Positions 1 to 64,000 of a stretch of DNA of 64,000 nt are shown in pieces; within the stretch, counting starts at the first letter, position 1, and every line of letters starts with the position of its first letter. The stretch is taken from the NCBI RefSeq assembly GCF_000252125.1, contig NZ_AHKF01000014.1, forward strand, positions 62,001-126,000. Direction: 5' to 3'. The DNA comes from Flavobacterium frigoris PS1 (GTDB lineage: Bacteria; Bacteroidota; Bacteroidia; Flavobacteriales; Flavobacteriaceae). A program made the position numbers and the translations under genes. The notes beneath the pieces are model-generated. The model was given only the letters and a program-made list of their open reading frames with translations, was not told the origin of the DNA and did no database searches.

Positions 1-629
1 GCTAATTCTTCTGGCGAATATTCTTTAGAAGTTATAACGGTCCAAAGCACAGTTATGATAAATACAATTCCACCAAAATAAAAGGAGTATTTCACTGAAT
101 CAGGAATTATTCCAAGCGGGGCTGTATTATCAACACCTAAATGAGTAAAAATCAAAGGCAGTTTTGATGCGAAGTAAGCACCAATACCAATGAAAAAACT
201 TTGCATAGCGAACCCCATTGTACGTTGCTTTTCTGGAAGATTGTCTCCAACAAAAGCACGAAATGGTTCCATAGAAACATTGATGGAAGCATCCATAATC
301 CATAACATTCCTGCTGCAAACCATAGTGCAGGTGAATTAGGCATTATAAATAAGGCAGCCGAAGCTAAGATTGCTCCTGCTAAAAAATAGGGTTTTCTAC
401 GGCCTAATTTTGTCCAGGTTCTATCTGAAAAATAGCCAATAATTGGTTGGATAATTAAGCCAGTCATAGGAGCAGCAACCCATAAAATAGGGATGTCGTC
501 AATGTTAGCGCCTAAAGTTTGAAATATTCTGCTGACATTCGAATTTTGCAAGGCAAAACCCATTTGAATTCCCAGAAATCCGAAACTCATGTTCCAAATT
601 TGCCAGAAACTTAATTTACGCTTTTCCAT
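1..629 (-). CDS. MFS sugar transporter (GPH/SLC45-like), 3' part missing
   Basis: The reading frame starts at the ATG at 627-629 and stays open to the left edge, so the first 209 residues of a longer protein are present. It begins MEKRKLSFWQIWNMSFGFLG. A cytoplasmic-loop motif DRTWTKLGRRKPY near residue 75 is typical of glycoside/sucrose-type major facilitator transporters of the inner membrane, and several hydrophobic segments are visible. It follows the LacI-type regulator on the same strand and lies beside a starch-uptake locus, so import of maltose or maltodextrin from the periplasm is the likely role. Substrate is inferred from context; the transporter class is well supported. Confidence 0.85.
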   Translation of the reverse strand, partial: MEKRKLSFWQIWNMSFGFLGIQMGFALQNSNVSRIFQTLGANIDDIPILWVAAPMTGLIIQPIIGYFSDRTWTKLGRRKPYFLAGAILASAALFIMPNSPALWFAAGMLWIMDASINVSMEPFRAFVGDNLPEKQRTMGFAMQSFFIGIGAYFASKLPLIFTHLGVDNTAPLGIIPDSVKYSFYFGGIVFIITVLWTVITSKEYSPEEL

Positions 630-653
630 TATCGTAATTTAAATAATTAATAC

Positions 654-672
654 GATAAGCGCGATGCTTATC
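654..672. promoter_or_regulatory. Inverted repeat upstream of the MFS gene
   Basis: GATAAGC at 654-660 and GCTTATC at 666-672 are perfect inverted arms around a 5-base centre, 25 bases upstream of the transporter start. It could be an operator or a leader hairpin. It does not resemble the candidate LacI sites near susC. On the minus strand it overlaps TAGGTTTTG (672-680), a near match to the TAnnTTTG element with one extra base, so a position near the transporter promoter is plausible but unproven. Confidence 0.3.
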
Positions 673-904
673 AAAACCTACTTATTTTTCGAAGTAAAAG
701 TAAAAGCTTTGATAGGGTAAATATAAAAATTTATTTCACAGTTTTTATTTTTGGAAACAAAAAACAGGAAACATTTTTCACTACAAGGTTGTAGTAATGA
801 ATTAAGTAGGAAAAAAAGTTAGAAGTCGGCAATTTGAACTGCGAAATGTGCTGCGGTTCATAACGTATTCTCCCTTTTTTAACTCTTGCTTCGTTATTCA
901 AACC

Positions 905-1930
905 TTAATAGGTAGATTCTCTTTCTATCAAATGCGTTTCAATTACTTCTGTTGTATAATTTTCTTCCTCTTCTTCCTCGTGTTCTGCTTCCAATCGATC
1001 AATTAGCATTTTTGCGGCTTTATTGCCCATTTTTTTACCGCTTTGACTCACAGTGGTAATAGTAGGAGTGGAATATTTTGAAATGATTCCATCTGTAAAA
1101 GCAATAACAGCTAAGTCTTTAGGGACATTAAGTCCTATTTTGTGGGCAGTTTTAATTATGATTACTGCAAAAAGTTCGTTAACTGCAAAAACGGCGTCAA
1201 TAGCCTTGTCTTCCAGTAATTTTCCAATTATTATTTCGCAGGTGTCAACATCTTCAATTTTAATGATAAGATTTTCGTTAAAAGGGATGTCGTTATCTAA
1301 TAATGCTTTGACATAGCCATCCGTACGTAGTTTGCCTACGCTTACGTAGTCAACCGTGGTGACAAGGGCAATTTTCTTTCGTCCTTTATCTATTAGGCTT
1401 TGTACCGCTTCATAGGCGGCTTGTTTGTCGTCAATAATCACTTTGTCACAAAGGATTTCGTTAGTTACCCTGTCAAACATAACGACAGGCATTCCTTGGT
1501 CTATTACTTCTGTTATATGATGAAAGTCTCCTTTGAACTGTGTCTCTTTTGATAGTGACATGATGAATCCGTCAATGCTTCCGTTGGCTAGCATCTCCAT
1601 GTTAAGAACCTCTTTGTCAAACGAATCGTCTGATAAGCAAATGATAACGCTATATCCATTTTCGTTCGCAACCTGTTCGATACCATTGATGACCGTGGAG
1701 AAAAAATGATGAACAATTTCTGGGATAATGATGCCTATTGTTTTTGTTTTTCTGTTCTTTAAACTAAGGGCAATATTGTTGGGTTTATAATTGTAGAATT
1801 TGGCAAATGCCTGAACTTTTAGTCTAGTTTCCTCTCCGATTTCTGAACTATTTCGAAGAGATTTTGATACTGTTGAAATGGAAACATCTAATTCTTTTGC
1901 GATTTGTTTAAGCGTTACTTTCCTTTTCAT
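905..1930 (-). CDS. LacI-family transcriptional regulator of the starch locus
   Basis: This 341-residue protein has an N-terminal LacI helix-turn-helix (TLKQIAKELDVSISTVSKSL, residues 6-25), a hinge helix near residues 50-60 (ALSLKNRKTKTIGIIIPEI follows), and a periplasmic-binding-protein-like effector domain to about residue 310. It is divergent from susC and upstream of the sugar transporter, so it most likely controls both in response to a maltose-type sugar. Two copies of GTTTTCGTAA in the susC-lacI gap are candidate operators. An odd feature is a run of six Glu at residues 318-323 encoded by a GAA/GAG tract at 962-979, close to the C-terminus. The effector is not known from the sequence; the family is certain. 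Confidence 0.92.
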   Translation of the reverse strand: MKRKVTLKQIAKELDVSISTVSKSLRNSSEIGEETRLKVQAFAKFYNYKPNNIALSLKNRKTKTIGIIIPEIVHHFFSTVINGIEQVANENGYSVIICLSDDSFDKEVLNMEMLANGSIDGFIMSLSKETQFKGDFHHITEVIDQGMPVVMFDRVTNEILCDKVIIDDKQAAYEAVQSLIDKGRKKIALVTTVDYVSVGKLRTDGYVKALLDNDIPFNENLIIKIEDVDTCEIIIGKLLEDKAIDAVFAVNELFAVIIIKTAHKIGLNVPKDLAVIAFTDGIISKYSTPTITTVSQSGKKMGNKAAKMLIDRLEAEHEEEEEENYTTEVIETHLIERESTY

Positions 1931-1952
1931 AATTGTAATATTGATAATAATT

Positions 1953-1962
1953 GTTTTCGTAA
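1953..1962 (+). promoter_or_regulatory. Candidate LacI operator half, copy 1
   Basis: GTTTTCGTAA lies 23 bases upstream of the regulator start. The same ten bases recur at 2043-2052 in front of susC. A shared site in a divergent gap next to a LacI gene suggests autoregulation. This is inference from recurrence and position only. Confidence 0.4.
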
Positions 1963-2038
1963 TAAAGATAGAATTTGTTTTTATTTATGGCAATTTATGC
2001 CTTAAAAATTTACATAAAAGAGAAAGTTTTCAACACTA

Positions 2039-2052
2039 TTACGTTTTCGTAA
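2039..2052 (+). promoter_or_regulatory. Candidate LacI operator, copy 2
   Basis: TTACGTTTTCGTAA has inverted arms TTACG/CGTAA around TTTT, and shares GTTTTCGTAA with the site at 1953-1962. It lies about 105 bases before the susC start and immediately upstream of a possible -7 element (2066-2073), a position from which a bound repressor could block the promoter. Confidence 0.45.
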
Positions 2053-2065
2053 CTCAATTAAAAAG

Positions 2066-2073
2066 TGTCTTTG
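2066..2073 (+). promoter_or_regulatory. Possible susC -7 element
   Basis: TGTCTTTG matches the Bacteroidota -7 consensus TAnnTTTG at all fixed positions but one. No TTG is seen at the usual -33 distance; the candidate operator occupies that area. It would leave a leader of about 75 bases. Weak call. Confidence 0.25.
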
Positions 2074-2156
2074 TCGAGGACGTTAATATTTACATAAATT
2101 TAACATTCGAAGTAAGAGTAAAATTCACTAAAATCAAATTAATTTAAACAAAAAGT

Positions 2157-5105
2157 ATGAAAACAATTTATAAAAAGTTGTTATTTTTATTACTGCTACT
2201 GCCTTTTAGTATTCTGGCTCAGAATACTCTTAGCGGGACTGTTCTTGATAAAGTTTCAGGACAGCCAATTCCAGGAGTAAATGTAAATATACAAGGAACG
2301 ACATATGGTGTTTCGACAGATTTTGACGGAAAATTCCAGATATCAAATGTAAAGAAAGGGAATAATGTCGTTTTTTCTTTTATAGGATACACAAATTCGA
2401 TTGTTAACTATAACGGACAACAATCAATAACTGTTTCTTTAGCTGAAGATGCAAATCAGCTTAAAGAGGTAGTAATTCAAGTGGGTTACGGTACAGTTAA
2501 GAAAAAAGACTTAACTGGTGCGGTAACAGTATTGACAACTAAAGATTTTAATAAAGGGCCAGTAACTTCTGCAGATCAGATGATCCAAGGTAAAGTGGCT
2601 GGATTGCAGATTATCAATGGTGGTGGTTCACCAGGAGTTGATCCAGTTATTAGAATAAGAAGTGGATCTTCATTATCAGCGAGCAATGACCCATTATACG
2701 TTATTGATGGTGTACCAGTTGCTAGTGGTGGTGTTGAAGGTGGTAAAAACCCATTAGGAACTATCAATCAAAATAATATTGAATCAATTTCAGTATTAAA
2801 GGATGCTTCGGCGACAGCTATTTACGGATCACGTGCTTCTAACGGGGTAATTATTATTACTACTAAAAAAGGGAAATCAGGTGAATTGCAAGTAACTTAT
2901 AATGCAAACCTTCAAGTATCTGAAATTACTAAAAAAGTAGATGCGTTATCAAGTACACAATTTAAAGATTTTGTTGCAGCTAATGGAAATGATGCTCAAA
3001 AGGCACTTGTAGGTACTGCTGATACGGATTGGCAAGATGAAATTTATAGAACTGCTATTGGAACAGATCACAATATCGCATTAAGCGGTGGTGTAGATAA
3101 TGTAGTTTATAGAGCTTCTGTTGGATATGCTAATTTGAATGGTATCTTAAAAAGAGATAACATGCAAAGAACTACTCTTGGAGCTAATGTAACAGGGAAT
3201 TTCTTTGATAAACATTTGAAAATTGAAATCAATAATAATACATCGGTAATAAAAAGTAATTATAGCAATGGTGGTGCTATTGGTGGAGCGGTTAGCTTTG
3301 ACCCTTCGCAACCAGTAAGAAATGCTGATGGAACTTATTTTCAATGGTATAAACAAGGTGATGAAGGAGATGAAATAAATTCATTGGCAGGAGTTAATCC
3401 AGTTTCTCAAATTGAGCAACAAAACAACTATGGTAGTTTTTATAGAAGCATCGGAAACATTCAGCTTGACTATAAGTTGCATTTCTTTCCAGAATTAAAA
3501 GCGGTAGCTAACTTTGGTTATGATCAAATGAATGGTAGAGGATATGGAGATAATGCGGCAGATTATCGTAATGGATTAGCGGGTTCAGGATATAGCAATA
3601 CGTATGAAAATATTGAGTCTCGTGACAATAAGGTAATGGACTTGTACTTAAACTACAATAAAAAAGTAGATGCAATTGATACACAGTTTGATGTAACAGG
3701 AGGGTATACTTATCAAGATTTTAAAGAATCAAAAAACAAATCTTCTTACAATGTAGAAAGAGGTGTTACTAATGTGGAGTTATCTACACCAACACGTGTT
3801 AACTTACAATCCTTTTTTGCAAGAACTAACGTTACAATTGCAGATAAATATTTGTTAACCTTTTCTTATAGAAGAGATGGGACATCAAGATTTACGGAAG
3901 ATTTCAGATGGTCAAACTTCCCAGCAGTTGCTTTGGGTTGGAAATTAAACGAAGAAAACTTCTTAAAAGATGTAGCTAGTATCTCTACTTTGAAAGTTAG
4001 AGGTGGATGGGGAATTACCGGACAACAAAATATAGGTAACTCTTATCCTTCTATTCCTTTATATTTAGCTTCAAATAATGCGGCTCAATATCAATTAGGT
4101 GATACATTTTATACTACATATAGACCAGAGGCTTATAATAGTAATTTGAAATGGGAGCAAACAACAACTGCAAATGTAGGTGTTGATTTTGGATTGTTTA
4201 ACAATAGGTTTACAGGTAGCGTTGATGCGTATCAAAGAACTACTAAAGATTTATTATTGTATACTTACAACCCCTCTTTCTTTGGTTTTTCTAACCAAGA
4301 CAATTATAATATTGGTACAATTGATAACAAAGGACTTGAGTTAGCTGCGGAAGTAATTCCAGTGAGAAATGATAATTTCCAATGGACTGTTGGTGGAAAC
4401 GTTACTTTTCAAAATTCTAAAATCACTAAGTTAACAACTACTCAAGAAAATACACCAGGAATTAATACTGGTGATATTGAAGGAGGTACTGGAAATACTA
4501 TTCAAAACCATCAGGTAGGTTACGCACCAAGTTCATTCTTTGTTTATGAGCAAGCTTACGGAGCTGATGGAAAACCACTTGATGGGGTTTTTATTGATAG
4601 AAATAAAGATGGTATCATTAATAGTGATGATAAATACCGTTTTCATAAACCAGCTGCTGATGTGTTTTATGCATTCAATACAAGCGTATCTTATAAAAAC
4701 TGGGATATGGGAATGAACTGGAGAGGGTCGTGGGGTAATTATAATTACAACAATATCGATTCTAATAAGGGAGTTTACAATAATGTTTTAACTAGAAATA
4801 CTGATTTAAACAATGGTGTTGCGAATCTTTTAGAAACTGGTTTTGCTAAATCGGATAATTTTCAATTACACTCTGATTATTATGTTCAAGACGCTTCATT
4901 TATTCGATTGGATAATGTAAGTGTAGGCTATACTTTTAATCAAAAAGAAAATTCTACGTCATTAGTTAAATTAACATTGGCTGCTCAAAATATTTTGGTA
5001 ATAACCAATTATGATGGATTAGACCCAGAGATCTCAGGTGGTATTGATAAAAATTTATACCCAAGACCAATTACTTTCACGTTAGGTTTGAACGTTAATT
5101 TCTAA
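2157..5105 (+). CDS. susC: SusC/RagA-type TonB-dependent outer-membrane transporter
   Basis: The 982-residue protein imports oligosaccharides through the outer membrane with energy from TonB. A signal peptide ends at about residue 22 (FSILAQ). A carboxypeptidase-regulatory-like domain follows (about 25-100; GTVLDKVSGQPIPGVNV), then the plug with the SusC hallmarks GYGTVKKKDLTGAV, DPLYVIDGVP and NIESISVLKDASATAIYGSR, and a C-terminal 22-strand barrel ending in LNVNF with a terminal aromatic. It is the first gene of susC-susD-susE-amylase, with susD 17 bases downstream. The amylase and SusE partners point to starch or maltodextrin as substrate. Family certain; glycan specificity inferred. Confidence 0.96.
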   Translation: MKTIYKKLLFLLLLLPFSILAQNTLSGTVLDKVSGQPIPGVNVNIQGTTYGVSTDFDGKFQISNVKKGNNVVFSFIGYTNSIVNYNGQQSITVSLAEDANQLKEVVIQVGYGTVKKKDLTGAVTVLTTKDFNKGPVTSADQMIQGKVAGLQIINGGGSPGVDPVIRIRSGSSLSASNDPLYVIDGVPVASGGVEGGKNPLGTINQNNIESISVLKDASATAIYGSRASNGVIIITTKKGKSGELQVTYNANLQVSEITKKVDALSSTQFKDFVAANGNDAQKALVGTADTDWQDEIYRTAIGTDHNIALSGGVDNVVYRASVGYANLNGILKRDNMQRTTLGANVTGNFFDKHLKIEINNNTSVIKSNYSNGGAIGGAVSFDPSQPVRNADGTYFQWYKQGDEGDEINSLAGVNPVSQIEQQNNYGSFYRSIGNIQLDYKLHFFPELKAVANFGYDQMNGRGYGDNAADYRNGLAGSGYSNTYENIESRDNKVMDLYLNYNKKVDAIDTQFDVTGGYTYQDFKESKNKSSYNVERGVTNVELSTPTRVNLQSFFARTNVTIADKYLLTFSYRRDGTSRFTEDFRWSNFPAVALGWKLNEENFLKDVASISTLKVRGGWGITGQQNIGNSYPSIPLYLASNNAAQYQLGDTFYTTYRPEAYNSNLKWEQTTTANVGVDFGLFNNRFTGSVDAYQRTTKDLLLYTYNPSFFGFSNQDNYNIGTIDNKGLELAAEVIPVRNDNFQWTVGGNVTFQNSKITKLTTTQENTPGINTGDIEGGTGNTIQNHQVGYAPSSFFVYEQAYGADGKPLDGVFIDRNKDGIINSDDKYRFHKPAADVFYAFNTSVSYKNWDMGMNWRGSWGNYNYNNIDSNKGVYNNVLTRNTDLNNGVANLLETGFAKSDNFQLHSDYYVQDASFIRLDNVSVGYTFNQKENSTSLVKLTLAAQNILVITNYDGLDPEISGGIDKNLYPRPITFTLGLNVNF

Positions 5106-5122
5106 TACAAATAATAAGAAAA

Positions 5123-6715
5123 ATGAAAAATATATATAAACGATTATTGGGTATTTCTTTGTTCCTGCTGGTGCTTACATTTCCATCATGTACAAATGAT
5201 TTAAACCAATCTCCAGATAACGGAGATTCAGTTGCAGGTGAAGAGTTTTTTAGCTCGCCGGAATCGTATAAACAAAATTTAGCTAAACTATATGCGGGGT
5301 TTGCTACATCAGGTCAGCAAGGTCCTGCAGGAAAAGCAGATATTTCAGGTATTGATGAGGGGACAAGTCAATATGTGAGAGGGTACTGGATGATGCAAGA
5401 ATTGACAACTGATGAAGCTGTTATTGGATGGAATGACGGGTCTATTAAAGATTTTCATTCTCAAACATGGACTTCTTCGGATAGTTTTATTGAAGCTACT
5501 TTTGCACGTTTCTCTTTTCAAATTGTAAACTGTAATGAGTTTTTAAAACAAACTACTGATGAGAAATTGGCGGCTAGAGGAATAGATGCTGCATTAAAAG
5601 CAGAAATTGCTGTTTATAGAGCTGAAGCGCGTTTCTTGAGAGCGATGACGTACTGGCATTTGATTGATACATTTGGAGGTGGTTCATTGGTTACTGAAGA
5701 TTCGCCAAGTACTTTCTATTACCCAGAGTATGCAACTAGAGCAGAATTGTACAAATTCGTTGATGAAGAGTTAACTGCTATTACTCCGTTAATGAAAGCA
5801 CCAAAAACAAATGAGGCGTATCGTGTAGATCAGGCTGCCGCCTGGATGTTACAAGCTAAATTATACATGAATGCAAAAGTATATATAGGTACTGACAATT
5901 ACGCGGCTGCCGTTCCATTAATTACAAAAATTGTTGGTTCGCCTTATTCATTGCATAGTAATTATAATCAATTGTTTTTTGCTGATAATGATAAAAATGG
6001 AGCGCAAAACGAATTCATTTTTGCAATTGCTTTTGATGGTCTTCGTACACAAACTTATGGAGGAACTACTTTCTTGACGCATGCACCAGTAGGTGGAAGC
6101 ATGAAAGCAGCTGAATTTGGAATCAATGGTGGTTGGGCTGGTGTCAGAACTACTGCAGCATTTGTAGATAAGTTTACTGCGAATACCACTGATAGACGTG
6201 GACAGTTCTATACAGAAGGACAAACTAAAGAAATTAAAGATATAGGAACTTTTACTGATGGATATGCTATTCAAAAGTTTAGAAATGTAACTGTAAATGG
6301 AGTACAAGGTTCTGATAAGTCTGGAGATTTTTCAGATTCAGATTTTCCTATTTTCCGTTTAGCAGATGCGTATTTAATGTATGCAGAATGTTTCGTTAGA
6401 GGTGCTGGCGGAAATGCCACAACTGCTTTAGGATTTGTTAATGCTTTACGTACAAGAGCAATTGGAACTGCTGTAAATTCAGGAGACTTAACCTTGAATT
6501 TTATACTAGACGAGAGAGCTAGAGAATTACACTGGGAAGGACACAGAAGAACTGATTTAGTTCGTTTTGGTAAATTCACTGGTGGAGCTTATTTATGGCC
6601 TTTTAAAGGTGGAGTTTCTGGAGGAGCGCCAACACAATCATTTAGAGATTTATTCCCTATTCCTGCAAATGCTTTGTCATCAAATAGTAAACTACAACAA
6701 AACCCTGGATATTAA
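5123..6715 (+). CDS. susD: SusD/RagB-type glycan-binding lipoprotein
   Basis: This surface lipoprotein forms the lid on SusC and binds the glycan. The lipobox FPSC places the lipidated cysteine at residue 23. The body (530 residues) has the SusD-like N-terminal helical (TPR) region with RAEARFLRAMTYWHLIDTFG at about 171-190 and the C-terminal SusD/RagB signature LDERARELHWEGHRRTDLVR followed by FGKF. It ends with the typical LQQNPGY. The gene follows susC by 17 bases and precedes susE by 21 bases, so the three are one transcript. No defects seen. Confidence 0.96.
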   Translation: MKNIYKRLLGISLFLLVLTFPSCTNDLNQSPDNGDSVAGEEFFSSPESYKQNLAKLYAGFATSGQQGPAGKADISGIDEGTSQYVRGYWMMQELTTDEAVIGWNDGSIKDFHSQTWTSSDSFIEATFARFSFQIVNCNEFLKQTTDEKLAARGIDAALKAEIAVYRAEARFLRAMTYWHLIDTFGGGSLVTEDSPSTFYYPEYATRAELYKFVDEELTAITPLMKAPKTNEAYRVDQAAAWMLQAKLYMNAKVYIGTDNYAAAVPLITKIVGSPYSLHSNYNQLFFADNDKNGAQNEFIFAIAFDGLRTQTYGGTTFLTHAPVGGSMKAAEFGINGGWAGVRTTAAFVDKFTANTTDRRGQFYTEGQTKEIKDIGTFTDGYAIQKFRNVTVNGVQGSDKSGDFSDSDFPIFRLADAYLMYAECFVRGAGGNATTALGFVNALRTRAIGTAVNSGDLTLNFILDERARELHWEGHRRTDLVRFGKFTGGAYLWPFKGGVSGGAPTQSFRDLFPIPANALSSNSKLQQNPGY

Positions 6716-6736
6716 TAATATTAAAACTAAACAAAA

Positions 6737-7828
6737 ATGAAAAATATAACAAAATCAATAATTGCTTTATTTGCAGTAGTTGCTTTGTCTTGTACTGTTG
6801 AAGACGTTCAAGATAGACCAGTAATTCAAGGAATAGAAACTCCAGAATTGGTGGCGCCACAAAATGATAAATTATACACTTTAGTGGAAGATAATGCTGA
6901 TAATGTTGCGGAACGTTTTGTTTGGTCAGCTGCTACATACGGTGGAGATGTTGAAATAGGATATAAAATAATGATTGATGTTAAAGGCGGTGACTTTACT
7001 AAAGCAATCGAATTAGGAGGAACTGCTGGTGCGACACAAATTGAAGTAAGTGTGAAAACATTAAATCAAGCCGTTGTTGAATTAGGTGGTGTTGCAGGAG
7101 TAGCGAGCTCTTTTGATGTGAAAGTGATCTCAAGCTTAGCTGGTGCTGAAAAAATGACTTCTGCAAAACCATTAAGTATTTTAGTTAACTCTTATACTGG
7201 TTTAATTGCTTATCCATTTACTGATTGGTATCTAATTGGTGCAGCAGTTCAAGGTGGCTGGGATAATAATGCAGATACGAATCACCAACCAATGTTTAGA
7301 ATCACTTCAGCTGCTAACAAATACTCTTTTACTGGATACTTTGGTGCAGGTAACTTCAAGTTAATATCTAAAAAAGGAAGCTGGGATTTTCAATTAGGTA
7401 GAGCAAGTGCAACAGCCATTGAAGTTAACGGTAATGCGGGTGAATTTACAATCGCTACTGCTGGGTATTACAAGTTTACTTTTGACAGTACTGCATTGAC
7501 TTATACTTTAGTGCCTTATACTGGTACAACAACTAAAATCTTCACTACAGTTGGTATTATTGGAAGTAGTACTGCTGGAGGTTGGAATGCTTCAACTGCT
7601 TTGACAAAATCTACTTTTGATGCTCATAGTTGGACTTTAGGAGTTAGTATATTAAATGACGGTGAAGCAAAATTCAGAGCAAATAATCTTTGGGATGATA
7701 GTTGGGGAGGTAAAACAGCTTTTTCAGGAGGAGGAACAGGGGATAATATTCCTGTTGCGAAGTCTAAATATGTAATTTATTTTAATGATTTAGATGGTAG
7801 TTATTTAATGATACCAAATCAAGAATAA
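6737..7828 (+). CDS. susE: SusE/SusF-like starch-binding outer-membrane lipoprotein
   Basis: The lipobox ALSC gives a lipidated cysteine at residue 19. Residues about 25-155 form the SusE N-terminal Ig-like domain. Two C-terminal starch-binding-like units follow, one starting FTDWYLIGAAVQGGWDNN (about 160-260) and one starting FTTVGIIGSSTAGGWNAS (about 268-363), both with the aromatic and GGW pattern of SusE/SusF carbohydrate modules. It would hold starch at the cell surface near SusC/D. It is the last gene before a strong terminator, which separates it from the amylase. Family assignment is from domain pattern and locus order. Confidence 0.9.
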   Translation: MKNITKSIIALFAVVALSCTVEDVQDRPVIQGIETPELVAPQNDKLYTLVEDNADNVAERFVWSAATYGGDVEIGYKIMIDVKGGDFTKAIELGGTAGATQIEVSVKTLNQAVVELGGVAGVASSFDVKVISSLAGAEKMTSAKPLSILVNSYTGLIAYPFTDWYLIGAAVQGGWDNNADTNHQPMFRITSAANKYSFTGYFGAGNFKLISKKGSWDFQLGRASATAIEVNGNAGEFTIATAGYYKFTFDSTALTYTLVPYTGTTTKIFTTVGIIGSSTAGGWNASTALTKSTFDAHSWTLGVSILNDGEAKFRANNLWDDSWGGKTAFSGGGTGDNIPVAKSKYVIYFNDLDGSYLMIPNQE

Positions 7829-7844
7829 TGTATTAAACATATTG

Positions 7845-7880
7845 AAGAGGCTATCTGAATCAGATAGCCTCTTTTTTTTA
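7845..7880 (+). terminator. Rho-independent terminator after susE
   Basis: A 13-bp perfect stem (arms 7845-7857 and 7861-7873) with a 3-base loop runs into eight T residues (7872-7879). It sits between susE and the amylase start at 7896, so it should partly uncouple the binding/transport genes from the hydrolase. Confidence 0.88.
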
Positions 7881-7895
7881 TAAATTCAAAAAGCT

Positions 7896-10781
7896 ATGAA
7901 AAAAACTTTACTCTTATTTTTATTATTAACAGCCTCTGTTTTTGCGCAACAACAAACAGTTACCTATTCATTTAGTCCGACTACTTTTGAGGAAAGCACA
8001 GCTGTTACAATTACTGTCAATGGCAGTAGTGTTAATGAGGCAGCTTGGGGAGTAACAGCTAACGCATTATATATGTGGGCCTGGGCTTTTGATATTGATG
8101 ATACGAACCAAAAGGGGACTCCATTAAATGGTTCGTGGACTTCATCTGATGAAGCAAGTAAATTCACTTATAATAGTGCATCTGATACGTATACTAAAAC
8201 ATTTACGCCTACAACCTACTATAATACAACTGCTATTGGAAAAATAGGTTTTTTAATAAAAGCTAAAGATGGTTCTGGCGACAAAAAATCACAAGATATT
8301 TTAGCTGAGGTTGGTATTTTTCAAGCAAATCTAAGCGCTCCGGCAGTTAACAGTTCAACGATTATAGCTTCAGGAGGAAGTCTCAATATTGTAGCAAATA
8401 ATACCAATGGTAATGCCAGCTATAATTTAAAGGCTAATGGTGTAAGTATTAATACAAATGCTAACACTTCTAGTTACAGTTATAACCATACAAACATAAT
8501 CGCTAATCAAAACTATGAATTGGTCGTTACCCAAGGAGCAACAGCAGTTAGCAAAAAATTCAGTGTGATTCTTAATCCAGGTACAATCTCGGCAGTAATG
8601 CCTTCTGACTTATTTGATGGTGTCAATTATAATACTGCAGATGCCACTAAAGCTACTTTAGTTTTAGATGCTCCATTAAAAGATTTTGTGTACGTAGCTG
8701 GAAGTTTTAATGCTTGGCAGCCAAATACTAACTATGCCATGAAAAAAGATCCTAGTTCAGGAAAATTTTGGTTGGAACTAACTGGATTGACAGCAGATAT
8801 AAATTATACCTATCAATATTGGGTGGTTGATACCACACCGATCTCAGGTACACCGTCGCAGGTAAAAACGGCTGATCCCTATTCGACTTTGGTTTTGTCG
8901 CCAGATGATGATCCTTATATTCCTGCCGTAAGTTATCCTAACCTTCCTGTTTATCCAGCAGGACAAGAACGAGAAGTAACTGTTTTACAAACGGGACAAA
9001 CACCATTCGCTTGGAGCACCGCTACCACAAATTTTGTGAAGCCAGAGAAAGATAAGTTAGTAGTTTATGAACTTTTGGTTCGTGATTTTGATGCTGCCAG
9101 AAGTTATCAAAGTGTAATTGATAAAATGGATTATTTTAAAAATCTAAAAATAAACGCTATCGAATTATTACCTGTAATGGAATTCGAAGGGAATGAAAGT
9201 TGGGGGTACAATACTTCTTTTCATATGGCTTTGGATAAGTTTTACGGAACTTCAAGTAAATTAAAAGAACTGATAGATGTATGTCATCAGAATGGGATTG
9301 CAGTAATTCTTGATGTCGCTTTGAATCATGCTTTTGATAGAAACCCAATGGTGCGTATGTGGATGAATGATCCTGACGGTGACGGATGGGGTTCGCCATC
9401 AGCTGAAAATCCGTATTTTAATATAGAAGCCATGCACAGTTATAATGTAGGAAGCGATTTTAACCATCAGAAGCTTAGGACTCAAAACTATGTAAAAAGA
9501 GTAATTAAGCAATGGATTGAAGAATATAAAATTGATGGATTCCGTTGGGATTTAACTAAAGGCTTTACGCAAAAATGTCCTTCAAGTGTTGCTGGTGGCC
9601 AAGATAATTGTACTAATTCATTCCAACAAGATAGAATAGATGTTCTAAAATCATATGCTGATTATTCTTGGAGTTTAGATGCTACACATTATACTATTTT
9701 TGAGCATTTAGGTACAGATACAGAGGAACAACAATGGGCTAATTATAGAATTGACGATTCAGTTAGTAAAGGGATTATGATGTGGGGTAAAATGACTGAA
9801 CAATACAATCAGTTGACCATGGGGTATAATTCAGAGAATAACATTTCCAGAATGAGTAGTACTGCTCATGGATTTACAAAGAATAGATTGATGGGTTATG
9901 CAGAAAGTCATGATGAGGAACGCTTGATGTATAAAAACATACAGTATGGTGCTAATCTAAACGGATACAATGTAAAAACGCCAGCTACAGCTCTTTCCAG
10001 AATGTCTGCTTTAGGTGCTGTGACATTGTTAGTTCCAGGGCCAAAAATGATTTATCATTTTGGTGAACTAGGATGGGATATTTCCATTTTTGCTTGCAAC
10101 AACGGAACAGTAAATACTTCTATCGATGCTATTGCGGGAGATTGTAAATTGGATACTAAGCCGCAACCACAATGGGTAAACAATTGGCTTGCAGATAACA
10201 ATCGAAATAAAGTTTATACGGATTGGGCTAAAATGATTACTATGAAAATTAAAGAACCTGTTTTTTCAGGAATAGCAACCATCAGTAGTTCATCACTAAC
10301 ACCTACGATAAAAATCACTAATAGTTCATTGGCATCAAGCCAACTGAAAGATGTTTTAGTATTAGCTAATTTTGATCTGGCCACTAAAAATGTCCCTACT
10401 GGTTTTCCTAATACAGGAACTTGGTATAACTTGATGGATAACACATCGATTAATGTTACTGATGTTAACGCACCAATTGGTATTCCTGCGGGAGAGTTTA
10501 GAATATATGGTAATAAGGTCGCTAATTTGGCAATAGCCAATTTTGAAAAAGAAACCGAAATCTATTTATATCCAAATCCTGCAACTAATTATTTTACTTT
10601 AAATATGGCGTCTTCTAAAGTCCAAATATATTCTGTTACTGGTCAATTGATAAAAAGCTTTAAAGGGAGTCAGACTGCGTCGCATCAATTTAACGTGAGT
10701 GATTTAAGTTACGGTATTTACGTTGTAAAAGCATATAATGATGATGATGAACTTCAAGTGATGAAGTTTGTTAAAAAGTAG
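7896..10781 (+). CDS. Secreted GH13 alpha-amylase with starch-binding modules and T9SS signal
   Basis: This 961-residue enzyme cleaves alpha-1,4-glucans. It has a signal peptide (cleavage near FAQ, residue 18), an N-terminal starch-binding-like region (about 20-140), an Ig-like segment (about 150-230), a CBM48-like module (FVYVAGSFNAWQP, near 265-277), then the GH13 barrel. The four GH13 regions are present: DVALNH (Asp473), DGFRWDL with nucleophile Asp552, FEHLG with acid/base Glu603, and ESHDEER with Asp673. The last 75 residues (LYPNPATNYFTL to VMKFVKK) are a type A Por-secretion sorting domain, so export or surface attachment by the type IX system is expected. It lies only 16 bases after the susE terminator; terminators also follow it. 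Confidence 0.95.
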   Translation: MKKTLLLFLLLTASVFAQQQTVTYSFSPTTFEESTAVTITVNGSSVNEAAWGVTANALYMWAWAFDIDDTNQKGTPLNGSWTSSDEASKFTYNSASDTYTKTFTPTTYYNTTAIGKIGFLIKAKDGSGDKKSQDILAEVGIFQANLSAPAVNSSTIIASGGSLNIVANNTNGNASYNLKANGVSINTNANTSSYSYNHTNIIANQNYELVVTQGATAVSKKFSVILNPGTISAVMPSDLFDGVNYNTADATKATLVLDAPLKDFVYVAGSFNAWQPNTNYAMKKDPSSGKFWLELTGLTADINYTYQYWVVDTTPISGTPSQVKTADPYSTLVLSPDDDPYIPAVSYPNLPVYPAGQEREVTVLQTGQTPFAWSTATTNFVKPEKDKLVVYELLVRDFDAARSYQSVIDKMDYFKNLKINAIELLPVMEFEGNESWGYNTSFHMALDKFYGTSSKLKELIDVCHQNGIAVILDVALNHAFDRNPMVRMWMNDPDGDGWGSPSAENPYFNIEAMHSYNVGSDFNHQKLRTQNYVKRVIKQWIEEYKIDGFRWDLTKGFTQKCPSSVAGGQDNCTNSFQQDRIDVLKSYADYSWSLDATHYTIFEHLGTDTEEQQWANYRIDDSVSKGIMMWGKMTEQYNQLTMGYNSENNISRMSSTAHGFTKNRLMGYAESHDEERLMYKNIQYGANLNGYNVKTPATALSRMSALGAVTLLVPGPKMIYHFGELGWDISIFACNNGTVNTSIDAIAGDCKLDTKPQPQWVNNWLADNNRNKVYTDWAKMITMKIKEPVFSGIATISSSSLTPTIKITNSSLASSQLKDVLVLANFDLATKNVPTGFPNTGTWYNLMDNTSINVTDVNAPIGIPAGEFRIYGNKVANLAIANFEKETEIYLYPNPATNYFTLNMASSKVQIYSVTGQLIKSFKGSQTASHQFNVSDLSYGIYVVKAYNDDDELQVMKFVKK

Positions 10782-10803
10782 TTAGTTTGTTAGTTTGTTT
10801 GTA

Positions 10804-10834
10804 AAAAGTTGTCCCTGGTAAGGACAACTTTTTC
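10804..10834 (+). terminator. Terminator of the amylase gene
   Basis: An 11-bp stem (arms 10804-10814 and 10822-10832) with a 7-base loop ends in TTTTT on the plus strand, 22 bases after the amylase stop. Confidence 0.82.
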
Positions 10835-10840
10835 GTTTAA

Positions 10841-10872
10841 AAAAAAGCTGCTTCACGAATGAAGCAGCTTTT
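10841..10872 (-). terminator. Terminator of the acs operon
   Basis: A 12-bp stem (arms 10843-10854 and 10861-10872) with a 6-base loop lies 22 bases past the acs stop. Read on the minus strand it runs into a T tract, so it ends the long carboxylate operon; together with the hairpin at 10804 it insulates two convergent operons. Confidence 0.82.
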
Positions 10873-10893
10873 AACTACAAATAAAAACTAAAA

Positions 10894-12801
10894 TTAAATT
10901 TTACCATTTTTAATTTCTTCCACAATTTCGGGATTCAATAGTGTTGAGGTATCACCAAAATTTGAATAGTCACCCTCGGCTATCTTACGAAGTATTCTAC
11001 GCATAATTTTTCCAGAACGTGTTTTTGGTAAGCCAGAAACAAACTGAATTTTATCTAATTTGGCAATGGGCCCAATTTGGTTAGAAACTTGTTGGTTAAT
11101 TTCTTTCATTAAATTCTCTCTGTCACGAGATTCACCAGTTTCCTTTAATATAACATAACCGTATAATGCATTTCCTTTTATGTCATGAGGAAATCCTACA
11201 ATTGCTGATTCGGCGACTGCCGGATGTTCATTTATGGCGTCTTCTATAGGAGCGGTTCCTAGATTATGGCCAGAAACAATCACCACATCGTCTACGCGCC
11301 CTGTAATTCTGTAATATCCTACTTCGTCACGTAAAGCGCCGTCACCAGTGAAATATTTGCCTGGAAAGGCAGTAAAATAAGTCTCTTTATATCTTTTATG
11401 ATCTCCCCAAATAGTTCTTGCAATTCCCGGCCATGGAAATTTAATACATAGTGATCCAACTACTTGATTGTCTTCAATTTCATTTCGTTTTTCATCCATT
11501 AATACCGGTTGAATTCCTGGTAATGGTAAAGTAGCATAGGTTGGTTTTGTAGGTGTTACAAAGGGAATTGGCGAGATCATAATACCTCCAGTTTCTGTTT
11601 GCCACCAGGTATCTACCACGGGACATCTTTTATCACCTACATGATCATTATACCAGTGCCAGGCTTCTTCATTAATAGGTTCTCCCACAGAGCCAATCAC
11701 CTTTAGGGATTTTAATTGAAATTTTTGTACGTAGTCTAAGCTTTCTTTTGCTAACGCACGAATAGCAGTAGGGGCAGTATAGAATTGATTTACATTGTGT
11801 TTTTCGATAATTTCCCAAAAGCGACTAAAGTCAGGATAGGATGGAACTCCTTCAAAAATAACTGTTGTTGCTCCGTTTAACAATGGCCCGTATAGAATAT
11901 AGGAGTGTCCTGTTATCCAGCCAATATCAGCAGTACACCAGAAAATATCATTGTCCTCGTAATTAAATACATTTTTGAAGGTATAGGCGGTATACACCAT
12001 ATATCCTGCAGTAGTATGTACCATTCCTTTTGGTTTCCCGGTTGAACCGGAAGTGTATAGGATAAACAATGGGTCTTCAGCATCCATTATTTCCGCTGCA
12101 TTATTATCTGATGCATCATCTAAAAGCGGTTGTAACCAGTGGTCACGTCCGTCCTTCATATTTATTACAGAATTAGTCCTCTTTACTACTAATACTTTTT
12201 CGACGCAAGGAGTGTTTACTAATGCTTCATCAATTATCCCTTTTAAATCTATAGTTTTATTACCGCGGTATCCGCCATCTGATGTGATTACCATTTTGCA
12301 ATCACTGTCATTTATTCTTGTAGTTACTGCAGAGGCTGAAAATCCTGCAAAAACTACGGAATGGATAGCACCAATTCTAGCACAAGCTAAAGTTGCAATA
12401 GCCAACTCAGGTATCATTGGTAAATAAATGCAAACGCGATCTCCTTTTTGGATGCCTTGTTCTATTAAAACATTTGCCATTTTACAAACACGTTGATGCA
12501 ACTCAGTGTAAGAGATGTGTAATGCTTCTTCGTTTGGGTCATTTGGCTCAAATATGATGGCTGTTTTGTCACCTTTTTTTGCAAGATGTCTGTCAATACA
12601 GTTTTTAGTGATATTCACTTTTGCATCGACAAACCATTTGATTTCGGCTTCAGCCATATTAAAGTCTACTACTTTGTCCCACTCTTGGTACCAAGTAAAG
12701 TTTTCCGATGCGATTTTGTCCCAGAATTTTTTAGGCTCACGAACTGATTTTTTGTATTCTTTAAAGTATTCTTCTAAGTTATTTATTTTATAACGACTCA
12801 T
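10894..12801 (-). CDS. acs: Acetyl-CoA synthetase
   Basis: The 635-residue AMP-forming enzyme makes acetyl-CoA from acetate, ATP and CoA in the cytoplasm. It has the N-terminal ACS segment (FWDKIASENFTWYQEWDKV), the P-loop YTSGSTGKPKGMVH near residue 250, the WWQTETGG motif, the hinge region YRITGRVDDVVIVSGHNLGT, and the C-terminal PKTRSGKIMRR with the catalytic, acetylatable Lys598. Length is close to the family norm of about 650. It is the last gene of a run that also encodes the porin, symporter, sensor and a PrpE-like paralogue, which supports acetate use. A strong terminator follows. Confidence 0.95.
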   Translation of the reverse strand: MSRYKINNLEEYFKEYKKSVREPKKFWDKIASENFTWYQEWDKVVDFNMAEAEIKWFVDAKVNITKNCIDRHLAKKGDKTAIIFEPNDPNEEALHISYTELHQRVCKMANVLIEQGIQKGDRVCIYLPMIPELAIATLACARIGAIHSVVFAGFSASAVTTRINDSDCKMVITSDGGYRGNKTIDLKGIIDEALVNTPCVEKVLVVKRTNSVINMKDGRDHWLQPLLDDASDNNAAEIMDAEDPLFILYTSGSTGKPKGMVHTTAGYMVYTAYTFKNVFNYEDNDIFWCTADIGWITGHSYILYGPLLNGATTVIFEGVPSYPDFSRFWEIIEKHNVNQFYTAPTAIRALAKESLDYVQKFQLKSLKVIGSVGEPINEEAWHWYNDHVGDKRCPVVDTWWQTETGGIMISPIPFVTPTKPTYATLPLPGIQPVLMDEKRNEIEDNQVVGSLCIKFPWPGIARTIWGDHKRYKETYFTAFPGKYFTGDGALRDEVGYYRITGRVDDVVIVSGHNLGTAPIEDAINEHPAVAESAIVGFPHDIKGNALYGYVILKETGESRDRENLMKEINQQVSNQIGPIAKLDKIQFVSGLPKTRSGKIMRRILRKIAEGDYSNFGDTSTLLNPEIVEEIKNGKI

Positions 12802-12820
12802 GGCTTATGATTTAATATAG

Positions 12821-14728
12821 TTAGTGTTGTTTTTTATTATAAGTTCCAATTTCATATTTTTCCAAAACGGAGGCGATCTCTTCAACAATGGCTTCATCGT
12901 CGATAGTTGATGGGATTTGGTAGTCATCACCATCAGCAATACTGCGCATTAATTTTCTAAGAGTTTTTCCTGAACGTGTTTTGGGTAGGCGTTCTACGAT
13001 GACTACATTTCGTAAGGAAGCAACCGCGCCAATTTGTTGCCGGACTAATTGTATGATTTCCTGTTCCAATTGGAAATGTTCAATGGAATCGTTTAATTTG
13101 GTTACCACCAAAGCCAATGGAGTTTGTCCTTTTAGCGCATCATTTATCCCAATTACGGCGCACTCAGCAACCGAATTATGCGAAGATACAATTTCTTCCA
13201 TTTCTGACGTAGAAAGACGGTGTCCTGCTACGTTTATAACATCATCTACTCTGCCTGTTATAAAAATATAATCATCATCATCTTTATAGCCACCATCACC
13301 AGAGAAGTAATATCCGGGGAATTGCTCTAGATAACCAGCTTTAAATCGAGGGTTGTCGTTCCATAAATCAAGTAATGTTCCGGGAGGTAGTGGTAATTTA
13401 ATGACCACATATCCTTGTTCATTAGGGCCAACTTCAGTTCCTTCTTCGTCAAATATTTTGATGTCATAGCCACAAACCGCTTTCCCCACCGAACCTCGTT
13501 TTATGGGCAGCTGTTCAACTCCCATCATGTTAGCTATCATAGGCCAGCCAGATTCCGTTTGCCACCAATGGTCGATCGCAGGAACAGGAATATGTTCTGC
13601 ATACCATTCTAATGTGGCAATATCGCAACGTTCTCCAGCTAAAAACTGTGTTTTTAAAGAACTCAAATCGTATTTTTTTATGAAATCTCCATTAGGATCT
13701 TCTTTTTTGATGGCACGAATTGCGGTAGGAGCAGTAAACATCGCGTTTACTTTGTGCTCTGAAATAACTCTCCAAAAGGTGCTTGCATCAGGTGTTTTTA
13801 TCGGTTTGCCTTCAAAAATAACGGTAGCATTTCTATTGATTAATGGGCCATAAACAATAAAACTGTGTCCAACAACCCAGCCCACATCAGAGGCTGCCCA
13901 GAAAACGTCATCTTCTTTTACATTATAAATGTGTTGCATGGAAAATTTTAGGGCAACAGCACAACCACCAGTGTCTCGAACCACTCCTTTTGGTTTTCCA
14001 GTTGTTCCTGAGGTGTAAAGGATATATAAAGGGTGCGTGGTATTCAGTGGAACACAAGGAACTTCCTCAGAACCATAGACTAAAGCATCATAATCAACAT
14101 CATACTTTTTAAACGGAACTCGTGCTCCTAATTTCCTGTTGAGAACAATCACTTTTTTAGGTCGGTGGGACGCTAGTTCAATGGCTTCGTCCACTAATGG
14201 TTTATAAGTGATTAAACGGTCCACTTCAATTCCTGAAGAAGCGGTTATAATTAGGCGCGGTTTGCAGTCGTCAATTCTGATTGCTAATTCATGAGGGGCA
14301 AAGCCACCAAAAACAACTGAATGAGTCACTCCAATTCTGGCACAAGCTAACATTGCAAAGGCAGCTTGGGGAATCATAGGCATATAGATTACTGCTGTGT
14401 CTCCTTTTTTTAATCCCAAAGATTGCATGCCTCCAGCAAGTTTCGCCACTTCGGACTTAACTTCTGAAAAAGTGTATTTTTTCACGGTTTGGGTAACTGG
14501 GGAATCATAAATTAAGGCTACTTGATCACCATATCCATCTTGTATGTGTTTGTCTAATGCTAAATAGCAAATGTTCAACTCTCCGTCTTTGTACCAAAGC
14601 GGGTATCCATTTTGATCTTTCGATAAAATTATTTCTGGTTTGTTGTACCACTCAATTGCGTCTGCTTGTTCAGCCCAAAATTTTTCGGGTTGATTAATAC
14701 TACTCGTGTAAAAATCTTTGTAATTCAT
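12821..14728 (-). CDS. prpE: PrpE/ACSS3-like acyl-CoA synthetase (propionate or other short acid)
   Basis: A second AMP-forming synthetase of exactly 635 residues, clearly a paralogue of the adjacent acs but of a different subfamily. It carries YTSGTTGKPKGVVRDTGG (the RDTGG ending is typical of propionyl-CoA synthetases), WWQTESGWPM in place of the acetate-type WWQTETGG, FITGRVDDVINVAGHRLST, and PKTRSGKTLRK with catalytic Lys588. Propionate is the likely substrate; butyrate-like acids are possible. Nineteen bases separate it from acs and 18 from the response regulator, so all are cotranscribed. Symbol given by subfamily resemblance. Confidence 0.85.
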   Translation of the reverse strand: MNYKDFYTSSINQPEKFWAEQADAIEWYNKPEIILSKDQNGYPLWYKDGELNICYLALDKHIQDGYGDQVALIYDSPVTQTVKKYTFSEVKSEVAKLAGGMQSLGLKKGDTAVIYMPMIPQAAFAMLACARIGVTHSVVFGGFAPHELAIRIDDCKPRLIITASSGIEVDRLITYKPLVDEAIELASHRPKKVIVLNRKLGARVPFKKYDVDYDALVYGSEEVPCVPLNTTHPLYILYTSGTTGKPKGVVRDTGGCAVALKFSMQHIYNVKEDDVFWAASDVGWVVGHSFIVYGPLINRNATVIFEGKPIKTPDASTFWRVISEHKVNAMFTAPTAIRAIKKEDPNGDFIKKYDLSSLKTQFLAGERCDIATLEWYAEHIPVPAIDHWWQTESGWPMIANMMGVEQLPIKRGSVGKAVCGYDIKIFDEEGTEVGPNEQGYVVIKLPLPPGTLLDLWNDNPRFKAGYLEQFPGYYFSGDGGYKDDDDYIFITGRVDDVINVAGHRLSTSEMEEIVSSHNSVAECAVIGINDALKGQTPLALVVTKLNDSIEHFQLEQEIIQLVRQQIGAVASLRNVVIVERLPKTRSGKTLRKLMRSIADGDDYQIPSTIDDEAIVEEIASVLEKYEIGTYNKKQH

Positions 14729-14746
14729 GATTTTGGAAATTCTAAA

Positions 14747-15109
14747 TTATTGAATTAGGTTTTGTACTTGTTCTACTAATTTTTTTAAGGAGAAGGGCTT
14801 GACCACATATAAATTTGCACCTAATGAGAGTCCTTTTTCAATATCCTTTTCCTTATTCTTAGCAGAAAGAAAGATGACTTTACAATGTTGCAATCGTTCG
14901 TCTTTTTTTATTTGTTCCAATGTGGCAAAACCATCAACCATGGGCATCATCACATCTAGGATTATGACATCGGGAAGCTGGTTGTTCAGAATGTCTAATG
15001 CTTCTTGTCCGTCACGAGCAATGAATACTTCAAAATTGTTTTTTTTGAACGTATATTCAAGTGACATAACAATATTAGGCTCGTCATCTACAATTAAAAT
15101 TTTATTCAT
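14747..15109 (-). CDS. Receiver-only response regulator
   Basis: The 120-residue protein is a single CheY-like receiver: acidic pair Asp8/Asp9, phospho-acceptor Asp52 in IILDVMMP, Ser82 at the Thr/Ser position and Lys104 in VVKPF. No output domain follows. It starts 2 bases after the stop of the symporter-fused kinase, so it is that kinase's cognate partner. In the comparable CrbS/CrbR and MxtR/ErdR systems of Proteobacteria the regulator carries a LuxR-type DNA-binding domain; here that is absent, so output must pass through another protein. Confidence 0.92.
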   Translation of the reverse strand: MNKILIVDDEPNIVMSLEYTFKKNNFEVFIARDGQEALDILNNQLPDVIILDVMMPMVDGFATLEQIKKDERLQHCKVIFLSAKNKEKDIEKGLSLGANLYVVKPFSLKKLVEQVQNLIQ

Positions 15110-15111
15110 CT

Positions 15112-17814
15112 CTATTCGTTTTCGGTTGTATTATAATTAGGTAAGGTAAAAATAAAAGTTGCCCCTTTTTGCGGTGTGCTTTCTACCCAAATTTTACCTT
15201 TATGATGTTCTATGATTTGTTTACAAATGGCAAGTCCTAGCCCGCTTCCAATTGGTTTCTTTACGTTTTGGTCACGTGATTGATAAAATTTATCAAAAAT
15301 GGGTTCAAAATCGTCAGCCTTAATTCCTGCTCCATTATTGTGAATGCTTACTTTTATAACGTCTTTTTTGTCAATTATCGAAATGGTTATTTTTCCATCC
15401 GTTTTTGAACAGAATTTAATAGCATTTGATAATAAGTTATGAATTACCTGAATGATTCTCTCCTCGTCATAAAAGACTTTTATTTCGGTTTTGATAAATT
15501 CTACAGTGATGTTCTGGTTGATAATTAACTGTTTTACGGAATCTAAAGTGTTAACTATGGTTTTGGTAATGTCATTTTTTGACAGATAAAGTTTCTGTTT
15601 TCCTGTTTCGAATTTCTCTAAATCCAGAATTTTGTCAATCAAACGATTCAAACGATCTGATTCGGATATAATACTTTTTAGAAACTGCTTTCTAACTTCT
15701 TTTGGAATATCATCGTCATCATCATGTAGGATTTCAGTTGCTGCGCGAATAGCAGTAATTGGTGTTCTTAATTCATGGGTCACCGTGTCCAGAAATTCAT
15801 CTTTTTGAATGTCTTTATTGATTAATTCCTGATTGGCATTTTTTAACTGTTCTGATATTTTTTTTAGTTCATTCGAAGTGTCTGTCAGTTTTTTGTTGAT
15901 GATAATATTCTCTTTTGATTCCTCCAGGATGCGAAGCACTTCAGGCAGGCTGATCTTGTCTTCCTTGGCTACGCTCGATATTAAAATTTTGGCGGAGGCC
16001 GTCCCAATATGACCCGTCAATAGATTTTCGGCAAATTTTATAAATCGGGGATCGGCAGTGGCAATGTTTTTATCAATGTTATATTTTAAATTGAATATGC
16101 CTAATGCTCGCTTAGTTCTTTCCTCACCAAGGAAGCGTTGCAATACTTTTTGAATGTCAGATATATATGCGGTTCCTTTCCATACAAAGGCATTTTCATG
16201 GTTGGTGATGTATTTGTCTATGTCCACAAACATTTCGGCATAATTGCGTTCTCTGTAATTTCCTTTGAAACTTACTGAAATGGCAAGGAAGCTAATTGTG
16301 TTGACGAACAAACTCCAGAAAAAAGCATGGGTTATAGGTTCTAAATAGTCCAAACCAAAAAGATGAAACGGTTTTAACAGTTCGATTCCCCAAGGTCCAT
16401 TTTTTATAAACGTACTGGTAGATTTTGTAACCCCAATCGCATAAGGAATTAAAAGGGTATAAAGACTTATCGAAAATCCAAGAATAATTCCTGTAACAGC
16501 TCCCTTTTTTGAGCCTCTTTTCCAAAATAAAGCGCCGAAAAATGCGGGAGCCAATTGCGCTATTAACACAAAAGAAACTAAGCCAATTGATACTAAAGAA
16601 TAATCTAAAATAAAAATACGGTATATCGCATAAGCCAATATAATAAGGGAGAAAATACCAATTTTTCTGCTGTTTACAATTCGTTTACGGTTCTTTTCAG
16701 ACGATTTGTTTTGCAGAGCGCCAATAAAACCATACGGAATCAAAAGGTTGTTGCTTAACATGGTCGCCAAGGCAATTGAAGAAACAATAATCATAGATAT
16801 TGCTGCTGAAAAGCCACCAAGAAACACAATAACCGTAAGGACGTTATTATTGAAGTGTTGCGGAATCAAAAGAGAGTAGGTGTCTGAATTTAGTCCTTGC
16901 CCTTCAAATAAGATGTTTCCTCCCCAAGCAATTGGGAAAACAAAAAGATTAAATAGTAACAAATACAATGGGAAAAGCCAAATAGCTGTTCGGATATGTG
17001 TTTCTTTATTGTTTTCAACAATGGCAGTGTGAAATTGTCTTGGTAAAAGAAAAATGGCGAATGTGGATAAAATACAAAGGAAGAGCCAATTAATTCCATT
17101 TGTTAAATCGCCAATTGTATTTTTTTTGTCGAAATCCTTTAGGACTGCTGCTTTAGTATAGATGTCGCCAAAACCATCAAATACAAAATAGGTCACATAA
17201 ATTCCGATGATCAAAAAGAAAACCAATTTTAAAATTGATTCCATTGCAACTGCGGTGACGATTCCGCTTCTTTTTTCTGAGGCATCGACATATTTTGTCC
17301 CGTAATAGGATGCGAATAAGGCGAGCGCAATGCAAACATAAGTGGTGGTGTCAGAAAAAATGTTTGAGCTATATTGAGTTTTGGTGACAATATAGAAGGT
17401 ATCTGAAATCGATTTTAGTTGTAAAGAGATGTAAGGTAAGATACCAAAAACACAAATTAAGGTAACCAATGCTCCCAAAAAACGACTATTTCCGTATCGT
17501 AAAGAAATGAAATCTGCAATACTGGAGATTTTATTTACTCTCGAAATTCGGATAATTCTTTTTAGGATAATCATCCAGGTAGGGATAATTATGATTGGGC
17601 CTAAATATATTGTTAAATAGCTTAATCCAGAATCTGCAGCTACACCAATGCTTCCGTAATAAGTCCAAGCAGTGCAATATACAGCTAATGATAGGGAATA
17701 AATATAGGGATTGTTTGTCCATTTAGAATGGCGCTTTTTTTCAGCCCAATGTGCTATGTAAAAAAGGATTGATACATAGAGAAACAGAATCAGTAAAAGT
17801 CCTACGCTACTCAT
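15112..17814 (-). CDS. Sodium:solute symporter-fused sensor histidine kinase (CbrA/CrbS-like)
   Basis: The 900-residue membrane protein has an SSS (SLC5-type) transporter domain with about a dozen membrane spans over residues 1-510, a linker/STAC-like region (about 540-620), a short coiled coil near 630-665, a HisKA domain with phospho-accepting His680 in THELRTPITAIRAATE, and a C-terminal ATPase domain with HNLLSNAIKFC, NNGAG and GSGLGLAICKQI. It likely senses extracellular acetate or a related acid, or flux through its transporter domain. It overlaps the preceding 64-residue gene by 8 bases and is followed 2 bases later by the receiver gene. The signal is inferred from the operon; the domain order is directly visible. 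Confidence 0.93.
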   Translation of the reverse strand: MSSVGLLLILFLYVSILFYIAHWAEKKRHSKWTNNPYIYSLSLAVYCTAWTYYGSIGVAADSGLSYLTIYLGPIIIIPTWMIILKRIIRISRVNKISSIADFISLRYGNSRFLGALVTLICVFGILPYISLQLKSISDTFYIVTKTQYSSNIFSDTTTYVCIALALFASYYGTKYVDASEKRSGIVTAVAMESILKLVFFLIIGIYVTYFVFDGFGDIYTKAAVLKDFDKKNTIGDLTNGINWLFLCILSTFAIFLLPRQFHTAIVENNKETHIRTAIWLFPLYLLLFNLFVFPIAWGGNILFEGQGLNSDTYSLLIPQHFNNNVLTVIVFLGGFSAAISMIIVSSIALATMLSNNLLIPYGFIGALQNKSSEKNRKRIVNSRKIGIFSLIILAYAIYRIFILDYSLVSIGLVSFVLIAQLAPAFFGALFWKRGSKKGAVTGIILGFSISLYTLLIPYAIGVTKSTSTFIKNGPWGIELLKPFHLFGLDYLEPITHAFFWSLFVNTISFLAISVSFKGNYRERNYAEMFVDIDKYITNHENAFVWKGTAYISDIQKVLQRFLGEERTKRALGIFNLKYNIDKNIATADPRFIKFAENLLTGHIGTASAKILISSVAKEDKISLPEVLRILEESKENIIINKKLTDTSNELKKISEQLKNANQELINKDIQKDEFLDTVTHELRTPITAIRAATEILHDDDDDIPKEVRKQFLKSIISESDRLNRLIDKILDLEKFETGKQKLYLSKNDITKTIVNTLDSVKQLIINQNITVEFIKTEIKVFYDEERIIQVIHNLLSNAIKFCSKTDGKITISIIDKKDVIKVSIHNNGAGIKADDFEPIFDKFYQSRDQNVKKPIGSGLGLAICKQIIEHHKGKIWVESTPQKGATFIFTLPNYNTTENE

Positions 17815-18001
17815 AATATTTCTTTATGATAAGGTATGTAATGGCAATTGAAAATAACCATCCCGAAAAAATATAGATATACACAATTGGAAAGCCGAAA
17901 AGGGGCTTTGAACTGTCAAATAACAACAATAGTGGTATGTTCAATCCTAATAACATTAGTAATGAAAGTATAACTAGTTTTTGTTCGTGTCTCTTTTTCA
18001 T
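17807..18001 (-). CDS. 64-residue membrane protein, likely small partner of the symporter-kinase
   Basis: A small protein with a basic start (MKKRHEQK), one membrane span at about 9-27, and a second at about 37-59 starting from FGFPIVYIYIFSGWL. Its stop overlaps the kinase start by 8 bases, which implies translational coupling. The layout (short basic N-terminus, two spans, conserved GFP before span two) resembles the DUF4212 small subunit encoded beside ActP in the same operon (KLGGFPLGFWFAQQGS). I infer it is a small subunit for the kinase's transporter domain. No family name can be assigned with certainty. Confidence 0.75.
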   Translation of the reverse strand: MKKRHEQKLVILSLLMLLGLNIPLLLLFDSSKPLFGFPIVYIYIFSGWLFSIAITYLIIKKYYE

Positions 18002-18015
18002 GGAATGAAAATAAA

Positions 18016-18043
18016 CAATCTCTACAAATAAATGTAGAGATTG
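18016..18043. terminator. Hairpin between symporter and sensor genes (attenuator or mRNA-stabilising)
   Basis: An 11-bp perfect stem (arms 18016-18026 and 18033-18043) with a 6-base loop lies in the 86-base gap after the symporter stop. On the minus strand it is followed by TTTATTTT and then the start of the 64-residue gene. The T tract is interrupted, so partial termination or 3'-end protection of the upstream message is more likely than a full stop. Confidence 0.6.
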
Positions 18044-18087
18044 AATACTAAATAAGTAATTGGTTTTATTTTGAGTTTAATGGTATT

Positions 18088-19839
18088 CTAATGTGTTGCT
18101 TCACCAGCACCAGAGGGTATTCTAATGTGTTCAACAATGTCTTGGACATCTTGGGGAGGAGCAGGAGTGAAACTTTTCACTGCAAAAGCAACTGCAAAGT
18201 TTACAATCATAGCAATCGTTCCGAAACCTTCAGGGGATATTCCGAACCACCAGCTTTCTTTCAAGCCAGCTACCGCGTCTTTTCCACCATCAAAAAGGCC
18301 AAATTTGAATTTCAACATATAGAAAAGCATCAATAGCAATCCTGTAATCATACCTGCTATAGCACCTTCCTTATTCATTTTTTTATCAAAAATCCCAAGA
18401 ATAATTGCTGGGAATAGAGAAGCAGCAGCTAATCCAAAAGCAAGTGCGACAACGGCGGCGACAAAGCCAGGGGGATTAATTCCGAAATAACCTGCAATGA
18501 TTACTGCAACTGCAGCAGCTCCACGAGCAGCCCAAAGCTCATTTTTCTCAGAGATGTTTGGGTTAATCATTTTCTTGATGATATCGTGAGATACTGAAGC
18601 TGAAATAACTAATAGTAAACCTGCGGCAGTAGATAACGCAGCAGCTAATGCTCCGGCTGCTACTAATGCAATAACCCAATTAGGTAAGTCTGCAATTTCA
18701 GGATTAGCTAGTACCATGATGTCTTTATCAATAGTCAGCTCACTTCCTTTATTTCCTTTTGCCTCTTGGCTTGCTAAAAAGGCAGCGTCTTTAGAGTTGT
18801 CGTTGTAATATTGAATTTTACCATCTCCATTTTTATCTTCAAATTCTAATAGGCCTGTAGTTTCCCATTTAGTAAACCAAGCTGGCATAGAAGAATACTC
18901 TTTTCCGTTTACCGTTTCAATCAAATTAGTTTTAGCAAAAACAGCAATAGCGGGAGCGGTAGTGTATAAAATAGCAATTAAAACTAATGCGTATCCAGCT
19001 GATTTTCTTGCATCTTTTACTCTTTTTACGGTAAAAAAGCGAACAATTACGTGTGGTAATCCTGCAGTACCTACCATTAAGGCTAATGTAATTGCAAAGA
19101 CATCAACCATTGATTTTGTTCCGTTTGTGTATACTGAAAATCCAAGATCTGTAGAAAGACCGTTTAGTTTATCTAACAAATAAGTATCAGTTCCTAAAAC
19201 TTTTCCTCCCATTCCTAATTGAGGAACCGGATTACCAGTCATTTGAATAGAAATAAAGATAGCCGGAACCATGAAAGCAAATATTAAGACACAATACTGC
19301 GCTACTTGGGTATAAGTAATCCCCTTCATTCCACCTAAAGTGGCATAGAACAAAACGATGATCATTCCTATAATAACACCTGTGTTAATGTCAACTTCTA
19401 AAAATTTAGAAAATACTAATCCTACTCCACGCATTTGTCCTGCTACGTAAGTAAAAGAAACAACTAAAGCGCATATTACAGCAACCGTTCTTGCAGTATT
19501 AGAGTAATAACGTTCTCCAATGAAATCAGGCACTGTAAATTTCCCAAATTTTCGAAGATATGGCGCAAGTAAAAGAGCAAGCAGTACATAGCCACCGGTC
19601 CAGCCCATTAAGTAAACAGCACCGTCATAACCATCAAAGGAAATGATACCGGCCATCGAGATGAAAGACGCTGCACTCATCCAGTCAGCAGCTGTTGCCA
19701 TTCCGTTTGCTAATGGAGAAATCTCTCCTCCTGCAACATAAAATTCTTTAGTTGATCCGGCGCGTGACCAGATTGCAATTCCAATATAGAGGGCAAATGT
19801 TATCCCAACAATAATATAGGTCCAAGTTTGTAAATCCAT
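18088..19839 (-). CDS. actP: ActP-like sodium:acetate symporter (VC_2705 subfamily)
   Basis: The 583-residue inner-membrane symporter has about 13 hydrophobic spans. It begins MDLQTWTYIIVGITFALYIG and has the SSS signature regions FYVAGGEISPLANGMATAAD and WMSAASFISMAG, and LGGMKGITYTQVAQY. A hydrophilic insertion of about 60 residues near 325-385 (including EFEDKNGDGKIQYY) is typical of the VC_2705 subfamily, which works with a DUF4212 subunit; that subunit is encoded 28 bases upstream. Acetate (or another small carboxylate) is the likely substrate given acs and prpE in the operon. Confidence 0.92.
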   Translation of the reverse strand: MDLQTWTYIIVGITFALYIGIAIWSRAGSTKEFYVAGGEISPLANGMATAADWMSAASFISMAGIISFDGYDGAVYLMGWTGGYVLLALLLAPYLRKFGKFTVPDFIGERYYSNTARTVAVICALVVSFTYVAGQMRGVGLVFSKFLEVDINTGVIIGMIIVLFYATLGGMKGITYTQVAQYCVLIFAFMVPAIFISIQMTGNPVPQLGMGGKVLGTDTYLLDKLNGLSTDLGFSVYTNGTKSMVDVFAITLALMVGTAGLPHVIVRFFTVKRVKDARKSAGYALVLIAILYTTAPAIAVFAKTNLIETVNGKEYSSMPAWFTKWETTGLLEFEDKNGDGKIQYYNDNSKDAAFLASQEAKGNKGSELTIDKDIMVLANPEIADLPNWVIALVAAGALAAALSTAAGLLLVISASVSHDIIKKMINPNISEKNELWAARGAAAVAVIIAGYFGINPPGFVAAVVALAFGLAAASLFPAIILGIFDKKMNKEGAIAGMITGLLLMLFYMLKFKFGLFDGGKDAVAGLKESWWFGISPEGFGTIAMIVNFAVAFAVKSFTPAPPQDVQDIVEHIRIPSGAGEATH

Positions 19840-19867
19840 GATATTTTAATTTTTTATAGTTTTGATA

Positions 19868-20128
19868 TTATTCGTCGTAGCCGTATTTTTTGTCTAATTT
19901 GTTCATCAATCGAACATAAACAAATATCAGTATGACAAATGCATAAATTGAACCTTGTTGTGCAAACCAAAAACCGAGTGGGAAACCACCTAATTTAATA
20001 GAGTCTAATGCTGTTTTGAAAAGGATTCCGGCTCCATAAGAAACCGCAAACCAAATGCTTAATAAAATCAGAAGGTATCTTAGGTTTTCCTTCCAATATG
20101 CTGTGGCTTTGTCTTGTTTATCGCTCAT
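19868..20128 (-). CDS. DUF4212 sodium/substrate symporter small subunit
   Basis: The 86-residue protein starts MSDKQDKATAYWKENLRYL and has two membrane spans (about 16-38 and 52-74) separated by KLGGFPLGFWFAQQGS, the conserved core of the DUF4212 family. This family is nearly always encoded directly upstream of a VC_2705-type symporter, as here. It is cotranscribed with the porin (27-base gap) and the symporter. Confidence 0.92.
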   Translation of the reverse strand: MSDKQDKATAYWKENLRYLLILLSIWFAVSYGAGILFKTALDSIKLGGFPLGFWFAQQGSIYAFVILIFVYVRLMNKLDKKYGYDE

Positions 20129-20155
20129 AATAGTGTAGTAAAAAAGGTTAGTTGG

Positions 20156-21394
20156 TTATAGATAAATCATTGCTTGCAAAGTAATCGTGTTTACCGATTT
20201 GTTAGTGGCATATTTTAAAGTTTGGTACTCTAACGTCAGCTTAGAATTATGTCCGCTGAAAAATGCATTAGCACCAATACCCAATTGAGAAGCATTATCA
20301 TTTAAAGCATCTATTTGTCTTTCGTCGTAAGAAACATAAGGTTGGAAACGTGTTTTTGATTTTCCTGGAAGTACATAACCAAGGTGTGCATGAACCATTG
20401 ACCCTGTTTCATAAGTAGTTCCTAGTCTGTAATCTTTTCCGTAATCAGTGTTTTGATATAAGGCGTATGCTGTTAGGGCAGCACCTTTTGTCCCTACAGG
20501 GACGTCATAAAAAGCATCAAGTCCAAAAATGGTCACATTCTCACCTCTTAAGTTTCCAGCGGCATCAGCAAGTACAGATCCATTAGGGTGTGAAAAGAAA
20601 CCCGCTCCAATGTTGAATACCTTTTTTGTTCCTAAATAAGTACCCACTTTATAAGGTAAAAAGTTGCTTTCAGAATCTAAAAAGCCATATTCAAAATAAC
20701 CAGCGTATGTTCTTCCAGCTTCTTTTGAGCCTAATAATCTGGCACCAGTGTAAGTTGCTGGACCATTGTTTACAGGTGTTGTAGAAGCTTGTAAATTATT
20801 TGTAGATGCCCCGTTTATAGCAACGCGATATTGAAATTTACCAAAAGTACCTTTTGCGAATGCTCCAATATGTCTTGCAAATTGATCAGATAAACCTAAT
20901 GTTGCCCATGCTTGTCTTTGGTTGTCTAAGGTCATTAAGTTTAAGGTACTTTGATTATTTAAACGAGAGATTCCGTTCCAATAATGTAATCCTCCTCCAA
21001 CTGCATTGTCCTTTCCTAGACTGTATTGCACATAAGCATCATGCATGAATAGTTGGGAACCATCCCCTTTTCCTGTTGGACTCATCGTATCTACGTTTAA
21101 ACTGTTAAGTCCAAAATGGGTTACAATTAAGAAGTCTTTATTGATTTGCGCATACATCAATACGCGAGCTCTTCTGACACTGAAGTCTAAGTCGGCTTGT
21201 TCGTTGCCGTTTCCGTCTAAAGGGCGGTCAGAATTGTATTGCCCCCATATCTGTGCCCAAGATATTACTCTAAGGTACTTTGAACCATCTTCATTCAAAT
21301 TGAATTTCATTCCGGCACCGTAATCGGGTGAACCTTGAGAAAAGCCTTTTAAAGTGAACAGCAGCATGACTGCAATCAAATAAATTTTTTTCAT
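20156..21394 (-). CDS. Predicted outer-membrane porin for the carboxylate operon
   Basis: The 412-residue protein has a signal peptide (MKKIYLIAVMLLFTLKGFSQ), then alternating hydrophobic and aromatic strands throughout, such as YLRVISWAQIWGQYNSD and RRARVLMYAQINKDFLIVTH, ending with LTLEYQTLKYA and TITLQAMIYL. The pattern is that of a beta-barrel porin of the phosphate-selective-porin/DcaP-like kind. As the first gene of the acetate run it probably lets short carboxylates cross the outer membrane. Substrate is inferred only from context. A possible promoter (TAGACTTTG on the minus strand, about 21446-21454) lies upstream but has one extra base relative to TAnnTTTG. Confidence 0.8.
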   Translation of the reverse strand: MKKIYLIAVMLLFTLKGFSQGSPDYGAGMKFNLNEDGSKYLRVISWAQIWGQYNSDRPLDGNGNEQADLDFSVRRARVLMYAQINKDFLIVTHFGLNSLNVDTMSPTGKGDGSQLFMHDAYVQYSLGKDNAVGGGLHYWNGISRLNNQSTLNLMTLDNQRQAWATLGLSDQFARHIGAFAKGTFGKFQYRVAINGASTNNLQASTTPVNNGPATYTGARLLGSKEAGRTYAGYFEYGFLDSESNFLPYKVGTYLGTKKVFNIGAGFFSHPNGSVLADAAGNLRGENVTIFGLDAFYDVPVGTKGAALTAYALYQNTDYGKDYRLGTTYETGSMVHAHLGYVLPGKSKTRFQPYVSYDERQIDALNDNASQLGIGANAFFSGHNSKLTLEYQTLKYATNKSVNTITLQAMIYL

Positions 21395-21501
21395 GATAAA
21401 TTAAGTTTTTGGTTAGTAAAATGGTTAGTTTTAATAGTGCCAAAGTCTAATTTTTTGTTAAGAAAAAAAATTATGATATATGAAATTGTAAAGTACTATA
21501 G

Positions 21502-21921
21502 CTAATCCTTGAAACGTTCCCACTTTATAAGCATGAACTTGTCGCCTAGTTCAGTTATTATCATGCCGGCGCCAGATAGTAAATCTTTGTTTTTTATATA
21601 TTCTATAAGCTCTAAATGGTTAAATATCTTATAGGTGGGGTGGTAGTTGGCATGGGAGGGCTTCTTTATGTTGAACGATTTTACCCAATTGCTGATGGTG
21701 ACATGCGAGACCCCGATTATACGTTCTATTTCACGGTAGCTAAGCCCTTCAAGGTATAATTGTAATGCCTTGGTAACATAGTAGTCGTCTATTTTTTTTC
21801 CAATTTTATTGACAGTAAAAAAATAGTTGCATTTTTTGCATAAATACCTTTGTTTACTGTTAATGACGCCGCTTTTTATGATTTGATTCCCTTGGCATTT
21901 CGGACAGGCTAAAATCTCCAT
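21502..21921 (-). CDS. Zinc-ribbon/HTH protein derived from an IS1-type transposase; candidate operon regulator
   Basis: From the Met at 21919-21921 the protein has 139 residues: a CPKC...CKKC zinc ribbon (about residues 5-33; CPKCQGNQIIKSG, RYLCKKCNYFF) as in the InsA/IS1 N-terminus, a helix-turn-helix (LSYREIERIIGVSHVTISNW, about 61-80), and a C-terminal segment of about 55 residues that I do not recognise, ending MLIKWERFKD. No DDE catalytic domain and no terminal inverted repeats were found, so it is not an active transposon. An upstream in-frame ATG at 21957 is less likely because the added residues are AT-rich filler and overlap the probable promoter region. It lies 107 bases upstream of the porin on the same strand and is divergent from the DUF294 gene. 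A DNA-binding regulatory role is my inference. Confidence 0.75.
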   Translation of the reverse strand: MEILACPKCQGNQIIKSGVINSKQRYLCKKCNYFFTVNKIGKKIDDYYVTKALQLYLEGLSYREIERIIGVSHVTISNWVKSFNIKKPSHANYHPTYKIFNHLELIEYIKNKDLLSGAGMIITELGDKFMLIKWERFKD

Positions 21922-22143
21922 GTATATAAATTTTGCATAAATATAGTAAATTAGCACTTATGTTTAAAGTAATATTGTAAATAAAAGACTAAATATTTGC
22001 GGAAGCCTTATTTATATTGAAAATTTAATATAATTATGGCAAAAAACTGTGTTTTTTTGTATTTGAGAGTAAATTGCTTTTAAAAGACTGCGACTTAGAT
22101 ACGAGCATTTTTTTTTGTATTTTTAAATATTAATAAACTGTTT

Positions 22144-24063
22144 ATGAAAAATTCAATAGCTGAACGGATTGCAGATTTTCTTAAAAATCACCCTCCCTTT
22201 TGTAGTCTTAGCTTGGTCGATTTAATTGCTATATCAAAGGAGTCGCAAGTTCTTCATTTGGAAAAAAAAGAAGTCCTTTTTAATATTAATGACCAGCCTC
22301 ATTCCTTTTTTTATATTGTAAAAGATGGGGCGGTTGCGCTATCGGTTATTTATGATACAGAGAAAGTTCTTATCGACGAATGTGACGAAGGCGATATTGT
22401 TGGTTTACGACCCTTTTTTGCAAAGGATGCTTACCTAATGACTGCCGAAGCGAGCGAGGAAAGTCTACTATATGCCATTCCTATAGCTGTTTTTAAACCT
22501 TATATATTTGAAAACTCAGAGGTTTCTAGTTTTTTATTGGAGAGTTTTGCCTCTAATACGCGCAACCCCTACGATAAGGAAAACAAGGGAAAGCTAATTT
22601 CTGAAAGTGTAAGTTATAATGAACGGGAGGACACGATTCAATATTTCAAACCTATTTCATACAGCGCAAATCCTATTACAGCCAATAAAATGGATTCTGT
22701 GAAATCAATAGCGGAAACGATGACGCGACGTAAAATAGGGAGTGTTATTATTCAGGAAAACCAACTTCCCATTGGTATTATAACCGATAAAGATTTGCGT
22801 TCTAAAATAGCCACTGGTTTGTTTACTATAGAAAGTAGCGCTGAGCAGATTATGTCCGTACCTGTTGTTACCGTTAAGGCCAACGGATCTGTTGCTGAAA
22901 CCCAGTTGATGATGCTCCAGCATAATATTGGTCATTTGTGTGTGACTTCAGATGGCAGCAGTGAATCTGAAATTATAGGTATTATCTCTGAGCATGATGT
23001 TGTGGTGGCTCAGGCAAATAATCCGGGAGTATTGGTGAAACAAACGAAACGTGCTGAAGGTGCGCATGAGCTTAAAGTAGTCAGGGAAAATCTTACCAAA
23101 TTAATCAAAAATGCATTGGATGAAAATATTCCAATAGCACATCTCTGTCAGATTGTGGGTGAAATTAATAAGGCAATTACGAGTAGGGCAATTGAATTGT
23201 CAATTATGAAAATGGGGGAGGAGCCTCCTGTGCCCTTTGCTTGGTTAAATATTGGGAGTCAGGGACGAAAAGAGCAGTTGTTATTGACGGATCAAGATAA
23301 TGCTTTGGTTTTTGAAGATGTAGTGGAAGAAAGATATGATGCTATTAAAAAGTATTTTCTACAACTAGCTAATAATGTAACGAATATTTTAAATGTTGTT
23401 GGGTATGAATTTTGTCCGGCAGATATGATGGCTAGTAATCCATTGTGGTGTAAGTCATTAAAAGAATGGAACGCTCAATATGACACTTGGATACATAGTC
23501 CGGGTGAGAAAGGAGTTCTTATGTGTTCCATTTTTTTTGATTATGACTTTGTATATGGTAAGAAAGAGTTGGTTGAAGCGATTACTTCTGCTATCTTTAA
23601 AAATGTAAGTAACAACCAGATTTTCTTTGCTTATTTGGGAAGTGATGCCTTAAAAAGCCCACCTCCGTTAGGTTTCTTCAGGCAGTTCTTGGTAGAGAGG
23701 GACGGGGAGCATAAGGACACTTTTGATGTAAAAAGTCGGGGATTAATGCCTTTGATTGATGCAGCTAGGTTATTGTCTTTGAATCAGGAAATTACAGGTG
23801 TAAATAATACACTCGTAAGGTTTAAGGAATTAGCTGTTTTAGAGCCGCAAAACACCGCGATTTATGAAGCCTGTTCTGAAGCGTTTTCTGTTTTGCTAAA
23901 ATTCAGAACGCAGGAAGGTTTTGCAAATGATTCAGGAGGAAGGTATTTAGACCTAAATAAACTGACAAAATTAGATAAGGTGAAACTTAAAAATGCTTTT
24001 CACCCCATTAGTGATGTTCAAGAGATCTTAAGAACTCGTTTCCAACTTACTTATTTTACTTAG
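22144..24063 (+). CDS. Cyclic-nucleotide-binding-like, CBS-pair, DUF294 nucleotidyltransferase-like protein
   Basis: The 639-residue cytoplasmic protein has a CAP_ED-like sensor domain (about 15-140; FYIVKDGAVALSVIYD), a CBS pair (about 180-300; MTRRKIGSVIIQENQLPIGI and ISEHDVV), a DUF294 putative nucleotidyltransferase domain with GSQGRKEQLLLTDQDNALVF near 375-394, where G-S and D-x-D match the Pol-beta-type active site, and a DUF294 C-terminal domain to the end. In Proteobacteria this protein is often encoded with ActP/DUF4212 and a DnaQ-like exonuclease, which is also the arrangement here. It may adjust carboxylate uptake by covalent nucleotide transfer; the substrate is unknown. Confidence 0.88.
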   Translation: MKNSIAERIADFLKNHPPFCSLSLVDLIAISKESQVLHLEKKEVLFNINDQPHSFFYIVKDGAVALSVIYDTEKVLIDECDEGDIVGLRPFFAKDAYLMTAEASEESLLYAIPIAVFKPYIFENSEVSSFLLESFASNTRNPYDKENKGKLISESVSYNEREDTIQYFKPISYSANPITANKMDSVKSIAETMTRRKIGSVIIQENQLPIGIITDKDLRSKIATGLFTIESSAEQIMSVPVVTVKANGSVAETQLMMLQHNIGHLCVTSDGSSESEIIGIISEHDVVVAQANNPGVLVKQTKRAEGAHELKVVRENLTKLIKNALDENIPIAHLCQIVGEINKAITSRAIELSIMKMGEEPPVPFAWLNIGSQGRKEQLLLTDQDNALVFEDVVEERYDAIKKYFLQLANNVTNILNVVGYEFCPADMMASNPLWCKSLKEWNAQYDTWIHSPGEKGVLMCSIFFDYDFVYGKKELVEAITSAIFKNVSNNQIFFAYLGSDALKSPPPLGFFRQFLVERDGEHKDTFDVKSRGLMPLIDAARLLSLNQEITGVNNTLVRFKELAVLEPQNTAIYEACSEAFSVLLKFRTQEGFANDSGGRYLDLNKLTKLDKVKLKNAFHPISDVQEILRTRFQLTYFT

Positions 24064-24672
24064 ATGATTTTATTTAATTGGTTTAAAAAAGACAAGAAAA
24101 ACTATCCTGAATTTTGGCAAGAATATTTGGCCTGCTTTGAGTCTAGATCAGATAAAAACTATCAAAAACGGTATGTGGTTTTTGACACTGAAACAACAGG
24201 TTTAGATGTGCGAAGCGATGTGATCTTGTCCGTTGGCGCGATAGCGATTTCAGGGAATTCTATTATAGTGAATGATTATTTAGAGGTTTTTGTGCAGCAG
24301 GATGTTTTTAAAACGGAATCAGTTTCCATTCACGGTATTTTGAAGGATGGGAAAGAAAAAAAACTAACCGAAACTCAAGCGATAATTCGGTTTCTTGATT
24401 TTGTTAAAGATTCCACTTTGGTCGGTCATCATGTACGTTTTGATGTCAATATGGTGAATGCGGCATTACAGCGGATGGGTTTGGGGAAACTCAAAAATCA
24501 CAATATGGATACCGATATAATGTACCAAAAATTTAAAGGTTTACCAGAAGACCAGCACTCTAGTCTGGATGAATTATGTCAAATTTTTAAAATTCAAAAA
24601 AGTGACCGGCATACTGCTGCAGGGGATGCCTTTATTACGGCCTTGATTTTTTTGCGACTTAAAAATAAGTAG
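24064..24672 (+). CDS. DnaQ-like 3'-5' exonuclease of the ActP neighbourhood
   Basis: The 202-residue protein has a DEDD-type exonuclease fold: Exo I VVFDTETTGLD (about residues 38-48), Exo II VGHHVRFDVNMVNAAL (about 120-135) and Exo III with DRHTAAGDAF (about 178-187), the H-x5-D pattern of DEDDh enzymes. Its ATG follows the DUF294 stop without a single intervening base (TAG then ATG), so translation is coupled. It is not the replicative epsilon subunit by context; it goes with the DUF294 protein and the carboxylate genes. RNA, DNA or a nucleotide-modified protein could be the substrate. Confidence 0.88.
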   Translation: MILFNWFKKDKKNYPEFWQEYLACFESRSDKNYQKRYVVFDTETTGLDVRSDVILSVGAIAISGNSIIVNDYLEVFVQQDVFKTESVSIHGILKDGKEKKLTETQAIIRFLDFVKDSTLVGHHVRFDVNMVNAALQRMGLGKLKNHNMDTDIMYQKFKGLPEDQHSSLDELCQIFKIQKSDRHTAAGDAFITALIFLRLKNK

Positions 24673-24770
24673 GAGAGCGTAGCTGTTTTGCAAAATGGAA
24701 GTTCTAATCTACTACCATTTATATAATTGATTCTAAGCGGAAAGTGTTTTTTATAAATCAAATTAGAATA

Positions 24771-24802
24771 AAAACAAAAAACCCAAACATTTCTGTTTGG
24801 GT
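24771..24802 (-). terminator. Terminator of tRNA-Phe
   Basis: A 9-bp stem (arms 24781-24789 and 24794-24802) with a TTTC/GAAA loop lies directly after the tRNA on the minus strand and runs into a T-rich tract (24771-24780). Confidence 0.85.
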
Positions 24803-24806
24803 CTTG

Positions 24807-24879
24807 TGGTACCTCCAGGGATCGAACCAGGGACACATGGATTTTCAGTCCATTGCTCTACCATCTGAGCTAAGGTACC
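24807..24879 (-). tRNA. tRNA-Phe (anticodon GAA)
   Basis: The 73-base minus-strand sequence folds as a full cloverleaf. The acceptor stem pairs GGTACCT with AGGTACC, with discriminator A at 24807. The anticodon loop is CTGAAAA with anticodon GAA at 24844-24846, and the T loop is TTCGATC. CCA is not encoded. A good promoter lies upstream and a terminator downstream, so it is a single-gene transcript. Confidence 0.97.
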
Positions 24880-24895
24880 GTGCTTGTTGCGGGTG

Positions 24896-24925
24896 CAAAT
24901 ATAGAATGTTTTTTTGTTTGTGCAA
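24896..24925 (-). promoter_or_regulatory. Promoter of tRNA-Phe
   Basis: On the minus strand TTG (24923-24925) is followed after 19 bases by TATATTTG (24896-24903), an exact TAnnTTTG. This is the best complete Bacteroidota-type promoter in the window, about 17 bases before the mature tRNA 5' end. Confidence 0.8.
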
Positions 24926-24951
24926 TACATTTTTTTAAAAAAATCAATTCG

Positions 24952-24959
24952 TACCTTCG
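24952..24959 (+). promoter_or_regulatory. -7 element of the coaX operon
   Basis: TACCTTCG matches TAnnTTTG with one change and lies 20 bases before the coaX ATG at 24979. It argues against use of the earlier in-frame ATG at 24880. No TTG is seen at the right distance. Confidence 0.5.
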
Positions 24960-24978
24960 CGAATTCAAAATTGGAATT

Positions 24979-25713
24979 ATGATTTTAACTGTTGATGTAG
25001 GGAATACTAGAATAAAAGCCGCTGTTTTTGAGGGTGATATACTTATCGAACATTTTGTTTTTTTGAAAAATGAGCTTGAAAAAAATATTGAAAACATTTT
25101 AAAAAAATTTGAAAAAACTACTCATTTAGTAGTTGCCTCCGTTGGAAATGTCGAAAAAGAATCTTTTTTGGTTTTTAACAAGGAGTTGATTGTGCATTTT
25201 GTTACTCATAACGATCCTTTTCCTTTTGTTAATCAATATGAAACTCCGCAAACACTGGGGGTTGACCGCATGGTTCTTGCTGCCGGAGCAACATTACAGT
25301 TTCCTAATCAGAACAGATTGGTCATTGACGCAGGAACTTGCGTGACCTATGATTTTATTGATCAAAACAATACCTATCTTGGTGGGGCTATTTCTCCTGG
25401 TTTACGTTTGCGTTACGAATCATTGCATAATTATACTTCCAAACTTCCTTTGCTTCAACTGGAAAGTCCAAAGCATTTTATTGGTACATCAACTTCTCAT
25501 TCAATTCATTCCGGTGTTGTTAATGCATTGGTCTATGAGATTGATGGTTTTATCGATGAATATAGGGGACTTTATTCAAATTTTATAATAATTTTAACGG
25601 GTGGGGACACAGAATTTTTGGCTAAACGATTAAAAAATACCATATTTGCCAATTCAAATTTTCTTATAGAAAGTTTGAATCAAACATTTCAATATAAAAT
25701 CAACAATGATTAA
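24979..25713 (+). CDS. coaX: Type III pantothenate kinase
   Basis: The 244-residue enzyme phosphorylates pantothenate, the first step of coenzyme A synthesis. It has the ASKHA phosphate loop DVGNTRIKAAVF (residues 5-16), GVDRMVLAAGA (about 94-104), VIDAGTCVTYDFI (about 115-127) and GGAISPGLRLR, all CoaX hallmarks. I chose the ATG at 24979 rather than 24880 because the family starts at MxLTVDVGNT and a -7 element lies between the two. The stop overlaps the next gene by 8 bases. Confidence 0.94.
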   Translation: MILTVDVGNTRIKAAVFEGDILIEHFVFLKNELEKNIENILKKFEKTTHLVVASVGNVEKESFLVFNKELIVHFVTHNDPFPFVNQYETPQTLGVDRMVLAAGATLQFPNQNRLVIDAGTCVTYDFIDQNNTYLGGAISPGLRLRYESLHNYTSKLPLLQLESPKHFIGTSTSHSIHSGVVNALVYEIDGFIDEYRGLYSNFIIILTGGDTEFLAKRLKNTIFANSNFLIESLNQTFQYKINND

Positions 25714-26959
25714 AAAAATTATAGTAAGCGTGTGTTTGCTTTTGTCGTTAGTTTCCTTCGCCCAGGAAGGGACTGCATCTCCTTATTCTTATTACGGAAT
25801 TGGAGATATAAGATTTAAGGGAACGGTAGAAAGCCGTTCTATGGCCGGAGTAGCGGTAGAGCAAGACAGTATTCATATTAATTTAGAAAACCCTGCAAGT
25901 TTTGCGCATTTGAAACTTACTACCTTTACTATTGGAGGGACTTTGAATACAGTAAAATTACAATCAGACAGTAAAACTGAAAGTGCAAAAAGAACAACCT
26001 TAGATTACCTTGCTGTAGGATTGCCTTTGGGGAAATGGGGTGTTGGTTTTGGATTGATTCCTTACTCTTCTGTTGGTTATAAAATAGAATCGATTTCTGA
26101 AGATGTTAACTCAAATAACAGACGTTATAGTGGTACTGGTGGTGTTAATAAGGCGTTTTTAGGTATTGGTTATAAGGTTACTCCAAAATTTAGCGTTGGT
26201 GCTGATGTGCATTATAATTTCGGAAAAATAGAAACTAATAGTCTAGAGTTTATCACTGAAGTTCCTGTGGGAACTCGTGAAATGAACACTTCGACTTTGT
26301 CTGGTGTTAATTTTAATATTGGTGCAATGTATCAAACAAATATTAATAAAAAGCTAACGCTATACAGTGGTTTGAATTACACAATTGAAAACACTTTGAA
26401 GTCTGAAAATACTAGAAACATATCTACGGTTATATACAATTCAGGATTTAATTTGTCTGTAGTTGATGTTTTAGAAGAGCAAAGTAGTAATGTTGATTTA
26501 CTATTTCCAGGAAAATTCTCATTGAGTGCAGGTATTGGAGAATCTAAGAAATGGCTTGTAGGAGGTAAGATTGCTTATCAAAAAACTGCGGCTCAAGCTA
26601 ATGCTTATAATGATGCAGGTAATGTAGGTTATGGGAAATATGGAAGTGTAAGCTTGGGAGGTTATTATATTCCAAATTACAACTCTTTTTCTAGCTATAC
26701 CAAAAGGATTGTTTATAGAGGAGGTTTGAAATATGAAAAAACGGGACTAGTTGTTAATTCAGAATCGATAAACGATATGGGATTCACATTAGGTTTAGGT
26801 TTGCCAATTACTGGAACCTATGCTTCTAATGTAAATATAGGTTTTGAATTAGGTAAAAGAGGGACGACAAATGCAGGTTTGGTTCAAGAAAATTACGCTA
26901 AAATTAGTGTAGGCTTTTCTCTTAATGATAAATGGTTTCAACAAAGAAAATTTGACTAA
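25706..26959 (+). CDS. Predicted outer-membrane beta-barrel protein, function unknown
   Basis: The 417-residue protein has a signal peptide (MIKKIIVSVCLLLSLVSFAQ), then SPYSYYGIGDI and a SRSMAGVAVEQDSIHINLENPAS segment typical of Bacteroidota FadL-like or PorV-like barrels, followed by many amphipathic strands to residue 417. It overlaps coaX by 8 bases and precedes lptC by 39 bases. This neighbourhood could suggest a role in envelope lipid or LPS handling, but that is only a guess from context. I do not recognise a named family. Confidence 0.75.
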   Translation: MIKKIIVSVCLLLSLVSFAQEGTASPYSYYGIGDIRFKGTVESRSMAGVAVEQDSIHINLENPASFAHLKLTTFTIGGTLNTVKLQSDSKTESAKRTTLDYLAVGLPLGKWGVGFGLIPYSSVGYKIESISEDVNSNNRRYSGTGGVNKAFLGIGYKVTPKFSVGADVHYNFGKIETNSLEFITEVPVGTREMNTSTLSGVNFNIGAMYQTNINKKLTLYSGLNYTIENTLKSENTRNISTVIYNSGFNLSVVDVLEEQSSNVDLLFPGKFSLSAGIGESKKWLVGGKIAYQKTAAQANAYNDAGNVGYGKYGSVSLGGYYIPNYNSFSSYTKRIVYRGGLKYEKTGLVVNSESINDMGFTLGLGLPITGTYASNVNIGFELGKRGTTNAGLVQENYAKISVGFSLNDKWFQQRKFD

Positions 26960-26998
26960 GATTAAAATAATAACATATCACTTTGTCATTCTTGACGT

Positions 26999-27553
26999 AT
27001 GATTTTATTAAAAAAATATAAAATAGTTCCCGTAGTCACAGCCTTTGCTGTGACTATGTTTTTTGGTTGCGAAAGCAAATTCAAAGAGGTGCAGAAGATA
27101 AATTTCACCGAGTTCGTGCCTAGCGGAGATGCAGATAATGTAAATTTGAAGTATACTGATTCTGGTCTTATAAAAGTGGTGTTGCTCAGTCCTAAAATGT
27201 TGGATTATTCCAGTATTGATTTTCCTTTTACGGAATTTCCAAAAGGCATTGATGTTACTTTGTATGACGATAAAGCCAAAACAACACGCGTGACTTCAAA
27301 TTACGCAGTATCTTATAAACTTACAGGAATCATAGATTTACAGGGGAAAGTGAAAATCGTCTCACAGAATGGGCAGACACTTGAAACGGAACAATTGTAT
27401 TACGATCAGAAGAATGAGTGGTTTTTTACTGAAAAAAAGTTTAAATTTACAGATTTAAAAGGATCGTCAAACGGACAAGGAATCGATTTTAGTAAAGATT
27501 TTAAAATTATCAACTCACAAAGAATAATGGGCGAATTCGATTCCGCTGAATAA
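26999..27553 (+). CDS. lptC: LPS export protein LptC
   Basis: The 184-residue protein bridges the inner-membrane LptB2FG pump to the periplasmic Lpt chain. Unlike the membrane-anchored enterobacterial form it has a lipobox-like MFFGC with Cys24, so lipid anchoring is likely. The remainder is a single beta-jellyroll-like domain with the pattern LYDDKAKTTRVTSNYA and YDQKNEWFFTEKKFKF, typical of Bacteroidota LptC. It is followed closely by a small membrane protein and a CNNM protein. No other lpt genes are in the window. Confidence 0.88.
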   Translation: MILLKKYKIVPVVTAFAVTMFFGCESKFKEVQKINFTEFVPSGDADNVNLKYTDSGLIKVVLLSPKMLDYSSIDFPFTEFPKGIDVTLYDDKAKTTRVTSNYAVSYKLTGIIDLQGKVKIVSQNGQTLETEQLYYDQKNEWFFTEKKFKFTDLKGSSNGQGIDFSKDFKIINSQRIMGEFDSAE

Positions 27554-27570
27554 TATTAAAAAATTAGATT

Positions 27571-27765
27571 ATGGGCTATTTAAAATTCACACCTTATATT
27601 TACCTTATTTTTGCATTATACTTCATTTACGAAGGAATGGCAAAGTGGAATGATCCTGAAGCGACGCCATGGTTGAGCTTTATGATTGGTGGGCTGGCAA
27701 TTTTCATGTTTTTCTTTAGAAGAAAATTCGCGAAAAAGATGGAAGATCGAAATAGCAAATCCTAA
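27571..27765 (+). CDS. 64-residue membrane protein of unknown function
   Basis: Two membrane spans (about 7-22 and 33-49) are joined by the loop EGMAKWNDPEATPWLS and followed by a basic tail (RRKFAKKMEDRNSK). It is 17 bases after lptC and ends 3 bases before the CNNM gene, so it belongs to that operon. The sequence is clearly coding because of its tight packing and residue pattern, but I cannot name a function. Confidence 0.75.
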   Translation: MGYLKFTPYIYLIFALYFIYEGMAKWNDPEATPWLSFMIGGLAIFMFFFRRKFAKKMEDRNSKS

Positions 27766-27768
27766 TAT

Positions 27769-29028
27769 ATGGGAATTGGTATAATAATACTATGTTTAAT
27801 ATTAAGTGCGTTTTTTTCAGGAATGGAAATCGCATTTATCTCCTCCAATAAAATTTATCTTGAAATTGAAAAAAAACAAGATAACTTTCTCTCTAAGATA
27901 CTTACAAAACTTACCGAAAAACCATCAAAATTCATTGCAGCTATGCTTATTGGAAACAATATTGCCTTAGTGGTGTATGGTTTTCTAATGGGAGAACTAT
28001 TAATGAACTGGATTGATTCGTTTCAGTATCATTTTTCAGATTTACTGAATCTTCTTATACAGACATTCCTGTCAACGTTACTTGTTTTGATAACGGCTGA
28101 ATTTTTACCAAAGGTTTTTTTTCAAATATACGCTAATACCCTAATTAAATTTTTTGCAATACCAGCGTACGTGTTTTACATTTTGTTTTATCTGATCTCT
28201 TCATTCTTTATCTGGGTTTCGGATTTTATATTGAAGAAGTTTTTCGGGTCTGACGGCGATCAAGTGCAGCTCTATTTTAGCAAGATAGAATTGGGGAACT
28301 ATATTGTCGAACAAATGAGTACTGTTGACGACGACGACGACGTTGATTCAGAAATCCAAATGTTTCAAAATGCATTGGAGTTTTCGGGAGTTAAAGCTAG
28401 GGATGTGATGAGTCCTAGAACTGAAATCGTAGCTATCGATTTGTTTGATTCGATATCGGAGCTTAAGGAATTATTTATAGAAACAGGCTACTCGAAGATC
28501 GTGGTATATGAGAATTCATTGGATGATATTGTTGGTTATGTGCATTCTTATGATTTATTTAAAAAACCCAAAAATATCAAGGCGATTGTAATTTCTGTTG
28601 AGTTTGTTCCGGAAACAATTTATATAAAAGACGTCATGAATTTGCTAACCAAAAAACGCAAAAGCGTAGCGGTAGTGCTGGATGAATACGGAGGGACTTC
28701 AGGTATTGTTACGATTGAAGATATCGTGGAGGAGCTTTTTGGTGAAATAGAAGACGAACACGATTCTGATGAAGAGCTCATAGAGAAGGAATTGGGAGAT
28801 GATACTTATATTTTTTCGGCTCGATTTGATGTAGAATATTTGAATCAAACCTATAAACTTAATATTCCTGAAAGTGATTCGTATGGGACATTAGGCGGTT
28901 TTATCGTCGATTTTACTAATGATATACCGTTAAAAGGGGAAGTAATTACGATAGGAACTTATCATTTCGTAATTGAAGAAGCCACAAACAAAAAAATAGA
29001 ATTGGTTAAAATGACCGTAAAAGAGTGA
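27769..29028 (+). CDS. CNNM/CorC-family transporter-like protein (DUF21, CBS pair, CorC_HlyC)
   Basis: The 419-residue protein has a DUF21 transmembrane domain (about 1-185; FFSGMEIAFISSNKI with the conserved SGxE), a CBS pair (about 200-325; ARDVMSPRTEIVAID and DEYGGTSGIVTIEDIVEELF) and a C-terminal transporter-associated CorC_HlyC domain (about 340-419; ESDSYGTLGGFIVD). Family members handle Mg2+ or Co2+ efflux; the gliding protein GldE shares this layout, but nothing here marks it as GldE. Five consecutive Asp at about 187-191 are encoded by a perfect (GAC)5 tract at 28327-28341. Confidence 0.88.
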   Translation: MGIGIIILCLILSAFFSGMEIAFISSNKIYLEIEKKQDNFLSKILTKLTEKPSKFIAAMLIGNNIALVVYGFLMGELLMNWIDSFQYHFSDLLNLLIQTFLSTLLVLITAEFLPKVFFQIYANTLIKFFAIPAYVFYILFYLISSFFIWVSDFILKKFFGSDGDQVQLYFSKIELGNYIVEQMSTVDDDDDVDSEIQMFQNALEFSGVKARDVMSPRTEIVAIDLFDSISELKELFIETGYSKIVVYENSLDDIVGYVHSYDLFKKPKNIKAIVISVEFVPETIYIKDVMNLLTKKRKSVAVVLDEYGGTSGIVTIEDIVEELFGEIEDEHDSDEELIEKELGDDTYIFSARFDVEYLNQTYKLNIPESDSYGTLGGFIVDFTNDIPLKGEVITIGTYHFVIEEATNKKIELVKMTVKE

Positions 29029-29096
29029 TTTATTTTAGAAAAATATTTTTTTTGTAAAATAAAACGCTTGTAGTATAATTATTAATCATATAATTG

Positions 29097-29104
29097 TATT
29101 TTCG
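29097..29104 (+). promoter_or_regulatory. -7 element of the PpiD-like gene
   Basis: TATTTTCG (one change from TAnnTTTG) lies 31 bases before the ATG at 29136 and overlaps an earlier in-frame ATG at 29094, so the later start is used. Confidence 0.45.
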
Positions 29105-29135
29105 CAAACTGAATATCAAATTAACAACAATAAAA

Positions 29136-31235
29136 ATGGCAGTTTTATCAAATATTAGACAACGTTCCGCATTAATGATTGCAGTTATTGCATTCGCTTT
29201 ATTTGCTTTTATCATTGGTGATTTATTTAACAGTGGTGGTTTCAGCAGTACATCAAAAGACGTAGGTAGTATCAATGGGAAAGATATTTCTTTTGAGGAT
29301 TTTAGAATCAAAGTGAGTAATGTTGAAAAAAGCGGTCAAGGGATCACTTCTACAGCAGCAGCAAACAGAGTTTGGGATCAAGAAGTATCAGTTGCTTTGT
29401 TGACATCTGAATTTGAAAAGTTAGGTTTAAGAGTTGGTGAAAAGCATTTAATGGAAGTATTGAAAGCAGATGAAAATATTGGGAAAAATCCAATGTTTTT
29501 GAATGCTGCTGGAATATTTGATGTTGCTAAATTTAAAGAGTATTTCAAATCAAACCCTGCGCAAGCACAATATTTAGTAGAAAGAGAGAAAGATGCCGAG
29601 CTAAATGCAAAGTTTCAGATCTATAATACGATGATAAAATCAAGTCTTTTTACAACAGAGAGTGAAGGGAAGTTGAAATATGAAATGGAAGCAAACAAAG
29701 TGAATTTCGCTTATGTTGCCGGATTGTATTCTACTATCAAAGATAGTGACGTAAAAGTTACTGATGCTGAGATTATGGATTACATGAAGAAAAACGAAAA
29801 GAAATTTAAAGCAGATGAAACTCGCGAAGTGGAATATGTTTTGATTGAGGATAAAGCTTCAAAAGAAGATGAGTCAGAAGTTAAATCAAGAATTAACGGA
29901 TTGTTATCTGGTAGTGTTGTTTACAATCAAACGACAGGGAAAAATGATACTTTGTCTGGGTTTAAAACAGCTAAAAACACAATTGATTTTGTGAATTCAA
30001 ATTCAGATGTTCCTTACGATTCTACTTATATCGCTAAAAAAGAATTGCCTGCTATCGATGCAGATCAATTGTTTAATCTAGCACCAGGCGAGGTATACGG
30101 ACCTTATATTTTTGGAAATTATTATGCTCTTTCAAAATCTTTAGGTAAGAAATCAGGAGTAAATGCAAAAGCAAGTCATATCTTAATTAGTTATGAAGGC
30201 GCACAAGTACCTAATCAAAAAGAAAAAAGAAATAAAGAAGAGGCCAAAGCGAAAGCAGAAGCAGTCTTGGCGCAAGTTCAGGCAAACCCTGAAAGTTTCA
30301 TGATGTTAGCTTTTTCAAATTCGGATGATTCTTCAGCACAACAAGGTGGAGATTTAGGTTATTTTGGTCCAAACCAAATGGTGAAACCTTTTAATGATTT
30401 TGTTTTCAATAATGGTATTGGTAAAGTAGGTTTGGTTGAAACTCCTTTTGGTTTTCATATTATCAAAATTACTGACAAGCAAGATGGAATTCGTTTAGCA
30501 ACTATTGCTTTAAAAATTGAAGCTTCTGAAGCTACTTCAGATAAAATGTTTACGCAAGCGACTAAATTTGAAATGGAATCTGCGGATAAAGGTTTTAGCA
30601 AAGTAGCAAAAGAAATGGGACTTAAAGTTGAAGTTCCTGCGACTGTTAAAGTAATGGATGAGAATTTTGGTCCTTTAGGAAACCAAAGATCGATTGTAAG
30701 ATGGGCTTTTGAAGGTGATACTAAAGTAGGTACGGTTAAGAGATTTGAGGTTGCTAACGTAGGACACGTTATTGCAACTGTTAAAAATATAGATAACTCA
30801 GGATTAGCTCCTATATCTCAGGTTAGAGCTTATGTTGAGCCTATCCTTAAAAACAAGAAGAAAGCAGAATTGATCAAAGCTAAAATGTCAGGTTCTTCTT
30901 TAGAAGCTATTGCAAAAGGAGTTGGGTCTACAGTACAACAAGCTACTGATGTGACAATGCAAAATCCAGTTTTAGCAGGAGGTGTTGGTCAAGAGCCGAA
31001 AGTAGTTGGAAATGCGTTTGCGTTAGCAGCAGGTAAATTATCGGCAACAATTGAAGGAAACACAGGAGTATATGTTGTGAAAAATGTTAGCACTGTAAAA
31101 GCAGCAGCTTTGAAGGATCACGCTCCATATGTTTCACAATTGAAGGCTCAGTCAGCAGGTGATGTAAACAGAGTTTTACCTGCCTTAAAAGACAATGCTG
31201 AAATTAAAGACAATAGAAAGCAGTTCAATTACTAG
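29136..31235 (+). CDS. PpiD/SurA-like periplasmic peptidyl-prolyl isomerase
   Basis: The 699-residue chaperone helps fold outer-membrane and periplasmic proteins. A short cytoplasmic start (MAVLSNIRQRS) precedes one membrane anchor (about 12-29), then a SurA_N-like helical domain with SINGKDISFEDF, a parvulin domain at about 345-445 (KASHILISYEG ... GGDLGYFGPNQMVKPF ... GFHIIKI), and a second degenerate isomerase-like region. The start MAVLSNIR is chosen over an ATG 42 bases upstream because a promoter lies between. A bidirectional terminator follows. Confidence 0.92.
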   Translation: MAVLSNIRQRSALMIAVIAFALFAFIIGDLFNSGGFSSTSKDVGSINGKDISFEDFRIKVSNVEKSGQGITSTAAANRVWDQEVSVALLTSEFEKLGLRVGEKHLMEVLKADENIGKNPMFLNAAGIFDVAKFKEYFKSNPAQAQYLVEREKDAELNAKFQIYNTMIKSSLFTTESEGKLKYEMEANKVNFAYVAGLYSTIKDSDVKVTDAEIMDYMKKNEKKFKADETREVEYVLIEDKASKEDESEVKSRINGLLSGSVVYNQTTGKNDTLSGFKTAKNTIDFVNSNSDVPYDSTYIAKKELPAIDADQLFNLAPGEVYGPYIFGNYYALSKSLGKKSGVNAKASHILISYEGAQVPNQKEKRNKEEAKAKAEAVLAQVQANPESFMMLAFSNSDDSSAQQGGDLGYFGPNQMVKPFNDFVFNNGIGKVGLVETPFGFHIIKITDKQDGIRLATIALKIEASEATSDKMFTQATKFEMESADKGFSKVAKEMGLKVEVPATVKVMDENFGPLGNQRSIVRWAFEGDTKVGTVKRFEVANVGHVIATVKNIDNSGLAPISQVRAYVEPILKNKKKAELIKAKMSGSSLEAIAKGVGSTVQQATDVTMQNPVLAGGVGQEPKVVGNAFALAAGKLSATIEGNTGVYVVKNVSTVKAAALKDHAPYVSQLKAQSAGDVNRVLPALKDNAEIKDNRKQFNY

Positions 31236-31262
31236 GAAAAGATATAGTTGTTATTATTTCAT

Positions 31263-31295
31263 AAAAAAACTCGATACTAAGTATCGAGTTTTTTT
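31263..31295. terminator. Bidirectional terminator between PpiD-like gene and the GHMP kinase gene
   Basis: ACTCGATACT and AGTATCGAGT (31269-31289) form a near-perfect palindrome flanked by A6-7 on the left and T7 on the right, serving both convergent transcripts. Confidence 0.88.
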
Positions 31296-31312
31296 ATGCT
31301 TATTTTTTAAAG

Positions 31313-32233
31313 TTAATCCTGCAGTATCATTTCTTCGTAGGTTAAAATTGTGTTGTATCCTTTTTTAGTAAAATAATCAGTTGGATTGGCTTGAGTAATT
31401 GCAAGTATGAAATCTCCTCCCCAAGCGCCTAGGCTTTTTATTTCCCCTTCAAAATCATTAAACAAGCCTTCTTTGACGGTTTTTGTCTCTAGGAGGTGAC
31501 TCATCTCTGTTTCGTGTTTTACGATTGCTTGCGCAAAAGAGGTGATGGTTTTGGCGCTTAACGCATCTTGTGTGATCTTGTCAATCGTACCGATGCTTTT
31601 ATCTAAATTGTAGGCTATGTTGTTTCGGTATTGTGCAATAGAGGCTTTACTGCTTTGTTTTTTATTCAGATAGACAAAGTAAAGGTTGTTTTTAAAGATT
31701 GGATTGAAAGTGACTTTTTCGACAATAGGTTCGCCTTTGTCAAGATGATACAAGATCGGGCTGTTGTTTTGTGCGCAGGCAATATCGTAACCGCTACCGC
31801 CAAAACTTGTTTTAAGCAGTTTGAAAGCGTCAATTTGTAGCCATTGTGCAATATTATTGATTAAGGTAGATGAAGTGCCTAATCCCCATTTTTTAGCGAA
31901 TGTCAGTTCGGTTTTTATCTGGTAGCCATTTGAATTTGTTATAAAGCCTGTATTTAATAAATAAGCCTCATGTAGAATCGTGACTAAAGTGGTCTTTATG
32001 GTTTCTTTTTCTGAAAAAGATGGATTCATTATTTCCGAGAAAGATATGCTGTCTTCAAACCAGATGCTTCCATCGGCGTCACAACTTATCCAAGATATTT
32101 CTTGCTTCGTTCCCTCTTCCACAATTAGGGTTTGTCCAAATTTTGTAGGTAATGCAAATGCTGTGGCGCCGTCTAAAACCAGATATTCTCCTGTAATCAA
32201 AAGTTTTCCGTTGCTGTAGAATGTTTTTTTCAT
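31313..32233 (-). CDS. GYDIA-family GHMP kinase, probably mevalonate-pathway kinase
   Basis: The 306-residue enzyme starts MKKTFYSNGKLLITGEYLVL at the ATG at 32231-32233; an upstream ATG at 32284 adds a poor 17-residue extension. The GHMP ATP loop is KKWGLGTSSTLI (usual form GLGSSAA), and the substrate region is FGGSGYDIACAQNNSPILYH, which gives this Bacteroidota group its GYDIA name. Being encoded just downstream of HMG-CoA reductase, it most likely phosphorylates mevalonate or phosphomevalonate on the way to isoprenoids. Which of the two cannot be told from sequence. Confidence 0.85.
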   Translation of the reverse strand: MKKTFYSNGKLLITGEYLVLDGATAFALPTKFGQTLIVEEGTKQEISWISCDADGSIWFEDSISFSEIMNPSFSEKETIKTTLVTILHEAYLLNTGFITNSNGYQIKTELTFAKKWGLGTSSTLINNIAQWLQIDAFKLLKTSFGGSGYDIACAQNNSPILYHLDKGEPIVEKVTFNPIFKNNLYFVYLNKKQSSKASIAQYRNNIAYNLDKSIGTIDKITQDALSAKTITSFAQAIVKHETEMSHLLETKTVKEGLFNDFEGEIKSLGAWGGDFILAITQANPTDYFTKKGYNTILTYEEMILQD

Positions 32234-32376
32234 TGATGCTGAATTTATTTCAGTATGTTTTTTTATTCCCGATATCGCCGACATCCTTTGCTTGATTTTT
32301 ATAATAGTAGTAAAAGTTTATTGGATTGCTGCACTAGTTCGGCTTTCAGCATTGTGTACGGGAAGAGCTTTTATTA

Positions 32377-33699
32377 TTATTTTCGAAGATTTTCAATCAT
32401 TTCAACAACTGCACTGTGGGAAACAGCGTTATGTTTAAAATGTTTTCGAATCAAAATGCGTTCGTCGTCACTAGCGTCAAATTGGTTCAGAATGTTGTTT
32501 AAATGCATTTTCATGTGGCCGTCTTGTATGCCTGTTGTAGTCAGTGAGCGTAAAGCAGCGAAGTTTTGTGCTAAACCGGCAACGGCAACAAACTGCATTA
32601 ATTCTTTGGCAGAGGGGTTTTCTAACATCTCTAGTGATAGTTTTACCAAGGGGTGCAAAGAGGTGAGTCCGCCCACTGTTCCTAAAGCTAGTGGGATTTC
32701 TAACCAAAATGTAAAAAGGCCATTTTCAATTTTAGCATGTGACAAGCTAGAATATTGACCTGATTTAGCAGCGTAAGCATGAATTCCTGCTTCAACTGCA
32801 CGGAAATCATTTCCTGTAGCCAATACTACTGCGTCAACTCCATTCATGATTCCTTTATTATGTGTAACGGCTCTAAAAGGTTCCACTTCTGCAATTTGAA
32901 CCGCCTGCACAAATCGCTCCGCAAAATCTTGTGGATTTTCAATATGTTTTTCGGCTAATTCATTGACAGGGCAGGAAACCTCGGCTCTTACAATACAGTT
33001 AGGGACATAATTAGAAAGAATACTCATGATTACCTGGATGTCCTTCTCAGTTTCAGAAAACAGGGTGTAAGTCAGCGCTTCTTCTTTTAATGTTTTGGCA
33101 AATTGCTCTAAACAAGAATTGATGAAATTTGCTCCCATGCTGTCTTTTGTTTCAAAAGTGGCATGAAGTTGAAAATAATTAGGTAGTAGGTTTGTTTTGT
33201 CGTTCAAGACAATATCAAGAATACCACCGCCACGTTTTTGCATGTTTTTAGTAATGCTTTCTGTCTCTGCAAAAAATTTTGCTTTGGTTTGAACAAAGAA
33301 CAATTCTAGTTTCGAAATGTCTCCTTTGAATATAAAATGGACTTGGCCGATTTTTTCGGTATTCAACACAGTTGCTTTAAAGCCTCCCCGGGTAGACCAG
33401 AATTTAGCTGATTTAGATGCCGCAGCAACAACAGAGCTTTCCTCAATCGCCATGGGAATCGTGCTGTATTTTCCGTTAATTAGGAAATTTGGGGCGACTC
33501 CAAGAGGGATGTAGAAATTAGTTATGGTGTTTTCAATGAATTCGTCGTGTAGCTTTTGTATTTTTTCATCTGAATTCCAGTAGTTTTTCAGTAAAATGAT
33601 TGCTTCAGCAGGTGTTGAGAAGTATTCCTTGGCAATCCAATTAATTTTTTCTTCTTTGGATAATTTTGAAAAGCCGGTTACAGGGTTATTCATTTTCAA
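32377..33699 (-). CDS. mvaA: Hydroxymethylglutaryl-CoA reductase, class II
   Basis: The 440-residue enzyme converts HMG-CoA to mevalonate. It has the class II features: start FSKLSKEEKINWIA, IPMAIEESSVVAAASKSAKFW with the catalytic Glu, SMGANFINSCLEQF, NKGIMNGVDAVVLATGNDFRAVEA with the catalytic Lys and Asp, and HMKMHLNNIL with the His near the C-terminus. A start two codons later (MNNPVTG) is equally possible. The GHMP kinase gene lies 143 bases downstream. Here the class II enzyme most likely works in biosynthesis, not in mevalonate breakdown. Confidence 0.94.
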   Translation of the reverse strand: MKMNNPVTGFSKLSKEEKINWIAKEYFSTPAEAIILLKNYWNSDEKIQKLHDEFIENTITNFYIPLGVAPNFLINGKYSTIPMAIEESSVVAAASKSAKFWSTRGGFKATVLNTEKIGQVHFIFKGDISKLELFFVQTKAKFFAETESITKNMQKRGGGILDIVLNDKTNLLPNYFQLHATFETKDSMGANFINSCLEQFAKTLKEEALTYTLFSETEKDIQVIMSILSNYVPNCIVRAEVSCPVNELAEKHIENPQDFAERFVQAVQIAEVEPFRAVTHNKGIMNGVDAVVLATGNDFRAVEAGIHAYAAKSGQYSSLSHAKIENGLFTFWLEIPLALGTVGGLTSLHPLVKLSLEMLENPSAKELMQFVAVAGLAQNFAALRSLTTTGIQDGHMKMHLNNILNQFDASDDERILIRKHFKHNAVSHSAVVEMIENLRK

Positions 33700-33721
33700 T
33701 AGATTATAGTAAAATTAGGTG

Positions 33722-33729
33722 CAAAGATA
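33722..33729 (-). promoter_or_regulatory. -7 element of the mvaA promoter
   Basis: TATCTTTG on the minus strand is an exact TAnnTTTG match, 23 bases before the mvaA ATG. No TTG is present at the usual -33 position. Confidence 0.5.
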
Positions 33730-33873
33730 CATTTTTAGTGGTTTTGTAGGCATTTAATTGTGGTCATTAAAGGGCTTTTTAGAATATATTTTTCAACATT
33801 TAACACATGAAATGTGAGATAATTGTAAATTTTTCATTAAAATTGGACTCTTTTTTACATATAAATCAATAGT

Positions 33874-36042
33874 ATGAATTCTAAACAATTTTCGGTCTTA
33901 TTTTTATTTTTGTGTTTCAGTGTTTTTGGACAGCAAAAAATTTCAGTTGAAAAAATTTATATGGGTGCTTTTCGTGCCCAAGGGATGGACGAACTGCATT
34001 CTTTGAAAAACACAAATCAATATACAGTATTGAATGAAGATAAAGACGGAGAGCAGCAAATTGATTTATTTGATTTTGCAACTCTAAAAAAAACAAGTAC
34101 TTTATTCGATACAAGTAAATTTTCTAAGGATTTACCAAATCTTTCAAGCTATACGTTTGACGATACTGAAAAAATGATTTTGTTGGCTTTTAATTCAAAT
34201 CAGATTTTTAGACATTCCTTCACAGCAGATTACTACTTATACAATACGACTAATAAAGAATTAACTAAGTTGTTCGACTTTCAAGTACAGGAACCTACTT
34301 TTTCGCCAGATGGTAAAAAGATTGCCTACGCAAAAGAGAATAATCTTTATGTGTATGATTTGAAAACAAAAAAATCAACTCAAATTACCACTGACGGTAA
34401 GAAAAATACAGTTATAAACGGTATTACGGACTGGGTTTATGAAGAAGAATTTGCTTTTGTAAAGGCTTTTGATTGGAGTGCCGATAGTCAAAAGCTGGCT
34501 TATATTCGTTTTGACGAAAGTCAAGTTCCTGAATTTTCTATGTCAAAATTTGGAAAATCGTTGTATCCTACGATTGAAACATTCAAATATCCAAAAGCAG
34601 GGGAGAAAAACTCTCTTGTTTCATTACATATTTATGATGTTGCAGCAGCAGCTACTAAGAAAGTTAATTTAGGCAATTATACTGATTTTTATATTGCACG
34701 CATGCAATGGACGAATGATTCTAATGTGTTGTCGGCTCAGGTTTTGAATCGCCACCAAGATAATTTAGACTTATTGTTTATTGATGGTACTACAGCAACG
34801 TCAAAAGTAGTGTTGAATGAAAAAGATAAAGCTTACGTAGATGTTACTGATAATTTGACCTTTTTAAAAGACAATAGTTTTATATGGACTAGTGAGAAAG
34901 ACGGCTTTAATCATATTTATGTATACGATAAAAACGGAAAGTTGAAGAACCAATTAACAAAGGGGAACTGGGAAGTGACTTCTTATTATGGTTTTGATGA
35001 AAAAGCAAATACGATTTTTTATCAGTCTACCGAAAATGGTTCAATTAATAGAGCTGTTTATAGTATTGCTTTGAATGGAAAAAGCAAAAAAGCATTGTCG
35101 AATCAAGTTGGAACGAATGACGCAACATTTAGCCCGAACTTTCAATATTACATCAATACCTTCTCTAGCGCAACACAACCTACAACTTACACTTTAAACG
35201 AAGCGAAGTTAGGTAAACAATTGCAGGTTATTGAAGACAATAAAGCATTGGCGACAAAATTGAAAGAGTTTGATTTGCCATCCAAAGAATTTTTTGTTTT
35301 AAAAACAGAAAAAGGGAATGAGTTAAACGCTTGGATTATTAAGCCTAAAGATTTTGATGCTTCAAAGAAATATCCTGTTTTTATGTATCAATATTCAGGA
35401 CCTGGGTCACAACAAGTGGCTAATCAATGGAACTCAGCAAACGACTATTGGTTTATGATGCTTTCTCAACAAGGATATATAATTGCTTGTGTTGATGGTA
35501 GAGGAACTGGTTTTAAAGGCGCCGATTTTAAAAAAGTAACCCAGCTACAGTTAGGGAAATATGAAGTAGAAGATCAAATTGATGCTGCAAAGGTAATAGG
35601 GAATTATGCATTTGTAGATAAGTCTAGAATAGGTATATTCGGTTGGTCTTACGGTGGCTTTATGTCGTCAAACTGCCTTTTTAAAGGGAATGATACTTTT
35701 AAAATGGCAATTGCTGTCGCACCAGTAACTAACTGGAGATTCTATGATAGTATTTATACAGAAAGATACATGCAGACTCCACAGGAAAACGCTAGCGGAT
35801 ATGATGATAATTCACCAATTAATTATGTTGCAGGACTAAAAGGGAAATTCCTTTTGATTCATGGAAGCGGTGATGATAATGTACATGTTCAGAATTCTAT
35901 GCAAATGATGGAAGCGTTGATTCAAGCTAATAAACAATTTGACTCACAGATTTACCCAGATAAAAATCACGGAATTTACGGTGGGATGACTAGAATTCAG
36001 TTATACAATAAAATGACTAATTTTATCACAGAAAACCTTTAG
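33874..36042 (+). CDS. Dipeptidyl peptidase IV (S9B family)
   Basis: The 722-residue exoprotease removes X-Pro or X-Ala dipeptides. It has a signal peptide (FLFLCFSVFGQ, cleaved near residue 20), an eight-bladed beta-propeller (about 30-490) containing the Glu-Glu substrate motif DWVYEEEFAF, and an alpha/beta-hydrolase domain with catalytic Ser592 in GWSYGG, Asp667 in GSGDDNVH and His699 in KNHGIYGG. It is periplasmic or surface-exposed. Three peptide transporters follow, the first after 7 bases, so released dipeptides are probably taken up by them. Confidence 0.95.
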   Translation: MNSKQFSVLFLFLCFSVFGQQKISVEKIYMGAFRAQGMDELHSLKNTNQYTVLNEDKDGEQQIDLFDFATLKKTSTLFDTSKFSKDLPNLSSYTFDDTEKMILLAFNSNQIFRHSFTADYYLYNTTNKELTKLFDFQVQEPTFSPDGKKIAYAKENNLYVYDLKTKKSTQITTDGKKNTVINGITDWVYEEEFAFVKAFDWSADSQKLAYIRFDESQVPEFSMSKFGKSLYPTIETFKYPKAGEKNSLVSLHIYDVAAAATKKVNLGNYTDFYIARMQWTNDSNVLSAQVLNRHQDNLDLLFIDGTTATSKVVLNEKDKAYVDVTDNLTFLKDNSFIWTSEKDGFNHIYVYDKNGKLKNQLTKGNWEVTSYYGFDEKANTIFYQSTENGSINRAVYSIALNGKSKKALSNQVGTNDATFSPNFQYYINTFSSATQPTTYTLNEAKLGKQLQVIEDNKALATKLKEFDLPSKEFFVLKTEKGNELNAWIIKPKDFDASKKYPVFMYQYSGPGSQQVANQWNSANDYWFMMLSQQGYIIACVDGRGTGFKGADFKKVTQLQLGKYEVEDQIDAAKVIGNYAFVDKSRIGIFGWSYGGFMSSNCLFKGNDTFKMAIAVAPVTNWRFYDSIYTERYMQTPQENASGYDDNSPINYVAGLKGKFLLIHGSGDDNVHVQNSMQMMEALIQANKQFDSQIYPDKNHGIYGGMTRIQLYNKMTNFITENL

Positions 36043-36049
36043 TCTGTAA

Positions 36050-37564
36050 ATGAATACTACGAGTTCTACTTTAGAGGAAATCCAGGATTTTGAAGGCAAG
36101 TACCCAAAACAATTGTGGTACTTGTTTTTTAGTGAAATGTGGGAGCGTTTTTGTTTTTATGGAATGCGCGGTATGTTAGTGATTTTTATGGTGAGTGAGC
36201 TTGCTATGAATGACAGAGTTGCTAATTTGCAGTACGGAGCAACGCAAGCTTTTGTGTATGCATTTACTTTTATAGGAGGTTTATTTGCCGATAAAATTCT
36301 CGGTTATCGGAAATCCCTTTTTTGGGGTGGTATTTTGATGATTGTTGGAAGTATGATTTTAGCTTTCGATCCAAAACAATTTTTCTTTTTCGGAATCAGT
36401 TTTACCATCATAGGAACGGGTTTCTTCAAACCTAATATTTCTACCATGGTAGGAAAGTTGTATAAAGAGGGCGATGCCAGAAGGGATGCCGGTTTTTCTT
36501 TATTTTATGCTGGAGTAAATTTAGGTGCCTTGATTGGTGGTTATTTATGTATCGCTGTCGCAAATGGTTCGATGCTAACTTCAATTGTTCCGGAGCATCT
36601 GCGTTGGAATGTTGCTTTTGGCTTTGCAGCTTTTGTGATGCTTATCAGTTTGCTGACTTTTACGCAAACACAAAAAAGTTTAGGTGATATTGGACTTTCG
36701 CCTTTGGATCATATGGAGAAATCCAAAAAGAAAACTTTAGAAGTTGTTACTTACATCGGTTCACTAGTAATCATTCCAGTGATTATGACCATGGTTTCAA
36801 ATACAGAGTATACAGATATATTTATGTTTATTATTGGCCCTGCTTCACTTTTGTATTTGTTTTACGAAATGAGAAATTTTTCTGTAGCAGAGAATAAGAA
36901 ATTAGTAGCTGCGCTTGTTTTCATCATATTTTCGATTTTTTTCTGGGCATTTTTTGAGCAAAGCGGTGGATCGTTAAGTTTGTTTGCTGCGCATAACCTA
37001 AATAATACTGTTTTAGGAATTCCTTTAGATCCTAATGGAGTAAATAATTCGGCTAACTCTTTTTTTGTTATTGTTTTTGCTGCTTTGGTAGGTTTGGTAT
37101 GGCTTTGGATGCACAAAAGAAAAATTGAACCCAACACTGTAGTAAAATTTGGATTGGGATTTTTATTTCTAGCAGCAGGTTTTTATGTGTTCTATTACAC
37201 TAAATTCTTTGCAGATGCCACTGGAAAAACTTCTTTAGATTTGTTTACATTTGGCTGGTTTATAATTACTTTTGGTGAGTTGTGCTTATCTCCAATAGGA
37301 ATGTCTGTAATGACTAAGCTTTCGCCAAATAAAACTCAGGCTGTAATGATGGGGATGTGGTTTTTAGCGAGTGCATATGGTCAATACTTTGCTGGATTGT
37401 TAGGAGCAAATATTGCCGAAGCTTCAGAAAACGCAACTAATCTTGAAAAATTAACGGTTTATGCCGATGGATATAAGGACTTAGCAATTTATGCATTAAT
37501 TGCAGGAGTCGTTTTAATTGCAATTTCGCCATTGGTGAAAAAATTAATGCAAGAAGTTAAATAA
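36050..37564 (+). CDS. POT-family proton:peptide symporter, paralogue 1
   Basis: The 504-residue inner-membrane transporter has the POT ExxERF signature (FFSEMWERFCFYGMRG, about residues 27-42), the PTR2 motif FYAGVNLGALIGG and FKPNISTMVGKLY, and the ITFGELCLSPIGMSVMTKLS segment near residue 407. About 14 spans are visible. It is the most diverged of the three tandem copies. It follows the dipeptidyl peptidase by 7 bases, so di- or tripeptide uptake is expected. Confidence 0.92.
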   Translation: MNTTSSTLEEIQDFEGKYPKQLWYLFFSEMWERFCFYGMRGMLVIFMVSELAMNDRVANLQYGATQAFVYAFTFIGGLFADKILGYRKSLFWGGILMIVGSMILAFDPKQFFFFGISFTIIGTGFFKPNISTMVGKLYKEGDARRDAGFSLFYAGVNLGALIGGYLCIAVANGSMLTSIVPEHLRWNVAFGFAAFVMLISLLTFTQTQKSLGDIGLSPLDHMEKSKKKTLEVVTYIGSLVIIPVIMTMVSNTEYTDIFMFIIGPASLLYLFYEMRNFSVAENKKLVAALVFIIFSIFFWAFFEQSGGSLSLFAAHNLNNTVLGIPLDPNGVNNSANSFFVIVFAALVGLVWLWMHKRKIEPNTVVKFGLGFLFLAAGFYVFYYTKFFADATGKTSLDLFTFGWFIITFGELCLSPIGMSVMTKLSPNKTQAVMMGMWFLASAYGQYFAGLLGANIAEASENATNLEKLTVYADGYKDLAIYALIAGVVLIAISPLVKKLMQEVK

Positions 37565-37590
37565 AATAATTAGTAATCTAAAAATAAATT

Positions 37591-39105
37591 ATGTCAAACA
37601 CTACAACTGAAGATCATTTTAAATCGACCTTATTTGGTCATCCTGTTGGATTATTCATATTGTTTTTTACTGAAATGTGGGAACGCTTTTCATATTACGG
37701 AATGCGTGCCTTATTGGTATTATACATGACAACCGAAACAATGGGAGATTCAAGAGGACCTGGTTTAGGGTGGACAAGTCAAGAAGCGTTGGCTTTATAC
37801 GGATGGTACACGATGTTAGTATATGTTATGTCGATTCCGGGAGGTATGATTGCCGATAAGTTATTGGGGCAAAAGAAAGCTGTTTTGTTAGGTGCTGTAA
37901 TTCTTTGTATCGGACATGGAGTACTGGTTTTTACAGATACTTGGGCTTTTTATACAGGTCTTGGTTTGGTTATTTTAGGAGTTGGATTATTGAAGCCAAA
38001 TATTTCTACCATGGTAGGTGGTTTGTATCCGCAAGGAGATATTCGTAGAGATAAAGGATTTAGTATTTTCTATATCGGAATAAATACAGGATCGCTTTTA
38101 GCAACTATGGTTATTGGATTTATTGTGGCACAGTGGGGATGGCATGCCGGTTTTGGTTTAGCCGGAATAGCAATGGTATTAGGTCTTGTGGTTTATGTTT
38201 GGGGACAAAAATACTTAACGCAAGTTGGTAATCTTCAAGTGCAAGAAACTGCTGTCGTTGATGAAAGTTCATACGGTGTGCTTTTCAAGAATTTATTAAA
38301 GTCACAAACACAATTATTTATTACAATTGCTCTTGCTGCTGTTTCCGTTTTTGGATGGTATAGTTTAGGTTGGGGATTCGGATTGTTGTTTATATTCTTG
38401 ACAGTAATCGCTGCTTTAATGATGATGATCTATAAAGAATTAGATTCGCAGCAAGATAAAGACCGTTTCTTAGTTTTACTGTTGTCATTTATTATGGTAA
38501 TTATTTTCTGGGGTGCTTATGAGCAAGCTGGGGGATTAATGAACTTATATGCCGACTCAAAAACGAATAGAATGTTGTTAGGGATGGAAGTTCCTACAGT
38601 AATGTTTCAAAGTTTAAATGCTGGATTTATTATCATTTTTGCCGCAATTGTTGCGTCTTATTGGGCTAAACGTAAATTAAAGGGAAAAGAAGCTTCTTCG
38701 ATTTTCAAGATGGCAATAGGTATTGTTATTATGGGATTTGGATTCTTGTTCATGGTTTTTGCTACTATGGAATTTGAAAAAGTAGGTTCTTCAAGTATGT
38801 TATGGTTGGTTATGGCCTATTTGTTTCATACCATTGGAGAATTGTGTATTTCGCCAGTAGCCTTGTCTTTTATAACTAAATTATCTCCAGTGAAATACGC
38901 TTCGCTAATGATGGGAGTTTATTTTGCTGCAACAGGTTTAGGGAATAAAGTAGCTGGGATTATTGGAGAATCAGCGAGTGAATTAGGAGAATATGCTGTA
39001 TTTTTGGGGATTTTAGTTTTTACAATTGTCATTGGAGCTCTGTTCTTAATGTTGCTAAAACCACTAAACCGTTTGACTCATGGTGCTGAGTATAACGAAA
39101 AATAA
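37591..39105 (+). CDS. POT-family proton:peptide symporter, paralogue 2
   Basis: This 504-residue copy has FFTEMWERFSYYGMRALLVL in the first span, FYIGINTGSLLATMVIGF, LKPNISTMVGGLYPQGD, GAYEQAGGLMNLYAD and TIGELCISPVALSFITKLSP. It is closer to paralogue 3 than to 1. It lies 26 bases after the first copy and 26 before the third, so all are on one message. Differences in the central region suggest distinct peptide preferences. Confidence 0.92.
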   Translation: MSNTTTEDHFKSTLFGHPVGLFILFFTEMWERFSYYGMRALLVLYMTTETMGDSRGPGLGWTSQEALALYGWYTMLVYVMSIPGGMIADKLLGQKKAVLLGAVILCIGHGVLVFTDTWAFYTGLGLVILGVGLLKPNISTMVGGLYPQGDIRRDKGFSIFYIGINTGSLLATMVIGFIVAQWGWHAGFGLAGIAMVLGLVVYVWGQKYLTQVGNLQVQETAVVDESSYGVLFKNLLKSQTQLFITIALAAVSVFGWYSLGWGFGLLFIFLTVIAALMMMIYKELDSQQDKDRFLVLLLSFIMVIIFWGAYEQAGGLMNLYADSKTNRMLLGMEVPTVMFQSLNAGFIIIFAAIVASYWAKRKLKGKEASSIFKMAIGIVIMGFGFLFMVFATMEFEKVGSSSMLWLVMAYLFHTIGELCISPVALSFITKLSPVKYASLMMGVYFAATGLGNKVAGIIGESASELGEYAVFLGILVFTIVIGALFLMLLKPLNRLTHGAEYNEK

Positions 39106-39131
39106 TATTTTTTAACTAATAATTTAAACAG

Positions 39132-40673
39132 ATGAGTCAAAATACTTCAGACCAATTTTTTAAAGATTCCGTTCTGGGACATCCGGCAGGACTGTTCGTT
39201 TTGTTTTTTACTGAGATGTGGGAGCGATTTTCTTATTATGGAATGCGAGCACTGCTAGTGCTGTTTTTAACATCTTCCCTTGCCAAAGGAGGATGGGCTT
39301 GGAGCATTGAAGATGCGTTAGCTCTTTATGGAACTTATACTATGTCTGTTTACTTTACCCCAGTGATTGGAGGTTTTTTAGCCGATAGGTATTTGGGATA
39401 TAGATGGGCTGTGATTTTAGGAGCGTTGGCTATGACCTTAGGACATGCGTCCATGGCTGTAGAGACGCCGTTGTTTTTATACATCGGTATAGGATGTCTG
39501 ATTGTGGGTAATGGTTTATTTAAGCCTAATATGACTTCTATAATTTCAAATGCTTATGAAAGTCATCCAGAAAAGAAAGACGGAGCATATTCACTTTATT
39601 ATATGGGAGTTAATGCAGGTGCATTCTTAGGAATAATGCTTTGTGGATATATAGGTGAAAAGATTTCTTGGAGCTGGGGCTTTGGTTTAGCTGGAATTTT
39701 TATGTTCTTCGGAATGTTACAATTTTATTTCACTCAAAATATTTTTGGAGACATTGGCTTAAAGCCAACATTAGCTTCTAAACAAGAATCAAAAGAGAAG
39801 GCCGCAAAAGAGAATTTGGCGCCAAATATTGTCCGTGATCGAATTATAGCAGTGTTGATATTTTCTATTTTTACAGTTTTCTTCTGGGCGGCGTTTGAGC
39901 AAGCTGGAGGATCAATGACCATTTTTGCTGAAAAATTCACCCAAAGAGAGTTATTTGGAAGTAGTGCGACACTTTTTAAAATTGCCGATACAATATTGAC
40001 AATTGTTCCTTTGTTGATCATTACTTATGTGTTGATTAAATTATTTTCTAAAACTTTTAAGAAGTATTCAACAGGTAACCTTATTTTATCATTGAGTTTC
40101 CTTATTATCTGGGGAATTGTCCTTTGGAAAGTAGGAAGAGAATTTAATGCAGTTGGAACAGAAGTACCTGCAACATGGTTTGGGATTCTGAATTCATTAT
40201 TTATAGTTGTTTTTGCACCTGTTTTTTCAAAATGGTGGGAAAGTAAATACAACCTTTCAGGTCCTATGAAGTTTGGGTTGGGCCTTACTTTGTTAGGTTT
40301 AGGTTTTGGTTTCCTAGCTTATGGAAGTATGGGTATTGATACTGATTCAGTAATTCGAGTAAGTATGTTTTGGTTAATCGCGGCCTATTTATTTCATACT
40401 TTAGGAGAGCTGTGTATTTCTCCTGTAGGATTATCTTATGTAAGTAAATTAGTTCCTCCAGCTTGGATTGGTATAATGTTCGGAGTTTATTACTTATTTA
40501 TCGGTATGGGGAATAAATTAGCAGGTTCAATGGGAGGAATGATTGAGACGATTACGGCTCAGTACAGTTTGACTACTTTCTTTCTTATTTTTACAATTGT
40601 TCCTATTGGTGCTGGTTTGATAATGATACTATTATCTCCTTTAATGAAAAAGTTAATGCACGGTGTGAAATAA
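39132..40673 (+). CDS. POT-family proton:peptide symporter, paralogue 3
   Basis: The 513-residue copy has FFTEMWERFSYYGMRALLVL, YYMGVNAGAFLGIMLCGY, FKPNMTSIISNAYESHPEKK (TSIISN in place of STMVGG), FEQAGGSMTIFAEKFTQREL and TLGELCISPVGLSYVSKLVP. The FEQAG(G)S motif is the region that contacts peptide in structurally known POT proteins. It closes the transporter triplet; a separate promoter precedes the next gene. Confidence 0.92.
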   Translation: MSQNTSDQFFKDSVLGHPAGLFVLFFTEMWERFSYYGMRALLVLFLTSSLAKGGWAWSIEDALALYGTYTMSVYFTPVIGGFLADRYLGYRWAVILGALAMTLGHASMAVETPLFLYIGIGCLIVGNGLFKPNMTSIISNAYESHPEKKDGAYSLYYMGVNAGAFLGIMLCGYIGEKISWSWGFGLAGIFMFFGMLQFYFTQNIFGDIGLKPTLASKQESKEKAAKENLAPNIVRDRIIAVLIFSIFTVFFWAAFEQAGGSMTIFAEKFTQRELFGSSATLFKIADTILTIVPLLIITYVLIKLFSKTFKKYSTGNLILSLSFLIIWGIVLWKVGREFNAVGTEVPATWFGILNSLFIVVFAPVFSKWWESKYNLSGPMKFGLGLTLLGLGFGFLAYGSMGIDTDSVIRVSMFWLIAAYLFHTLGELCISPVGLSYVSKLVPPAWIGIMFGVYYLFIGMGNKLAGSMGGMIETITAQYSLTTFFLIFTIVPIGAGLIMILLSPLMKKLMHGVK

Positions 40674-40684
40674 AAATATAGCAT

Positions 40685-40692
40685 TATATTTG
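40685..40692 (+). promoter_or_regulatory. -7 element before the thioredoxin-like gene
   Basis: TATATTTG is an exact TAnnTTTG match, 26 bases before the ATG at 40719 and in the 45-base gap after the third transporter. It suggests an extra internal promoter. No TTG at -33 was seen. Confidence 0.5.
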
Positions 40693-40718
40693 TTATTGCA
40701 TTATTAAAATAAAGTTTT

Positions 40719-41180
40719 ATGAAAAAAACAGTTATCCTATGCTTCTTATTCTTTGGTATGCTTACAGCACAATCACAAGAGCTTAATTGGCATACTGATG
40801 TTAAGGAAGCAATTTCTATAGGAAATAAAGAGCATAAACCATTGCTATTGTTTTTTACAGGTAGCGACTGGTGCGGATGGTGTATTCGTTTGCAAAAGGA
40901 AGTGTTGCTAACACCTGAATTTGCAAAATGGGCAGCTGAAAACGTTGTTCTTGTCGAATTAGATTACCCAAGAAGAACGCCTCAAAGTGATGAAATAAAG
41001 AAACAAAACGGTGAATTACAACAAGCTTTTGGTATTCAGGGATTCCCTACAATACACTTTGCAAATGGTTCTGATAAAGAAGGTAAAGTTAATTTTGAAG
41101 GCTTAGGAAATACTGGTTATGTAGCTGGTGGTCCTTTAGCCTGGCTTGCTGTTGCAAATGAAATTCTTAAGAAAAAATAA
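40719..41180 (+). CDS. Periplasmic thioredoxin-like protein (CGWC active site)
   Basis: The 153-residue protein has a signal peptide (about 1-18, ending LTAQSQ) and a thioredoxin fold with the active site SDWCGWCIRL near residues 49-58 and the cis-Pro in GIQGFPTIHF. The long insertion PRRTPQSDEIKKQNGELQ is typical of the thioredoxin_7/DUF255-like exported group. It probably reduces or isomerises disulfides in the periplasm. Its terminator lies inside the opposing comEC gene. Confidence 0.88.
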   Translation: MKKTVILCFLFFGMLTAQSQELNWHTDVKEAISIGNKEHKPLLLFFTGSDWCGWCIRLQKEVLLTPEFAKWAAENVVLVELDYPRRTPQSDEIKKQNGELQQAFGIQGFPTIHFANGSDKEGKVNFEGLGNTGYVAGGPLAWLAVANEILKKK

Positions 41181-41186
41181 TACTTT

Positions 41187-43223
41187 TCAATTTAGTTTGA
41201 AATATCCCTTTTCGGCAACAGCGTGAAAAGGGATTTTTTGTTTTTCGCAACTGGATTTCCAATGCTTTTGAAGCGTTTTGAAGTTTGAGGCATCTGCTAC
41301 GACTATTCTTGGTTTTAAGAGATGTAACATACGGTCGATATTTATTCTAGGGGACTGCGTAATGAGAATAATATCTGGTTTGATGTCTTTTGGATAGGTT
41401 CCAAGACTGTCTAGAATAAGGATTTTATTGTCCTTAAAAAAAGCGGTGTTTTTAATTTTTTCCTCACTTTTTATAGTACTGAAATTAGCAATTAAATATG
41501 ATTTTAATACGCTGTTGCTTTTCGCGGTTTTTAGAATGCTATCATTCGAGTAAAGAACCACATTTTCTCCATTGCGCGTTGTTATCATAGTGTTTTTTTT
41601 CAGGTTAAAAACAACCCATTCGTTTTCATTTTTAATGTCGTGGTGCGTCATCACGTAAGAAACTTGGATAGTCGTCACTGCAATCAATACGATAATGAGT
41701 TTGGGGTAGCTTGGTTTTTTAAACCAAATTATAGAGGCTAGAATCAATAAATAGCAGCTAGCCATCAAATAGATGTTAAACGGAATGTCACGAATTATAA
41801 ATTGCTCGAATGATGCAATCGAATTGATTATTCTATTTAGTAGATAGATTCCCCATTCCAATGGCTTGGAGAGAAAAAGTGGGATAAAGTTAAAAGCAGC
41901 TAAGACCATAACCAATACTCCTAAAATCATTAAAACACTCAATAATGGTATAATGACTAGGTTTGTTATAAAAAACAAACCAGGGAACTGATGAAAGTAG
42001 TAGATACTCAAAGGTAAAGTTCCTATCTGGGCTGCGAATGAAACGGTGAGTATTCCCCACATATATCCAAAGGCTTTTGTTTTAGGGGTCCATATAGAGG
42101 CAAGAAGTGGTTGGAACCAAATTATAAAAAACAAAGCAATATAGCTTAGCTGGAAGCCCACGTCAAAGAGAAAAGAAGGTTGGAAAAGCAATATGAGAAA
42201 GATCGATACTAATATTGTGTGATAGATGTTGACGCTTCTCCTCAAATGATATCCTATGGCTACAAACGAAAACATAGTGACAGAACGCACTACTGATGTT
42301 GCTAATCCTGCTATTAACGCAAACGAGCATAACGAGAAGAGAATAAGGCTTAGTTTTAAAAGGCTACCTTTTCGTGTATTCGGAATCGGTTTTAGGACAA
42401 AAGTAATAAAGAGTAAAATAAAGCCGATGTGTAGCCCGGAAACAGACAAAATATGTATGGCGCCTGCATATTGGTAATCTTGTATGATTTCGGGAGAAAT
42501 GTCTTGTTTCTGTCCCAAAATTAACGCTATGGCTACGTTTAATTCTCTTTTATTGAAATTGCTTTTTTGTAGATTGTGAATGATAGTAGTTCTTAGTTTA
42601 GAACTATAATACCAAATGTCTTTTTTATACTCTGAACCTATGCTGATTGACTCTTTATCTGAATACAGCTGTGCATAAATCTGTTTCTTTTGTAGATAGG
42701 CGCTATAATCAAATTGATTTGGATTATTTGGTGGTTTATTTTTATAGGCAGTTCCTGTAATGTGAAGGAAAGTACCAGTTTCGAATGGAAGAGTCAAGCT
42801 GTCTTTTCGTACATTTAAAAGTATTCTGCCAGAAGTAGTTTTATTGTCGATTTGATTAATCAATGCAATATAGCGATCGTTAGAAGTCGTGCTTTTTATT
42901 TTTTCTCTTATGACAACGGATAAATGATGGGGTTTGTCAAAAAAGCTACTTTCATTAATGTAATTGCTCTTTTTATAATAGTCTGTATGGATAATTTGTG
43001 TAGTGATACCTATAAAAAAAGACACTATAAAAGTGCCTATACCAAAATAAACAGTATTTGTAAACGTGTTTTTTTGTACAAAATAACTAATCGCTAAGAT
43101 AATTAGGCTAACGAACAGGGATCCAAATACTATGGTCAGTTCTGGTTTTAGATAGAAGGCGGCCAATATGCCCACTATAAAGCCAATTGTGATTCGCGCT
43201 AATGGGAACTGCAGTACTTTCAT
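41187..43223 (-). CDS. comEC: ComEC/Rec2-family DNA-uptake channel
   Basis: The 678-residue protein is a candidate inner-membrane channel for single-stranded DNA in transformation. Hydrophobic spans at the start (about 1-60) are followed by a DUF4131 soluble region (about 90-215), then the Competence domain with the hallmark YAGAIHILSVSGLHIGFILL near residue 250 and further spans to about 510. The C-terminal 150 residues correspond to the metallo-hydrolase position but lack a HxHxDH motif, so that domain is degenerate, as in many Bacteroidota copies. It is 42 bases after the C40 peptidase gene. Confidence 0.9.
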   Translation of the reverse strand: MKVLQFPLARITIGFIVGILAAFYLKPELTIVFGSLFVSLIILAISYFVQKNTFTNTVYFGIGTFIVSFFIGITTQIIHTDYYKKSNYINESSFFDKPHHLSVVIREKIKSTTSNDRYIALINQIDNKTTSGRILLNVRKDSLTLPFETGTFLHITGTAYKNKPPNNPNQFDYSAYLQKKQIYAQLYSDKESISIGSEYKKDIWYYSSKLRTTIIHNLQKSNFNKRELNVAIALILGQKQDISPEIIQDYQYAGAIHILSVSGLHIGFILLFITFVLKPIPNTRKGSLLKLSLILFSLCSFALIAGLATSVVRSVTMFSFVAIGYHLRRSVNIYHTILVSIFLILLFQPSFLFDVGFQLSYIALFFIIWFQPLLASIWTPKTKAFGYMWGILTVSFAAQIGTLPLSIYYFHQFPGLFFITNLVIIPLLSVLMILGVLVMVLAAFNFIPLFLSKPLEWGIYLLNRIINSIASFEQFIIRDIPFNIYLMASCYLLILASIIWFKKPSYPKLIIVLIAVTTIQVSYVMTHHDIKNENEWVVFNLKKNTMITTRNGENVVLYSNDSILKTAKSNSVLKSYLIANFSTIKSEEKIKNTAFFKDNKILILDSLGTYPKDIKPDIILITQSPRINIDRMLHLLKPRIVVADASNFKTLQKHWKSSCEKQKIPFHAVAEKGYFKLN
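41204..41245 (+). terminator. Terminator of the peptide operon, embedded in the comEC 3' end
   Basis: Perfect 10-bp arms at 41204-41213 (ATCCCTTTTC) and 41225-41234 with an 11-base loop are followed by six T and, after one G, five more T. It is 23 bases after the thioredoxin stop. The same bases encode the last residues of ComEC on the other strand. Confidence 0.78.
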
Positions 43224-43265
43224 AGTTCTAAGGTACAGATTTTTAGCAAGCTAAAATTTATTTTT

Positions 43266-43784
43266 TTATTCTAAAATTCGACTGAGCTGAGCAAACGTAT
43301 TTTTGTAGTATGACTGTTTGGTAGAAGAAATAATGACCCCTTTTGAGGTGGAGCTGTGTATGAACTTTATTTCATCATTGTTAGCCTCGATTACTATCCC
43401 AACATGATTTATTTTTGACCGGTTATTCGTCTTGAAGAATATTAAATCACCCTTTTTAGCTTCGTCAGTATTTTTTCCTAGATCGGTTCCGGCCTTTGCC
43501 TGTTCTGCTGAAGTTCTAGGAAGTTCTATGTCAAACTCGCTAAAGGTTGAATACACCAAGCCTGAACAATCATAGCCAGATTTAGTTGTTCCTGCATATT
43601 TGTATTTAACCCCGATATTTTTTGATGCCGAGTCTACTATTTCGTCAATGAGTTTGTTCGTTTTTCGGCCGTTTATATTCGTATTGTTTGTTGCGTTCTT
43701 CTCTTTAGTAGTTACTATTGGCGAGGACGATTTACAGGAAGTAAATAAGACAAGTAATAATGATATGTATAGTAGTTGTTTCAA
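43266..43784 (-). CDS. NlpC/P60 (C40) cell-wall peptidase lipoprotein
   Basis: The 172-residue protein has a lipobox (LFTSC, lipidated Cys17), a short Asn/Lys-rich linker, and an NlpC/P60 domain with catalytic Cys in GYDCSGLVYS (about 68-77), His in INHVGIVIE and the third polar residue in KFIHSSTSKG. It likely cuts peptidoglycan stem peptides in the periplasm. It follows lpxB by 26 bases. Confidence 0.93.
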   Translation of the reverse strand: MKQLLYISLLLVLFTSCKSSSPIVTTKEKNATNNTNINGRKTNKLIDEIVDSASKNIGVKYKYAGTTKSGYDCSGLVYSTFSEFDIELPRTSAEQAKAGTDLGKNTDEAKKGDLIFFKTNNRSKINHVGIVIEANNDEIKFIHSSTSKGVIISSTKQSYYKNTFAQLSRILE

Positions 43785-43810
43785 AAGAGAGAGTTGGGGA
43801 TTGTTAAATG

Positions 43811-44923
43811 TTATTTTAAATCAGCGACTATCAAAGCAGCGGTTTTTTCACTAGCGCCTATACCACCTAATTTTTTTTCTAGTAGATCGTATTGTTGCAA
43901 CAGTTGTTTACGGTAGTTAGGCTCCAATATTTTTTGTAATTCTCGTCGAATGTTTTTTGTATTGAAATCTTCTTGGATTAATTCGGTTACCACTTCTTCA
44001 TCCATGATTAAATTGACAAGCGAAATGTATTTTAATGTGATAATGCGTTTTGCAATTTGGTATGAAGCCCAGCTGCCTTTATAACAAACCACTTCAGGTA
44101 CTTTGAAAAGAGCTGTTTCTAGTGTAGCTGTTCCAGAGGTAACTAATGCTGCAGTTGCAATTTTTAATAAATCATAGGTTTTATTAGATATGAATTTGAT
44201 GTTGTTAGTAGAAATGAATTTTTCGTAGAAAGAGTATTCTTGACTTGGCGCTCCCGCAATCACAAATTGATATTCAGGAAAATCATCTACAACACTCAAC
44301 ATTACAGAAAGCATTTTTGTAATTTCTTGTTTACGGCTACCGGGAAGTAAAGCAATAATGGGTTTGTCATTCAATTGATTCTCATCCTTAAAAACAATTG
44401 GGTCAACTATCGCTTGGTTATGAATAGCATCTATTAAAGGATGCCCTACAAATTCTACTGGAAATTTATGTTTGTTTTCATAGAATTCTTTTTCGAATGG
44501 TAAAATGACATACATTTTATCGACATCTCGTTTGATTTCGGTAATTCTACTTTCTTTCCAAGCCCATATTTGTGGAGAAATATAATAATGTGTCTTGATG
44601 CCTAGTTCTTTTGCCCATTTAGCGATGCGCATATTAAAGCCAGGATAGTCAATAAATATAATTACATCAGGTTTAAATTCTAAGATATCTTTTTTGCAAA
44701 TCTTAATGTTACCTAAGATGGTTTTCAAATTAAATAGCACTTCGACAAAGCCCATGAAAGCTAATTCTCGATAATGCTTCACCATAACACCGCCCGTTCC
44801 TTGCATTAAATCACCACCCCAAAATCGGATGTCTGCATCTTTGTCTTCCTTAAATAAGGCTTTCATCAAATTAGAACCATGCAGATCGCCCGATGCCTCT
44901 CCGGCTATAATGTAGTATTTCAT
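43811..44923 (-). CDS. lpxB: Lipid-A-disaccharide synthase
   Basis: The 370-residue GT19 glycosyltransferase joins UDP-2,3-diacylglucosamine and lipid X. It has the N-terminal motif GEASGDLHGSNLM, IDYPGFNMRIAKWAKELG, YYISPQIWAWKESR, LLPGSRKQEI and TSGTATLETALF. Length matches the family. It has its own promoter (44962-44992) although it also follows surE and a small membrane gene on the same strand. Confidence 0.96.
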   Translation of the reverse strand: MKYYIIAGEASGDLHGSNLMKALFKEDKDADIRFWGGDLMQGTGGVMVKHYRELAFMGFVEVLFNLKTILGNIKICKKDILEFKPDVIIFIDYPGFNMRIAKWAKELGIKTHYYISPQIWAWKESRITEIKRDVDKMYVILPFEKEFYENKHKFPVEFVGHPLIDAIHNQAIVDPIVFKDENQLNDKPIIALLPGSRKQEITKMLSVMLSVVDDFPEYQFVIAGAPSQEYSFYEKFISTNNIKFISNKTYDLLKIATAALVTSGTATLETALFKVPEVVCYKGSWASYQIAKRIITLKYISLVNLIMDEEVVTELIQEDFNTKNIRRELQKILEPNYRKQLLQQYDLLEKKLGGIGASEKTAALIVADLK

Positions 44924-44961
44924 TTTTTAAGGATGTAAGTTGGTAATTTGATTTCTGTAAA

Positions 44962-44992
44962 CAAAATTAGTTATTGCATGTACAGGAATCAA
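44962..44992 (-). promoter_or_regulatory. Promoter of lpxB
   Basis: On the minus strand TTG (44990-44992) and TAATTTTG (44962-44969, exact TAnnTTTG) are 20 bases apart, 38 bases before the lpxB start. Confidence 0.65.
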
Positions 44993-45007
44993 ACTATTGG
45001 GCTTTTT

Positions 45008-45280
45008 TTAAATAAGCAAAGTAAATATCGCAATCAAAATCACTGCTAAAATGATACCTCGCGCCATCATTTCCTTATTCAATTTCAATAGAACTGCAAA
45101 TAGTACTAAATCTAGAATGCTGCCGAGGGTAATTAATTTGCCGAGAGAACCTTGAGCTCTCATCGTTTGTGCGCCAGTCGTAAAATCAAAATCAGTAAAT
45201 AGTTTGATAAAAAGGTAGCTACCTAATAAAGAAGCTAAAAGACCGACCATGAATCCTATTAGTATGTCCCTTTTATTCAT
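45008..45280 (-). CDS. 90-residue membrane protein downstream of surE
   Basis: I choose the ATG at 45278-45280 (MNKRDILIGFMVGLLASLLG), which overlaps the surE stop by 8 bases (ATGAATAA), over an ATG at 45313 inside surE. Three membrane spans are visible (about 7-25, 46-63 and 70-88). It looks like a small conserved membrane protein of the Bacteroidota found after surE; no function can be assigned. Overlap indicates coupling to surE. Confidence 0.75.
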   Translation of the reverse strand: MNKRDILIGFMVGLLASLLGSYLFIKLFTDFDFTTGAQTMRAQGSLGKLITLGSILDLVLFAVLLKLNKEMMARGIILAVILIAIFTLLI

Positions 45281-46052
45281 TCCATTTCCAAGTGTTGAGT
45301 AAAGGTGTAGCATGATAGGCAGTCAAATCGAATTGAACGGGAACCACGGATACATAGCCGTTTGCAAGAGCCCACTCGTCTGTGTCTTCTCCTTTGTCTT
45401 GGTTTACGAACTCGCCAGCAAGCCAATAATAGTCTCTTCCTTGGGGTGTTTGTCGCTTATCGAATTTTTCAACCCACATGGCTTTAGCCTGACGGCAAAT
45501 TTTTATTCCTTTTATGTTTTCTTTTGTCAGTTTTGGGAAATTTACATTTAAAACGACTCCTTGTGGCAATTTGTTTTCCAGTGTTTCTACGGTGATTTTT
45601 CGAATAAAAGGCTTCATAGTTTCAAAATCAGCATTCCAGTCAAAATCCAAAAGTGAAAAACCTATTGCTGGAATTCCTTCAATACCTGCTTCGACAGCAG
45701 CACTCATTGTTCCAGAATAAATTACATTTATGGAAGAATTTGATCCGTGATTGACTCCCGAGACACAAAGATCTGGTTTTCTTTTTAGGATTTCATTTAC
45801 TGCTAATTTTACGCAATCGACAGGAGTTCCGCTACAACTGTATTCAGTAATTACGTCATTTTCCTTTGATAATTTGTTTAAATATAAAGTGTTATTTGTA
45901 GTTATGGCATGACCCATTGCACTTTGAGGTTTGTCAGGTGCAACTACTATAATCTCGCCAATCTCGGCCATTACGTCAATTAATGCTCGAAGTCCAGGTG
46001 CCGAAACGCCATCATCATTAGTAATTAAGATTAAAGGTTTAACTTTGCTCAT
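45273..46052 (-). CDS. surE: 5'/3'-nucleotidase SurE
   Basis: The 259-residue metal-dependent phosphatase dephosphorylates nucleoside monophosphates and is linked to stationary-phase survival. It has LITNDDGVSAPGLRAL with the metal-binding Asp pair (about residues 9-24), VVAPDKPQSAMGHAIT, CVSGVNHGSNSSINVIYSGT and SFAL-like GFSLLDFDW. Length fits the family. The small membrane gene follows with overlap. Confidence 0.95.
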   Translation of the reverse strand: MSKVKPLILITNDDGVSAPGLRALIDVMAEIGEIIVVAPDKPQSAMGHAITTNNTLYLNKLSKENDVITEYSCSGTPVDCVKLAVNEILKRKPDLCVSGVNHGSNSSINVIYSGTMSAAVEAGIEGIPAIGFSLLDFDWNADFETMKPFIRKITVETLENKLPQGVVLNVNFPKLTKENIKGIKICRQAKAMWVEKFDKRQTPQGRDYYWLAGEFVNQDKGEDTDEWALANGYVSVVPVQFDLTAYHATPLLNTWKWNE

Positions 46053-46255
46053 TGTTGTATTTTTTAGTAGGATTAATGTTGTCAGGGATAAGGTAATTTA
46101 TGCAGCGAAGCATATTTGTAACAAAGAAAACAAAATTTATTAACTTGAAAGATTAAAGCCAAAACAAAAAAAACAATTTATATCTTTAACAAAAATTTAT
46201 GTGGGCCCTGCTAACGGTGGCATAGTTTTTAACGTACATTAGTTTAAAAATTTGG

Positions 46256-48514
46256 ATGAATACAATTATTAGTTTTATGAAAAGAAATTATAAAATACTT
46301 CTTGCAATTGTTGTCTTATCGGTAACATTATTTGCATTTAAAATGAAATCAGGAGTAGATTCTAATCCTGATAAAGACAAGTTGCTTTTAGAATTGTTGA
46401 CTTTTGTGATTGAAAAAGGGCATTACGATCCTGCAACTATAGATGATACATTTTCTAAAGGAATATACAAGGACTATATTCAAGCGTTAGATCCATCAAA
46501 ACGGTTTTTCTTGCAGTCAGATATCGATGAATTTTCAAAATTTGAAACTGAGTTGGACGACCAATTGTTGAATAAAGACTTGACATTTTTTAGTCTTACG
46601 TATGATCGTTTGATGAAAAGAATGGAAGAAAGTAAAAAGATATACAAAGGAATTTTAGATACTCCTTTTGACTATACTGTAGACGAGAGTTTTAATACTG
46701 ATTATGAAAAAGCACCTTATTCTAAAAATGTGTCAGAGCTTACTGAAAGATGGAGGAAACAAATCAAATTATCAACTTTGTCTTCTTTGACAGATCGTTT
46801 AAAAATTCAAGAAAATAAAGGCAATGTTGATAAGGACAGTCTATCACACGATAGTAAAACAGAAAATGTAATCGATAATAAGTTAGAAAAAATAAAACTG
46901 CAAGAAGAGGCTGACAATAGTAAGCCTAAAACTTTTGTGGAATTAGAAAAAGAAACTCGTGATAATGCTAAGAAATCATTAGATGAGTACTTTGGTTTTA
47001 TGAATGATTTAGATCGGGATGATTGGTTTTCAGTTTATATTAATTCGATAACAGCTCGTTTTGATCCACATACGAATTATTTTGCACCGGAAGAAAAAGA
47101 ACGTTTTGACGTTAGCATGAGCGGGAAATTGGAAGGTATTGGAGCCCGTCTTCAAAAGAAAAATGATTTCACCGAGATTTCAGAGCTTATTTCCGGAGGT
47201 CCAGCTTGGAGAGGAAAACAACTTGAAGCGGGAGATTTAGTAATGAAAGTAGCTCAAGGAAATGGTCAGGCTGTTGATGTCGTTGGGATGCGTCTTGATG
47301 ATGTTGTTAAAAAAATTAAAGGACCTAAAGGTTCTGAAGTTCGTCTTACCGTAAAAAAAGTGGACGGTACAATTAAAATTATTTCTATAATAAGAGATAT
47401 TGTTGAGATTGAAGAAACCTATGCTAAATCTAGTGTGGTTAACAAAAACGGATTAAAATACGGAGTGATTTATTTGCCTAAGTTTTATATTGATTTTGAA
47501 AACAGAGACGGTAGAGATGCAGGAAAAGACATTGCTTTAGAAGTTGAAAGGTTGAAAAAAGCCGGTGTTAATGGAATTGTCTTAGATGTTCGTGATGATG
47601 GGGGAGGTTCGCTTTCAACTGTTGTAGACATTGCAGGATTGTTTATAGAGCAAGGTCCAATCGTTCAAATTAAATCTGCAGGAAGAAAAAAAGAAGTTCT
47701 TTTTGATAGAGACAAGAAGATTGAATGGGATGGTCCGTTAGTAATAATGGTAAATAGTTTCTCAGCTTCGGCTTCAGAAATATTGGCTGCGGCAATTCAA
47801 GATTATAAAAGGGGAATTATCGTAGGTAGTAAACAAACGTACGGTAAGGGAAGTGTACAAAATGTGATTGATTTAAATCAATTTGTACGTAGCAGTGATG
47901 TAGGTGATTTAGGTGCATTAAAAACTACAACTCAAAAATTTTATAGAATTAACGGCGGTTCTACTCAGTTAGAAGGAGTGAGTAGCGATATTGTGATGCC
48001 AGATAGATATGCTTATTTAAAAATGGGGGAGCGTGATATTGATAATGCGATGCCATGGGATAAAATAGAGCCTGCAGAATATACTGTTTGGGACAAAACA
48101 ACTAATTTTAATAAAGCAATTGTAAATAGTAAAAAACGTATTGAGCAAAACCCGCAATTTAAATTGATTGAGGAAAATGCAAAATGGATTGACAGTCGTA
48201 GTGAGGATAATACCTATAGTTTGAATATGGAAAAATTCAAATTGGCACAAAATGCGATCGAAGAAACGGCTAAAAAATACAAGCCTATTTCAAAATATAA
48301 AAATGCTTTACAGTTTGCTTCTTTGCCTTATGAGGTATTGGAAACTACTAAGGACAGTATCTTAAAAGAAAAGCGCGACAGATGGCATGAAAGCTTGTCT
48401 AAAGACGTTTATGTTGAAGAAGCATTAAATGTATTGGATGATTTGCAATCTACAGTTGGTTTTAAAAAGAACCTTCCAGCTAAAATAAAAAAAGAAAAAC
48501 TAGCGAAATCATAA
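46256..48514 (+). CDS. C-terminal processing peptidase (S41, Prc/Tsp-like)
   Basis: The 752-residue periplasmic protease has an N-terminal anchor (YKILLAIVVLSVTLFAF), a Prc-type N-terminal domain with FDPHTNYFAPEEKERFD, a PDZ domain (about 280-370; GIGARLQKKNDF, LEAGDLVMKV), and the S41 catalytic domain with VLDVRDDGGGSLS, catalytic Ser in SFSASASEIL and Lys in TYGKGSVQ. The C-terminal domain ends at residue 752. An alternative start is Met8. It is followed by a DppC-like gene after 16 bases. Confidence 0.93.
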   Translation: MNTIISFMKRNYKILLAIVVLSVTLFAFKMKSGVDSNPDKDKLLLELLTFVIEKGHYDPATIDDTFSKGIYKDYIQALDPSKRFFLQSDIDEFSKFETELDDQLLNKDLTFFSLTYDRLMKRMEESKKIYKGILDTPFDYTVDESFNTDYEKAPYSKNVSELTERWRKQIKLSTLSSLTDRLKIQENKGNVDKDSLSHDSKTENVIDNKLEKIKLQEEADNSKPKTFVELEKETRDNAKKSLDEYFGFMNDLDRDDWFSVYINSITARFDPHTNYFAPEEKERFDVSMSGKLEGIGARLQKKNDFTEISELISGGPAWRGKQLEAGDLVMKVAQGNGQAVDVVGMRLDDVVKKIKGPKGSEVRLTVKKVDGTIKIISIIRDIVEIEETYAKSSVVNKNGLKYGVIYLPKFYIDFENRDGRDAGKDIALEVERLKKAGVNGIVLDVRDDGGGSLSTVVDIAGLFIEQGPIVQIKSAGRKKEVLFDRDKKIEWDGPLVIMVNSFSASASEILAAAIQDYKRGIIVGSKQTYGKGSVQNVIDLNQFVRSSDVGDLGALKTTTQKFYRINGGSTQLEGVSSDIVMPDRYAYLKMGERDIDNAMPWDKIEPAEYTVWDKTTNFNKAIVNSKKRIEQNPQFKLIEENAKWIDSRSEDNTYSLNMEKFKLAQNAIEETAKKYKPISKYKNALQFASLPYEVLETTKDSILKEKRDRWHESLSKDVYVEEALNVLDDLQSTVGFKKNLPAKIKKEKLAKS

Positions 48515-48530
48515 GCGTAGCCTTCTTTAA

Positions 48531-49637
48531 ATGAATAACACCACACAATCTTTAACAGCTATTGCGCTCCATAAATTCAAAAAGAATTTTTGGGGCGTTT
48601 TTAGTTTTGGGTTTATCCTAATTTTGCTTTTTATTTCCATTTTTGCCTATGTTTTGGCACCGGATAATTCAGAAAACGCAAACCAGATGCATTTGTCGAT
48701 TCATTCAAAACCACCTGGTTTTACAGTGAATATATTGTCGATCCCACTTGATGGAATACCAGAGAAATCTTTTTCAAATTATTTTCTTGGTTTTCCTAAT
48801 ACAGTTACTGAGGTCGCAATTGAAAGTTACAAAATTATAGGCAACACCATCGAGTATGTCGAATATTCGGATGAGCCCTCTTTGAAAATCGTAAAACAGC
48901 TTGATTTGGATGCCTTTTCGGGCAAAGAATCTATTGCATCGGTCGAACAGGATTTGATTAAGAACCGAACGTTTTACCTTGGAACAGATAAGTACGGAAG
49001 GGACTTACTAAGCAGAATGTTAATTGGTTCTAGAGTCTCAATTTCTATTGGGATTGTAGCGGTATTAATATCGCTAATTGTGGGGATCTTTTTTGGAGCA
49101 ATTGGTGGCTATTTTGGTGGTAAAGTAGATGCCCTTATTATGTGGCTTGTCAATATCATTTGGTCTATTCCTACACTTCTTTTAGTTATTGCGATTACTT
49201 TGGCTCTTGGGAAAGGGTTTTGGCAGGTTTTTGTGGCTGTTGGTTTAACGATGTGGGTCGAAGTGGCACGTGTGGTTAGAGGTCAGGTTATAAGTGTTAA
49301 GGAGATGCAATATGTAACTGCCGCAAGAGCACTTGGTTTTGGAGATTTCAGAATTATATTCAATCACATCTTACCTAATATTATGGCACCGGTAATTGTA
49401 ATATCGGCAGCAAATTTTGCTTCAGCTATTTTAGTGGAAAGTGGATTGAGTTTTTTGGGTTTAGGTGCACAGCCTCCAATACCAAGTTGGGGAAGTATTA
49501 TTAAAGATCACTACAGTTACATTATTCTTGGAAAACCATATTTGGCAATGGTTCCAGGCGTTGCAATAATGATGTTGACATTAGCTTTTATGATGATGGG
49601 AAATGCATTGCGTGACGCACTTGATGTAAAGGATTAA
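48531..49637 (+). CDS. DppC/OppC-like ABC transporter permease without local partners
   Basis: The 368-residue inner-membrane protein has an OppC N-terminal span (about 20-43), a periplasmic insert of about 100 residues, the conserved FYLGTDKYGRDLLSRMLIGS, and the BPD_transp_1 domain with the EAA-like loop YVTAARALGFGDFRIIFNHI and GLSFLGLGAQPPIPSWG. No DppB, ATPase or binding-protein gene is nearby, so partners must be elsewhere or missing. It lies 16 bases after the protease gene. Peptide transport is the usual role of the family. Confidence 0.9.
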   Translation: MNNTTQSLTAIALHKFKKNFWGVFSFGFILILLFISIFAYVLAPDNSENANQMHLSIHSKPPGFTVNILSIPLDGIPEKSFSNYFLGFPNTVTEVAIESYKIIGNTIEYVEYSDEPSLKIVKQLDLDAFSGKESIASVEQDLIKNRTFYLGTDKYGRDLLSRMLIGSRVSISIGIVAVLISLIVGIFFGAIGGYFGGKVDALIMWLVNIIWSIPTLLLVIAITLALGKGFWQVFVAVGLTMWVEVARVVRGQVISVKEMQYVTAARALGFGDFRIIFNHILPNIMAPVIVISAANFASAILVESGLSFLGLGAQPPIPSWGSIIKDHYSYIILGKPYLAMVPGVAIMMLTLAFMMMGNALRDALDVKD

Positions 49638-49667
49638 TAAGGTTTTGTTAACTTTAATATTTGTGAA

Positions 49668-50516
49668 ATGAAATGTAAAAATTTGTTTATTACATCACTT
49701 TTTCTAGTTGGTTTAACAATAAGTTCTTCTTGTAAAAGGGAATTCGATAGTGCTAATGATTATACTGGATTCAAAGATAGCTTGATGGTGGAGGCTACTA
49801 ACATTGGACTTGAAGATGTTGGTAACGATAAAAGCAAAACATTTGATTTCTTGCCAACGTCGACTACGGGGCAAATTATTAAGCATGAGTATTATACGTT
49901 ATCATATAGTGAAAAGGCAGAGCAGGCGGAATGGATTGCTTATGAGCTGAAGAAAAGATATCTGAAAAAGAATAATTTTCAAAAACCGTTTTTTAATGAA
50001 GACTCTAAAGTAAAGACTGGTTCTGCTGATTGGAGAAATTATAAATCATCAGGTTATGACAAAGGCCATCTTTGTCCAGCGGCTGATATGGGATTTGATA
50101 ATAGTGCTTATAATGATACTTTTTTGACATCAAATATATCGCCACAGGATCATGATTTTAATGCTGGAGTTTGGAATAGACTAGAACAAAAAGTGCGTTA
50201 TTGGGCGTCTATGTATAATGGAGTATATGTTGTTACTGGCGGTATTTTAGGAAATAAAATTGGAACAATAGGAGATGAGGCAGTTGTTGTACCTAGATTT
50301 TTTTATAAAGTTTTATTAGATAATTCAAACGGTGAATATAAAATGATCGCTTTTTTAGTGCCTAATAAAAAAAGCGATAGACCTTTATATAACTTTGTTG
50401 TTTCTGTGGATAGCTTGGAAAAAATGACAGGAATTGATTTTTTTCCTAATTTGGAAGACAAAATTGAAAATAGTTTAGAAAAGACAAATGATTATAAAGC
50501 ATGGCTTTTTAACTAA
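49668..50516 (+). CDS. DNA/RNA non-specific endonuclease lipoprotein (EndoG/NUC family)
   Basis: The 282-residue protein has a lipobox (ISSSC, lipidated Cys22) and a His-Me finger nuclease domain. The active site is DKGHLCPAADM with His134 as general base, where Lys replaces the usual Arg of DRGH. The metal-binding Asn lies in FNAGVWNRLEQKVR. It is probably tethered at the outer membrane and could degrade external nucleic acid for phosphate or nucleotides. It is 30 bases after the permease gene and convergent with rodA. Confidence 0.92.
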   Translation: MKCKNLFITSLFLVGLTISSSCKREFDSANDYTGFKDSLMVEATNIGLEDVGNDKSKTFDFLPTSTTGQIIKHEYYTLSYSEKAEQAEWIAYELKKRYLKKNNFQKPFFNEDSKVKTGSADWRNYKSSGYDKGHLCPAADMGFDNSAYNDTFLTSNISPQDHDFNAGVWNRLEQKVRYWASMYNGVYVVTGGILGNKIGTIGDEAVVVPRFFYKVLLDNSNGEYKMIAFLVPNKKSDRPLYNFVVSVDSLEKMTGIDFFPNLEDKIENSLEKTNDYKAWLFN

Positions 50517-50539
50517 TTTTCATTTAGAAGAATCGGTAT

Positions 50540-51775
50540 TTACCACTCATTTACTTTGTTGGCATCCATTTTTAGGAAGATAAAAAGTAAAATAGTAAAG
50601 CCCCACAATCCAGATCCCCCGTAGGAAAAGAATGGTAGTGGCACACCAATTGTGGGAAAAATTCCAATAACCATTGCGATATTCACAAAGAAGTGGGTAA
50701 ATAAAATACCGGCAACGCAGTACCCGTAAACTCTACTGAATTTTGTTTTTTGTCTTTCTGCCAGATAAATTACTCTTAGGAATAAGCCAACAAATAATGC
50801 GATTACCACTAAAGAGCCTGCAAAACCCCATTCTTCTCCTACAGTGGTAAAGATGTAATCCGTATGCTGTTCCGGTACAAATCCTCCTTTAGTTTGTGTT
50901 CCTTCAAGAAAACCTTTCCCTATCCATCCTCCGGAGCCTATGGCGATTTCAGATTGATTGGTGTTATATCCAATTCCTTTTAAATCTACTGTTTTACCCA
51001 GCAAGATATTAAATCGATCGCGATGATGTTGCTTGAAAACATTTTGAAATACATAGTTTACGGACAAAACAAATCCTGACATTACGGCAAAGAGAATTGC
51101 GCTTAAAACGATGTTTCTATCGGATAATCTTGATTTGAAATGGATAATAATAATGACTAGTAAAGCAATCAATATAACATATTGTGGCTCTAATAATAGG
51201 GTGAGCATAAAAAGTAAAATGGTAATGAACCCAGTCCAGATATACCATGCGGGTAATCCTTCTCGATACAGCACAATAAGAAATACGCTATATATTAATG
51301 CACTTCCTGGATCGGGTTGCGGTAGGATAAGAAGGACTGGTAAAAATACGATTGCAAGTGCCTGGATCTGACGATTGACTTCTTTTAAGTTGATCTGGGA
51401 ATCGCTTAAATACTTAGCTAGAGCAAGTGATGTAGCCGCTTTTGCAAATTCAGAAGGTTGGATTGTAAAGCTCCCGATTGCATACCAACACCTTTGTCCC
51501 GCAATAGTTTTTCCAAAGAGAAACAAGCCTACCAATGATAATAGAGAAACTCCAAAGATTATACTGGCATATTTTTCATAAAATTTCCCGTCGATACCTA
51601 GAATAATGAAAATGAGAGGGATAGTCAATAATATAAATACAAATTGTTTTTGGTAGGTATCCTCAATAGAAGACAATGATGAGGAGTATATATTCAACCA
51701 ACCCATTATTACTAATGCGCTGTATATAATAATACAAGTCCAGTCAAGGTTTTTCTTTATGCTTTGATTTTTCAT
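50540..51775 (-). CDS. rodA: Rod-shape SEDS glycosyltransferase RodA
   Basis: The 411-residue SEDS protein polymerises lipid II for cell elongation with PBP2. It has about ten spans, the FIQPSEF-like motif GSFTIQPSEFAKAATSLALA with the conserved Glu, LILPQPDPGSALIYSVFLIV with the catalytic Asp, and VPLPFFSYGGSGLWGFTILL near the C-terminus. Last gene of the mre-mrd run, 17 bases after mrdA. Confidence 0.95.
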   Translation of the reverse strand: MKNQSIKKNLDWTCIIIYSALVIMGWLNIYSSSLSSIEDTYQKQFVFILLTIPLIFIILGIDGKFYEKYASIIFGVSLLSLVGLFLFGKTIAGQRCWYAIGSFTIQPSEFAKAATSLALAKYLSDSQINLKEVNRQIQALAIVFLPVLLILPQPDPGSALIYSVFLIVLYREGLPAWYIWTGFITILLFMLTLLLEPQYVILIALLVIIIIHFKSRLSDRNIVLSAILFAVMSGFVLSVNYVFQNVFKQHHRDRFNILLGKTVDLKGIGYNTNQSEIAIGSGGWIGKGFLEGTQTKGGFVPEQHTDYIFTTVGEEWGFAGSLVVIALFVGLFLRVIYLAERQKTKFSRVYGYCVAGILFTHFFVNIAMVIGIFPTIGVPLPFFSYGGSGLWGFTILLFIFLKMDANKVNEW

Positions 51776-51792
51776 TTGGAATGAATCACTTA

Positions 51793-53724
51793 TTAATTTT
51801 CCTGAGTAGAGTCTATTGCTATGTCTATTTTTTGCACTTTCTTTTTAACCGTAGAATCTTGAGGAGTACTTTCAATAGCATCGGCCTCCTTCATACCACC
51901 TAATATAGCATACCGATCTTTCAAACTGATATTTAAGACCCTAGTTTCTAAATCTGTTCTGGTAATTTTTTTTCTAAGATATTTTTCGATCATTAAACTA
52001 GCAATAGGTCCTGCTATGGCTGCTCCAAACCCCCCGTTTTCTACAAGGATCGCAATGGCAATTTTGGGGTTATCCTTTGGTGCAAACGCTACAAAAATGG
52101 AATGATCTTGTAGCTTTACTCTTTTTCCGCCAATTTTCGTGTAATTTTCTGCAGTTCCCGTTTTACCAGCAATATCTATACCCTCAACACGAAGGGAGCT
52201 TGCCGTTCCGACATTATAAACGTCAAATAAGCCACTTATCATGGGTTTAAAGTATTTTTTATCGATGGTGGTTACATGTTTTTCAGTAAACTTTTTGTCG
52301 ATACTTGCTCCTTTGATTTTTTTGATTATATGAGGGGTATAATAATACCCTTCATTAGCAACTGTAGCCATCATATTAGCCAATTGAATAGGAGTCATTA
52401 AGACTTCTCCTTGTCCAATTGAGTTAGAAATAATGGTAGTGCCTCTCCATCCGCCGTTAGGGTAGATTTTCTTATATGTTTTAGAGGTCGGGATATTTCC
52501 TTTTTTTCCAGTAGGCAAATCATATCCCATGTAATCGCCTAATCCAAAGCTTTTAACGTGATTGCTCCATACGTCAACAGCATATGAAGGTTTTGTATAT
52601 TTAGCTATAGTTCTCAAATAAACATTTGCAAAATAAGTATTACAGGAATTATAAATTCCATTATGCAAATTATGTGGTCCAAAACCATGGCATTTCATAA
52701 ATCGTCCTCTTGCATAACTAAAACCATGATGACACATAAAAGAAGTTTGCTCATCGACAACCTGTTCTTGCAATCCAATAAGGCCTGTTAGGATTTTAAA
52801 AGGAGAGCCAGGAGGGTACTCTGCTAACAATCCCCTGTCATAAAGTGGTTTTGCAATCGAGTCGTAATACAATAAGGTGTAGTTTTTAGAGCGCTGTCTT
52901 CCAACGAGAATTGAAGGGTCGTAAGATGGTGCGGTGACAAGAGCTAATATTTCCCCTGTTTTAGGCTCAATGGCTACGATTCCTCCTCTTTTATTAATCA
53001 TCAACTGTTGCCCATATTTTTGGAGCTCTGCATCCAGAGTAAGGTTTATATCTTCTCCTTGTACAGCGATAGTGTCATATTTTCCGTCTTTGTACGAGCC
53101 TATTTCTCTATTGTATTTGTCTTTTTGAAAGTATTTAACGCCTTTAATTCCGCGCAGAACTTCCTCGTAGCTTTCTTCAACTCCTTGGCGGCCAATTAAA
53201 TCTCCGCTGTTGTAATATGGGTTTTTAGCAATTAATTTTTCGTTAACTTGAGTTATAAAGCCAAATACATTTGCGCCAAAATCTACTTCATAATCACGTA
53301 AAGAACGTTTTTGGAAATAGAAACCTTCGAACTTTCTTATTTTTTCTTGAAATGCAGCGAATTCACTTTTGTTTAATTGGGGTAAAAAAACGGATGGCAG
53401 GCGGGGACTGTATACCTTGGCTTTGGCCATTGTTTTTATAAAGTCCTCTTTTGTTATGTTTAATAATTGGCAAAATTCTAAAGTATCGATATTTTTTAAT
53501 TCCCTTGGAATTACCATTATATCATAAGATGCCTGATTTGCTACTAATAACTTCCCGTTTCTGTCATAAATATAACCTCTTTCTGGGTAGTCATATTTTA
53601 TTTTAATCGCGTTATTATCTGATTTTAATTTGAAGGTGTCATTTATGACCTGCAAATAAAAAATCCGTATCACTAGCAATAATGCTGCAACAATAATGAT
53701 AGAAGGCAGCAGGAGTTTTCTCAT
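51793..53724 (-). CDS. mrdA: Penicillin-binding protein 2 (elongation transpeptidase)
   Basis: The 643-residue class B PBP cross-links peptidoglycan in the elongasome. A single N-terminal anchor (about 7-26) is followed by the dimerisation domain (YPERGYIYDRNGKLLVANQA) and the transpeptidase domain with active-site Ser307 in PPGSPFKI, the SxN-type SNSIGQG and the KTG triad in AGKTGTAENY. Its ATG overlaps the mreD stop by 4 bases (ATGA), and rodA follows. Confidence 0.95.
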   Translation of the reverse strand: MRKLLLPSIIIVAALLLVIRIFYLQVINDTFKLKSDNNAIKIKYDYPERGYIYDRNGKLLVANQASYDIMVIPRELKNIDTLEFCQLLNITKEDFIKTMAKAKVYSPRLPSVFLPQLNKSEFAAFQEKIRKFEGFYFQKRSLRDYEVDFGANVFGFITQVNEKLIAKNPYYNSGDLIGRQGVEESYEEVLRGIKGVKYFQKDKYNREIGSYKDGKYDTIAVQGEDINLTLDAELQKYGQQLMINKRGGIVAIEPKTGEILALVTAPSYDPSILVGRQRSKNYTLLYYDSIAKPLYDRGLLAEYPPGSPFKILTGLIGLQEQVVDEQTSFMCHHGFSYARGRFMKCHGFGPHNLHNGIYNSCNTYFANVYLRTIAKYTKPSYAVDVWSNHVKSFGLGDYMGYDLPTGKKGNIPTSKTYKKIYPNGGWRGTTIISNSIGQGEVLMTPIQLANMMATVANEGYYYTPHIIKKIKGASIDKKFTEKHVTTIDKKYFKPMISGLFDVYNVGTASSLRVEGIDIAGKTGTAENYTKIGGKRVKLQDHSIFVAFAPKDNPKIAIAILVENGGFGAAIAGPIASLMIEKYLRKKITRTDLETRVLNISLKDRYAILGGMKEADAIESTPQDSTVKKKVQKIDIAIDSTQEN

Positions 53725-54227
53725 CTTTTATTGGGCTTAATAAGGTATATTATTATAATACAGCTAATGATCGTAAATACTGTACTTAAAACTGTTCTTA
53801 GTAGGATGTCCCAAAAGAAACTAACTTGAAAGGCTTCTAAAATGAACAGTGTAATATGATGGATAACAACGGACATCAGTATAAATGAAAAACGTTCAGG
53901 TGTTAAAACATCATTTAATTTTATGGTTTGATATTCATAACTAACACCAAATGAAAATTTAAATATTGTAGGTCGCACATATGCTAAAACTAGGCAAGCC
54001 GTAGCGTGAATTCCTCCTGAATTAGAAAACAAATCCATAGTCAAGCCCAACAGAAAACTGGCTAATAATAGACCAGACCTATTTCCATTAACTGGATATA
54101 GTATTATAAACAGTATGTATGGTAATGGGATTATGTATCCCAAAAAATTCATATTGTTGAATATAACTATTTGAACGGCCAATAACAAAATAAACCGAGA
54201 AATATTGAGTAAAAAAGTGCTATTCAT
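53721..54227 (-). CDS. mreD: Rod-shape protein MreD
   Basis: The 168-residue protein has five or six membrane spans, the motif YPVNGNRSGLLLASFLLGL, and GLTMDLFSNSGGIHATACLV, which is typical of Bacteroidota MreD. It overlaps mreC by 8 bases and mrdA by 4, indicating translational coupling in the elongasome operon. Confidence 0.92.
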   Translation of the reverse strand: MNSTFLLNISRFILLLAVQIVIFNNMNFLGYIIPLPYILFIILYPVNGNRSGLLLASFLLGLTMDLFSNSGGIHATACLVLAYVRPTIFKFSFGVSYEYQTIKLNDVLTPERFSFILMSVVIHHITLFILEAFQVSFFWDILLRTVLSTVFTIISCIIIIYLIKPNKR

Positions 54228-55044
54228 CCTTCTTTCCTTTTTCTAGATTATTAAGTTCGTCACGATCTTTGCTCTTTATAATGTATACATGGCCCAAATT
54301 AGTCATGTCGTTAAAAAGCTTTATATCTAAAGTATAATAATTTGTTTTGTTATCGATGTAAATTTTATTAATTGTACCAATGTTGATGTTTTCTGGAAAG
54401 ATTACAGATTGCCCACCTGTTACGATGGTATCTCCTTTTCTTACCGATGCTAATCGAGGTACATCTATTAACTGAACAAAACCAGTGCTTTTTCCATTCC
54501 AGACTAATGATCCAAAATGATTGGATTTTTTTATTTTGGCGTTGATTTGGGACCTAACATTTAGGATGCTGATAACTGTCGAATATTTAGGAGATGTCTT
54601 ATCTATTATACCCACAAGTCCTAAGTTATTGACAACTCCCATATCAGATTTTATACCTTGTAAAGAGCCTGAATTTAATGTTAAAAAGTTCTCATGGACG
54701 TTATAGGAATTATGAATTACTTTAGACACTACTACATCTTCTGGTAGTTCCACCTTTAAATTCTTAAAATTCTTTATTGCAACAGAGTCTTTGGTTTTAA
54801 ACAATATGCTTTTTAGTCTGGCATTTTCAATGGCCAAGGCGTCATTTTGAGATCGTAAATTTAGATACTCACTGACGTTGTTGATTTTTTCATAAACACC
54901 ACCGCTTAAAAAATTAGCGGAAGTAATTATTTTGCTTTTATGGTAAGAATGTGCTTGTATCGTAAGCAAAAACGAAATGCATAATAACAGCAAAAACAGT
55001 AGTCTACTACTGTTTTTGAATATAAAATTAAATATTTGCTGCAT
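54220..55044 (-). CDS. mreC: Rod-shape-determining protein MreC
   Basis: The 274-residue protein has one membrane anchor (about 12-28), a coiled coil (about 55-85; LNLRSQNDALAIENARLKSI) and a C-terminal beta-rich periplasmic domain with SGSLQGIKSDMGVVNNLGLV and DTIVTGGQSVIFPENINIGT. It scaffolds MreB, PBP2 and RodA. Gap to mreB is 58 bases; overlap with mreD 8 bases. Confidence 0.94.
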   Translation of the reverse strand: MQQIFNFIFKNSSRLLFLLLLCISFLLTIQAHSYHKSKIITSANFLSGGVYEKINNVSEYLNLRSQNDALAIENARLKSILFKTKDSVAIKNFKNLKVELPEDVVVSKVIHNSYNVHENFLTLNSGSLQGIKSDMGVVNNLGLVGIIDKTSPKYSTVISILNVRSQINAKIKKSNHFGSLVWNGKSTGFVQLIDVPRLASVRKGDTIVTGGQSVIFPENINIGTINKIYIDNKTNYYTLDIKLFNDMTNLGHVYIIKSKDRDELNNLEKGKKDE

Positions 55045-55102
55045 TCTCTTGTTTGATTATTTTGTTTCAGGATACCCCTTTGTACGCAATATTCTAAAGA
55101 TC

Positions 55103-56131
55103 TTATTTTATTAAGATACTTTTGAATTTAGCAAGGTTTTTAAGTGCCATTCCTGTTCCACGAACTACTGCTCTTAACGGATCTTCTGCAATATATACAG
55201 GTAAGTCTGTTTTTTGAGAGATTCTTTTGTCTAATCCTCTTAACATAGATCCTCCACCTGCAAGATAAATCCCAGTGTTGTAGATATCTGCTGCTAATTC
55301 AGGAGGGGTTTGAGATAGAGTTTCCATAACTGCATCTTCAATTCTTTGAATTGATTTGTCCAATGCTTTTGCTATTTCTCTGTAGGAAACTTCAACCTGT
55401 TTTGGTTTACCTGTAAGTAGATCTCTTCCTTGAACAGACATGTCTTCAGGAGGTGTTTCCAAGTCTTCAATAGCTGCTCCAATTTGAATTTTTATTTTTT
55501 CTGCAGTACTTTCTCCAACAAAAAGGTTGTGTTGAGTGCGCATATAATATACAATGTCATTTGTAAAAACGTCACCTGCAATTTTAACGGACTTGTCACA
55601 TACAATTCCGCCTAATGCAATTACCGCAATTTCAGTTGTTCCACCACCTATATCAACAATCATGTTTCCTTTAGGCTGCATAATGTCAATACCGATACCG
55701 ATAGCTGCTGCCATTGGCTCGTGAATTAGATAAACTTCTTTCCCGTTAACTCTTTCACATGATTCTTTTACCGCTCTCATTTCAACCTCAGTAATGCCAG
55801 AAGGGATACAAACCACCATCCTAAGGGCTGGCGTAAACATTCTCTTTTTTAGTGCAGGTATGCTTTTGATGAACATGTTGATCATCTTTTCAGATGCATC
55901 AAAATCAGCAATTACACCATCTTTCAAAGGTCTAATTGTCTTAATGTTTTCATGTGTTTTTCCCTGCATCAAGTTGGCTTCTTTACCAACTGCAATGATC
56001 TTACCCGATATTCTATCGCGGGCAACGATCGATGGGCTGTCAATTACAACTTTGTCATTGTGTATGATCAAAGTATTAGCGGTACCAAGGTCTATCGCAA
56101 TATCCTCGGTCATGAAATCAAAAAATCCCAT
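55103..56131 (-). CDS. mreB: Cell-shape actin homologue MreB
   Basis: The 342-residue ATPase forms membrane filaments that guide wall elongation. It has the phosphate-1 motif DIAIDLGTANTLI, phosphate-2 IVDIGGGTTEIAVIALGGIV, and LAGGGSMLRGLDKRI. The amphipathic or hydrophobic N-terminus is MGFFDFMTEDI. It has its own -7 element upstream and leads the shape operon. Confidence 0.97.
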   Translation of the reverse strand: MGFFDFMTEDIAIDLGTANTLIIHNDKVVIDSPSIVARDRISGKIIAVGKEANLMQGKTHENIKTIRPLKDGVIADFDASEKMINMFIKSIPALKKRMFTPALRMVVCIPSGITEVEMRAVKESCERVNGKEVYLIHEPMAAAIGIGIDIMQPKGNMIVDIGGGTTEIAVIALGGIVCDKSVKIAGDVFTNDIVYYMRTQHNLFVGESTAEKIKIQIGAAIEDLETPPEDMSVQGRDLLTGKPKQVEVSYREIAKALDKSIQRIEDAVMETLSQTPPELAADIYNTGIYLAGGGSMLRGLDKRISQKTDLPVYIAEDPLRAVVRGTGMALKNLAKFKSILIK

Positions 56132-56169
56132 AAATTATTTAGGGTTAAAAGTTATAAAATAGCAACGCG

Positions 56170-56177
56170 CAAAGTTA
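56170..56177 (-). promoter_or_regulatory. -7 element of mreB
   Basis: TAACTTTG on the minus strand matches TAnnTTTG exactly, 38 bases before the mreB ATG and 6 bases beyond the purH stop. No TTG is found at -33. Confidence 0.55.
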
Positions 56178-56183
56178 AACAAA

Positions 56184-57710
56184 TTAATGCTTAAAATGAC
56201 GTGTGCCTGTAAATACCATAGCAAGTTTATTTTCATTGCAGTAATTGATGCTCAATTCATCTTTTATGGATCCTCCAGGTTGAATTACGGCAGCTATACC
56301 AGCGTTCTTTGCAATTTCAACACAATCTGGAAAAGGGAAAAAAGCATCACTTGCCATCACAGCTCCGTTTAAGTCAAACCCAAAAGTTTTTGCTTTTTCA
56401 ATTGCTTGCATTAAGGCATCAACTCTTGACGTTTGTCCTGTTCCTGATGATATAAGTGTTCCGCTTTTCGCAAACACAATCGTATTTGATTTTGTGTTTT
56501 TACAGATTTTAGAAGCAAAAATTAAATCCTCAACTTCTTGTTCTGTAGGACTGGTTATAGTAACGGTCTTCAGATCTTCTTTATTGTCTGTAATATTATT
56601 TCTTTCTTGAATAAGAAGTCCGTTTAAACAAGATCTAACTTGTTTTTGAGGTAATTCTACTTCATTTTGAACTAAAATAATTCTATTTTTCTTTTCTTGT
56701 AAGATGGTAATTGCCTCTGCATCATATTCAGGAGCGATAACTACTTCACAAAATAATTTGTTTATTTCGATTGCTGTAGGGACATCAATTTTAGTATTGG
56801 CAATAAGGACACCACCAAATGCTGATGTTGGGTCGCATGCCAATGCAGCAACGTAAGCTTCGCTTATTGACTTTCTTGTAGCCAGACCACAAGCGTTGTT
56901 GTGTTTTAAGATGGCAAAAGTAGGTCCGTCAACTTTAAATTCGTTGATCAAGTTTACAGCAGCGTCTACATCAAGTAAGTTGTTGTATGATAATTCTTTT
57001 CCGTGTAATTTTTTGAACATAGCATCAAAATCACCGAAGAAAAATCCTTTTTGATGTGGGTTTTCTCCGTATCTCAATATTTGCCCATTAGCAACGCTGG
57101 CTTTGAAGATAGTTTCATCAGTATTGAAATAATTAAAAATGGAAGTGTCATAATGTGAAGAAACATGAAAAGCTTTTGTTGCTAATAATTTTCTTTCAGC
57201 AAGAGTAGTCGCTCCATTTTGTTCTGTGATCAAATCCAATAGCATTGCGTATTCATCAACTGAAGCTATAATTACAGTGTCTTTAAAGTTTTTTGCGGCA
57301 GCACGAATTAGTGAAATTCCACCAATATCTATTTTTTCAATGATGTCAGCTTCATTTGCTCCTGAGGCAACCGTTTTTTCAAAAGGGTACAAATCAACAA
57401 TAACTAAATCAATTTGGGGAATATTAAATTCCTCCATTTGTTGCACATCACTTTCATTATCTTGACGGTTTAATATACCTCCAAAAACTTTTGGGTGTAA
57501 TGTTTTTACTCTTCCACCAAGTATTGAAGGGTAAGAAGTGACATCTTCAACTGGAACAACGGGTATTCCTAAGTTTTTTATGAAATCTTCTGTTCCGCCT
57601 GTAGAATATAAAATTACATTTTGAGAATGTAGTTTTTTTACAATTGGTTCAAGACCTTCTTTTGAAAATACAGAAATTAATGCAGATTGAATCGTTTTAG
57701 TTGTGTTCAT
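56184..57710 (-). CDS. purH: Bifunctional AICAR transformylase/IMP cyclohydrolase
   Basis: The 508-residue enzyme performs the last two steps of IMP synthesis. The IMP cyclohydrolase (MGS-like) domain is N-terminal (ALISVFSKEGLEPIVKKL, GGTEDFIKNLGIPV, GGRVKTLHPKVFGGIL). The transformylase follows with YGENPHQKGFF, ILKHNNACGLATR and ASDAFFPFPDCVEIA. I take the ATG at 57708-57710; the ORF can extend to 57782 but a promoter lies in that stretch. Confidence 0.96.
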   Translation of the reverse strand: MNTTKTIQSALISVFSKEGLEPIVKKLHSQNVILYSTGGTEDFIKNLGIPVVPVEDVTSYPSILGGRVKTLHPKVFGGILNRQDNESDVQQMEEFNIPQIDLVIVDLYPFEKTVASGANEADIIEKIDIGGISLIRAAAKNFKDTVIIASVDEYAMLLDLITEQNGATTLAERKLLATKAFHVSSHYDTSIFNYFNTDETIFKASVANGQILRYGENPHQKGFFFGDFDAMFKKLHGKELSYNNLLDVDAAVNLINEFKVDGPTFAILKHNNACGLATRKSISEAYVAALACDPTSAFGGVLIANTKIDVPTAIEINKLFCEVVIAPEYDAEAITILQEKKNRIILVQNEVELPQKQVRSCLNGLLIQERNNITDNKEDLKTVTITSPTEQEVEDLIFASKICKNTKSNTIVFAKSGTLISSGTGQTSRVDALMQAIEKAKTFGFDLNGAVMASDAFFPFPDCVEIAKNAGIAAVIQPGGSIKDELSINYCNENKLAMVFTGTRHFKH

Positions 57711-57733
57711 TATGTAGTTATAATTATAAAGTG

Positions 57734-57766
57734 CAAAAATAGTTTTTTTTTGATTACAAATTTCAA
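57734..57766 (-). promoter_or_regulatory. Promoter of purH
   Basis: On the minus strand TTG (57764-57766) and TATTTTTG (57734-57741, exact TAnnTTTG) are separated by 22 bases, within the range used in Flavobacterium. It lies 24 bases before the chosen purH start. Confidence 0.55.
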
Positions 57767-57875
57767 TGTAGAGTTGTAACATTTTCTTAAATAGTTATAC
57801 CAATCTATAGTTCTAGTTTTTATTAGGAATTTGAATAATATTTACAGAATTTTACCATATCGCAAAAATAATTTT

Positions 57876-59126
57876 ATGTTAGTATATCTTCGTTTATTAA
57901 AAGAAAGTTTTGCCTTTGCGTTGAATGCACTGCGCAGTAATATTTTAAGGACTTTGCTATCTTTATTAGGCGTAACTATTGGGATTTTTTCAATTATTGC
58001 TGTCCTAGCCGCTGTGGATTCTTTGGATAGGAAAATAAGTAAAGATTTGAGTAGTTTAGATAAAAACACCATTTATCTAATTAAATTTTCATTTGGTCCA
58101 ACAGATGTTCCGCAATGGAAAAGAGAACAATTTCCTAATGTTAAGTATGATGAATATACCTATATGAAAGGGGCTATGACTAATACCGATGAATTAGGTT
58201 ACCAAATTTTCACTAAAAGAGAATCTATAAAATACGATTCAAAAACTGTAACTGACGTTAATATGGTACCTGTTTCCTATGAATTTATCGATATTCAAGG
58301 ATTAGAGTTTGAAAAAGGAAGGTTCTACAATGAATCAGAAGCAAATTCTGGGTCAAAGGTCATTGTTCTGGGAAATGAAATTGCAAAGTCTCTATTTGAC
58401 GAATCGGAACCCATTGGAAAAAATGTAAGGGTATATGGTCAGCGTTTTACCGTTATTGGTGTTTTGAAAAAACAAGGTGCTGGATTATTTGGAGATAGTA
58501 ATGACACCTCTGCTTTCATACCGGTTAATTTCATACGGCAGTTGTATGGTGATAACAATACTTCCCTGACTAATGTGATCGTTTTTAAGCCTAATAAAGG
58601 AGTGGATATGGGTGCCTATAAGGCAGAGATTTCTCAAAAACTGAGAGCTTTCCGAGGATTGAAGGCGGGAGATTCTGATAATTTTTTTATAAATGTTTTC
58701 TCTGGTTTTACTGATTTAATTGATGGTATTATATTAAATATGAAATTTGGTGGATGGGTGATAAGCCTTTTTTCTCTATTAGTTGGTGGTTTTGGAATTG
58801 CCAATATCATGTTTGTGTCAGTGAAAGAACGTACAAACTTGATAGGGATTCAAAAATCATTGGGTGCCAAAAATAGATTCATATTGTTTCAGTTTTTATT
58901 CGAAGCCATCATACTATCGGTTATTGGTGGAATAATAGGGCTGCTTTTAGTGTGGATTATTGCTTTGGTATTAACTAATGTACTGGAGTTTGAATTTGTT
59001 TTAGGTATGGGTAATGTTCTATTGGGAACATTGTTAGCGGCAATAATCGGGTTGATTTCAGGAATTCTTCCAGCTATTTCTGCATCAAGATTAGATCCTG
59101 TCGAGGCCATCAGGACTGGAATGTAA
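57876..59126 (+). CDS. MacB-like ABC transporter permease (MacB_PCD plus FtsX)
   Basis: From the ATG at 57876 the protein has 416 residues: MLVYLRLLKESFAFALNALR, first span (about 20-43; LLSLLGVTIGIFSIIAVLAA), a periplasmic MacB_PCD domain (about 45-270), and a C-terminal FtsX domain with three spans including GGFGIANIMFVSVKERTNLI (the FtsX signature) and LDPVEAIRTGM at the end. An ATG at 57831 adds 15 residues that do not fit the family. The ATPase partner is not nearby. Export of lipoproteins or macrolide-like compounds is the usual role. Confidence 0.9.
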   Translation: MLVYLRLLKESFAFALNALRSNILRTLLSLLGVTIGIFSIIAVLAAVDSLDRKISKDLSSLDKNTIYLIKFSFGPTDVPQWKREQFPNVKYDEYTYMKGAMTNTDELGYQIFTKRESIKYDSKTVTDVNMVPVSYEFIDIQGLEFEKGRFYNESEANSGSKVIVLGNEIAKSLFDESEPIGKNVRVYGQRFTVIGVLKKQGAGLFGDSNDTSAFIPVNFIRQLYGDNNTSLTNVIVFKPNKGVDMGAYKAEISQKLRAFRGLKAGDSDNFFINVFSGFTDLIDGIILNMKFGGWVISLFSLLVGGFGIANIMFVSVKERTNLIGIQKSLGAKNRFILFQFLFEAIILSVIGGIIGLLLVWIIALVLTNVLEFEFVLGMGNVLLGTLLAAIIGLISGILPAISASRLDPVEAIRTGM

Positions 59127-59214
59127 ATAACTAAACGACCAGTATTGTTGTGAACATTGGGATTTGTTGTAGTTCATTTATACTATTCTTAACACACAAG
59201 GGCTTTCATTTTTG

Positions 59215-59222
59215 TAATTTTG
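59215..59222 (+). promoter_or_regulatory. -7 element of the alcohol dehydrogenase gene
   Basis: TAATTTTG is an exact TAnnTTTG match, 23 bases before the ATG. No TTG lies at the usual -33 distance. Confidence 0.55.
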
Positions 59223-59245
59223 ATTTCTAATAAAAAAGTGAAATT

Positions 59246-60295
59246 ATGACAGCAATTAAAGCTTATGCAGCGTACGATGCGGAAACTCCACTAAAACCGT
59301 TTTCTTTTGAAAGAAAGGATATTGGAGAGAAACAAGTGCAAATAGAGATACTTTATAGTGGTGTGTGTCATTCAGATATACATACGGCAAAAGGAGATTG
59401 GGGACCGGCTATTTATCCATTAGTCCCTGGACATGAAATTGTTGGTAAAATTACAGCAGTTGGTAGTGGAGTAACTAAATTTAAAGTCGGAGAGTTAGCC
59501 GGAGTAGGTTGTTTTGTAGACTCTTGTAGAACTTGCCATAGTTGCAAAGCAGGTGATGAACAACTTTGTGACGAAGGAATGACTGGAACTTACAACAGTT
59601 ATGAAAGAGGCACTAAAACACCTACTTATGGAGGGTATTCAACAAGTATTACTGTTGATGAAGATTACACATTGCATATTTCAGACAAATTAGAGCTTTC
59701 AGGAGTTGCTCCTTTGTTATGCGCAGGTATTACGACCTATTCTCCATTACGTTATTTAAAAGTAGGTAAAGGACACAAAGTAGGAGTTCTGGGCTTAGGA
59801 GGTTTAGGACATATGGCTGTTAAATTTGCGGCCTCTTTTGGAGCCGAAGTTACCATGTTGAGCCACTCTCCATCCAAAGAAGCTGATGCCAAAAAATTAG
59901 GAGCACACCGTTTTGCTTTAACTTCTGATCCTAAAGTTATGGAGTCATTAGCAAATGAATTTGATGTTATTCTGAACACCGTTTCAGCAGATCATGATTA
60001 CAATGCATACTTAAATTTATTGAATACTAACGGAACAATGATTATTGTTGGAATTCCATCTACTCCAGCAGTTATTCCTGCAGCGACTTTAGTGATGAAA
60101 CGCAGAAGTATCATGGGAAGTTTAATTGGTGGAATAGCAGAGACTCAAGAAATGTTGGATTATTGTGCAGAACATAATATCACATCTGATGTGGAAGTGA
60201 TCAATATGGATTATATTAATGAAGCTTACGAGCGTATGAATAAAAGTGATGTCAAATATCGTTTTGTGATTGATATGGCTTCTTTGAAGCAATAA
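59246..60295 (+). CDS. Zinc-dependent NAD(P) alcohol dehydrogenase (cinnamyl-alcohol/YahK type)
   Basis: The 349-residue MDR enzyme interconverts aldehydes and alcohols. The catalytic zinc site is GVCHSDIHTAKGDW with PLVPGHEIVG; the structural zinc site is the four-cysteine CRTCHSCKAGDEQLC; the nucleotide fold is VLGLGGLGHMAVKFA. TYNSYERGTKTPTYGGYSTS is characteristic of the CAD/YahK group, which usually uses NADPH. It stands alone between a promoter and a strong terminator. Confidence 0.94.
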   Translation: MTAIKAYAAYDAETPLKPFSFERKDIGEKQVQIEILYSGVCHSDIHTAKGDWGPAIYPLVPGHEIVGKITAVGSGVTKFKVGELAGVGCFVDSCRTCHSCKAGDEQLCDEGMTGTYNSYERGTKTPTYGGYSTSITVDEDYTLHISDKLELSGVAPLLCAGITTYSPLRYLKVGKGHKVGVLGLGGLGHMAVKFAASFGAEVTMLSHSPSKEADAKKLGAHRFALTSDPKVMESLANEFDVILNTVSADHDYNAYLNLLNTNGTMIIVGIPSTPAVIPAATLVMKRRSIMGSLIGGIAETQEMLDYCAEHNITSDVEVINMDYINEAYERMNKSDVKYRFVIDMASLKQ

Positions 60296-60325
60296 TTAGT
60301 TATTAAATAGCTGCTATTAAAGCAA

Positions 60326-60355
60326 AAAAAATCCCGATTTATATCGGGATTTTTT
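60326..60355. terminator. Bidirectional terminator between adh and accD
   Basis: A 13-bp stem (60326-60338 with 60343-60355), of which ATCCCGAT/ATCGGGAT is the GC core, has a TTAT loop and is flanked by A and T tracts. It serves both convergent genes. Confidence 0.88.
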
Positions 60356-60357
60356 AT

Positions 60358-61212
60358 TTATCTAATATCGTTATTTTGAATCAAATCTATGTACAAGTTA
60401 ATCTTGTCTTTCAATTCTTTTCTTGGCGTTATAAAATCTAAGAATCCATGTTCTAAAAGAAACTCTGCAGTCTGGAATCCTTCGGGTAAATCTTTACCTG
60501 TTGTGTCTCTTACTACACGTGGTCCTGCAAACCCAATTAATGCACCTGGTTCAGAGATATTGATATCTCCTAACATTGCGTAAGAAGCAGTTGTGCCTCC
60601 TGTTGTTGGGTCAGTACATAATGAAATGTAAGGAATTTGTGCTTCAGCAAGTTGGGCAAGTTTTACAGACGTTTTAGCTAATTGCATCAAAGAATAAGCC
60701 GCTTCCATCATTCTCGCTCCACCTGATTTTGAAATCATTACAAAAGGAATGTTGTTTTTGATAGAATGATTAATTCCTCTCGAAATTTTCTCACCTACTA
60801 CAGCTCCCATAGATCCACCAATAAAGGCAAAATCCATACAGCAAATCACTAATTCTTTACCTTTTGATTTTCCAACTGCAGTACGCACGGCGTCTTTAAG
60901 TTTGGTCTTTTCCATCACGTCTTTAAGTCGGTCTGCATATTTCTTTGTATCAACAAAGTGCAAAGGGTCTTTTGAAGTTAAGTTTTTATCTAATTCAACA
61001 AATTCATTGTTGTCGAATAAAATTTCAAAATAGGTAGCGCTACCAATTCTAACGTGAAAACCGTCTTCGGGACTTACGAATAAGTTGCGTTCGAGTTCAT
61101 CTGCATCAATGATTTTTCCGGTAGGTGATTTATACCAAAGACCTTTTGGAACATCCATTTTGTCTTCAGTAGCCGTCGTAATTCCTTTTTCTTTTCTTTT
61201 AAACCAAGCCAT
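60358..61212 (-). CDS. accD: Acetyl-CoA carboxylase carboxyltransferase beta subunit lacking zinc cysteines
   Basis: The 284-residue subunit carries out carboxyl transfer to acetyl-CoA with AccA. The crotonase-like domain is intact, with [54 protein letters not shown] and [13 protein letters not shown]. The N-terminal segment that is normally a four-cysteine zinc ribbon is present in length ([20 protein letters not shown] then [14 protein letters not shown]), but Ser and other residues stand at the cysteine positions, so no zinc can bind in the usual way. It is 83 bases after fbaA on the same strand. Confidence 0.94.
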
Positions 61213-61237
61213 AAATTTCTTATTTATTTGTTTTAGA

Positions 61238-61290
61238 TTTCAGGTTTAAAGTTATGGAACTTGAAACCTGAAACTTAAAACTTGAAACTT
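61238..61290. repeat. Heptanucleotide repeat with an inverted copy
   Basis: From 61259 the sequence runs in 7-base units, ACTTGAA, ACCTGAA, ACTTAAA, ACTTGAA, ACTT. Bases 61238-61253 are the inverted complement of the first part, so 61238-61253 and 61258-61273 form a 16-bp stem with one mismatch and a 4-base loop. It lies in the fbaA-accD gap and has no adjacent T tract on the minus strand, so it is not a standard terminator. Confidence 0.75.
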
Positions 61291-61295
61291 TTTAA

Positions 61296-62363
61296 TTATA
61301 GTGTATTCACGTTGTTTAAGTCAGCAAATGCTTGCTCAAGTCTTGCGTTGAAAGTCAATTCGCTTTCACGTAACCATTTTCTTGGGTCGTAATATTTCTT
61401 GTTTGGAATATCAGAACCATCAGGGTTTCCGATTTGTGTTTTTAAATAATCAATATTTTTAACCATGTAATCACGAATACCTTCAGTAAATGCAAACTGT
61501 AAATCAGTATCAATATTCATTTTTATCACACCATAACTAATACCTTCTCTGATCTCTTCTAAAGTAGATCCAGAACCACCGTGAAATACAAAATCAACTG
61601 GATTAGGACCGGTGTTGAATTTCTTTTGTACGAAATCTTGAGAGTTCTTTAATATTTTTGGAGTTAGTTTTACGTTTCCTGGTTTGTAAACACCATGTAC
61701 ATTTCCAAAAGCTGCTGCAATTGTAAAACGAGGGCTTATTTTTGAAAGCTCTTCGTATGCAAACGCTACTTCATCAGGTTGAGTATATAGTTTTGAACTA
61801 TCAACATCTGAGTTGTCAACACCATCTTCTTCACCACCAGTAATTCCAAGTTCGATTTCTAGTGTCATTCCCATTTTGCTCATTCTGGCTAAGTATCCTT
61901 TGCAGATTTCAATATTTTCTTCAATCGGTTCTTCCGATAAATCAATCATGTGTGAGCTGAACAGTGGTTTTCCAGTTGCTGCAAAATTTTCTTCTGAAGC
62001 ATCTAAAAGACCGTCGATCCAAGGTAATAATTTTTTTGCACAATGGTCAGTATGTAAAATTACTGTTGCTCCGTAAGCTTCTGCCAAAGTATGGATGTGT
62101 TTTGCTCCTGCAATTCCACCAGCGATTGCTGCTTTTTCGTCTACATTAGAAAGTCCTTTTCCTGCATTGAACTGTGCGCCTCCATTAGAAAATTGGATAA
62201 TAACTGGTGCATTAAGCTTTGCAGCTGTTTCAAGAACGCCGTTTATTGTGTTTGATCCCGTAACATTTACTGCAGGTAGAGCAAATCCTTTTTCTTTCGC
62301 ATAATTGAAAATTTCCTGTACTTGATCCCCTGTAGCTACGCCCGGTTTGATATTGTGTGCCAT
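61296..62363 (-). CDS. fbaA: Class II fructose-bisphosphate aldolase
   Basis: The 355-residue zinc enzyme splits fructose-1,6-bisphosphate in glycolysis and works in reverse in gluconeogenesis. It has VILHTDHCAKKLLPW with zinc-binding His and the catalytic Asp, AFGNVHGVYKPGNVKL with a zinc His, VFHGGSGSTLEEI with the third zinc His, and NIDTDLQFAFTEGIR. Length and ends match the E. coli-type class IIA enzyme. A -7 element precedes it. Confidence 0.96.
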   Translation of the reverse strand: MAHNIKPGVATGDQVQEIFNYAKEKGFALPAVNVTGSNTINGVLETAAKLNAPVIIQFSNGGAQFNAGKGLSNVDEKAAIAGGIAGAKHIHTLAEAYGATVILHTDHCAKKLLPWIDGLLDASEENFAATGKPLFSSHMIDLSEEPIEENIEICKGYLARMSKMGMTLEIELGITGGEEDGVDNSDVDSSKLYTQPDEVAFAYEELSKISPRFTIAAAFGNVHGVYKPGNVKLTPKILKNSQDFVQKKFNTGPNPVDFVFHGGSGSTLEEIREGISYGVIKMNIDTDLQFAFTEGIRDYMVKNIDYLKTQIGNPDGSDIPNKKYYDPRKWLRESELTFNARLEQAFADLNNVNTL

Positions 62364-62408
62364 TTTAATTTTTTTTAGTTGGTTCTTCTAGTTTTTAGTT
62401 TAAGACTG

Positions 62409-62416
62409 CAAAAATA
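62409..62416 (-). promoter_or_regulatory. -7 element of fbaA
   Basis: TATTTTTG on the minus strand is an exact TAnnTTTG match, 46 bases before the fbaA start. No TTG at -33 was found. Confidence 0.5.
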
Positions 62417-62430
62417 AGAATTAATTAGCA

Positions 62431-64000
62431 TTAGAAGGGGTAATTTATCCCAAAATTTAAAACTGAGTGGGCAAAGTTATACTCACGAAACCATTTTTCA
62501 CCAGTTTCATTCGCGGGATTGTAAGTTTTAAAACCAAAATCAAAACGAAGAACAAAAAAATTTAAATCGTATCTTAATCCAAAGCCAGTACCCAAAGCGA
62601 TGTCTTTTAGACTTTTGAAACCAGTGAATGTGGACTTTTCGTCAACCACATTATCATAGACGTTCCAGATATTTCCTGCGTCAGCAAAAAGTGCTCCTTT
62701 TAAGTCCCCTAAAATTTTAAATCTAAATTCGCTGCTTAATGCAATTTTCATGTTTGCTTCATTAAAGTCATTCGTAGCTCCGCTGCTTCCAGGTCCTAAA
62801 CTATAAGGTTGCCACGCTCTATTGTCGTTTGACCCTCCGGAGAAGTAACTTCTCGAAAAAGGAACGTTATCAGAATTTCCAAATGGTATGGCGATTCCAA
62901 AAAAGGTTCGTACAGCAAACACTTTTTCCTTGGTTAAATCCCAATGTTTGATATAGTCAAATTCCGTTTTTATGTATTCTGAATATTCTAGATTAAATAG
63001 TTCATATTTGCCATTTTCATTTACGCTCTGGTTTGTGGTATTTGAAATTAGAGACAGTAATGAGCCTGCAGATTCAATTTTTGTTTTAAATAGATAAAAG
63101 GTATTGTCTAGTAAATCTGTTTTAGTTGTTTTAGTAAAAGTGAAGTTGGTTGCAAGAATAAAATCATTCTCTGTAAGTCTCACTCTTCTTTCCTCGATGC
63201 TTTTTACGTCTGCATAAAAGGCGTCAGAAGGAAGCAAATCTGTTCTTAATGATAAAACATCATTTATGAAACCTGAAGTTCCACTTTCAATTATTAAATT
63301 TTTTTTGGTGTCGTTGTCAAAATATGTTGACTCCGTATTGTATATTTTTCCAATAGCGTTCAAGGCATCATAGGAAGATCCATATACATTGAAGTAATTT
63401 TTAGGGTTTAAGTTTCGAACAAATTGCACGTTGAAAAGGTCGAAGCGTGCCGTGGTATTTTTCATCGGAGTCCAATTATAAGAAAATGACCCTGTAAAAT
63501 TTTCTTTGTCTAACCCAATATTTTGCTGTCTAGCAAAACCTACAGCCATAAGGGTTGATGGAATCATGCTTTTCTTGATGATTTTTTCTGTAGAGAAAGG
63601 CATGAAAATTCGTGGAAAATTTAATTTTAAATCAAGTCCGTATTCGGAAACATTAAAGAATTGATTGTTTGGGTTTGCTAAGTCTTTAGATGATCCAATA
63701 TTGCCACGTGCTGATATTTCGAGTGTTTCGGCACCGTTAAAAACATTTCGAATAGTTTCAGAAATACTTAATGCAATTCCGATGTCTTGAATGTTAGAAT
63801 GCGTGACGTCTAGTGACGTCCCAAAACTATATTTTTTACGGGGTGTTAAATAAATTTTAGCGATTAAGGAGGTGCTTGTTGTGTCTCTGGAATCGATTTC
63901 ATATTGGATACTCGGGTAATTAAAAATCTTTAGATTGTTTAAATACCGTGTCGTTAAAACAGTTTTGTTGTCGGCAAAAAGCCCTCCTTTTGTTATAAAA
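62431..64000 (-). CDS. BamA/TamA-family outer-membrane protein, 5' part missing
   Basis: The frame is open from the stop at 62431 to the right edge, giving about 523 C-terminal residues; the internal ATG at 63601-63603 is not the start. The first residues in view (ITKGGLFADNKTVLTTRYLN, NLKIFNYPSIQYE) are the end of a POTRA-like region. The rest is an Omp85 beta-barrel ending in LNFGINYPF with the terminal Phe. The sixth-loop motif of BamA (VRGF/Y) is not seen in canonical form; the equivalent segment reads SNDNRAWQPYSLGPG, as in TamL-like Bacteroidota proteins. It likely inserts or exports surface proteins or lipids. Confidence 0.88.
   Translation of the reverse strand, partial: FITKGGLFADNKTVLTTRYLNNLKIFNYPSIQYEIDSRDTTSTSLIAKIYLTPRKKYSFGTSLDVTHSNIQDIGIALSISETIRNVFNGAETLEISARGNIGSSKDLANPNNQFFNVSEYGLDLKLNFPRIFMPFSTEKIIKKSMIPSTLMAVGFARQQNIGLDKENFTGSFSYNWTPMKNTTARFDLFNVQFVRNLNPKNYFNVYGSSYDALNAIGKIYNTESTYFDNDTKKNLIIESGTSGFINDVLSLRTDLLPSDAFYADVKSIEERRVRLTENDFILATNFTFTKTTKTDLLDNTFYLFKTKIESAGSLLSLISNTTNQSVNENGKYELFNLEYSEYIKTEFDYIKHWDLTKEKVFAVRTFFGIAIPFGNSDNVPFSRSYFSGGSNDNRAWQPYSLGPGSSGATNDFNEANMKIALSSEFRFKILGDLKGALFADAGNIWNVYDNVVDEKSTFTGFKSLKDIALGTGFGLRYDLNFFVLRFDFGFKTYNPANETGEKWFREYNFAHSVLNFGINYPF

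Follow-up and report, generated by a model that had tools for sequence, protein, structure and literature searches.

Short-chain fatty acid use by Bacteroidota is ecologically important, and the closest described regulatory arrangement is the CrbS/CrbR system (MxtR/ErdR; Pseudomonas, Vibrio, Sinorhizobium). In that system a transporter-kinase fusion is linked to acs and a symporter gene, and a conserved DNA motif precedes the acs and transporter genes. In Pseudomonas the activator of acs and actP is CrbR, a LuxR-family regulator, and the activation requires the ACTU motif (PMC5715377). A LuxR-family partner has likewise been reported for Sinorhizobium (PMC9100948). A second point of comparison is InsA of the insertion sequence IS1, for which it is reported that the zinc finger and the helix-turn-helix (HTH) are needed, that the protein binds both IS1 ends and represses its own promoter, and that this promoter partly overlaps the left end (PMC12428005).

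The locus studied here lies in a window of 64,000 nucleotides of Flavobacterium frigoris PS1 (contig NZ_AHKF01000014.1, positions 62,001 to 126,000). It shares with CrbS/CrbR the association of a putative transporter-kinase fusion with acs and a symporter gene, as well as a conserved DNA motif before acs and transporter genes. In contrast to CrbR, a LuxR-family protein acting with the ACTU motif, the locus has a lone receiver, a separate zinc-ribbon/HTH protein (named ZnHTH here) and another motif, and the gene context suggests that acs and the transporter may be controlled here in response to acetate. ZnHTH resembles InsA in having a zinc ribbon and HTH with no catalytic domain, and the binding of InsA to both IS1 ends is paralleled by one site at the ZnHTH promoter and an inverted site behind the gene. 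Unlike InsA, ZnHTH has 139 residues with a conserved C-terminal segment, is fixed in an operon and is followed by no transposase frame. We consider it likely, on comparative sequence grounds, that ZnHTH is a domesticated InsA-like local transcription factor of the acetate/propionate-use operon, triggered via kinase and receiver. A literature search, mostly outside subscription journals, returned by title or abstract start no earlier paper on ZnHTH and none on such a regulator of short-chain fatty acid use in Bacteroidota.

The minus strand of 21502-21921 is a single open frame of 139 residues, and the plus-strand frame across the same positions is riddled with stops. A GTG further upstream would give a protein of 151 residues; the ATG at 21921 is favoured because a conserved DNA block abuts it. 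ZnHTH consists of a zinc ribbon (residues ~6-36), an HTH (~46-82) and a C-terminal segment (86-139) of beta-alpha-beta-beta type. The initial annotation had described an IS1-type zinc ribbon and HTH without a DDE nuclease, ending in MLIKWERFKD; the frame confirms this C-terminus, and the domain models bear out the rest. The NCBIfam IS1_IS1595 zinc domain was found at 39.8 bits (cut-off 28) and Pfam HTH_23 at 26.1 bits (cut-off 24.6), while the Pfam InsA zinc ribbon remained under its cut-off (21 against 26.1 bits), as did the NCBIfam IS1 transposase model (75.6 against 100 bits, residues 6-113), which is covered only to position 111 of 199. The domain-model search (NCBIfam, Pfam) gave no match to a DDE domain. 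All 34 members of set A2 match the IS1/IS1595 zinc model.

The predicted structure of whole ZnHTH is of middling quality (pLDDT 77.8, pTM 0.42), and the C-terminal 54 residues folded alone are predicted as beta-alpha-beta-beta with pLDDT 85.9. Foldseek returned no match at E 0.001 or better for either model. Among the families listed, the top structural match of the whole model is the GcrA DNA-binding domain (Z 7.2, HTH portion only), and that of the C-terminus alone is KCTD5 (Z 5.0), level with many unrelated entries; with Z values no higher than 5, the C-terminus also bears a weak likeness to halves of ferredoxin-like, NikR and PII folds. Residues ~57-124 resemble 2JML (E 0.0035) and the FevR model (33.8 bits), which we take to be MerR-like, in the HTH followed by a strand and a helix. 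ZnHTH differs from these domains in its score far under the FevR cut-off of 180 and in the zinc ribbon in front, and the likeness is partial.

Downstream of ZnHTH, on the same minus strand and beginning after a gap of 107 bp, the operon starts with a porin gene (20156..21394), whose ExtI-porin match of 66 bits is under the cut-off of 150. It is followed by a DUF4212 symporter small subunit (19868..20128), a VC_2705-family sodium/solute symporter (18088..19839) and a CrbS-like kinase (15112..17814). The kinase comprises a sodium-symporter-like N-terminus, a linker, HisKA and HATPase; the last two are clear, and the SSF match is sub-threshold at 18.8 bits (cut-off 22.8). The linker, which gave no match to the STAC model, is presumably STAC by its position. 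Next come a receiver-only response regulator of 120 residues (14747..15109; Pfam Response_reg at 4-115), a propionate-CoA ligase-like protein (12821..14728; 755 bits, model cut-off 955) and the acetate-CoA ligase Acs (10894..12801; 959 bits, cut-off 725). The initial annotation had already noted that the regulator of the operon has no DNA-binding domain, and the lone receiver agrees with this. Its description of a porin-ActP-sensor-acs operon holds for the neighbours, with the correction that the "ActP" is a VC_2705-family symporter with a DUF4212 subunit. Response regulators were found in 40 ZnHTH loci (86-154 residues) and in none of 75 others, many of which are cut before that gene.

Our comparative survey revealed that this arrangement is widely conserved. 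In the species-genome scan, the best 80 of 555 stretches with a match were taken as Flavobacterium-type loci (records titled Flavobacterium, or bins and isolates titled Flavobacteriaceae, Flavobacteriales, Flavobacteria or Bacteroidetes). In these best 80 of 555, ZnHTH shows 83-99% identity over 138-139 residues, and GAGMIITELGDKFMLIKWERFK is invariant when the window protein is aligned with nine of these. Of the 246 genomes examined from the order, 65 contain full-length ZnHTH (4 more, set aside, gave nothing but weak matches), and one of the 65, G105, has two full-length copies, each with a kinase. Full-length orthologues are present in 30 of 395 genomes of the phylum (three weak matches, G379, G406 and G417, set aside), and matches above 200 bits in 24 of 295 genomes of the class (7 genomes at 83-123 bits set aside); these three samples overlap one another.

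Of the best 80 of 555 loci, 77 have a kinase match further down the ZnHTH strand, and in the other 3 the contig ends first; in L044 the match is the start of the kinase only. Among the 246 genomes of the order, 65 carry ZnHTH, 59 the kinase linker and 58 both. In 56 of these 58 the two share contig and strand, and the linker follows ZnHTH at a distance of 5.0-6.1 kb; in 2 they are on separate contigs. The sole kinase of the order without ZnHTH (G169) is on a contig whose end cuts its symporter gene. The kinase is also present in 28 of the 30 ZnHTH genomes of the phylum and in all 13 further ZnHTH genomes of the class that were tested. These co-occurrence figures are inflated because ZnHTH and the kinase share an operon, and joint loss accounts for part of them. 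The gene acs2 is downstream on the ZnHTH strand in 38 of 39 ZnHTH-bearing stretches taken from the order (exception L153) and divergent from ZnHTH in L160, L161, L230 and L232.

The order found almost without exception behind ZnHTH in many families of the class is porin, transporter, CrbS-like kinase, receiver-only regulator and propionate/acetate-CoA ligases. The transporter between porin and kinase is exchangeable, an MFS metabolite/proton symporter being present in loci inspected. The initial annotation had asked whether homologues with the C-terminal segment regularly adjoin actP, acs or DUF4212 genes; acs2 and the kinase are the constant neighbours, and the DUF4212/VC_2705 symporter pair is downstream in only 20 of the best 80 of 555 loci. 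ZnHTH behaves as a fixed operon gene and not as a mobile one. The divergent DUF294/exonuclease pair, likewise named in that annotation, is present in the window (22144-24672) but is not conserved: it adjoins ZnHTH in 7 of the best 80 of 555 loci and is found beyond acs in some others, as a variable companion of the operon and not of the regulator.

Alignment of 32 of the 80 Flavobacterium loci revealed two near-invariant blocks, one at the start codon and one behind the stop codon. The upstream site TATATTTATGCAAAATTTATATA (21923..21945, minus strand) abuts the start codon within a longer conserved block (21922-21959), occupies -24..-1 wherever a match was obtained in Flavobacterium (76 loci) and is a candidate autoregulatory operator over the promoter; part of the block may be core promoter. 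The downstream site TATATGAAATTGTAAAGTACTATA (21477..21500, plus strand), inverted relative to the upstream one, is right behind the stop codon and precedes TTAGACTTTGG (21440..21450, minus strand), a conserved box and putative operon promoter that we take to resemble the Bacteroidetes -7 element. The distance from the centre of the downstream site to the end of this -7-like box is 49 bp in 48 of 79 loci, and at least 63 have a spacing of 48-50 bp. The absence of transposon ends stated in the initial annotation stands in part: no classical inverted repeat with one arm on either side of the gene emerged when 21380-22160 was searched for repeats, but the gene is flanked, in opposite orientation, by two related sites of ~23 bp (about TATAnnnTTTGCTAAAnnnnTATA).

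The sites were described by the pattern TATA-N(3-9)-G(C/T)(A/T)AA-N(3-5)-TATA, with the third letter optional and the downstream copy inverted. After exclusion of 3 loci with fewer than 60 bases upstream, it was found upstream on the gene strand in 76 of 77 Flavobacterium loci (from the best 80 of 555) and inverted downstream in 77 of 77; in 38 other loci the counts were 31 and 25, against 0.5-1.8 in shuffles. On the opposite strand it matched upstream in 20 of 77 Flavobacterium and 21 of 38 other loci and downstream in 1 of 77 and 3 of 38, and the upstream site is therefore partly symmetric or tandem. Among 12 loci taken after the pattern was fixed, 5 have the upstream site, 7 the downstream site and 9 at least one (shuffles 0.16). 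Site density amounts to 5.09 per kb at ZnHTH flanks versus 0.0148 in the rest of 138 loci, a difference of ~340-fold. A stricter form was derived from the sites of one family; each of the 12 genomes of this family that were scanned has a single perfect match to it, adjacent to ZnHTH. A matrix trained on other taxa was significant upstream in 20 of 20 Flavobacterium loci; in downstream regions the matrix alone reached significance in no more than 5 of 20 loci from Flavobacterium and 9 of 34 from elsewhere. In local alignments of upstream with downstream regions of 24 chosen non-Flavobacterium loci, mostly ones already known to have the downstream site, the inverted orientation exceeded the direct one in 22 (37.5 vs 29.2). 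The same alignment of 20 Flavobacterium loci gave no clear separation (inverted 32.9, direct 29.9, shuffled 30.0).

Furthermore, the site was found away from ZnHTH. The matrix, for which upstream regions of 33 non-Flavobacterium loci were the sole training set, was applied to 76 loci (1.27 Mb) and gave, at 13 bits or more, 97 matches at ZnHTH flanks (training sites included) and 9 elsewhere. Four matches outside the flanks reached at least 17 bits, and every one of them is before an acs gene (L158, L234, L243, L244); the other five have 13.1-13.9 bits and no acs-type placement. Two of these, L243 from G700 and L244 from G752, are kinase-receiver-acs2 stretches of genomes that have ZnHTH on another contig, and the acs site is the best of the whole stretch in both (17.5 and 17.8 bits vs 8.8 and 9.9 for the next-best). 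A regulator role is proposed for ZnHTH because conserved sites at two gene flanks and before unlinked acs genes fit one. The loose pattern gave 11 matches in the window's own genome vs 9 in the control, no excess that would mark a wider regulon, and no match in 13 kinase loci without ZnHTH, a weak comparison with loci mostly richer in G+C (0.39-0.65). A third pattern match in the window (5862-5885) lies inside a 530-residue frame that is SusD-like by eye and is probably due to chance. In L017 (1780-2386) a second porin-DUF4212-symporter cassette, with no ZnHTH frame left there, has an upstream-like site of 16.8 bits, reached by 0 of 300 shuffles; its downstream-like site is a pattern match, the matrix giving 7.6 bits elsewhere, a value reached by 24 of 300 shuffles.

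Domain make-up, gene context, co-occurrence and sites can be read directly from the DNA, and from them we infer binding, sign of control and autoregulation. ZnHTH would recognise the ~23-bp site and, bound at its own promoter, would keep its own production in check, in the way InsA acts at the IS1 promoter. From the inverted copy, ~50 bp ahead of the operon promoter, bound ZnHTH would activate or gate transcription, and in other genomes the second copy before acs would have the same effect, with acs as the most constant target. As suggested by the sites, ZnHTH is very probably an autoregulated, acs-specific transcription factor. The most likely trigger would be the CrbS-like kinase and the lone receiver acting on the conserved C-terminal segment, so that a borrowed protein of transposase origin would do for this two-component system what the LuxR-type domain does in CrbR. 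The link from receiver to ZnHTH, taken by itself, has in our estimate roughly an even chance. If true, the proposal would provide a clear bacterial case of a transposase-type DNA-binding part recruited to regulate one pathway as its transcription factor, and likewise of a two-component system with its DNA-binding output as a separate protein. The comparison gives one protein, two exact candidate operators per genome and one candidate contact motif, which makes the proposal testable.

The candidate contact motif, W(E/D)(R/K)F at the C-terminus, is present in 149 of 158 locus entries, or 125 of the 134 proteins that are distinct; in G149 two contigs share the ZnHTH gene, and the 3' fragment represents it in this count. 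Eight of the nine entries without it are from kinase-less genomes, and the ninth has the conservative WQRF; among 12 later loci, two, both with a kinase, have WERL. In six small genomes of one genus ZnHTH is directly before acs2, with neither kinase nor receiver in the stretch, and of these 6 none has the site pattern and 1 has a matrix match. G394 has ZnHTH and acs2 ~2 kb apart without a kinase, and in G500, outside the class, ZnHTH precedes porin and symporter and a search for the kinase did not find one. WERF is lost in these eight of nine kinase-less genomes and kept in the ninth, G017, which has a receiver between ZnHTH and acs1. This pattern fits a contact between C-terminus and receiver, in a correlation that rests on three lineages. 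Thirteen phylum genomes outside the class have the kinase without ZnHTH, and a receiver match is beside the kinase in 12 of them; a lone receiver therefore does not by itself demand ZnHTH. The initial annotation had proposed ZnHTH as the missing DNA-binding output of the operon. The regulator part of this proposal is strengthened by the sites on both flanks it had named and before unlinked acs genes, and the part of the receiver stays conditional, favoured by WERF and opposed by the 13 kinase genomes without ZnHTH and by seven ZnHTH-acs genomes without a kinase.

The idea of complementarity, by which receivers in loci without ZnHTH should carry a DNA-binding domain of their own, failed: the longest frame there has 164 residues; two of the frames, of 68 and 77 residues, were wrong ones, and one of these is really 122 residues. 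In two loci without ZnHTH (L171 6733-7068, L177 6769-7107) a gene with an ArsR-type HTH by eye is just before the kinase and is possibly a different DNA-binding partner of kinase and receiver.

The ZnHTH-acs pairs without kinase or receiver allow another explanation, in which ZnHTH regulates acs and its own gene alone by sensing a small molecule or zinc, for example with its C-terminal segment, and kinase and receiver act otherwise. The predicted fold of that segment, with its weak ferredoxin-like, NikR and PII resemblance, would suit such a sensor. We nevertheless hold this to be possible but doubtful, as WERF is gone from these kinase-less versions, the six of one genus mostly lack the sites too, and kinase and ZnHTH are retained together even on separate contigs (G700, G752). 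ZnHTH might also be a pure repressor of its own gene and the operon, relieved by kinase and receiver. The downstream site, centred ~50 bp upstream of the putative -7 box, is in an activator-type position, such a distance from a promoter box being usual for activators, and speaks against pure repression, which we entertain only tentatively. In its favour, the upstream site covers the stretch just before the ATG, and InsA, of the same zinc-finger/HTH design, acts as a repressor (PMC12428005).

The conserved sites themselves could be core promoter elements, with ZnHTH acting elsewhere. One family's upstream site contains TATATTTG, which we take to look like a Bacteroidetes -7 box, and when one mismatch is allowed in the stricter form the same letters recur away from ZnHTH in three of 12 genomes. 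Since the downstream copy has the opposite orientation and a -7-like box of its own at a distance of ~49 bp, and the strong copies away from ZnHTH are only before acs genes, this explanation appears improbable. That ZnHTH is an ordinary IS1-family transposase fragment or remnant, here by chance, has only its best family model, the IS1 transposase, to recommend it. Such a reading is already contradicted by synteny and conservation: the gene is single-copy in the F. frigoris PS1 genome, in strict synteny across families, with a conserved C-terminus, no DDE domain and no classical ends, and we give it almost no credence.

How closely ZnHTH is related to IS1 elements was addressed at its C-terminus and at its sites. 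The C-terminus may conceivably be a relic of the IS1 DDE domain; the joint profile alignment reaches residue 115-116, over the first DDE strand. The C-terminal half alone gave no match above shuffles against four IS1 transposases. Small relatives (L235-L242) provide a weak bridge: L235 comes out on top (E 9e-4) when the ZnHTH C-terminal model is run against 8 sequences and 3200 shuffles, and with the bridge model two of 7 ZnHTH segments outrank 2800 shuffles, as do two of five IS1 segments against 2000, in a comparison whose noise includes one shuffle at E 0.0043. Both direct comparisons of the ZnHTH and IS1 C-termini fail, and the IS1 model lifts no bridge sequence above shuffles. The ZnHTH sites were matched to no IS end, and inspection of 4 IS1-type and 8 small relatives showed no evident site-like inverted ends except for one pair at L237. 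It is conceivable, and in our view rather unlikely, that an IS1-type element was domesticated nearly whole, its InsA-like half becoming the output of the kinase system and its inverted ends the ~23-bp operators, with copies later placed before acs elsewhere.

The pair at L237 (1470-2019) belongs to a distant relative whose gene is flanked by an inverted pair of TATA-type arms. The small relatives L235-L242 (from G626, G613, G781, G739, G633 and G713) are zinc-ribbon/HTH proteins of 134-147 residues without a full DDE domain; G633 has five such matches, and the three sequences taken from it are all different. Proteins of this type perhaps form a larger family of InsA-like regulators. At ~3054 of L156 (G379:C3), the same type of zinc ribbon is followed by a LacI-type HTH, as judged by eye, in a frame of 400 residues.
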